From Chondrilla cf. caribensis (Eukaryota; Porifera; Demospongiae; Chondrillida; Chondrillidae): a stretch of DNA of 64,000 nucleotides. Below, piece by piece: positions 1 to 64,000 of the stretch. Each line of letters begins with the position of its first letter. The stretch's first letter is position 1. Under the pieces are notes generated by a model that saw only the letters and a program-made list of their open reading frames with translations, did no database searches and was not told the DNA's origin. Position numbers and translations under genes: made by a program. The stretch covers positions 5,981,719-6,045,718 of the forward strand of contig OZ026549.1 in assembly GCA_964020155.1 (NCBI GenBank), given 5' to 3'.

Positions 1-3000
1 TCTGCTTCAGCCTGTTTTCTTTGCTCTACTTCTCTTCTCTGTTGTTCGTACAATATCCTTTGCTGTTCTTCCTGCAACCTTTTCTCTTCCAACCTTTCTT
101 TCTTGTCTGCTTCCTCCAACATCCTCTTCAACTCCTCACTCACCTCCTGTACACTGTCTCGAGTATTTTGTTGCATAATTGCCTCTTTCCAGACTTGATT
201 GCGCTGTTCTTCAATCTTCTTCAGACTATTGGATGAATAATCTACTTTTCTACCTCGCTCCAAGGAGTGGTGCTCTTCTTCCAATCTCTTCCACTCGTCC
301 TCGCGAGCCTTCCTCTGTTCTTTCATGCGTTCCTTCAAGAAAGCCTCACGGTTGGCAAGGTCCTGCATGGTAGCTGGGGAATGACTCCAGTTTGAACCGG
401 TTGTAACAGATGGAGGGACAGAGGTTGTTGGAGGGGGGGATGTCGATTTAGGTGAGTCCACACGAGGGGGGAGTTGGGTAGATTGTGCAAGCATGGAGAA
501 AAGTTTCTGTTTCTGATCCTCTTTCTTCCTCTTATGATCTCCCTCTGCTGTCTGCACCTGTACAGGCTGATTCAGAGATGCCTTGAACTCTGCTGTGCGT
601 GGTACACTCTCATCATTGCTGGCCTTCCTGTCCCAGCCGGGCTTGTTCAGTAGCTCCTCATCTCTCCTTGTCTCAGGGTGTTCTGTGAGTCGACTTATTT
701 CAGCCTCCAGTAGAGCGATGTCGCTGTCCAGACCCTGAGTGTTCTTGGCGTGCACAGGATCAACAAAGCTTTGTTCAATCGGATCAACAGATATGGGTTC
801 TCGACCTCTTGGGCTTGTCTCTCCGCCAGTGGGGGTAGTGCTCCCCTTCTTCTTGATGGTAACCAACACTTTGCCAGTACCCTCGTTAGTGATGGTGGTT
901 TCAACTGGTGTTTTGGGCTTCTTCTCACGCAACGGCTGCTTCAATTCGATGAGATCAGTGGCAAGTTCAGCCATTATAGCATCAAACTCGCTCAGTCCAT
1001 TCTCATCACCACCCTCCTTGGCAGGCTTGTCCTTACGAACATCCACAACTCTCTGGTTGATAGAAATACGAACTGGCCCAGAGCCTTTCTTCACTGGGTC
1101 TGACGCTGGGACTGGCTTCTTGTTCCCACCTAACGCGGCAGGTGGTGGGGTGGGGACTATTCTCTGATTCACTGATAGTTTTACCTGGTGACTGGGATTT
1201 TCCTTAATATTCGAGATGTTGGAGAGATGCTCTGACTCTTGCGTAGGAGGGGGCGTGGTCTTGGGTGCCAGCTCGGGTGTGGGCGTAATCACTCTTGTGA
1301 CTTCAACTAAAGAGGAACATGAACAACACCGTAATATTGATGTCATGCAGTGGAGCAATATGACCTAATGCAGTACCCCCCCACATGGAGCAATATGACC
1401 TAATGCAGTACCCCCCCCCCCCCACTGACCAATATGACCTAATGCAGTACCCAGTACAAACGTATATTGCCAAGTTTTCACATATTTCACAAGTGGAGCC
1501 TTCACAAACATTCAGTTTACAAAAAAAATTGTCCCCACACACTGGTACAGGGAGTGTCCCCACACACTGGTACGGGGAGTGTCCCCACACACTGGTACGG
1601 GGAGTGTCCCCACACACTGGTACGGGAAGTGTCCCCACACACTGGTACGGGGAGTGTCCCCACACACTGGTACGGGGAGTGTCCCCACACACTGGTACAG
1701 GGAGGTACGTATGTACATAGTAATGAGTGACATTGTCATTCTAAAATGGTGGACAATTACAGTATAGATGGAAGCTGTTTACTTTGGTGTATGACGTAGT
1801 CAAAGCTAAATAGAATGATAGACCCATTTTTTGGCGATAATTCACAAAATTTTCTTGTCATGAAATAGTGTCAACTCGGAACCCCACACACATCACATAT
1901 GTACATCAGCACACTTAGAATGTAATTTTGAAGGTACATACATACATAGCACCACACCCACAATACAGAATGTAGGCACACACACACACACAACACTCAG
2001 TGGTGCTACAGCACACAGTGGGTACCTTTCCTCTGTATCCCTAGAACAATACTTCCATTGCTTCCTGCCGCCTTCATCAAGGACACCACCTCGCTGTGGA
2101 GGAGGCTGTGTGTGGACTCTCCATTCACCGATAGTATCACATCCCCACGTCGAAGGTCATTCTGGTCAGCAGGGCTACCTACAAGATTTGTTGCCATCAA
2201 TACACACATGACACACACATGATAAACACATGATAAACACATGACATACGTATAACACCCAACACATACACCTGGAGGTGAATTAATACTAGGCATACAG
2301 CAGAAAGTACAGAGTTCATCCCTCTCAATGATATGCACATGCTGCACACAATACACACAACATACGTACGTACACAATATAATACATAATGAATGTGAGT
2401 GTGTGTGCAATACATACACGACACACATACATGATATTGTTGGGATTATTCCTACAGCAGAGAGCACAGCCCAGTGACCCCGCCCCCTGCTCACCTGGAA
2501 CTATCATGTCTATGGTGGGTGGAATGTGGCTGTCACTTCCTCCTGTTACCTGGCAACCGAAGCTCCCCCTTTCCGTACTCCTCATGGGCACAGTCAGGAC
2601 CTCGGTGTCCACCACAGTCTGCAGAGATGATGACACCAAACTGATAACAACCATACTCTATGGTTGATAGGTATAACAAATCTCAAGTTACAATCTGTTG
2701 AGGTGATTAATAGAGCAAGGAAGTCTGTTACCTTAGTAGTTGCCACACCCATACCCACCCCCACACACACCCACACCACCAGCACACAAACCACAACCCT
2801 CCCACACACGTAAAGTGCTACATACTGTACCCACAGCCCATTTACAAGCTGCACAGTTTAAGAGTGATAATACGTAGTTGATTGTGCAACTCACACGAAC
2901 AGTCAGAGAAACGGACAATCTAAATGTACCACACACATGCACCTGCATCCATATGTAAGTACTCATTCCACACACCTCATACCCATCACCACGGAACATA

Positions 3001-6000
3001 CCACACATTTAGGTGTATGCATGTCAGTAAGATATCAGCCATGGTCCATCAACAGAACCGATGGGCTTCCGAGAAACCTGGCTCTGACCTGATGATGTTA
3101 CTATGGCAACAGTTCAAAGTTCAGATGATATTAGAACAAACCCTCTGACATACTACCAAAAAGCAACGAGGAAGGTCTGAATCCATGGCAACACCAACAC
3201 AATGGAAACAGGACATGTGGGGAGATTATCTCCTCCAATGTTGAACTGGGCTCAATTGATTCCACTTGTTTGGATGTGGAACTAAAACAAAGTACACTAA
3301 GTGCAGACTGTGTACAACAGAGGAAGGGTGCAACCACCCACGGACGACGGCAATTGGGGTCAACGGCCAATGGGTGTGCCTTTAGTATCCAGGAAGGTAG
3401 ACATGTCTGTGATCACATGTATGGACTGAGATGTTTAGTCAGTCAGCGATGCTGGATACGGCACCACTGTAATCACAAGGGGCCATGCCCGGAAGATACC
3501 ACACCACTTTGGTTGGTGACTTCAGCAATATGGTCCTAGGCTGAATAACCTACTGAAGGATGCGTCCTTGCAGAAGGAAAAAATTGTGCCTATACAACAT
3601 ACATACGTAATTCATTCACTGTTGACCCCACTGACCCAAAGTACAGTGGGCAGTGAACGGTTACAATGTACGTACGTATACTTGGTATTAACAGTGACTG
3701 TTATGCACAGAACATGCACACACACACAAAGGGTGGGGTAGAACCACTACAAATGTATGTACATACAAGGATGTGTGTATAGTGCATATAGAACTAGATC
3801 TAAGGGAAGGCTCAACACGTGATGTACAGGTACATTGCTGCTACTAATGGGACATCTCGTTTGGGACCTCAGACAACTGTCACCAACCTCCACACACAAG
3901 CAAACCAGTTCAGACTACACGCATGTCTCAGGTACCTTAGCAGCAGAGGACGTCGACGAAGGAGTAGGAGTGCGTGACCTCGAGGAGCTACTGCTAGCAG
4001 TGGGTGGAGGAGTTGGAGTGAAGCGAGGTACTTGCGTGACAGGCTTGGATACAGTTGGGGAGAAGCGAGGTACTTCTGTGACAGGCTTGGATGCAGTTGG
4101 GGAGAAGCGAGGTACTTCTGTGACAGGCTTGGATACAGTTGGGGTGGGTTGGGGTATTTCTGTGATAGACGTCAGCACTGGTGGAGTTTTGCTGCTGACT
4201 TCAATCTGTACCGAAGAATTGCTTTCCTTTCTGCGCTCTTTCACAGACTCAAACACATTGCCCTGAAGTGAGACCAAGCCTGTGACTGCAAACTGTACTG
4301 TACGGTACACACACATACGTACATACACCCATCACATCAGCTGAAGGTCTACATTATGTACATACGTACGTATGTACGTACACAACATTAAACATGTATA
4401 TATGTACCTCTACTAAGGTACAGTACATTATGTACGTATGTACGTATTATATACATACATATGTACGTACATACACATAGTATATATGATACAATGTACA
4501 TAATACGTACCTGTACATACAGTTCCATCCCTGCGTATGTGTACTGTACTTCAACATTGTAGAGTGTGTACTGTATTATATGTTCATATACACACATGTA
4601 CATACGTATGTACACTGAGACCCCAGGTGGAAGCCTCTCACACTCACAGTGTGTTTCATGAAATCCTTGAAAGCGCTCAGGTCCAGTCTGGGACCACCGT
4701 AGTCTGGGACCTTGTCCACTTTACACCCCAACCAATACAGCGTCCCTACAACCTAACAGAGACAAAAGTACATATATACGTATATATATATATATATATA
4801 CATGAACACAATGCACAAATCACCAATTCACACATCAGGTTTGCATATAGTACGTACATGCATGTGTTTGAAATGCTCTTGGACAAGACATGTATAAAGT
4901 ACGTATGCCATTACATGTACACAATATCCAGCTCTGTACGTGGTGAGAGATCCACCAAGATGAAACATTTCCAATGTTGATTGCATCCATAAAGATAATA
5001 TGACAACGTACGTTGGTGTGCACAGAGTACATTGTATGGTTGGTACATTTGGTCCTATATGTATAATACTTTAACACTGTAATGTGACGTCGTGGCTATA
5101 ATTACGTAATTCTGATATCATTTTAAAATGTCTGCAAAATGGACATCAGAACAGATGTCCAATTTGATGTCCTCAGCAGTTGTCAATGAACCCAGGCAGC
5201 CATATAGACATTTCCAGGTGATACCAGTCACGGAAGAGACTGGAGTAATCTGCCAGCTGGAAGAACAAATCAGCAAAGGCCCTTTCAAGGAATCTCGTGC
5301 TAAGGAGAAGTAACCTATGTTGATATTTGTCATCTAGTTTCATGCTACAGACGTGCCCCATTCCCAGGGATGGCATGTTTCAGTGTTAACTGTTTGATCA
5401 ACAAAAAATTGCACCCAAAGAAACTTGATACCCACTAAAACCTGTAACATTGGCCCCTGTGGTGACAACCTCCATCAGACTTGCTGCAGACTGGAATGGA
5501 ATGAGTATACCTCACTTGTGCTTGGTAATTATCAATCAAAGGGTTTGGACGTGTGTCAAACTCGTTGCTAACATAAACGACATCAAGACTAGGAGTTCTG
5601 GTCCTTCGGGAGCATTAGTAAATACACTACTTATCATCACAAGGAACGATGACATACACTGATCAATACTCTGAAAGGCTTCACACACTGTTGTGACAGA
5701 ATACACCAGCCACTTGATGCATGGGTGCACACTTGCATCAGAGGAAGGAAGCCCTCACAGATCTCAGTGAGCAGCCACAGGACGTGGGATCGTGCGAAAA
5801 CACAAGATCAGGGTGAAGCTCTTAGCAACAGGACTAATTATTATAATACTATAATAATTTTTATTGTCTAAAGTGGTCAGTGCTGGTGAGTAACCTCAGG
5901 ATGTCCTTCCAGGCGTGATGGCACCCTCACAAGATAGGTGCATCATGCTGGCCTTGCTGTCACCCTCCTAGAACTCTGTGCGCACTACATGGAACTCCTT

Positions 6001-6829
6001 CGAATGCATCACTCACATTCCTGAGCTTCCTGTTCTCAGCATCCTGGTCCCATAGATCCACAGTGGATCCTCGCCTCTTGGACGGGTCCTCCAGGTCTGT
6101 TGCCCCAAAAAGCTGATCTCCCTTCAGCCCAAATTGGTCCTTGCAGACTCGGAGGAATTGGTTGATGTTGTCCTATGGAATGAGATACTTCATCAAAACC
6201 ACACCCAGTAGACAAGTTATGTGATGGTAATTGATTCAACTGATTAACAGATAAATATTGTGTCAATTAAACACAGAAGGTTATTATCATTCATACATCC
6301 TTCACAATATATTTGAAAAAGATGGATTAAATCTGCAGCATAACCCACACCTGGTGGGAGGATGTTATGTGCATTCCTTCCATCACTGGAATGATGGTAC
6401 CTCCAGGTGTGAGGTGGTCCCGGGAGGATATCATTGAATGGGTCAGAGGCAAACATGTTATGAGCTGCTCCATACTTCCCATACCTGTCAGTTTCTTAGG
6501 TGTGAACATGTGCAGGGATGTCAGCAGGTCACAGTACCTGACTTCCTATCCCATGGGGCCCAGCAAACTCCCAAGCTAACACTTTTGGGAATCGTCGTAG
6601 TTACCATTCCAAACATTCTATCAATCACAGGCTACTGATCATGGCATCCATCCCAAACAGAACCCACACCTACAAATACACTACCCTTGAGAGGTCCATG
6701 CATAATGATATATTGAGGTCAACATACTTGATGACTGTATGATATGCTACTGTTACACAACTGTATGTATGTAGGTCTAGGTTTGGCTACTGCTACACAT
6801 AAACACAGACAACTTTATTGATACACCCG

Positions 6830-6883
<54 letters not shown>

Positions 6884-6890
6884 CGGGCAT

Positions 6891-6957
<67 letters not shown>

Positions 6958-6964
6958 CGGGCAT

Positions 6965-7020
<56 letters not shown>

Positions 7021-7861
7021 CTCACCACAAAGGCATGATGGGTTGGGAGTTTACTATAACGTGGCTTGCATCCTGGCTTCAACTTCCCTATAAACCTAAG
7101 AACAAAGCAAGGTCGAACCAGCAACAACACACATGTACACACATCACAGGAGGTAACATAATCTTCTGGAATGTTCCACTGTGGTAGACCTTATCACTAT
7201 AAGGACATTCTGCTAACATGTACAGTGGCCAACAGAATGCATACCAAACAAAGATGGTGATTAACAGGTAGACACTGCATATCACAGCTCATGAGTCAGG
7301 CACGTGGGAGGGTAGCTGTTGACAGTAGAACCACACCGCGCACTGACACTGACTGTGAGAGACTGAGGGTGAAATACCAGAATACACACACGCCCGGGTA
7401 TGAACGTGATTAAGTGGACATCGAGAACATACCGATAGGAGGAAAATATACTAATAAACAGGCAGCGGTGTTGCAATACACGCGCAAGTGAATCGCATGA
7501 GCTAATGTGTAATGAGATTATGAGGACAGGGCGGACGCCCAGAACCGATACATTACGAGGTGCATGCACTTGGCGGTATTCTTTCCTAGAAAGGAATCCA
7601 GCACCAATGACGGTGACATTAGACACCTGACTCACTCGCACAAAATTATTCCACTCTCCAGAGATTTTCTAAAATCGTGCTGAAAGACCTCACCAGTTGT
7701 AGCCTATCAAAGGATGGTGGAGTGAGCCATAAGTTACACGTTGCTGGAAATAATCTATGCTCCTTACTTACTTCTATCCACTCTTGGCACTTCTGCACTA
7801 AAATGTTTGGCTCTGGGCCGCTATGGAGGGAAGAAAGGGACGATTTATTCCCCCGGCTCAT
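1..7861 (-). CDS. LMO7: LMO7/LIMCH1-like CH-PDZ-coiled-coil protein (3' end outside window)
   Basis: Exons on the minus strand: 7861-7772, 7703-7636, 7095-7026, 6172-6017, 4752-4648, 4262-3936, 2618-2495, 2178-2026 and 1306 to beyond base 1. Phases agree at every junction, and the ATG at 7861 has an in-frame stop upstream. Exons 1-5 give a single calponin-homology domain (CQEWIE..., ILCEFIGKLKPG, NINQFLRVCKDQFGL, TLYWLGCKVDK) most like that of LMO7/LIMCH1. Exon 6 is a Pro/Ser/Thr linker with three VSKPVTEVPRFSP-type repeats. Exons 7-8 give a PDZ domain (GSFGCQV, DLRRGDVILSVNG). The last exon is polar and ends in a Glu/Gln/Arg coiled coil. Family members act at actin-rich adherens junctions and carry a C-terminal LIM domain, which would lie off the window. 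The PDZ points to LMO7 rather than LIMCH1; the exact orthology is inferred. Confidence 0.85.
1531..1705. repeat. 25-bp minisatellite, 7 copies
   Basis: Seven near-identical head-to-tail 25-bp units, each starting GTCCCCACACACTGG, lie in the last intron of the LMO7-like gene. They create long spurious ORFs in several frames. Upstream, at 1350-1450, the phrase CAATATGACCTAATGCAGTA occurs three times. Confidence 0.95.
6837..7020. repeat. (CA)n microsatellite with two identical interruptions
   Basis: About 180 bp of CA dinucleotides is broken twice by the same ATGTACGGGCATG phrase, which suggests internal duplication of a CA block with its interruption. It sits directly downstream (in the sense of the minus-strand LMO7-like gene) of the 5' splice site at 7025. 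Confidence 0.95.
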
Positions 7862-8348
7862 CTTGTCGCTCAAGTTTGTCCGCTTTGTGGCTCACCCATA
7901 AAAGGAAGTCAATCAGGTTTCCATGACGATTCTCCCACCCACAGGTCCACCTAGATGCTGGAATATTGACACCTGTATAGTTGTGAAATGCTTTTAATTG
8001 CGATAAAAATACATAACACGCAGTTGAAAAATTGTCTGAATAGTGCATATCGGATAAATTCTGTTATATAAACACGAATTGAGCGTGCTAGTAGCTCGAT
8101 ACAAACCGCCATTTTGTAGCTCACGTGACTATAACTGCACTTCCGTTCCGTCTTTATTATAAGTTCAACCACGCCGTTCGAGTGGGTGAAGTGAAGTTGT
8201 CTCTCTTTCTGTCATTGTTTTTGACAAGATCCTCCCTTCGAGGTCTTAACGACGGCCTAACGGTCGAAGATAAGTGACAAGAAGTGCCTTTAAGCCTTTT
8301 GCAAATCAAGTTCTCAGTTGTTTTTTTTGATCTACTACTTTCGACGAA
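7862..8348. promoter_or_regulatory. Divergent intergenic region, LMO7-like / FAM181-like
   Basis: This 487-bp stretch lies between the two start codons. A plus-strand TATATAAA is at 8065-8072, about 280 bp before the FAM181-like ATG. No open coding segment was seen here, so it probably holds both promoters and 5' leaders. Confidence 0.5.
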
Positions 8349-8906
8349 ATGATGGCTCAAGACCTGGTTAGTTTCATCAACAACCAAAGTGATTCGATTA
8401 GAGTAGCCATGGAAAAGACCAACAAAGGAAAGAAGAAAGTAAACCACAGAAAGTACATTCAAAAGCGAATGAAGTCGTCTCAGAAACCCAAACCCGTGTA
8501 CACGCCTGCCAGGGCCAAGATATCCCTTACTTCAAAGGGAGATAGGATCCCATCGATTACCATGAGGGCCAAATCGGCCTTCGAGTCTGGCAGAGAGCTA
8601 CCACCATGGATAACCTTCTCTTCCTTAGAAAGCGAAGCAGTCGTCCCAAAGTCCCAGTACCAAGCTTGTTGCGACCCGGAAGTGGATGAAGTACTCAGTG
8701 CGTTCGAAAGCCACGTTGACGTCCCAGTTGGGAGCCCGAGCAGTTGCCTCTCGGACCCATTTTCTCCCTATTCCTCGACCATCTCCGAATCAGGAGAGGA
8801 GTACACCTTTGACACCAACTTCGACTCGCCTTATCAAGGCTACGTTGAAGACTGTGGCTATTGCAGCGATATATCCCAATTCAGTCCACCCCAGAAATAT
8901 TGGTAA
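8349..8906 (+). CDS. FAM181-like small protein (tentative)
   Basis: Intronless ORF of 185 aa beginning with two Met codons. Residues 5-43 form a conserved-looking block: LVSFINNQSDSIRVAMEK, then a basic stretch with VNHRKYIQKRMK. This resembles the N-terminal motif of vertebrate FAM181A/B (an FVNLAS...ALDKS block followed by HRKYLQKQ-type residues). A later LPPWITF segment might match the hydrophobic TEAD-contacting segment described in FAM181 proteins. The rest is acidic and Ser/Pro/Tyr-rich with no recognised domain, as expected of a disordered nuclear cofactor. It is divergent from the LMO7-like gene and convergent with the MAT2B-like gene. The family call is from recognition of one motif only; it could be an unrelated basic-motif protein. 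Confidence 0.5.
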   Translation: MMAQDLVSFINNQSDSIRVAMEKTNKGKKKVNHRKYIQKRMKSSQKPKPVYTPARAKISLTSKGDRIPSITMRAKSAFESGRELPPWITFSSLESEAVVPKSQYQACCDPEVDEVLSAFESHVDVPVGSPSSCLSDPFSPYSSTISESGEEYTFDTNFDSPYQGYVEDCGYCSDISQFSPPQKYW

Positions 8907-9813
8907 CCTATGATAACTGGTACAGAGAACCGCTATTTTATTGTTGTTAACCAGCATGACACCACTAACTTGCTAACACCACCTTTTGTAGTTGCTTTTT
9001 GTAACACTGCACAAATTGTGTAATGAAGCTTGGTAGAGAAGTGAAATATAAGATTGTGGAGGTATACGTGTGCACGCCGTGTGTGCATGTACAAGTGTGC
9101 TAGCAAGACCCCTGTGTTCACCCACAGTGACAATATTTTTGTGTGTATATTCCACAATAGTCTTACGCCGTCATAGCATGTGTGCATGTACGTATGTTCA
9201 GCGAGTCTGGTAAGACACCTGCATATGGGTCTAATTGCACATGTAGGTCTCATGACATAATGATACATTCCAGAATACTCCAACTGTATCCCAGCTCTGT
9301 TCCCTTGTATGGTAGATACACCACCAGTATAGGTACAGTGGCCTTGGTTGCGTTTGAAGAAACCTTTGGGACCCAATGTACAGTCATCACAGAGTGACCC
9401 TCAATAGCACAAACAAACACAACCGTCCAGTGTATCTAGTCACCAACAGTTGCCAATAACATGTCACAGATCAGCCAACACATCAAAGTTGAGTGTGTAC
9501 AAAATAGATACGTACCATTCCAATGATAGCTCCCCTTACAAACACCTTCACGCTAAACACCATAAAGTGACCACATACATGGAGCTACAAGGCCATGTTA
9601 ACAATCTCATCACATTGGCACATTATACAAATTAACACTTGTTCATGCTGGCCTATGTACAGAAGTGGACATCATAGCAACAGGAGATGCACGTTATTTC
9701 AATATTAAACACTTTAGACCTTGATCCGTATCCTAGAAACATAAGATGAAACAATTTTCCAAATATGGTTATTTCCTGTTTGCTTTGATGAAGTTCGACA
9801 TTATTGTGGTTTC
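8907..9813. other. Convergent intergenic region
   Basis: 907 bp between the stop codons of the FAM181-like (+) and MAT2B-like (-) genes. It should contain both 3' UTRs. No coding exon, RNA gene or organised repeat is visible. Confidence 0.6.
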
Positions 9814-10719
9814 CTAGGCAACAAAGTCCTTTAATACACAGCAAATGCCATCCCTGAATGGTGTGTGGTTTCCAATTCCAACACTCTCCAATTCGCTACA
9901 ATCCAGCTGGGTGTTGTATGGTCTAGGGGTCCCTCCCACAGACGGCTCGTTAACTGGTATCACATGGTCACTCCTGAGGGAGAACACTTCGGCCATGATC
10001 TTAGCCATACCATATTTAGTCAGGCACTCGTTCCCGCCCCAGTGCCACACCCCTGTGAATGCGGGCTGCTCAAGGTGGCGTTCTGATATCTGTCTCACAA
10101 CCAGCGCAACATCACTACAGTGAGTGGGAAATCGGAGCTGGTAGTTGCACATAGATGCCTTTTCAGGGTACTTGAGCAACCCCTTCAATAACACAGTGAC
10201 AGCACTTTCATCCAGTCTCTCTACTTCTCCATACAAAACCGGCACACGGAGTATTCCGCTGTTGGCGTACTTCTTCACAACCTCCTCTCCTGCCAGTTTC
10301 ATTTTTCCATAGGCGTTCAATGGGTTCGTTTCCGAGGTAGGCTTGTAAGGAGGGGTTTTGCCGTCAAACACATAGTCGGTACCGATGTACAAAAGAAATA
10401 TGTTCTTCTTCGCACAAGCGTCGACTAGGAACTGAGTGGAAGATACATTGAGCTTTTCTGCTTCATTTGGGGACTTCTCCACCACGTCAGGTCGTCTTTC
10501 AGCAGCAGAATGAACGACAACTGAAGGAGAATATTTCTCTATCAACGCATCTACCTCTCCCTTATCTCTTAAATCGACTTTGGACAGTCCGGGTCCTACC
10601 CTTGAGAATGCTGTACCAACGCACTCCCAACCGTGCCTATCAAATTCTCTTCTAATTGCTCGACCAAGCAGTCCAGATGCTCCGGTTACCACAACTTTCT
10701 TCCCCTGCAAGGTAGCCAT
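9814..10719 (-). CDS. MAT2B: Methionine adenosyltransferase 2 beta-like subunit (extended SDR)
   Basis: Complete 301-aa intronless ORF. It has an N-terminal nucleotide-binding fold with GASGLLGR (residues 13-20), a YIGTDYVFDG segment near 111-120, and the short-chain dehydrogenase YxxxK pair in AYGKMK (Tyr137, Lys141). The C-terminal half follows the dTDP-4-dehydrorhamnose-reductase-like pattern. In animals the beta subunit binds NADP(H) and regulates the catalytic MAT2A subunit in S-adenosylmethionine synthesis in the cytosol. Length is close to the usual ~334 aa, with a shorter N-terminus. Vertebrate MAT2B has many introns, so a single-exon form here is a difference. A bacterial-type RmlD reductase is the main alternative, but the N- and C-terminal patterns favour MAT2B. 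Confidence 0.85.
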   Translation of the reverse strand: MATLQGKKVVVTGASGLLGRAIRREFDRHGWECVGTAFSRVGPGLSKVDLRDKGEVDALIEKYSPSVVVHSAAERRPDVVEKSPNEAEKLNVSSTQFLVDACAKKNIFLLYIGTDYVFDGKTPPYKPTSETNPLNAYGKMKLAGEEVVKKYANSGILRVPVLYGEVERLDESAVTVLLKGLLKYPEKASMCNYQLRFPTHCSDVALVVRQISERHLEQPAFTGVWHWGGNECLTKYGMAKIMAEVFSLRSDHVIPVNEPSVGGTPRPYNTQLDCSELESVGIGNHTPFRDGICCVLKDFVA

Positions 10720-11657
10720 TTTCCCCTCGATCCCGGCGCCCCATGGCAGGGGGGTCTGACCACTCTACTTTTAGCACCCCCAGATAAAGTTGGGTATAGA
10801 CAATCAAATCATAGATCCTATGATCAAATCTTATTAAAATTGCGGTAACCTTCACCTCATGCTACGTCTCAAGGTACCATGGAGTTGTGGCAGTTTAATT
10901 GAAGGCCTCCGGTCAAAAAGGGTACTTTAACGTATTCCGTAATTTCTGAGCAAACGGAGTTTAATCGTTTACGGAGTAGTGCAGGTAAGTACCGTAACGA
11001 ATACGTAATGAAAATGGGCTCCTACCACCAGAATGCTCACTTCTTTCGCATTTACATTTCATTTACTACTTCTTGAGAAGGTAGATGTCGTTTTCAGAAC
11101 GAAAGTAGATTTTTTCTTCCAAACGTTAAAGTACCCTTTTTGACCGGAGGCCTTCAATTTATTTCACTAGTTAATCATCGAGTTTGCTAACAGTTGAATG
11201 CAAGAATGAGCCTATAAAATAGAACTGTTCACCCATGGCTTAATTTAAGATGGAGCCTTGAGGTTGTTACTGTCAAGGCAAAATTTGACCCATCCAAGTC
11301 GACCTAGGTCAAATTTCACAGTGATATTCTATCTTATAGGAAAGAATGCTCCTGCCCAATTTTAGACTGAGGACTGTTTTGATGCCAATAATCATCATTG
11401 GAGTCCCACCCAACCAATATTATCCTACCTCTGTACCATGGGACTAAATTTTGTCACCACCACCACCACAAGGTAGCAAAATCTAATCCTTTGAAATACC
11501 TTAGCACCACAGACAATACTGAGCACACACAGCCTGAGAAGGTGTTTTGACTAAACCTTGGAAAAGATACCTATATTAAAATTATCACTAGCCATCAACA
11601 CAAAAATTAATATGAATCGATATTTGAATGAATAAAATGTACATGCATGTACAATAT
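10720..11657. other. Intergenic region holding a MITE
   Basis: 938 bp upstream of the MAT2B-like start and downstream of the COA5 stop. The MITE at 10898-11158 fills the middle. The flanks look like unique non-coding DNA with no open reading frame of note. Confidence 0.6.
10898..11158. mobile_element. Non-autonomous terminal-inverted-repeat element (MITE)
   Basis: The two ends are inverted copies of about 37 bp, beginning ATTGAAGGCCTCCGGTCAAA at 10898 and ending as its reverse complement at 11158. The inner 261 bp has no ORF. Both sides are flanked by TTA (10895-10897 and 11159-11161), which would be a 3-bp target duplication as made by PIF/Harbinger transposases. The assignment to that superfamily rests on the flanking trinucleotide alone. 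Confidence 0.8.
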
Positions 11658-12365
11658 TCAATATCCTTTTCTTCCTCTGAAACGTTGTCTGTTGTCTAAC
11701 TGTAAGAGATGAGTAGACAGGAGGTAGTTTTGTATGGATATCAGGGTGAAGCTTAAAGACCACTTGAAGATTGGCCATCCATACACTGTAAACTCACCGC
11801 CGATCTCTTGCATTCGAAGAAAGCTACACGAAGAGGACTGCACTCATCAACCACATTCTCCATCAGGCATTCCTTTGGAGTCTTCCCATCCTACAGGAGA
11901 GGAAAGTATGGTAGTAGGCAACACAGATGCTTGGTCTGATACGTCCAGACCATGAAGCCTTTGGCACCATAAAAACCAAGATAATAACCAGAGAAAAAGG
12001 AACTTGGATACAGTTAACAGTACATGCATCAGAAGGTACTGCAGTCAGTAAGGTCAAAATTTGAACAAGTAATTATAAACTACGCTATCAGTATTCACAG
12101 GTAAAGTGATGTAAGCTCTTACAGCACCAGTCATGCCAGTGTCATCTCATTTCATCATACTTGCAGTCCCAAGTCACTAGCTGAATCACAAATCTACTAG
12201 CCCAGGATTACAAAAATGTAAAATAAAAGTTTTAAAGCTGTTCCCTTTGAAATAATTAACGTTAACCTTTTTCACGCAGTCACTTTCCCTGAGGCACTTG
12301 AGAAGTTCATATCTAAGGCCGTTACAAGGAACAACGGGTTTCTTGTCGTCCTCCTCATCCGCCAT
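11658..12365 (-). CDS. COA5: Cytochrome c oxidase assembly factor 5 (PET191 family)
   Basis: Three exons, 12365-12267, 11890-11798 and 11699-11658, encode 77 aa (human COA5 has 74). The twin-Cys pattern is intact: CNGLRYELLKCLRESDCVKK in exon 1, ECLMENVVDECSPLRVAFFEC in two short stretches of exon 2. The C-terminus LDNRQRFRGRKGY is nearly that of the human protein. The family works in the mitochondrial intermembrane space in an early step of complex IV assembly. The exon 1 donor reads GTTAAC, which is weak, but phase and family alignment fit. The ATG is only 44 bp from the divergent UNC50 ATG. Confidence 0.92.
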
Positions 12366-12409
12366 TTTATAATGCTTGCGCAATCCCAGCTACTCTCGTT
12401 GCCGATTAC
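12366..12409. promoter_or_regulatory. 44-bp divergent promoter core, COA5/UNC50
   Basis: Only 44 bp separate the two start codons. If the annotated ATGs are used, transcripts of both genes must start inside or overlap this interval. No TATA box is visible in it. Confidence 0.6.
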
Positions 12410-14094
12410 ATGGGTGAGTCAAGTAATTGATCGTTTTTGATGAACTTGGTGAGCGCCAGTGTTTCTACCAGAAAAGGATTCATTTTGCCTTGTTTTTTAA
12501 GTTTTATGGTCTAAATTTTAAACCCCCACATGTTAATCCATTGTCTTAGTATGTGATGTAGTTCACTCTTGAAAGTTGAGGTCGAGTTGAATCATAAATC
12601 TATGGTTGAATACACTACCTGGTGATCCCCATCGCCATGTCGCCTCGACTGATTAGAGACGATCTATTACAACGACTAAAATATTAGTAATAAATTACAA
12701 AATTTTTCGTAGTCTGGGAATGTAATGGTGTCCACTTTTCTCCCGGCAGAACCTCAGGTACATCAGTCCTTTAGCTCCACGTCAAAGAGGATGGTATACC
12801 TGAAGAGAATTCTCAAGTTCCGGCACATGGACTTCGAGTTTGCGTTTTGGCAAATGTTTTTATTATTGTCTTCCCCTCACAAAGTGTAAGTGACACGGTA
12901 TTAGCATCCACCTAAGTGTGTGGTCACTCTGTACAGTGTCACTGTGTGTGTGGTGGTCACTCTGTACAGTGTGTGTGGTGGTCACTCTGTACAGTGTGTG
13001 TGGTGGTCACTCTGTACAGTGTGTGGTGGCCACTCTGTACAGTGTGTGTGTGTGTGTGTGTATCAATGTACATGTAGTGATATTTGCACGCAGTAACAGT
13101 CTCCACGGTGGTGCAGGTACAAGAATTTTCACTATCAGAAGCAGACCAAGCATCATTGGGCCCGAGATGACCCAGCCTTCCTCGTCATTCTCAGTGGATT
13201 TCTTTTGGGTATATACACTCACCACCAGAATATCCCCCATTCCATGTGTGTTCACCCTTCCTTCACTCTGCAGTGTCTTCAATCATGTTCAAGTTCATTC
13301 TTCATCTGAATATACTGGGGTTCATCAAGTTCTTCCTGTGGGTTGTGTTCATGGATTGTATTGGAGTTGGGTTGCTCCTGTCGACCATCATGTGGTGAGT
13401 CACATGACTATTATGTGTCTCTATCAATCATGTCATTGTCATGTGATTTCGGATACAGGGCGGTTTCTAACAAATTCTTCAAAGTGTCAACACTGGAGGG
13501 AGGGTCGGATCAGAAGGTGGAATGGGCTTATGCCTTTGATGTTCACCTTAACAGCTTCTTCCCGCTGATGGTATTGCTACATGGAGTACAGTTGGTATTG
13601 TGGTATTGTAAGTATGGGAGATTGGCTGACTGTGTGGGCTTGTATGGTTGACTGGTGGTGAGGGTGTGCAGGTGTTGTGAGGGTGTACAGGTGTGGTGAG
13701 GGTGTGCAGGTGTTGTGAGGGTGAACAGGTGTGGTGAGGGTGTGCAGGTGTTGTGAGGGTGTGCAGGTGTGGTGAGGGTGTGCAGGTGTTGTGAGGGTGT
13801 GCAGGTGTTGTGAGGGTGAACAGGTGTGGTGAGGGTGTGCAGGTGTTGTGAGGGTGTGCAGGTGTGGTGAGGGTGTGCAGGTGTTGTGAGGGTGTGCTGG
13901 TGTTGTGAGGGTGTGCAGGTGTTGTGAGGGTGTGCTGGTGAGGTGTCTTTTGATATCAATTCTACTTTTTGTCTAGTCTTAACTTGGGAAGGGTTTTGCT
14001 CTGTTTTGCTGAGCGATCTATTGTGGTTCACTGCTATCGGCTACTATGTGTATATATCCTTCCTGGGATACAGCAGTAAGTGCCATGTGTGTGC

Positions 14095-14139
<45 letters not shown>

Positions 14140-14368
14140 TGTGTGTGTGGGTATGCATGGATATGAGTGTGTGCCATATCTCCTATGTTATACATTCATG
14201 TCTGATTTAGTATATTTCTGTTTTCCGTTTTCTGTAGTTTTGCCATTTCTGAAAAACACAGTGTTTTTGCTGTATGCTTTTCTACCATTAACAGTTCTCA
14301 TTCTGATTTCCTTACCAATGAAATGGAACTTTACAATGGCTTGGAAGGAATTTTATGCAAACTTGTAA
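12410..14368 (+). CDS. UNC50: UNC-50 family membrane protein
   Basis: Exons 12410-12413, 12750-12885, 13117-13208, 13274-13394, 13459-13607, 13977-14075 and 14238-14368 join in phase to 243 aa (human 259). Landmarks are MDFEFAFWQM, NFHYQKQTKHHWARDDPAFL, FMDCIGVGLLLSTIMW, VEWAYAFDVHLNSFFP and FLGYSILPFLKNTV. These match the UNC50 pattern of a cytosolic N-terminus and five membrane spans. The family resides in the Golgi and helps traffic receptors such as nicotinic acetylcholine receptors. Exon 1 would carry only ATG plus one base. An alternative in-frame ATG at 12725, without that splice, gives a slightly different N-terminus. Confidence 0.93.
13650..13938. repeat. 19-bp minisatellite, about 15 copies
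   Basis: Tandem units of the form GGTGTTGTGAGGGTGTGCA alternate with a GGTGTGGTG variant, so the array has a higher-order two-unit pattern. It fills most of a UNC50 intron. Confidence 0.9.
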
Positions 14369-14803
14369 CATTTTTATGTAGCCAATCAATGTACTAGTCA
14401 CCACACTGCACAGCATGCGAGTTCAAGACAATTATACAGAATATACATCTTTGTAAATCAATATAATATTGTTGTAATATCTTGACAAATTGAATGAAAT
14501 CAAATGACTCTGCAGCTGAGTCGGAGAAAATACATATTGGCAAATATACACTAGCTTTAATACAGTTCATACAGGTGGTGCACAGTAATAATTGAAGCCA
14601 CAGTATACAATGGACACGTGAATTGGATATAACTCGAGCAATGTGATCAGGTTCATTAATAAAACAACCACATTAATAACAATATTATGTATACCTCTCT
14701 TTGTACGACTAAATTTATATGTCAATAATAACTTGATTTGTCTGAGTCGTGGTGGAGTCAGGGGGAGGGGGGAGGGTTAAGGTAACACAGGGATGTTCTC
14801 TGA
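14369..14803. other. Convergent intergenic region, UNC50/RhoGAP
   Basis: 435 bp between the UNC50 stop and the RhoGAP stop. An AATAAA lies near 14657 on the plus strand and may serve UNC50. Otherwise AT-rich 3' UTR-like sequence. Confidence 0.5.
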
Positions 14804-23814
<9,011 letters not shown>

Positions 23815-24122
23815 CCTAGTTCACCTTCTATTCGAGTTACGTCAGAATAGAGATTATACCATCTAGCCCATCAACACTAATTTTCCTCGTAAGTGTGTGT
23901 TCGATTCGGTAATGAGCAGGACCAACGAAGCGATGCCGAGACTCTTCGATCACTGATGACTGAACTGACAATCACCTTCCACCGACCATACCCGTCAAAA
24001 CTGCCAACCCACCGAGTTTATATAAACAATTAAAATGTCTACTTGCATACCCGCCGTGTGTGTGAATGGAAACGGCTAATTGAGTATAATGATGGTTTGA
24101 CTATTTACTAACAGAGTGGAAT
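23815..24122. promoter_or_regulatory. RhoGAP upstream region
   Basis: 308 bp between the stop of the FG-GAP gene and the RhoGAP start codon, both on the minus strand. It should hold the RhoGAP promoter and the FG-GAP gene's upstream-facing flank. No clear core-promoter motif was seen. Confidence 0.4.
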
Positions 24123-25394
24123 TCACGGGGCAAACGTATACGCATACAATACACCATCATCGTAGTCTGGAACAAAGAACTCTGTCCATTCGTCACCTCC
24201 AGTGGTAGAGGTAAATCCAACATAGCCTACAACGCCGTTTACGGAGACCACGACCGTTGTGTTGTATCCAAAGTCTGCATCAGTTGGATACAACAGATAT
24301 GCCTTCTGTGCACCATCCCCAGCCACAAGTATGTATGGTTTCCCACTATAGGAGGCACTTGGCTTGATGGCAAATGCAAACCCAGGAGCAGCCTGGTTTT
24401 TACCAGACTCAGTTACTGTGAAGTTGGAAGCAAGAGTGTGACGTGTGTACTGTCCTGCTATAGGATCGTCAGGTACCTCATAGGCATACACCTCCCCACC
24501 AGCCCCGTCCAAATGGTTAGTGACCAACAGTTCTGTTTTCCCATCCATGTTCAGATCGACAAAGGTGATGCAATAAGCCGGACCTATCTTATCATCTATA
24601 ACTTGAGATGCAACGACTGATGCATTCTTTTTACTGACGGAATACACTGTTAGTTTCTCAGCAAAGAACTCTGTTGCATACACTAGGAAGCATTCATCAC
24701 TGGTGTTGAAGTCTGCCAGCTGGAACAATATATCTGGTCCTTGTACTATCACATGTTCCTTCCACGGAACAGACGTCAGTGGGTTGGAGGACGGCTGCTC
24801 AAACCAAACTAGCTCACCCTTTCCTTTCTTACCTCCCAGTGGGTTCACAGATGCACGTGCTGTCACCAGGTCCAATTTACCGTCATTGTTCATGTCTCTC
24901 CACTGCCCCATGTGGTAAAACGACAGTAGATTGGTTGGTGTCACCTTGATGGGAGATGTCGAGGTGGGGCCATTTTCTCTCATTTTCCCACTGCAATTTG
25001 CTGGGACGAGATAAATACCACCCGATTCCTTCCAAGGTATCAGGAATCCATCTGGGACAACGATGAAGTCCCCTAGCTCCTCGGGAGCTGTGCTAATCTT
25101 GTTTGGCCACTTGAGTTTGGTGTTCGGCACCTGGACATATTTTGCGTCAGCGAAGTCCGGGTAATAATGCGTGATGTTGTCTATGACGTATAACTTCCCA
25201 GATTCCAATGCGCTGAACTCCGTTATCCACAGAGACGGGGTGGCGGTAAACAACCCGCATGGTAGAACTCGTACAAAGGCTGGATTTGGGATATTAATCT
25301 TTCCCAGTAAGCGATAGGGTAAAACACTCGTTTCGGCAGAAACTGTGCAACAACTGGACAGAAGAAAGCCCGCTAAAAGTGTCAGCACAAACAT
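24123..25394 (-). CDS. Secreted FG-GAP/VCBS-repeat beta-propeller protein
   Basis: Intronless 423-aa ORF. Residues 1-20 are a clear signal peptide (hydrophobic core, cleavage after SAE or nearby). The body has repeated FG-GAP/VCBS-type blades with calcium-binding loops: DMNNDGKLDLVTA and DLNMDGKTELLVTN are complete DxNxDG motifs, and DFNTSDECFLVYAT is a degenerate one. Several N-glycosylation sequons are present (NIT, NCS, NTS, NAS, NFT, NTT). There is no transmembrane segment, so it is predicted to be extracellular. Its ligand is unknown, and it lacks the other domains of integrin alpha or FAM234-type proteins. The lack of introns beside many-exon neighbours is unusual and could reflect retroposition or transfer, but base composition does not stand out. 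Confidence 0.75.
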   Translation of the reverse strand: MFVLTLLAGFLLSSCCTVSAETSVLPYRLLGKINIPNPAFVRVLPCGLFTATPSLWITEFSALESGKLYVIDNITHYYPDFADAKYVQVPNTKLKWPNKISTAPEELGDFIVVPDGFLIPWKESGGIYLVPANCSGKMRENGPTSTSPIKVTPTNLLSFYHMGQWRDMNNDGKLDLVTARASVNPLGGKKGKGELVWFEQPSSNPLTSVPWKEHVIVQGPDILFQLADFNTSDECFLVYATEFFAEKLTVYSVSKKNASVVASQVIDDKIGPAYCITFVDLNMDGKTELLVTNHLDGAGGEVYAYEVPDDPIAGQYTRHTLASNFTVTESGKNQAAPGFAFAIKPSASYSGKPYILVAGDGAQKAYLLYPTDADFGYNTTVVVSVNGVVGYVGFTSTTGGDEWTEFFVPDYDDGVLYAYTFAP

Positions 25395-25484
25395 GTTGCT
25401 TCTCCAGTTCTGATAGACTTCAGAAACGGCTTGGCGCTACAGGTCGAAAAGGTCTCCTTCGAAAACGACCTTTCCCCTCCAGTG

Positions 25485-25494
25485 CCTTATAAGG
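25485..25494. promoter_or_regulatory. CArG box (SRF/MADS-type site) overlapping a TATAA
   Basis: CCTTATAAGG fits CC(A/T)6GG exactly and is palindromic. It lies 91 bp upstream of the FG-GAP gene's ATG and includes TATAA, so it could work as an SRF site, as a TATA box, or as both. Confidence 0.5.
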
Positions 25495-25717
25495 CATATT
25501 AGTCGGAATAAAATACATAAAATGAATGCTTGCTTATCATTACTATGTACAAAAAATGTTGCTGCAAATGCTATTCATAATAGATTACATCTGTGTGGAG
25601 TCCAAATATGAGATGGTATACCTAACAGAGTTGTGTTCTCACAGGGGCCTCTATAGTGAGTGGAGGGTGGACAGGAGTTTGCTTACGGTTCTTTTCGGGA
25701 GAGAATCCAATGTTTTA

Positions 25718-28700
25718 CTAGGCCTGTTGGATACAGAACGGTAGAGTTGATGACACCATGCACATACAGCATAGCTGTGAACTCGAGAAGGGTGGAACTG
25801 ACTTAGTGATGAAGGCGATAATGATATTCGAGTGTAGGCGTTCAAAGTATGGCTTCCTGGCTACATAACAAAGCATGGACAGGGGTCCTTCCTTGCCAGA
25901 AACTGGAGAGAATTCCTTATCTTCACTCTATAGTGTGTTCACATGTGGGTACATCATACAGTAGGTTTGTCATGCATACACACACACATACACGTCATAC
26001 TTTGATCAGTCCCAGTAGAATCAGTAGCTCATTCACAAACACAGTCATGGCAAATTCGTCTTGTTCCACCATTTTCCCAAGCATCACATCTAGCACACAG
26101 GCACAAGCATGTGACAAGCATGTGAACACCATCAGACCAACCCCAGAACTGCCTCAACATAGGGAGAACCTTCTTGTTACCTACCAGTACGACTTTCGAT
26201 GTCCCCTTTTGCTTCTTGATCCATATTCTCAACGTAAGAGGACGTTATTTTAATGTAGACTCTAGCAACATCACAAGGTGTGTAATTCTACAAGGACACA
26301 ATAAGTAATGGGTTTATATTCTCCAGCTCAAGGCAACACAGTCAGCAGGAGGCAACCACTGCCACCAAAGGTACAACGGTACAGAGCACCTCATCCCTTG
26401 CCTCACTACACCACCATTTCAACCTTATGTCAGGAGTGACTGTGACAATTCAAACTGGTGACTGAACTATTGGAAGGTTCATTCAAAAACGTCATCTCTC
26501 TGGTCAGTAATCCACCAGGTCCACACTAGAACTGACTGTCAAGGAATGGAGGGCTCCACTACACATCACCACCTCACACAACATAGGAGGTATGGTGTGT
26601 GTGTTCACTGCAGTATGACCACATGATATTGGCACAGTCTACTCTAAATATGACCAACACACCTCTATCCTCCCTTGAATGAATGCACACATTTAAAATT
26701 TTACATTTGAATATAAAATATGTACATAAATGATAAACTTCACAAGTACAATAAATATAATACTACACTGTTATGAAATGACGTGGATGGGGGGCGGAGT
26801 CTACACTTGGCACACGGAAGTGAGTTAGAGAGGTGGAGAGCTACTCACTTCACCCAATTCTTGTTCTTCCTCAGTGGGAACAGCTTTGCCCTTGAAGGAC
26901 AACTCCTTTGCAGATTCCTGCCCTTCCTTCTCCTGATCCTCCTCACTAGAGTCATCATCATGGTCATCTTCCTCGCTCTCATCTCCCTCATCCTCCTCCA
27001 GCGAGCCAAGGATATCTTCCTTTCCTTTTCCTTGTACATAATCTTGCATTTGCTGACAACCTTCTTCACCAAATGAGTTTCCTAAATAGAAGAATATACA
27101 GGATAGTGTGATACTAGTGTGATGGAAGATGTAAGATGATACTAGTGTGATGGAAGATACTGGGTGATACTAGCGTGATGAAAGACACTGGGTGATACTA
27201 GTGTGATGGAAGATACTGGGTGATACTAGTGTGATGGGAGATGCGAGATGATACTAGCTAGTATGATGGAAGACATCACTTCAGTCAATCCATCAGCTGC
27301 TGCTATGTCCTATGTCACTAGCTGATATGGCCAGTGTTCCTTCAGAAATATTGTCAGAGAACAACCACAACCAAAGCATGGTTGTGGAAGGTTGGGGTCA
27401 GTATAATGTGTAGACCAGAGTATGTTAGTGTACAAGTGATGCAAACACCCCTCTACCCAAGGTATCAAACCTGCAACACGCTCAGTACAATACGGAGGTA
27501 CTGTCACAGCTGCTCACCATCCAGCTCAATCTTATCCAGGCTGTCTTTATTCAGTAAATCATTGACTAGAGTCATCCCAGCTTCGAATTTGATCTCATTG
27601 TGAGCGAGATTAACCACTTGGAGACTTTTATGGCCATCCCTGAGTGCTTCTCCAATGGCAACAGCTCCCTCGGATCGAACCAGACAGTCCTCAAAGTTAA
27701 CAACACGTACATTGTTCAGTTGCTTTAGTGTTTCAGCCATAGCACAAGCTCCCTTCTCAGTGAAAATGTTGTCACTCAGATCCAAGTGCTACAATGATGG
27801 GGGGTTGTAAATATACAATTGTTGTTGCTATGAGTGTGTGTGTGTACATACGTACTTCTAAATCTGTATTGACCAGAAGAGCTTCTGCCAATGAAGCAAT
27901 TCCATCATGAAAAATGCTATTTTGTGGCATCCTGATCTCTCTGAATGTCTTCACTGTTGCAAACACTTCTGCTAATGCAGATGCACCTTCATCCTCCAGT
28001 CGATTTCTTCCAGCCACAAAAACTTCAGGACTAAACTTCATCCCAGCCTGGTTGGCGGCCTCGTGGGCATCAAGTAGAGCCTTCGACAACATCTACAGAA
28101 ACAACAACACTGTAAGCATGGGACAACAGGGACATACTCCCTGTATTGGTCACCACACAAATGAGTTCTACAGACACTCGTTGGGATGAACTACGTATAA
28201 GGGACCAATAAAATCAGATTTTGTTACCAGTAGTTCTTCTTATCAGGAATTGCTTATTACATGTACACTACTACAGTGAACCAGATAATGCTCAAATGTG
28301 GTTGTTTTTAGCAGAAATTTGTCTATAGGTTGTTAGCCTCAACAAGGTGCTACTGTATTCCATTTATGGAAGTTTTGCACATGTACATATATGTATACAT
28401 GCACACGTACATATACGTATACATGTACATGTACATATACGTATACATGCACACGTACATATACATATACATGAACATGTACATATATTATGCATGCGAT
28501 AATCACGGACAACACAGTGGGTTCAAACTCATGTCTCTGGTGATGAAGGCCCTCACCTTGCCACCTCCAATTCCCAGACCATCGTTATTGAATTTGAGCA
28601 CTTTGAGAGTGAAACATGAGGGGCTTCGCAGCAGGTCCATCACACCTACAATCCCATTGGGACCCAGTGCATTGTCACTCAAATCCAGCTCAACCAACTG

Positions 28701-29142
28701 AGCACCAGCTGACATTATACCCTCACCAAGTGCCTTCTAAAGAGTGAAGAGAGGGACATAACCTCTATACTCACTACAGCTTACCTGCAGCTACTAAGTA
28801 AGGTGTGTGGACTTGCCAGGGCTGGAGGGATTTCTGTCTTGAGTTTACTGACAAACATGTCACTCCATAATGCTTTTTTCAGTGTCGATTTGCCTCTCAA
28901 AGTTTCTCCAATTGCTTTAGATGCTTCTACGCCGAATGACCTTCCGCTGAGGACAAGTGTGTCCAAACCATCACATTCTTCAATACCCTGAATCAAATCT
29001 TCGACTGTTGAAAAGGAAAAAAAAACATTTTGAAAACGGACAATTTTTCTATGAGCTAATTTGTTAACATACCATCGTTTTTCGTATCTAATTTCAGCTT
29101 GGATTGATCTATAATTTGAGCAACATTAATATGAAAAGCCAT
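25718..29142 (-). CDS. RANGAP1: Ran GTPase-activating protein 1
   Basis: Nine exons: 29142-29073, 29004-28817, 28736-28557, 28092-27856, 27788-27518, 27081-26849, 26287-26185, 26152-26001 and 25927-25718. They close in phase to 547 aa (human 587). The N-terminal leucine-rich repeats include [32 protein letters not shown] and the [16 protein letters not shown] repeat. An acidic stretch follows (exon 6, [20 protein letters not shown]). The C-terminal domain carries [14 protein letters not shown]. The protein activates Ran GTP hydrolysis on the cytosolic side of the nuclear pore. In vertebrates its C-terminal domain is SUMOylated to bind RANBP2, and the acceptor consensus is present here. The second intron uses a GC-AG splice pair. 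Confidence 0.95.
27110..27260. repeat. 28-bp minisatellite, about 5 copies
   Basis: Units of the form GATACTAGTGTGATGGAAGA plus a short tail lie in the RANGAP1 intron between exons 5 and 6. Confidence 0.85.
28375..28500. repeat. Alternating purine-pyrimidine (GTAC/TATA) tract
   Basis: About 120 bp of ACATGTACATATACGTATACATG-like palindromic units (given here in pieces: ACATGTACAT, ATACGTATAC) in a RANGAP1 intron. The pattern alternates purine and pyrimidine almost without break. Confidence 0.85.
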
Positions 29143-29402
29143 ATTTGATTCGAAAACGTTTGAGCGGCAATGTGCAAATGAGCATGCGCAGTACCGAATT
29201 CCTCCTCCGATATTGCGTAACTCACTTCACGGAATTTCCCGTTTTTCTAAGAACGGGTAGCGTGCCGAGCGAATGGAGAAATCATCCTGAAAGTTGTAGC
29301 ATTTGTCAGAGACGGTACTTGCTCGATCGAGTACGCTCAACACGTTTTAGCAATTGGTTCACGTTGATTTCACTTCTACGATTATACTTCTTCTAGTTAG
29401 GA
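29143..29402. promoter_or_regulatory. Divergent promoter region, RANGAP1/OTUD4-like
   Basis: 260 bp between the two start codons. No TATA box is obvious and no coding segment was seen. Confidence 0.5.
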
Positions 29403-29906
29403 ATGGGCAAAACCAAAAGAGTCAAAACAGCTGTGCCACCCGAATTGAAAGGAATTGACGCCAGCCTTTATCGATACAGTCTAGAAAGAGTACAGGTGAT
29501 CAAGGACGGTTCGTGTCTTTTCAGAGCAGTAGCACAACAGGTAATAAGACATAGCTAGAGCATGTATAGGGACTCGATTGGACGATTCCCGACAACGCCC
29601 TTTATTCTGTTCTATCGTTTTTGTTACCTTTCAGTACTTTGGCACTCAAGAACAACACATGGTCCTCAGACGAAAATGTGCCGATTATATCAAGTCCAAC
29701 CATGAAGACTTCAAAGAGGTAAAAATCCACTTCCACTTAATATAGTGTACGTGTATAGCCAGCCATCTTGTGTGTATGTGTACGAATGCCGTCTATCTTT
29801 CCCGATGTAGTTTCTTGGTCAACCAGTTAAAGACTATGTTAAAAATCTCCAGTCACCTGATACATGGGGAGGAGAGCCAGAGATAGTAGCTTTGCATAGG
29901 ATATTG

Positions 29907-29974
<68 letters not shown>

Positions 29975-32167
29975 AGTTGTCTCCCTGTTCATTTTATGGT
30001 GTTGGATATGATTGATGAAACATTATGTGCTCCCTCAGACAAGACATTGTCATCATCAAAGAAGAACCGAACGGCAAAATCATTAAAAAGACCTACAGTG
30101 ACAGTTCTGTTGGTCGGTGTAATCCTATTCGTTTGGTACTCATTGGAAATGAGCACTATGATTCAGCCTACAGTAGAGGGTGGACGGGGTATGCTGCTGT
30201 CTGCCAGTGTAAGTGTGTGTGTGTGTGTGTGTGAGTGTACCCTCAACCACCTCTTCCATTGCCTACGTACATCCTACCTATAGCTGTATTAACAGACTTG
30301 CTCTATCAGAATGTGTTCAAAGTGGACACGCCTACACCAAGCAATGTGGATAAAACACTCAGCAAGTTGCCACCATCCCAGCCACACCCACAAGAAGGAG
30401 ACGGATATCCCTTCAGCAGAGATGTGCTCCAGTTGCTGTCACCCACCAGTTATCGCAATATTGCCACTGAGATCTTTGAGACCAATAAGCAAGGTTGGCT
30501 GTCCCCTGCTGAATTGATGTTGTTTGCATGTTTGTATCATGCATCTGCAGGTGTGTGCATGTCAGACTACATTACACATACCTATACTGTCCTACATCAA
30601 ATATCTTATACATTCAGTGTGTCAATACAGAATAGACAATGTTGTATTCATCTGTTTATTTACTTTTGTTTAGTTTGTTTGTCAATACTGCTTGTTGTCT
30701 AACTCACAATAGCCCAGGAAGACGCAGATCATTCCATGGCCTTAGCCTTCCAAGACACCTCTCCTGTGTTCAACAAGGGAAGCGAGTGTGAAGTCAAGAT
30801 CAGGAAGCCCAGGGACGGCCCCACCATCTGGGTCAAGGGACGCATCAATTCTGTGGGGAACCAGAAGTACACTGTGTATGTCCCATACCTGAAGAGGGAG
30901 TGAGTCTTGCTTCCACACAATAACTTGTGCTTTCATAATTACCTGTTTTTACCTATTTTTGTTCCATAGGTCAACGTTTAGTGTCGTTGACCTGAGACCT
31001 GTCAAGAGGACCACTGACCCTACTGGTGGTGGTGGTACCAGCAAGAGGACCAGTGACCCTACTGGTGGTGGTACCAGCAAGAGGACCAGTGACCCTGCTG
31101 GTGGTGGTACCAGCAAGAGGACCAGTGACCCTACTGGTGGCGGTGGTACCAGCAAGAAGACCACTGACCCTACTGGTGGCGGTGGTACCAGCAAGAGGAC
31201 CAGTGACCCTACTGGTGGCGGTGGTACCAGCAAGAGGACCAGTGACCCTACTGCTGATGGTGGTACCAGCAAGAGGACCAGTGCAACGGACGGTGTGAAG
31301 GTTCAGACTGCCAGAAACAAGACAGTGAGGACATACCCGTCCAATGGAGGTGGAGTAAAACCCCGTTATAGGAGGGACGACAAGGTGAAACCTCACTCCA
31401 GCCATGACAGTGGACCTGACCCACCTCCCGGTAGGAATGGGGGAACAAAGCCACACCTTAAAGAGGACGGAGGAGTGAACCTACACCCCACTGATGAGAC
31501 GAGAGCAAAACCACTCCCTAGTGGTGGGAGTGGACCGAAGCCATACCCTAATGATACAGGTGGACCCAGGCCACACCCTGGTGGCAGGGGACGGATGAAG
31601 CCACACCAAAGTGTTGAGGGCAGAGTCAAATCACATCCTGATGGTGGGGATGGAGGGAAACCACGCCCTAACAACGAGGGCGGAGTGAAACCACACCTGA
31701 ACAACGAGGGCAGGGTGAAACCACACCCTAACAATGAGGGCGGAGTGGAAGTGAAGTTAGAGCAAGCATCACAATACCCTAATCCTCAAGGTGATCATTC
31801 CAAACTCGTTCAAGATCGAGATCAAGGTGTGTGAGGAGTTGTACATACATACCTGTGTGCATGCGTGTGTGAGATGGTGTGTGTGTGTGGTGCACAGCAC
31901 ACTGTATTGCTAGTAAATTTGGTGGTGACATTTGTGATTGGTGTATTTTGCAGATGAATCTAGGGGCCGTTGGAAGGGACAGGACAAACAGATCCGACAG
32001 ACTACAGCCAGAGCTGCTAGCAAGTCTACTGGTTTTGATACTAAAGATCCACCTTCAGTTGTTGCTATGGATACACCAGACCCAAGGCAACCATCTACCA
32101 ATGAGTACAAAAAGCAGAATGAGAAGGTGTGTCCATGTCCGTGTGTGTGTGTCTGTGTGTGTGTGTA

Positions 32168-32214
<47 letters not shown>

Positions 32215-34858
32215 TTGTTCCAATGTCCCTCACACTCCTACTGGACAGGCTGTGTTCTACTTATCCATGTATGAACAAGTACTTGATCTACTTCACCTCA
32301 TTTGTGTGGTGTGTTTGGTTTGTGGATAAGTAGTTGTAGCACTTGAAGTACTCAAGTTTGGACCCAGGAGGTTGGTATTGTGACCATGTACCTGGTATGT
32401 TTGTCTGCTTGTAGGTGCCAGGTAGACCGGACGGTGGTAGACAGTTAGGTGGCAGACTAAACAATCCCAAGTCACCTGCCATGGCTCCCCTAGAGCTAAC
32501 CAGAGGTGGGGAAACCACTGATTGTCATAATTCTGATCTTGTGTCCGTGTTGACCCAGCCGGTCCCCAAGACCAGCAAGGAGATCACCCCAGCTCAGGAT
32601 AGGAAGGACCGCCCTCCTCCATCACTTGGACATCCCATCTCTTCGTCCTCCTCCTCCAGTTCCTTGTGTGACTCCACTGCCCCCACTCTGCCCAGCCCTC
32701 TCTCCACTCCTCTTTCCACCCCTCTGTCGGGCTTGGCACCATGGCCCACTCATGGGCTGTCTCCTGTGAAGAAGACCACACCTGACCCAACAGAGGAGGT
32801 CTCCGAGAGCAGTCACTTCACGGCTGTCCTTGCCAACCTCCCTCCTCCCCCGCTCTCTGACTTCTATGATGGCAAGTTCTCTAGCCATGAGCAGTTCTTT
32901 GCAGAATATGGTCAAAAGGTGTGTTCCGATCTTTCTGTCTACACATGGATGTGGTGTACAGTACACATGCATGTGGTGATATGCATAATATCATATTTTG
33001 AGAAAAACAGGGTTTACATACACACACGCACGCACACACACGGTGGATTCGCGAAGTTTGTTTTTGAGGGATGTGCTTGGACTTAGCTGAACTTGACTTC
33101 ACCTTCAATGCAGATTGCTACACATACACAAATACATGTACATATATACAGTACTACGTATGTATGTACTGGGATGTCATGTACTACGTACGTATGTACG
33201 GGGATGTCATGTACTACGTATGTACGAAGATGTCATGTACTACGTACGTATGTACTGGGATGTCATGTACTACGTATGTACTGGGATGTCATGTACTATG
33301 TATGTACAGGGATGTCATGTACTACGTATGTACAGGGATGTCATGTACTATGTATGTACGGGGATGTCATGTACTACGTATGTACTGGGATGTTATGTAC
33401 GCTGTTTGAATTCATGCTCTCTCTTTCTCATTTCTCCAGTGCTTTGATGTGTACTGCGATGCGAGGCCAACTGCTAGAGAAATGTTCGAGTCAATCTCCC
33501 CACCTTGTGAGTGGCCGGACATTATTCCCGATGAAGGAAAGGAGGATAGATTCGCTTCAGAGAGGACCGTAGAAGAAGACAATGATGACAACTGTAGCGA
33601 CCTGGAGGAGGTAGAAAGCAGTGGGGGTGGATCCAAGCCCAGCAGTACTCCGGACCTCTCTCGCAATGTGGTCTTCACTAGTGATAGGCCCATCTTGGAA
33701 AACGACTTACAACACCAAAGTCATGATCAACAACAGCAACTGGAACAGTCACAACAACAACAACAACAACAACAACAACAGGAGCTACTGCAACATAGCA
33801 GCAGTGAAGTTGCGGTAGATAAGAGCCAACAGGAGTCTCATTCTGCACCAGTGGAGGGTAGTCGTGAAGGCACTAGTGATGGGCCTGTCAAGGATGGACC
33901 GAGTCGCATGTTGTATCCTCCTATGGGCCCCCTCCGAGGCACCGTTATGCCATACTACGGTGTACCACCTCCTCATCCGGGTCCCTTCTACCCTTTTTAC
34001 CCTCCCCCCAACTGGGGACCTAATCCCTATATGCACCCTTCAGTGATGTCATCACAAGGGGGGTATCCCCCATACCCACCTTACTTTAATCATCCGCTTA
34101 TGATGGGGATATCCCCTGGCGTGCGATCTGATGCCAACTCGCCCCCTCCTAAACAGGATGAAGTGGACTCTAGTAAAGAGGTTGAAGCCACCTCTCTCCC
34201 CCCTCCTCCAGAGCAAGTGCTGCCTAAATCTGACTCCCCCAGGTGCTCCCCACAGTCTACCAATAGTGATGTTCTTAGCAATGTCACTAACGACAAGGTG
34301 ACGACGACCGCAACCACACTCAAGGATGAATGGGTGGAGTCGAGTAATGTATCATTATCAGAAGAGGTCTCTTCTCCAGTTGCTAAAGACATTTCAAGTA
34401 GCGAAGCTGCAACCACCGGGAGTGAGTCAGACTACCAGACCAGTACCTGGAGCAAACCGCCCACTCACGTTAAGCACGTTCATGATTTGAAGCAAAAGGG
34501 AAAGAGTTACTCGCTGAACAGAGCATTCAAGTCTTCGGCGCATTCCCACGGGAACAGTTGGAGAGGGAATTATGTTAAAGGAAGTCAGAAACCTTCAACA
34601 TTGAGTTTCAAGCAGCCTCCCGATGAAACAGACGGAATGGAAATGTTTGGTCCCTATGACAACAGTTACCGTAGCAAGGTCTCCCAAGCTGTCATTCCCG
34701 GTTCTGGAGGTCACATCGACTACGACGTTGGCTCTGACGACATGAGCCCAACGGCCCAGCAGCGCAGCGATATTGACAATGCTCTGAGCCAATACAACAT
34801 GTCTAGGGAGGAGCACTTCATTGAGAGCTTCACCTTGGGAAAGCATGTCCATGCATAA
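29403..34858 (+). CDS. OTUD4: OTU-domain deubiquitinase, OTUD4-like
   Basis: Ten exons: 29403-29540, 29635-29718, 29811-29908, 30039-30208, 30284-30550, 30713-30899, 30970-31826, 31954-32126, 32415-32918 and 33440-34858, 1298 aa, in phase throughout. The OTU cysteine-protease core is intact: Asp-Gly-Ser-Cys in VIKDGSCLFRAVAQQ near residue 35-40 and the catalytic His in GNEHYDSAY. The following LLYQNVFKVDT and SRDVLQLLSPTSYRNI blocks match OTUD4. A Tudor-like domain follows (GSECEVKIRKPRDG, VKGRINSVGNQKYTVYVPYL). The rest is disordered: two in-frame repeat blocks in exon 7, Pro/Ser-rich exon 9, and a polyQ tract near 33750. OTUD4 cleaves ubiquitin chains and binds RNA in the cytoplasm of known animals. 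Human OTUD4 is of similar size. Confidence 0.9.
29909..29970. repeat. (GT)n microsatellite beginning at a 5' splice site
   Basis: About 30 GT dinucleotides start exactly at the intron donor after OTUD4 exon 3. Any GT in the tract could in principle serve as donor. Confidence 0.9.
31005..31285 (+). repeat. Coding minisatellite, TSKRTSDPTGGGG units
   Basis: Inside OTUD4 exon 7, about seven or eight tandem units of 36-39 bp encode TSKRTSDPTGGG(G). Every length change is a whole codon, so the frame is kept. Variants (KKTTDP, PAGGG, PTADGG) show that copies have diverged. Confidence 0.9.
31570..31745 (+). repeat. Second coding repeat, GGVKPHPNNEG-like
   Basis: Further along OTUD4 exon 7, units of about 11-12 residues repeat the pattern (G/R)VKPHPNNEGG. 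The three C-terminal copies are nearly identical and earlier ones (KPYPNDTGG, RPHPGGRGR) are degenerate. Confidence 0.8.
33150..33400. repeat. ~26-bp minisatellite in last OTUD4 intron
   Basis: About ten copies of a unit GGGATGTCATGTACTACGTA plus a short tail, in the intron before the last exon. Confidence 0.9.
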
Positions 34859-35204
34859 AGGCACTGCTTTTTGTCTGTGCTGATCTTTGTGAATGTTAGT
34901 GTCTTGTTTGTTCTCCTGCTACAGTCGATGACTGTCTCATCATTTAACCTAATTATTGTGTTGAAGGAGGAGGAGACATTTCTTTTAGTTTGATTTTATT
35001 CTGAATGCTGTGCTTTGCTTATCCAGTTTCTAGCTGTACGTATTGGCTGCTCTTGTATACTGTCAGTTATTATGAATTGGTCACAAACTCTCCACTGTAT
35101 TCATCGAATGTTTTGCTGGGTCGATGGTGGGCGTTAGTTAGGGTCTAAAGTTTAACGAACGTTTACCCTTCGAGTGTGGCTCGTGGACGCGTCTGCATTT
35201 CGAC
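34859..35204. other. Tandem intergenic region, OTUD4/PGK
   Basis: 346 bp between the OTUD4 stop and the PGK start, same strand. It must contain the OTUD4 3' UTR and the PGK promoter. No AATAAA or TATA box stands out. Confidence 0.5.
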
Positions 35205-38200
35205 ATGGCTCTGAACAAGTTATCGATCACCGAGGTTGATCTGAAGGACAAGAGGGTCTTGATGAGGTGAATCTCTCGCGTAGACATACACATTGGTATT
35301 GATATTCATCAATAAATCGCTGTTTCTGCTGGTCAATTATTGTATCGTATTCTATGTGCATGATATTGGAAAAATATTCAGAATGATGTTTTCAATAAGT
35401 TATTATGTTGTCCCATGTTAGGGTCGACTTCAATGTACCTCTGGAGGGGAAGACAGTCAAAAGCGCCCAACGGTGAGTCTCACCAGCAGGTTTCCTATTG
35501 CACTGGTTCATGTGTTCATGTTTGTACACACACAGAATAATAGCTGCTCTCCCCACTATTAAACATGCCTTTGAGATGGGAGCAAAGTGCGTCGTTCTGA
35601 TGAGCCACTTGGGCCGTCCAGATGGTAGAGTACAAGAGAAGTATTCCCTCAAACCCGTAGCCTCGGAGTTGCAAACCCTCATTGGTCGTGAGGTTACCTT
35701 CCTCCCCAATTGTGTTGGACCAGAAGTGGAGGAAGCCTGCACTAATCCCAGTGATGGTATGTGGTTGCTTGGATACAGCTCTACTTGGTCTGTGGTGTGT
35801 ACAGCCAATCCTAACAGTACAGTACAGTCAATCGTGTTCGACCCATAGCTAGAATCTGTGTGTAGCACTGCCACATGTTCATGTGTTTGTAGAATGTATG
35901 AGTGGATCTACTGGTCCATGGATGTGATTGGTCTTGCTGTAAATCAAGCCACCAACTGGTCTAACAATTAACAGATCTTATGATTGTGTGTTATAATATA
36001 CTGGGTATCCAGCAAAGAGGGATATTTGATTGGGTTGTTTCCAAACATCAGGTGAATGACTGTACAACCAGGAAAGGGAGTGATAAGGCTCTGCTGGTGA
36101 ATCCACCAGCTGCTCCGTGTGTGTCGGGGCCCTCCCACCCTTTTCACATTAGAGTAGCAGCATCCATTCGATGTGTGGATTGTCTTTTACCCAGGTGCAT
36201 TAATCTTGTTGGAGAACTTGAGGTTTCATGTGGAAGAAGAGGGTAAAGGGAAGGATGAAAGTGGGCAGTCTGTGAAGGCAACTAAGGAACACGTCGAACA
36301 ATTCAGAGCCTCTTTGTCTAAACTGGGTGATGTCTATGTCAATGATGCCTTTGGTACAGCTCACAGAGCTCACAGGTTATTCTACATCTGTGAGCACTGC
36401 AGAGTGTGTGTGCTGTTTGTTTACTGCTCAATGACCCGTTCTCCGTAGTTCTGTAGTGGGTATTCAACTTCCCCAGAGAGCTGCTGGATTTCTAATGAAC
36501 AAGGAGCTTAGCTACTTTTCTAAGGCTCTCCATGCACCAAAGCAACCCTTTCTTGCCATCCTGGGGGGGTGAGTGCAGTCATCCGCGAAGGTGTCCACTT
36601 GTCTGTTGGTGTAATGTGTAATATGATGGTGTAATCAGGTGACTTGACCCGGCTGCTATGTCCATAGTTCAATAAGGGGACGAGTCTCCATAAAATGGAG
36701 CGATGGGTCCTGGCTACAATAGACCAAGGCAGTGTAAGCGTAACAATGCCAACCATTGCATCAAGGCTAGAAAGGCTCTGTTGATTGTGCTTCCCATCCC
36801 CTCTTCCCAGACTGTGGTGTTGCTTGCTTGTTTGTTTACTTCATATCCTAATTTCTGTTATTTCCCAGTTCTGTTTTTCCTAATTTTTATTCACTTCCTC
36901 TGTCACAATTTTCATTTCCTGGTGTTCCCGGCAGAGCCAAAGTACAGGACAAGATCCAGCTCATCCGGAACATGTTGGACAGAGTGAACGACATGATCAT
37001 TGGAGGGGGGATGGCGTACACCTTCGCTAAAATGGTTCAGGGAATGAAGGTGAGTTGTTCTGAACACAACCATATGTACACTCTATACAGGACATACACT
37101 GTGCAAGAACACACTGTACAGCACACACTAGAGGACACACACTGTACAGCACACACTAGAGGACACACACTGTACAGTACACACTAGAGGACACACACTG
37201 TACAGTACACACTAGAGGACACACACTGTACAGCACACACTAGAGGACACACACTGTACAGCACACACTAGAGGACACACACTGTACAGCACACACTAGA
37301 GGACACACACTGTACAGCACACACTAGAGGACACACACTGCACAGCACACACTAGAGGACACACACTGTACAGCACACACTAGAGGACACACACTGCACA
37401 GCACACACTAGAGGACACACACTGTACAGTACACACACTGTACAAGAAACACTATGTAGGATGTACTCTACAGGACATACACTGTACAAAACACACTGTC
37501 ACTGTATAGGACAAACCACACCGGCCATCCTATATAAGACACTGAACACACCACACTTGGCATGCAAGATGGTATTGGTCTGCTGTACACATGACATTGT
37601 GTACTTAGCTTCCATTGATATTCGACACAGGAAGGTGTAGTAGGGTTTCTTCCACTTGTTATTGAATACTTCAGAATGACCTTTCTGCTGCTGAAAGGTG
37701 TGAGTTGTCTACTGTCTGCTTATGTGTATGCAGATAGGGGACTCTCTCTTTGATGAAGAAGGATCAAAGATTGTTGGTGATTTAATGTCCACTGCTGAAA
37801 AGAAAGGCGTTAAAATCCACTTGCCTGTGGACCATATCACAGGAGACAAATTCAGCAAAGATGCCAAGGTGCTTAGTTGTGATTGACTGTGTTGTTCCAT
37901 TCCTTATGTTTGCCATTGTCTTGCAATATTGCAGGTTGATACTGTTACAGTAGAAATGGGAATACCAGATGGATGGATGGTAAGACATGAAAATTGCTTT
38001 AAAGTGTCCTTTGAATGGCATCAATTGCTTCCTCCTCAAGGGTCTTGATATAGGTCCTGAAAGTGTAACTCATTTTACAAGTGTGATAAGCAAGGCCAAC
38101 ACCATTGTGTGGAATGGGTGCGTGTACATTGATGAGCATTCTATATGCCTTTGCGTGTGTGTGTTCATGTGTGCATGTTGTTGTCATGTGTATGAATGTG

Positions 38201-38612
38201 TACTCAAGTATATACCCATTATGCCTGTCTGGTCTTACATAGCCCCCCAGGAGTGTTTGAATGGGACAGTTTTGCCAATGGATCAAAAGCATTCATGGAT
38301 GCAATGGTTATGGCAACAGAGAGAGGAGCTGTCACTATCATTGGTAAAGTACCTCTCATTAAAATGGTACAGTATGGAATGTGTGTAATCAGTGTTGTTT
38401 GGTAGGTGGAGGAGATACTGCTACATGTGCACAGAAATTTGGTGCTTCTGATAAAGTTAGCCATGTTAGTACAGGAGGTGGAGCAAGCTTGGAACTGCTA
38501 GAAGGTAATACAAGCATCTCACCCACATTAGCATGAATTTCACCTTGTCTTTGACTGTCTCCTTGCTATAGGTAAAGAACTACCTGGAGTGACAGCCCTT
38601 ACTAATGCTTAG
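35205..38612 (+). CDS. PGK1: Phosphoglycerate kinase
   Basis: Twelve exons: 35205-35266, 35422-35472, 35536-35756, 36195-36375, 36449-36568, 36935-37049, 37734-37868, 37935-37979, 38041-38117, 38243-38343, 38406-38504 and 38572-38612. They give 415 aa, the normal length. The enzyme transfers phosphate from 1,3-bisphosphoglycerate to ADP in glycolysis. Landmarks are the signature [49 protein letters not shown], the substrate-lid [21 protein letters not shown], and the nucleotide-binding GGGDT and [18 protein letters not shown]. Nothing is missing. It is the only recognisable PGK here, so whether it matches vertebrate PGK1 or PGK2 is not meaningful. Confidence 0.98.
37080..37440. repeat. 28-bp minisatellite, about 12 copies
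   Basis: Tandem units of ACACACTAGAGGACACACAC plus CTGTACAGC type tails lie in a PGK intron, with single-base variants (GTAC/GCAC). Confidence 0.95.
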
Positions 38613-39104
38613 AACATTTTCATGTTGTGAAGACCTTAGCACTAACTACGTAAAATGGAATTACGTGAATAATGCTACTGATTTCATCATACCTATGAAT
38701 GCACTTGTACATGTGTACAGAACCTCCTCGAGTCAGCCGCCCATTCATAAAATTGTAACGTTCATAGATCGTGATATCACCGACCCTTTATGGTCATGGG
38801 TATTTTTAGAAACTGCCGTATATGGTCGCTATCGATCAAGGGTGTCGTCCAGGAAGCCTCGTGCTCGGCAACCAACTCTTGCGACCTCTCTTCGCGGAAC
38901 TCTACACCTATCGAGATCCAAGTACGATCGTGCTACAACGTTCGACTAAACTATTCCGCACTTCACAAGAACGAATCAATAAATGTTCATTATTAACTAC
39001 AATATCAATTACACAACAATACGTATTACTTTCTACCTTGTCGAGCACTACAGTTAGTAAAAATACACGATGTTATCCTAACTGTGCAGATCATTCTTTA
39101 TAGA
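38613..39104. other. Convergent intergenic region, PGK/PLAC8
   Basis: 492 bp between the two stops. An AATAAA occurs near 38977 on the plus strand. No coding segment was recognised. Confidence 0.5.
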
Positions 39105-39437
39105 TCATTCACGGGCCATTGATTGACCGCCTCCTTGGACTTCGCGGGCCTCCTGGGAGATGGCACAACAGTAACAGAACCAATGGAGGAGGAAGTCGAT
39201 GATTGCGTTCCCTTCAATTCCCTTTGATTCTCTGACTTTGCCTCGAACTATCATTCCGACAATGCACTGGAAACCACCGAGCAGATATCCGACAAGATAC
39301 AGAAGTCCGCATGTGATACAGCTCTCTCCGATAGCTTCAGCATTCTTTCCCACTTGGTAGCAAGGGATGAAGGTTGAAATTAAACAGATGGTGAAATCTG
39401 AGAAACAGGAAAACAGTCCGGAGCTCCAGTCACCCAT
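39105..39437 (-). CDS. PLAC8/cornifelin-family cysteine-rich protein
   Basis: Intronless 110-aa ORF starting MGDWSSGLFSCFSDF. It has the PLAC8 hallmarks: an early aromatic/Cys segment, then STFIPCYQVGKNAEAIG, a Cys-rich hydrophobic middle (CITCGLLYLVGYLLGGFQC) and a late FLLHWFCYCC AISQEAREV block. The C-terminal tail is short and polar. Family members are small proteins that associate with membranes. In plants they affect organ size and metal transport, and in vertebrates they include PLAC8 and cornifelin. The specific role here cannot be told. Confidence 0.88.
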   Translation of the reverse strand: MGDWSSGLFSCFSDFTICLISTFIPCYQVGKNAEAIGESCITCGLLYLVGYLLGGFQCIVGMIVRGKVRESKGIEGNAIIDFLLHWFCYCCAISQEAREVQGGGQSMARE

Positions 39438-39520
39438 TGTTTCAACGAAGAAATGCTAACAGCCTGACGGAAATCTGTATTCTTGGAGGGATAGTGGTAG
39501 CCGAGGGGCGGACGCTTCGT

Positions 39521-39528
39521 TTTTATAG
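39521..39528 (-). promoter_or_regulatory. TATA box for the PLAC8-family gene
   Basis: CTATAAAA on the minus strand about 85 bp upstream of the PLAC8 ATG, a suitable distance for a start site near 39493 and a short leader. Confidence 0.5.
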
Positions 39529-39850
39529 TTGGGATGGTTGCTATGGTAGCATTGACGTCATAGTAGTGGAAAATGGAGATTTTGATCCCTATCAATTAGT
39601 AATCTATGGTAAAAAACCGTTTCAAGTTAACTAGTCGATCGGCATCAAAACATTGTGCATTCACATAATGTTTCGCATTGAATTCACTGTTCAATGCATA
39701 ATTAGCTGTAATAATAGTGCAAGACATTTGCAGTAACTCATATTTTGCAAATGCAGTACACGAACAACAGTAGATGCGTGAATCCTGGCCGTCGTTCTAC
39801 ATTGCCTGTGTAAATATAATCATATGAGTTTTGTACAATGTAGTACACTG

Positions 39851-39860
39851 TATATAAAAG
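39851..39860 (+). promoter_or_regulatory. Consensus TATA box TATATAAAAG
   Basis: A near-perfect plus-strand TATA box. The next coding start on that strand is a 31-codon ORF at 40166 or the C2CD3 ATG at 40354. It may drive C2CD3 with a long leader or an unrecognised short transcript. Confidence 0.45.
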
Positions 39861-40353
39861 AGCTACCCAACGTCGCTCGTTTGAGATACAACATAGCCTA
39901 CTCACGAAGAGTCCGATAAAAAGAAGCTATTGCGAACTGTCTGATTCAGATACGAATATTCCAACACTTCAAACAACTAGTCAGTCGAAACTGCATGAAA
40001 ATTACCACCTCTACAAATATACATTTCAATTTCGTTCTGTTTTCTAATATATCATATCTTTGTCCAGCAAGCAGTTTATGCATCGCACAACTAAAGAAAC
40101 CACTGAGATATCAAGTCAACCTATGTTTAGACTGTTGATTATACTGCATACGTAGAAAAAACCCAATGCCGACAAGGAAACGAACAGTATTGAGACTGCG
40201 ACTAGCGCACAAGAGCAACCGTCGAGCCGGAAATTATTCATTGTCAGCCGCCAGAGGGTGAGGGATCAGACCAATTTGGTTACCATGGCTCCCGCCCCAC
40301 TCGACGTCACTACTGTGGTGGACAATGGCGGGTTCAGTGGGTGAAATACAAAA

Positions 40354-52146
<11,793 letters not shown>

Positions 52147-52192
52147 GTGTGTCCCTTCATTTTATATCCGGTCACGCCCCTGCAGTTATGTA

Positions 52193-52198
52193 AATAAA
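52193..52198 (+). terminator. Poly(A) signal of C2CD3
   Basis: AATAAA 47 bp after the C2CD3 stop and only 50 bp before the ATG of the downstream acyl-CoA synthetase gene. Confidence 0.6.
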
Positions 52199-52247
52199 AT
52201 AAAATGGGTGTGTCTTTTTATGGGCGTATCTGGCGTGCAATTCGAAA

Positions 52248-52998
52248 ATGGAGACTGCAGTAACGTTCGGTCAAGCGCAGTACGATGACGAGGAGCTGGA
52301 CGACGGTGTGTGTGTGTGTGCGCGGTGGACGTGCCGTTCAGTACAGCACTAGCTGTTGTCTGTGTCGCTGCATGCTCGCTTCACCCTGTTCTCTCGCGTT
52401 GTGTGCAGACATGGAGCTCCCGGAGGAGCTGCGGGGGTCCATCCCTCAGGGACCCGTCAACCCTTTCGAGCAAGTACCCCAGAAACCGTCAAGATCTGCT
52501 TTCGTGGTAGATCCGACTGCTTTGGCTGGAAAACTCGAACAAGAAAGAAGAGAGAAAGACCTCCTGGAGGACGAGGATGAGACGGAGGAAGAAAGTAGCC
52601 TCGAATACGAGTCAGATATATCCATGGACCGCATCGCCCCTCATGTTAGCACAGACGAGGTTAAAGTGCGCAAGGATAGGGAGGTGTTCTGGACATCAGA
52701 CCCACAACAGCGTTAGTCTATCACTCTGGTTAGTTGCACGAGGTTGTGGTGTTGATGGTGAGTTCATTGAATAGCATTTGACCTGGATATTGGAGAAAAA
52801 GGACTGTCTGCTGAAGAACCGAAGACCATTCCGGTATTCTTTAAAGAAATTGTCAGAGAGCATCCGAAGGTGACAGCATTGAAGTGGAAGGAAGGAGATA
52901 GAGTGGTCAAGTTGACGTATGAGGAATATTGGGACAAAGTGGTTGCTGTCGGCAGGTCCTTTATCAAGGTGAGGATGGAGCAAGCAGACATGAACAGC

Positions 52999-53067
<69 letters not shown>

Positions 53068-55089
53068 GTGTTTGTACCTTGCAGGAGTGATCCAATCAGT
53101 CAACTCATTTCAAATATGCCTCCACTCCCTATAGCATGGGATTTATCGATTCTGTTGTGTGTGCATTATCGGAAAGACATGCCCTGAATGGTATTATACT
53201 GCTTTGGGAGCCATTTTGACTGGGTAAGACCCCTTAATTACTAATTGTAATAATAGGCTTACTAGCCAGGATTCACATGTATTGTGATGTAGAGGTATGG
53301 TCATGGCTGTCCCCCCCAATGCTACCACTGAAGAGTGTCTGTCAATATTGAGCAGCTGTCGAGCTAGCATCTGTGTAGTCGAAGATATGGAACAGTTTGA
53401 GAAAGTGTTTAATGTGCGTGAGTTTGCCTTGGGGATGGAGGAATTGAAGTTGAATGTCTTCTGTTGTCGTTGCCATGGCAGCAATGGCATCACATGCCTC
53501 ACCTAAACTGTATGATGATTTGGAAGGAGAAGTTGCCAGAGCCCCTCAACCGCGTGTACAAGGTAGACCAGCTCTGTTGATTGTCACCAGTAGACGATGT
53601 GTTTACTGGATCTGTTTTGTAGTGGGAGGAGTTCTTAGAAAAGGGTGTATCTATTGGCTATGATGCAATTGATGTGGAAATATCCAAACAAGACCCCGCC
53701 CACGCAGCTGTCCTTGCTTTCACAGTGAGTACAGTTGTGCCCTATCCTGCCATGTGTGCATGTGTGTAGCTCTTGCCTTCTGCACTCCATCAGAAGAGGT
53801 CAGGGGATGAGATGAAGAAGATCATGTTGACGCATGATAACGTGAGCATCCATGTTCACTGGATTGTGTAATCATTTAGCTGTTTTGTGAAATATCACTG
53901 TATTATTGCATCACAGATTGTCTGGACAACTAAGGCTCTGTACTCCTCCTACCAGGAGGGACTTCACAGAGGAAAGGAGAGCTTTCTTAGTATACTGCCG
54001 CCTTGTCATATTACCAACATGGTGAGTTGCTGGAAGGATTACTGTTGTCATGACTACACTCAATTTTTCCCACGATTAGCTAATGGAGATATTCCTCCCA
54101 TTGCGGCTGGTTGGCTGTGTCAAGTTTGCTCCAATGACTGAGGAGACCAGCTTGTTGTCAACTCTGAAGGAGATGCAGCCAACAGTTTTCTTTGCAGCTC
54201 CAAGGTGCGCTGTGAACTAGTTCACTGTCTTGTTATTGTTGGACCACAAGTCCAGTAGAAGTTAGCACTCCAGTCATGGGTGCCGTCCTTGTCCGCAATA
54301 CCTAATACGTATGACTTAATAGCTTGATGTTTATTGATTTAGACAATTACACACGTCACTTGTTGGCTAATTATTTGCAACGGTCATGTTAACGGTGGTT
54401 GTCACACATAGTTTTGTAAACATTGCCTGAAGAAGCCCAAGTGGGCAAAACATTGCGATTAATTTGCCAACAAGCGATGTGCGTAATTGTCCAAATAAAT
54501 AAACACCAATCTATTAAGGTTTAGCATGTCAACTAACTTCTATCAACTTATCTGTTCATCATTCACCTCTAATCGTACATCAATTTGAAGACCTAAATAT
54601 CTGGCATTTATTGCAAAGTTGTCCTGTGGTTAATGTGCACCTATTTTGCAAGTGATGTGGTGGGTGTGGTCAATGTTGCCCATTCTCAATTGTATTAGTG
54701 TTTGGGAAAGACTGATGTTGGAGACTAAAACAGCTGACAAGAAGAAAACAGTCACCAAAAAGGTTTACCAAGTTTTAGGGGTTGTCCCTTGATGTGCTTT
54801 AATTGGATAAGTTTTCATCACAGATGTTGGGACTGTCCCACTGTCATCTAGCAGCAGTTGGGTCAAGTCGTGTGCCAGAAGAGGTTACCAATTACTTCGG
54901 TGCTTCTCGTCTGAAGCTGAAGGAGATCTACGGGAGTTGTGAGACCACCGGGGTAGCCTCCCTCAACACACTGGACACTGCACAGTCCAGGACAGGCACC
55001 CAAGGATGGCCGCTGGAGGGAGCTCAGCTCATCATTGAGAATGTGGATACAGTTGGGAATGGAAAGGTGTGTGTATGCATCTGTGTGTG

Positions 55090-55165
<76 letters not shown>

Positions 55166-56580
55166 ACATGTGTCTGTCTGTCTGGTGCTTGGATATTATG
55201 TCTACATATTGTTATTATTATCATTTGCACATTTGAACATTAAATATTAGCCATTACACTGCCCTTGACGTGACCTTGGTCACTCCTTCCAGGTAGTGGT
55301 GAAAGGACGAAATATATTTTGTGGATATCTCCATCAGAAGGAACTGACGGAGAAAGCCTTCAATGAAAGTGGATGGTATAACACTGGAGACATCGGGAAG
55401 AGAGACGACAATGGATTTCTTTGTGTTCTTGCAAAAACTGAAGGTACAAACATGTGTGTTTTGTGTACCTACAAGCATGTTTGTGTATGTGTGCATATCA
55501 GCATGTTGTGTGTACTTATTCACATGTTCGTACATCAATGAAGTGTACACAGTTATGTGCTAGGATGAAGGTACTCTGTTGTGTACACTGTCAGAGCTCA
55601 TCAAGACTTCCAGTGGAGAGTATGTGTCCCCTGAGCCCATTGAGGCCATTGTGAAGGGTTATATCCCTTTCCTGGGTCATGTGATGATCGTCGGGGACAA
55701 CATGAAGTACCTCACCTGTTTACTGTCACTGAAGGTATGAGCAGTAGGAACATTGGTGTGCGTGTGTGTGGTGTGTGTGTGGTGTGTGTGTGTGTGTGGT
55801 GTGTGTGGTGTGTGTTGTGTGTGTGTGGTGTGCGTGCGTGTGTGTGTGTGTGTGTGGTGTGTGTGTGTGGTGTGTGTGGTGTGCATGATAACCCAACCAA
55901 CTCCCCATCCCCTCTGATTTATATTTTGACCACGCCCACTCTCCCTTTTGAACAGTGTGCATTGGACCCAGAAACAGGCGAGTCCACTGATGACCTGACG
56001 GAGGATGCAGTCGAGGTCATAAGGACACTCTACGGCAGAAACTACACTAAAGCCTCTGAGATATTAGAAGCGGATGATGAAGCCATTAGCAAAGCCACAG
56101 TGTATGGGATCACCCAGTACAACCAGAAACATGCTCTCTCCTACAACCAGAAGGTGGGAAGACTAGGCTAATTCATCCTCTGAGTATATGTTCACCAACT
56201 TGGTCTCCTGTAGATTCTCAAGTTCCACCTCCTGGACAGCGACTTCACTGTGGCTGGTGGAGAGCTGAGTGAGTGCTTGACTAGAAGGCATGACCATCTG
56301 TGACCTTATCAAGATGCACAGAGTTTACTACACGTGATCTCACACACAAAATTAATTACATGCATATATGTACTTTGTGGCCACACCTCATTTCATGACC
56401 ACACCCTACTTCATGACCACACCCCACTGTATGACCACACCCTACTATATGACCACACCCACTTCATGACCACACCCCACTTCCTGTCCCACCTCCACAG
56501 CTGCTGATGGTAAAATGATACGTAAAGTCATCCTCGAAAAGTACCAGGATGAGATCGAAGACATGTACGATGAAGAATGA
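52248..56580 (+). CDS. Bubblegum-type acyl-CoA synthetase with degenerate AMP-binding loop
   Basis: 17 exons: 52248-52305, 52409-52711, 52775-52968, 53135-53223, 53293-53413, 53482-53562, 53623-53724, 53794-53841, 53917-54021, 54080-54204, 54699-54762, 54824-55066, 55293-55443, 55595-55734, 55956-56153, 56214-56268, 56501-56580; 718 aa, in phase. An acidic N-terminal extension of ~120 residues precedes an ACSBG-like fold (VFWTSDPQ, CPEWYYTALGAI, LPPCHITNM, APRSVWERL, EIYGSCETTG, YNTGDIGKRDDNGFL, SPEPIEAIV, FTVAGGELTADGKMIRK). The motif that should read TSGTTGxPKG reads TKRSGDEMKK, losing the phosphate loop. A following ~55-residue helical segment is absent, and the GR pair of the GRxKE motif is AK. 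ACSBG enzymes activate long-chain fatty acids with ATP and CoA. This copy has a normal fold but is probably inactive as a ligase. Confidence 0.88.
53000..53062. repeat. (GT)n microsatellite
   Basis: About 30 GT dinucleotides in the third intron of the acyl-CoA synthetase gene, 30 bp after the donor. Confidence 0.95.
54328..54505. mobile_element. Inverted-repeat element (MITE-like) in an intron
   Basis: The left end (TGTTTATTGATTTAGACAAT...) and the reverse complement of the right end (TGTTTATTTATTTGGACAAT...) agree at about 45 of 52 positions. Between them lies a smaller perfect hairpin, GCCCAAGTGGGC. The 178-bp element has no ORF. No clean target duplication was found, so superfamily is open. 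Confidence 0.6.
55088..55162. repeat. (GT)n microsatellite near a 5' splice site
   Basis: About 33 GT dinucleotides beginning 22 bp after the donor at 55067, which itself reads GTGTGTG. Confidence 0.95.
55760..55885. repeat. Imperfect (GT)n/GGTGTGTG tract
   Basis: About 120 bp of GTGTGTG blocks separated by GG, in the intron before the conserved C-terminal exons of the acyl-CoA synthetase gene. Confidence 0.9.
56380..56490. repeat. 18-bp tandem repeat, about 6 copies
   Basis: Units ATGACCACACCCCACTTC with small changes, in the last intron of the acyl-CoA synthetase gene. Confidence 0.9.
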
Positions 56581-56629
56581 ATATACCTCTTTACATAACA
56601 TATACTCACTGTTTTAATGTACATTTGAT

Positions 56630-56635
56630 AATAAA
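56630..56635 (+). terminator. Poly(A) signal of the acyl-CoA synthetase gene
   Basis: AATAAA 50 bp after the stop. The convergent VMA21 stop is only 40 bp further, so the two 3' ends nearly or actually overlap. Confidence 0.65.
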
Positions 56636-56675
56636 GTCTGTATGCATTAAGAATACATCAATCAAAGCATGTCAT

Positions 56676-57105
56676 TTACTCTAGCTTCTGCTGGTCCAGT
56701 TTAACGTTCTTGTCCTCACTCCATGCAACATAGATATAAATTCCAATGACAATGTGAACAGCGATGACAGCTGCAACAGCACCACCTAATGACCCGTCTT
56801 CCTGACCAAAGATACCTACACAAATTGCATTTGTTTTATGCAAACAAAAAAATGCTATTTACAAGTAATAAGCAGTGTGGGCATAAATGATGCTAAAGAC
56901 ACCTTTTGGAATCATTACCTTCGAAAATGAATTCTTTAAATATAAAAAGTGCTGCTAGTGGTATAACTACGATTGCTAAAGTGAATAAGAGAAGTATTCG
57001 AACTGTTCGGTTGGTCACCGGGTCCATAATCAAGCTCAGCGCGTTCGACCGTGTTTTAACGTCACCGTGTGATACTAAAACGTTCCATAACGTGGTTCTG
57101 AACAT
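56676..57105 (-). CDS. VMA21: V-ATPase assembly factor VMA21
   Basis: Two exons, 57105-56919 and 56815-56676, encode 108 aa. Two membrane spans are clear: [20 protein letters not shown], then the conserved KEFIFEG loop, then [20 protein letters not shown] with WSEDK after it. Order and spacing match VMA21, an ER protein that chaperones assembly of the V-ATPase membrane sector. The tail ends QQKLE and has no obvious dilysine retrieval signal. A second in-frame Met (MDPVTNR) 27 codons in could be the true start, giving 81 aa; human VMA21 has 101 aa. Convergent with the acyl-CoA synthetase gene and divergent from NIPA. Confidence 0.9.
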
Positions 57106-57135
57106 GCTTCCGGAATCCCGGAATTATTCATTAGG
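57106..57135. promoter_or_regulatory. 30-bp divergent promoter core, VMA21/NIPA
   Basis: Only 30 bp lie between the outermost ATGs of the two genes. It contains GGAATCCCGGAATTATTCAT and no TATA box. If both ATGs are used, transcription start sites must lie within the opposite gene's first exon or within these bases. Confidence 0.6.
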
Positions 57136-58880
57136 ATGGCACCCATGTTGTCTGAAGGTCCCAGTGTGATGAGCTCTCCTGTCCCGTGTTTGAACCCCTC
57201 CCTGGACGCTGTGGAGGGATCTGGTGCGTATATGAAATCAGGGACGTACTGGCTCGGTCTCGGGCTGTCGATCAGCTCCAGTGTGTTTATTGGAGCGAGT
57301 TTCATTATCAAGAAGAAAGGCCTTCTCAGAATCTCTAGGGACTCAAAGAACAGAGCAGGTATACGTAATTGCTGTAAGTCTGTCTCAGCGTTGTCTTACG
57401 TCTCTCTCTCTGGCTCCAGGTAGTGGTGGTTATGGATATTTAAGGGAGCCCCTCTGGTGGGTGGGGCTATTAACAAGTGAGGACACGCCCACACAACTAC
57501 TGGCCACTTAGACTTCCATGTGACTGAACATAGTGTTGATGTTGCATGTGTGCTATTGTCCACTGCAGTGGGGATTGGCGAAGCAGCCAACTTTGCGTCA
57601 TTTGGACTAGTACCAGCAGTTCTAGTGACTACCTTGGGAGCTCTTAGTGTCATTGTTAGGTGAGTTGGCTTGTTGGTCCTCACCCGCCAAGAGGTATTTG
57701 GTTGGTTGATCCTTACTCACCTGGGTTTGGTCACTGCTAAGCTTAGCCTTGTTCTCTTCCAGTGCCATTTTGGCTTCTCTTATTTTGAATGAAGTACTGA
57801 ATATTCACGGGAAGATTGGCTGTTTGTTGTGTATTCTTGGATCCACTGTTGTTGTTATTAATGCACCTCCTGAGAGGGCCATATCAACACTGGAGGAGAT
57901 TGGAGTAAATATAATAGATCCAGGTGAGTCTGTCGACCATTACCTTATGGTGTGGAGTCATGTGTGGTAGTGTGTGTGGATGGATGTGTGGATGGGTGTG
58001 TGTGGGTGTGGGTGTGGATGGGTGTTTGGATGTGTGTGTGAGTGTGGCTGAGTGTATGGATGGGTGTTTGGATGGGTGTGTGGATGGGTGTGTGGATGGG
58101 TGTGTGAGTGAGTGTATGGATGGGTGTTTGGATGGGTGTGTGGATGGGTGTGTGGATGGGTGTGTGGATGGGTGTTTGGATGGGTGTGGATGGGTGTGTG
58201 AGTGAGTGTATGGATGGGTGTTTGGATGGGTGTGGATGGGTGTGTGGATGGTGTGTGGATTCCTATATCACCAACAGAGACACACCTCACTTTTCTTTCT
58301 CCTTCCTCCAGTATTCATCATTTATTGCATGTCAGTTGTGGGGCTTGGGCTGTATCTAATGTATGTGGTAGCCCCTGTTCACGGAACCACCAACATTCTC
58401 ATCTACATTGCTATCTGCTCACTCCTGGGATCACTCACAGTCATGTCTTGTAAGGGAGTCAGCATCGGGATCATCCTCACTCTCCATGGCAACAACCAAA
58501 TATTTAAACCTCTGTTCTGGTTTCTTTTGGTCACCATGGTGACCAATATCACCATACAGATGAACTACTTAAATAAAGCATTGGATATCTTCAACACGGC
58601 ACTGGTCACTCCTATTTACTACGTAATGTTCACTTCTCTCACCACGCTTGCTTCAGCCATTCTCTTCAAGGACTGGGTGAATGTGTCACTAACAGAGATT
58701 ATCGGCTCTGTTTGTGGATTCCTGGTCATCATTGTCGCTGTGTTCATCCTCAATGCTTTCAGAGAGATAAACATTACACTGGATGACATTAGGAACTCTG
58801 TTCAGGTCTACAGACGCACACAAAGTAGAATGATGATGGATGAAATTGATCAGAACGGGGTAGTGAAGGAAGAACCGTAG
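57136..58880 (+). CDS. NIPA2: NIPA-family magnesium transporter
   Basis: Five exons: 57136-57358, 57420-57476, 57569-57659, 57763-57923 and 58312-58880, 366 aa, in phase. Landmarks are [20 protein letters not shown] with the following [57 protein letters not shown] and [20 protein letters not shown]. About nine hydrophobic helices are seen. NIPA proteins move Mg2+ across the plasma and endosomal membrane. The ~40-residue N-terminus before the first helix and the charged C-tail ending in KEEP are poorly conserved. Family member (NIPA1 to 4) cannot be fixed; the symbol is a best guess. Confidence 0.9.
57965..58258. repeat. GGATGGGTGT-based minisatellite
   Basis: Units of TGTGTGGATGGG and TGTTTGGATGGG, with a higher-order block ending GTGAGTGAGTGTATGGATGG repeated three times, fill the last NIPA intron. 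Confidence 0.9.
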
Positions 58881-59280
58881 GTGGAAGCTGGATTTGGAAG
58901 GTCCGGTTGGAGTAGATTGTACAATTGGTGCATGTACTGTGTATTGAATTTTATTCCACTTTCTGTAAAATAGTGAATGTGGTTGTTTTTAGCTTTTGCT
59001 GAGCAAATGGAGCAGGGGGTGATTTGTAATGTGAATACCTGTTATCCAATAAGGACATAACCATTTGAGTGATTGGATTGTGCTGGTACCACGTGTACAG
59101 ATTTGGTGGGTCGTTACATCAATCAATCCACGCTGAAATCATCCAGCACATCATTTCCGTGTGACTTCATACCACACGACACGTGAAGCCGGTCACTACG
59201 TACCTGTATTGTGCGAGTTCATCCGCGTGTTCGCGATATTGAAGTGAGGTCAGCCATATTATTGCGACACTCGAGGAAAT
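58881..59280. promoter_or_regulatory. Tandem intergenic region, NIPA/PGRMC
   Basis: 400 bp holding the NIPA 3' UTR and the PGRMC promoter and leader. No TATA box close to the PGRMC ATG was recognised. Confidence 0.4.
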
Positions 59281-59867
59281 ATGGAGGGCGAAGCGTATCT
59301 AAATTTCATCTTACTATCAGCATGTGTAGTGGTAGGATATCTGCTTATTAAGAAAATATTTTTCGATAAGGAAGCTGCTGAACCTAAAGAAGTCAAACCG
59401 CCCGAAATCGAACCTCGGGATTTTACCTTGGAAGAGCTACGGGAGTTCGACGGTTCAGATCCCTCCAAGCCGATCCTGGTCGCCCTGAACGGCACTGTAT
59501 ATGACGTTACACGCTCAAAAAATATGTACGGACCAGGTGAGTATCGGCACTGAGTGTGGATGTTGTGTTGTATCTCGTGTTCAATGTACAACCCGCCACC
59601 ACCGGGCTAGCACGCTACTCTGTTGATTGACATGTACATTTTCTGTGGCTTGTAGAGGGTCCTTATCAGATGTTTGCTGGTAGAGATGCGAGTAGAGCTT
59701 TTGCCACGCTGAACCTCTCAAAGGATGACCTTCGGGAGAGTTGGGATGACCTAAGTGACCTCAGCAAGGGAGAACAATCTACTCTCAAGGAATGGGAGGA
59801 GAAGTACGTTATGAAGTACAAGAGGATCGGGGAACTGCTGAAGGACAGAGACAAGAAAAACGACTGA
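59281..59867 (+). CDS. PGRMC1: Membrane-associated progesterone receptor component (cytochrome b5-like)
   Basis: Two exons, 59281-59536 and 59656-59867, encode 155 aa. An N-terminal membrane anchor (ILLSACVVVGYLLIKKIFF) is followed by an acidic linker and a cytochrome b5-like domain: RDFTLEELREFDG, ILVALNGTVYDVT, MYGPEGPYQMFAGRDASRAF. The Tyr in GPEGPY (residue 89) corresponds to the heme-ligating Tyr of human PGRMC1. The C-terminal helix WEEKYVMKYKRIGELL is typical. The family sits in the ER membrane, binds heme and partners cytochrome P450s. Whether it equals PGRMC1, PGRMC2 or the common ancestor is not resolvable here. Confidence 0.93.
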
Positions 59868-59992
59868 ACTTAGCTGTTATTGTAACCCACTTTAGTATAA
59901 CTCATTCACGATAACAAATTTAACATAAAAGATTATTTTTTTCATTCACGATAGGGACAAGGTAAAATACATAAGTGAAAATCATAACATGG

Positions 59993-61204
59993 TCACTTCT
60001 TTGTCTTCAATCTGTGCTTTCTGTGCTTCAGTTCAGACTGGATGGCTTTCTTCCTCGACTCCAGCTCCAAGACATGCCTTTTGAGGTCACACACACTGGA
60101 TGTACCAGCTGAGAGGGTACAGCCATCCTTCTTTTCTTGTTGGTACACCTCTTCAGCTGCACCAGCCAGCAAGACACGCAGAAGACGTTGAGCTTCCACC
60201 TTTCGGTGCTCTGTAAGATCCTTTAATTTGCCAATAATTAGTTCCTCTTGCTTCTTTTTGGCAATTCTTTGAAGCTCTCTCTCCTCTTTTTGTTTTCTTC
60301 TCAACTCCTTCAATCTCTCCTCTTCCAAACGTTCATTTTCTTCCTTCTCCAATCGTAGTTGTCTTCTAGCTTCTCTCAGCCTTGCATCTTCCAGGAGACG
60401 CTTACGGACACAGTCAACTGTCATGAACCCAGAACGATCATAATCCACGTCAATCTCGACAACTTCTTCCTCTTCTCCAACCTTCTTCATAAGCTTCATC
60501 CCCTTCAGACCCATCATAGCCGAACAAAATCCTTCATAGTCCAAAAACTGAACATAGGCCTCGAATGTTCTCTCACATCCTCTGGTAACTGGACCAAAGG
60601 AAGCAAAGGACCCCACCTCTCGCATGGTACCAGTCTCAGGGACATAGACTCCCACATTGTCCACGTGACCGTAAGTGGAAAAAGTCTGCGAGAGGAGAAC
60701 CTCGGAGGGGAGGCGCCCACTGTCGGGATCATCTTCCAACACAAACCACTTTACAGGAATACCCTTAATTTTAACTGTATCTGGTCTTTGTCCCGGCTGT
60801 CCATCTGAGAATACCTCTAGACCTCTAGACCTATAGTATCCCTCCCAATCCTTCTTCTTGGGGTAATGAACATCAGATGAGTGAGCCTTTACCCGAAGCG
60901 ATTCTGAAAACCCATGCATCTTCATTTTCTTGCCATTCAGCATAAGAATGACCTTTCCAAGAGCTCTCAGCGACTTTAATTCTCCTTTAAATGTTATTTT
61001 GTCTCTCGAACAATGTTCAACTCTCAGCGACACAAATTCTTCAGGAATAGCTGCCTGTTTCAATTTTTCCATCACTTCCCAATTAGAAATAGAAGCACCG
61101 ATGATGCGTGTTTCAGGGATCAATACGTCAATTAAAATGCTCGTTTGAGGGACAAGAAATAATCCAAGAGGAGGATAGAGTTGTAATGGAACGTCCTCCG
61201 CCAT
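59993..61204 (-). CDS. AKAP17A: A-kinase anchor protein 17A-like splicing factor
   Basis: Intronless 403-aa ORF. The N-terminal third has the AKAP17A pattern (SISNWEVMEKLKQ, LNGKKMKMHGFSESLRVKA, DWEGYYRSRGLEV, RPDTVKIKGIPVKWF). An RRM-like middle follows (FSTYGHVDNVGVYV, FEAYVQFLDYEGFCSAMMGL, GMKLMKK). From about residue 280 it is a Glu/Arg/Lys-rich helix. Human AKAP17A is a nuclear-speckle splicing regulator that tethers PKA. The human protein is ~695 aa; here the long RS-rich C-terminus is missing and the helix ends after a KHRKHRLKTKK tail. The PKA-binding helix could not be confirmed by eye. Tandem to the kinase gene, with 174 bp between them. Confidence 0.85.
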   Translation of the reverse strand: MAEDVPLQLYPPLGLFLVPQTSILIDVLIPETRIIGASISNWEVMEKLKQAAIPEEFVSLRVEHCSRDKITFKGELKSLRALGKVILMLNGKKMKMHGFSESLRVKAHSSDVHYPKKKDWEGYYRSRGLEVFSDGQPGQRPDTVKIKGIPVKWFVLEDDPDSGRLPSEVLLSQTFSTYGHVDNVGVYVPETGTMREVGSFASFGPVTRGCERTFEAYVQFLDYEGFCSAMMGLKGMKLMKKVGEEEEVVEIDVDYDRSGFMTVDCVRKRLLEDARLREARRQLRLEKEENERLEEERLKELRRKQKEERELQRIAKKKQEELIIGKLKDLTEHRKVEAQRLLRVLLAGAAEEVYQQEKKDGCTLSAGTSSVCDLKRHVLELESRKKAIQSELKHRKHRLKTKK

Positions 61205-61378
61205 TTTATCCGAAAGAAATAACCCGAGGGATACAAAATTAATTCAGTATTCTCAATAAAACGTAGCGTATTAAGTCTTTTTTTCTGGAAAAAAAATATC
61301 AGTTATGAATCTGTGGCATTGTGAAGCAAAAAAGACACCAGTATGTACAAATGTCATCTCCCAAAGTGTCCAGTTCCT

Positions 61379-63740
<2,362 letters not shown>

Positions 63741-63772
63741 TTTGACCAGAGCTGGACGCTAGCTGTGATAAA
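63741..63772. promoter_or_regulatory. 32-bp divergent promoter core, CAMK4-like/LRR gene
   Basis: Only 32 bp separate the two ATGs. No TATA box is visible. Confidence 0.6.
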
Positions 63773-63991
63773 ATGTCTGCTAAAGGTAAACAGAATAAAA
63801 AGCCAACCCCAAAACCGGTGGATATTTCCCAGAGCGAGGAAGAGATACCCGGGGGCTCTGTGGTATACGAGCTGAACTGGAGCTGTAGGAGACTTCGGGA
63901 GATTGAAGGACTGGAGAAGTACACCAAGCTGAGGGTCCTGGATCTGTCCTGTAACAGTATCAGTGCAATAAGAGGACTCTCGGGCTGTAAC
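63773..63991 (+). CDS. Leucine-rich-repeat protein, first exon only (truncated by window)
   Basis: The ATG at 63773 opens a 73-codon exon. It ends at a GTGAGC donor (63992) just before the window edge. A basic/Pro N-terminus (SAKGKQNKKPTPKP) and an acidic stretch lead into SDS22-type leucine-rich repeats: ELNWSCRRLREIEGLEKYTK, LRVLDLSCNSISAIRGLSGC. This resembles LRR proteins of cilia or centrosomes, but the product cannot be named from one exon. Confidence 0.75.
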
Positions 63992-64000
63992 GTGAGCTCG

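Follow-up and report, generated by a model that had tools for sequence, protein, structure and literature searches.

The question raised by this locus is whether its acyl-CoA synthetase-like gene still encodes an enzyme. The original prediction held that the ATP-binding loop had been rewritten within an otherwise maintained fold and that the product is likely a pseudoenzyme. Positions given below refer, unless a contig is named, to the window, that is, the whole 64,000-nucleotide stretch of Chondrilla cf. caribensis DNA that was analysed. Kinases and phosphatases include well-documented pseudoenzymes; for acyl-CoA synthetases such proteins seem to be little reported. No paper whose subject is a pseudoenzyme acyl-CoA synthetase or adenylate-forming protein was found by title and the beginning of the abstract, and nothing was found in the searched portions of the literature on inactive bubblegum proteins, sponge ACSBG, pseudoenzymes of sponges or linked to long-chain fatty acids, His511-type changes or inactive adenylation domains. 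In a sponge, acsbg2 is described as overexpressed in females in the available part of the source (PMC9012834).

Gene model and domain composition

Re-splicing of the locus gave a gene on the forward strand at 52248-56580 with 17 exons and GT-AG introns, open and in phase throughout and encoding 718 codons plus a stop, in agreement with the exon count and open frame originally described. The features to which the argument refers are the following.

52248..56580, forward strand: complete coding region of the divergent ACSBG-like gene (GT-AG model; 718 aa; co-linear with the relative P0001)
52248..52305, forward strand: exon 1, which opens the N-terminal extension (METAVTFGQ.QYDDEE common to P0001)
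52409..52711, forward strand: exon 2, remainder of the N-terminal extension, conserved up to residue 72 and followed by an acidic variable stretch
53623..53724, forward strand: exon 7, ending in LAFT with the leading Thr316 of the loop (length of 102 and phase match exon 7 of the paralogue)
53725..53793, forward strand: intron 7, without an alternative loop in any frame and ending in a tandem CAG/AAG acceptor
53794..53841, forward strand: exon 8, the rewritten phosphate-loop exon, KRSGDEMKKIMLTHDN (gene model, paralogue and homologue alignment)
53842..53916, forward strand: intron 8, without an alternative loop in any frame
53917..54021, forward strand: exon 9, A4 region LPPCHIT with His363 kept
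54699..54762, forward strand: exon 11, shortened, with the Arg of PR(I/V)WEK replaced by Ser409 (gene model, alignment and paralogue)
54824..55066, forward strand: exon 12, A5 motif YGSCETTG, with the Mg-binding Glu470 kept and the Ser/Thr that contacts the alpha-phosphate replaced by Cys469
55293..55443, forward strand: exon 13, A7 motif NTGDIG and A8, with the ribose Asp544 kept and the invariant A8 Arg replaced by Lys559
56501..56580, forward strand: exon 17, A10 region TADGKMIRK, with the catalytic Lys697 kept (Gln in P0001)

When the window protein was searched with Pfam, PF00501 (AMP-binding) matched one stretch only, residues 143-524, at 156.5 bits (cut-off 29.9), and PF23562 (C-terminal domain) scored 36.1 bits against a cut-off of 20.8 that no single stretch alone reaches.

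Long GT microsatellites lie in introns of the gene at about 52998-53062, 55094-55161 and 55757-55883. Intron 10 contains a MITE-like element (54315-54518) with 66-nt arms that are 85% complementary and 72 nt apart, for which at least 84 matching rows, many of them partial, were found on many contigs of the genome. The neighbours are a two-exon VMA21-like gene on the reverse strand (56679-57120; E 2.3e-07, above the cut-off, and 3.1e-06, just below it) and a NIPA magnesium-transporter gene on the forward strand (57484-57967; E 9e-15 and 1.4e-08), and for a frame upstream, ending at 52146, the match was no more than weak (E 0.072, under the cut-off).

The rewritten phosphate loop

Exon 8 encodes KRSGDEMKKIMLTHDN where the family has SGTTGxPKGVMLSHDN, and the protein across the 53724/53794 junction reads LAFT, KRSGDEMKKIMLTHDN and IVWTT in succession. 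The A3 motif T-S-G-T-T-G-x-P-K-G has become TKRSGDEMKK in the window protein, so that over T-S-G-T-T-G-x-P-K only Thr316 and Lys324 are identical, one Thr is replaced by Ser319, and the two glycines of the loop have changed along with its second Thr and its Pro. T-S-G-T-[TVS]-G is present in 27/27 aligned canonical homologues. The alignment of the exon to the family is ungapped, as was originally claimed, along with the survival of the leading Thr and the Lys alone.

Six-frame translations of introns 7 and 8, inspected by eye, contained no canonical loop, and a scan of the three forward frames of 52201-56700 with the pattern [ST]G[TS][TSV]G gave no match. The acceptor of exon 8 is a tandem CAG/AAG, which allows the exon to begin at 53794 or 53797, the second site dropping just one Lys. 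A shifted acceptor was rejected as a source of the loop, the one in-frame alternative within 15 nt merely removing that Lys, and an alternative loop exon in intron 7 or 8 was likewise rejected, none having been seen. Translations, pattern scan and acceptor check thus agree with the earlier statement that no other splice choice in 53725-53793 supplies TSGTTG, and no canonical loop exon that a transcript might include was found at the locus (introns 7 and 8 and the forward frames). The tandem acceptor at 53794/53797 could yield two protein forms that differ by one Lys.

A canonical paralogue with the same exon structure

The genome was searched with an ACSBG homologue and the matches were assembled, yielding a canonical ACSBG paralogue of 16 exons and 746 aa (G000:C4:6065150-6068905) on the same strand and 26.9 kb downstream of the window gene (C4:6033966-6038298). 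This paralogue carries the motifs YTSGTTGPPKGVMLSHDN, GRIKELI and GPTLKLKR and the loop SGTTGPPKG. Exons 3-8 of the two genes are equal in length (194, 89, 121, 81, 102 and 48 bp) and identical in phase, and exon 14 (140 bp) also agrees in both respects. Because the lengths and phases of exons 3-8 match, exon 8 is homologous to the 48-bp exon of the paralogue and has been rewritten without net indel, and because the same exon of the paralogue encodes a canonical loop, the alignment of the loop is not a product of chance. When exons 3-8 were compared without gaps, 318/635 nucleotides were identical between the genes and 7/30 over the first 30 nt of the loop exon; segments of 30 nt with seven or fewer matches numbered 4 of 606, all of them beginning no more than 3 nt from the start of that exon. 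Further downstream, exon 11 is short and the counterpart of exon 12 of the paralogue is absent, leaving 37 codons fewer than in exons 11 and 12 of the paralogue.

In a tree of 12 sequences and 599 columns, in which two rows were stitched from pieces and some outer-group branches are weak (42, 48, 59 and 68), the pair formed by the window protein and P0001 adjoined the C4 paralogue with a support of 99, its stem measuring 1.07 substitutions per site compared with 0.225 for the C4 paralogue. Judged by its sequence, the window gene is by descent an ACSBG-type (bubblegum-type) acyl-CoA synthetase which, as an enzyme, lacks two of the defining ACSBG features that were tested, the A3 loop and the A8 Arg.

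Several other copies were encountered in the genome. A further copy on C5 has the canonical loop AGTTGPPKGVMLSHDN, and a third paralogue is present. In the N-terminal extension of the C4 paralogue, exon 2 (L029:4313-4582) contains a head-to-tail array of roughly nine units, each encoding EEKQPV. Eight AMP-binding matches lie within 74 kb at G000:C5:4113692-4187765, and in four of them a single open frame (481-623 aa) spans almost the entire domain; this cluster differs from the intron-rich ACSBG genes, and one of its members, L001, has SGTTGLPKGVMLSH.

An independent relative, P0001

The sole close relative in the protein database (44 matches among 7993 scored candidates) was P0001, whose 719 aa are encoded on a public contig of 4365 bases. 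It is 77% identical to the window protein over the full length (555/715 aligned residues), the gaps being two short ones within the acidic part of the N terminus and a single residue at the very end. A profile search with both proteins gave 60 matches and no further close relative among the 7994 most word-sharing candidates that were scored, and the group has two known members. P0001 is very probably a spliced transcript, since its 719-codon frame is unbroken while the window gene has 16 introns, and being co-linear with short gaps only it therefore supports the gene model. Searching the genome with P0001 recovered the window gene exon by exon; a second genomic copy matching P0001 better was sought and rejected, as nothing closer was present among the scored candidates, and the two are therefore most simply regarded as orthologues.

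The loop of P0001, NGSTGLVKKVMLTHDN, is altered too, departing from the consensus at Y315, S317, T319, P323 and G325. The departures at 317, 319, 323 and 325 are common to both proteins, and the window protein departs additionally at 318, 320 and 321. The alteration is unequal between the two lineages, P0001 keeping Gly, Thr, Gly and Lys (NGSTG). A frameshift of this exon in relatives had been named at the outset as evidence against a maintained protein; P0001 aligns gaplessly over exon 8, and the exon is hence not frameshifted there.

These comparisons bear on whether the altered loop could be an artefact of assembly, sequencing or splicing, with a canonical loop that exists and was missed. 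The gene is represented by one assembly only and the acceptor of exon 8 is a tandem CAG/AAG, both of which would suit such an explanation. However, introns 7 and 8 are without an alternative loop, exon 8 differs from that of the paralogue by many substitutions with zero net indel, and P0001, an independent sequence, is also off consensus at the five loop positions listed above, so that an artefact is considered extremely improbable.

Residues required for catalysis

Long matches with both Pfam domains were picked by hand, 28 of the 103 proteins returned being aligned; among the 27 canonical homologues P0003 is from a fly and the other named organisms are bacterial. Index residues were taken from the accessible text of a superfamily survey (PMC6122825) and mapped onto the window protein by motif and spacing. 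Five residues are reported there as invariant in 374 sequences (E490, G573, D624, R639 and K740). Each protein keeps four of them, R639 being replaced by Lys559 in the window protein and K740 by Gln in P0001, which keeps the A8 Arg; the A8 Arg and the A10 Lys are both kept in 27/27 canonical homologues. At index 489, where the hydroxyl of Thr327 contacts the alpha-phosphate (PMC6122825), 27/27 homologues have Ser or Thr, the window protein has Cys469 and P0001 has Ala. That P0001 has lost a Lys, a different residue from that lost in the window protein, fits a gene in which selection for catalysis has ceased.

Residues kept in the window protein include Thr316 and Glu470 (Mg), Asp544 (ribose), Tyr466 (adenine side) and the loop Lys324. 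The original statement that the downstream motifs are kept holds for Glu470 of A5, Asp544 of A7 and Lys697 of A10. Three further changes were absent from that description: Cys469 within A5, Lys559 in place of the invariant A8 Arg, and the shortened exon 11.

The loop positions altered in the window gene include some that are costly as single substitutions elsewhere, as given in the accessible text of the same survey (PMC6122825). In 4-chlorobenzoate:CoA ligase, replacement of Gly by Ile at index 324 cost 1000-fold in activity and replacement of Pro by Ala at index 329 left no detectable activity (PMC6122825 Table 2). In an E. coli acyl-CoA synthetase, replacement of Gly by Ala removed 75% of Vmax at index 324; at index 327 the loss was 42% of Vmax, and kcat/Km rose slightly (PMC6122825).

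Conservation in at least 85% of the 27 homologues was found for 85 columns, a set that includes the trivial first Met and some columns that are not ACSBG-specific (column 570 is Glu in the ACSBG paralogue too). The window protein and P0001 each keep 47 of these; 32 differ in both proteins, six in the window protein alone and six in P0001 alone. Shared and private losses together indicate that departure from the catalytic consensus predates the split and then continued differently in each lineage.

The loop (315-323) is also the most diverged of the 707 nine-residue segments compared between the window protein and P0001, with 7/9 residues different; under random placement, the probability that at least six of the nine motif positions differ is 0.005. 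Over 11 loop positions the two proteins differ at seven, compared with 0-1 (mean 0.03) in 37 canonical pairs of at least 55% identity, which come from a small number of related-sequence clusters and so are not independent, and with no more than four in 90 canonical pairs of 20-30% identity. The A10 region is loose as well, 5/13 positions differing as against 0-3 in the 37 canonical pairs. Apart from the loop, residues 593-602, encoded by exon 14 (55595-55734), are the sole core stretch with 6/9 differences.

A ligase that is still active, with an unorthodox loop that positions ATP regardless or with another activated substrate, would account for the changes as adaptation to a new substrate. 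It would be consistent with the retention of Thr316, Glu470, Asp544, Lys324 and Lys697 in the window gene, with the NGSTG loop of P0001 and with the partial activity kept by some single loop mutants of other enzymes (PMC6122825, accessible text). However, the window gene combines changes at both glycines, at the second Thr and at the Pro of its loop with the loss of an invariant Arg, and P0001 is without the A10 Lys that all 374 survey sequences keep (PMC6122825). Nor would adaptation be expected to remove different universal residues in each lineage and to make the loop the most variable part. Retained ligase activity is therefore judged quite improbable.

The N-terminal extension and the reading frame

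Residues 1-72 are identical at 64/72 positions between the window protein and P0001, and residues 73-112 at 18/38. The N-terminal extension is thus conserved above average (8/72 differ; hypergeometric P 0.008). When residues 1-135 of P0001 were used as the query against 391 candidates of similar length sharing exact words, P0001 alone was found as a relative of the extension. The extension contains an NPF tripeptide (GPVNPFEQVP). NPF tripeptides are ligands of EH domains, and a putative EH-domain ligand in this position is offered as a lead.

Neutral evolution was simulated up to 160 amino-acid differences, and 0/300 runs remained stop-free (8.7 stops on average, and never fewer than 2). In the two proteins the frame is uninterrupted from end to end, which bears out the original view that this is not a decaying pseudogene. 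The fast evolution of the catalytic motifs and the long stem branch could be taken as signs of early, functionless decay. However, no stop or frameshift interrupts 718 codons of the window gene or 719 of P0001, which no simulated run achieved at equal divergence, the extension is conserved above average, and P0001 resembles what we take to be a spliced transcript, making a pseudogene very improbable. Conservation of the frame and of the extension suggests a retained function.

The fold was examined with an AF2 model of P0001, calculated from a 28-sequence alignment that otherwise consists of canonical enzymes and by which the fold is partly imposed, with a mean pLDDT of 81.2. The pLDDT values are low in two segments (1-50 and 81-131), and a helix is predicted for residues 55-80. 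In a Foldseek search with this model, the best 50 of 1925 matches were adenylate-forming enzymes or domains.

Interpretation

A pseudoenzyme is an enzyme homologue without residues required for catalysis, and the window protein is one in this sense. The original pseudoenzyme reading is supported by a locus without a canonical loop, an open frame and a relative that lost a different catalytic residue. The window gene is very likely a conserved ACSBG pseudoenzyme that arose as a tandem duplicate and was kept for what we infer from its sequence to be a non-catalytic role. The gene is a duplicate of an ACSBG gene in which the loop has been rewritten, without net indel, inside the homologous exon, and different essential residues have been lost in the two lineages with preservation of the reading frame, the core and the N-terminal extension. 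The beta/gamma-phosphate loop and one alpha-phosphate contact are gone, and we infer that no acyl-AMP is formed at a useful rate. Binding of a nucleoside or acyl-CoA-like ligand without chemistry may persist, because residues on the ribose, Mg and adenine sides are kept. Most likely, the product would be a binding or scaffold protein acting through its conserved extension, with possible modulation of lipid activation by the active paralogue, as is known for FAM20A acting on FAM20C; any partner or ligand proposed at this stage is a guess.

A more specific proposal, which we hold to be unlikely though less so than continued ligase activity, is a dedicated sensor that would keep the adenosine/acyl-CoA side of the pocket, would have discarded phosphate chemistry and would control, through the lineage-specific and strongly conserved extension, lipid activation by the active ACSBG enzyme whose gene lies 27 kb away. 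No longer constrained by catalysis, the loop would then diverge faster than any other part and may constitute a new interaction surface.

The altered gene and a canonical one of matching exon structure stand together at a single locus, and in a relative the altered gene has lost a different essential residue. With these copies and P0001 the order of the losses and the retained role become directly testable.

Comparison with known systems

In exons 3-8 and 14 the C4 ACSBG paralogue matches the window gene in length and phase, and it resembles it also in the introns flanking the loop exon, in A4 and, in part, in A5 and A7. The window gene differs from it in being without the canonical loop, the A8 Arg and the A5 Ser/Thr, in a region corresponding to exons 11 and 12 that is 37 codons shorter and in its N-terminal extension, the two proteins being 40% identical over 562 aligned columns. 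P0001 has the same N-terminal extension and shortened region and shares the departures at 317, 319, 323, 325, 409, 511 and 561; it differs from the window protein in keeping NGSTG and the A8 Arg and in having Gln at the A10 Lys.

FAM20A and FAM20C are a pseudokinase-kinase pair in which the dead paralogue activates the live one, according to the available text (PMC5865150). They provide a model for a dead paralogue beside a live one, although the fold differs and an interaction in the present case would be purely hypothetical. The FLD2 of DIP2 is an adenylate-forming domain with degenerate motifs for which loss of adenylation has been suggested, in the part of the source available (PMC9342972), and it is alike in being retained in eukaryotes though adenylation appears lost. 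Membership of the DIP2 family was rejected, as the window protein has one PF00501 stretch and not two domains. DIP2 carries two adenylate-forming domains per polypeptide, of which FLD1 is active (PMC9342972, same text), whereas the window gene encodes a single domain and lies near a separate canonical paralogue.
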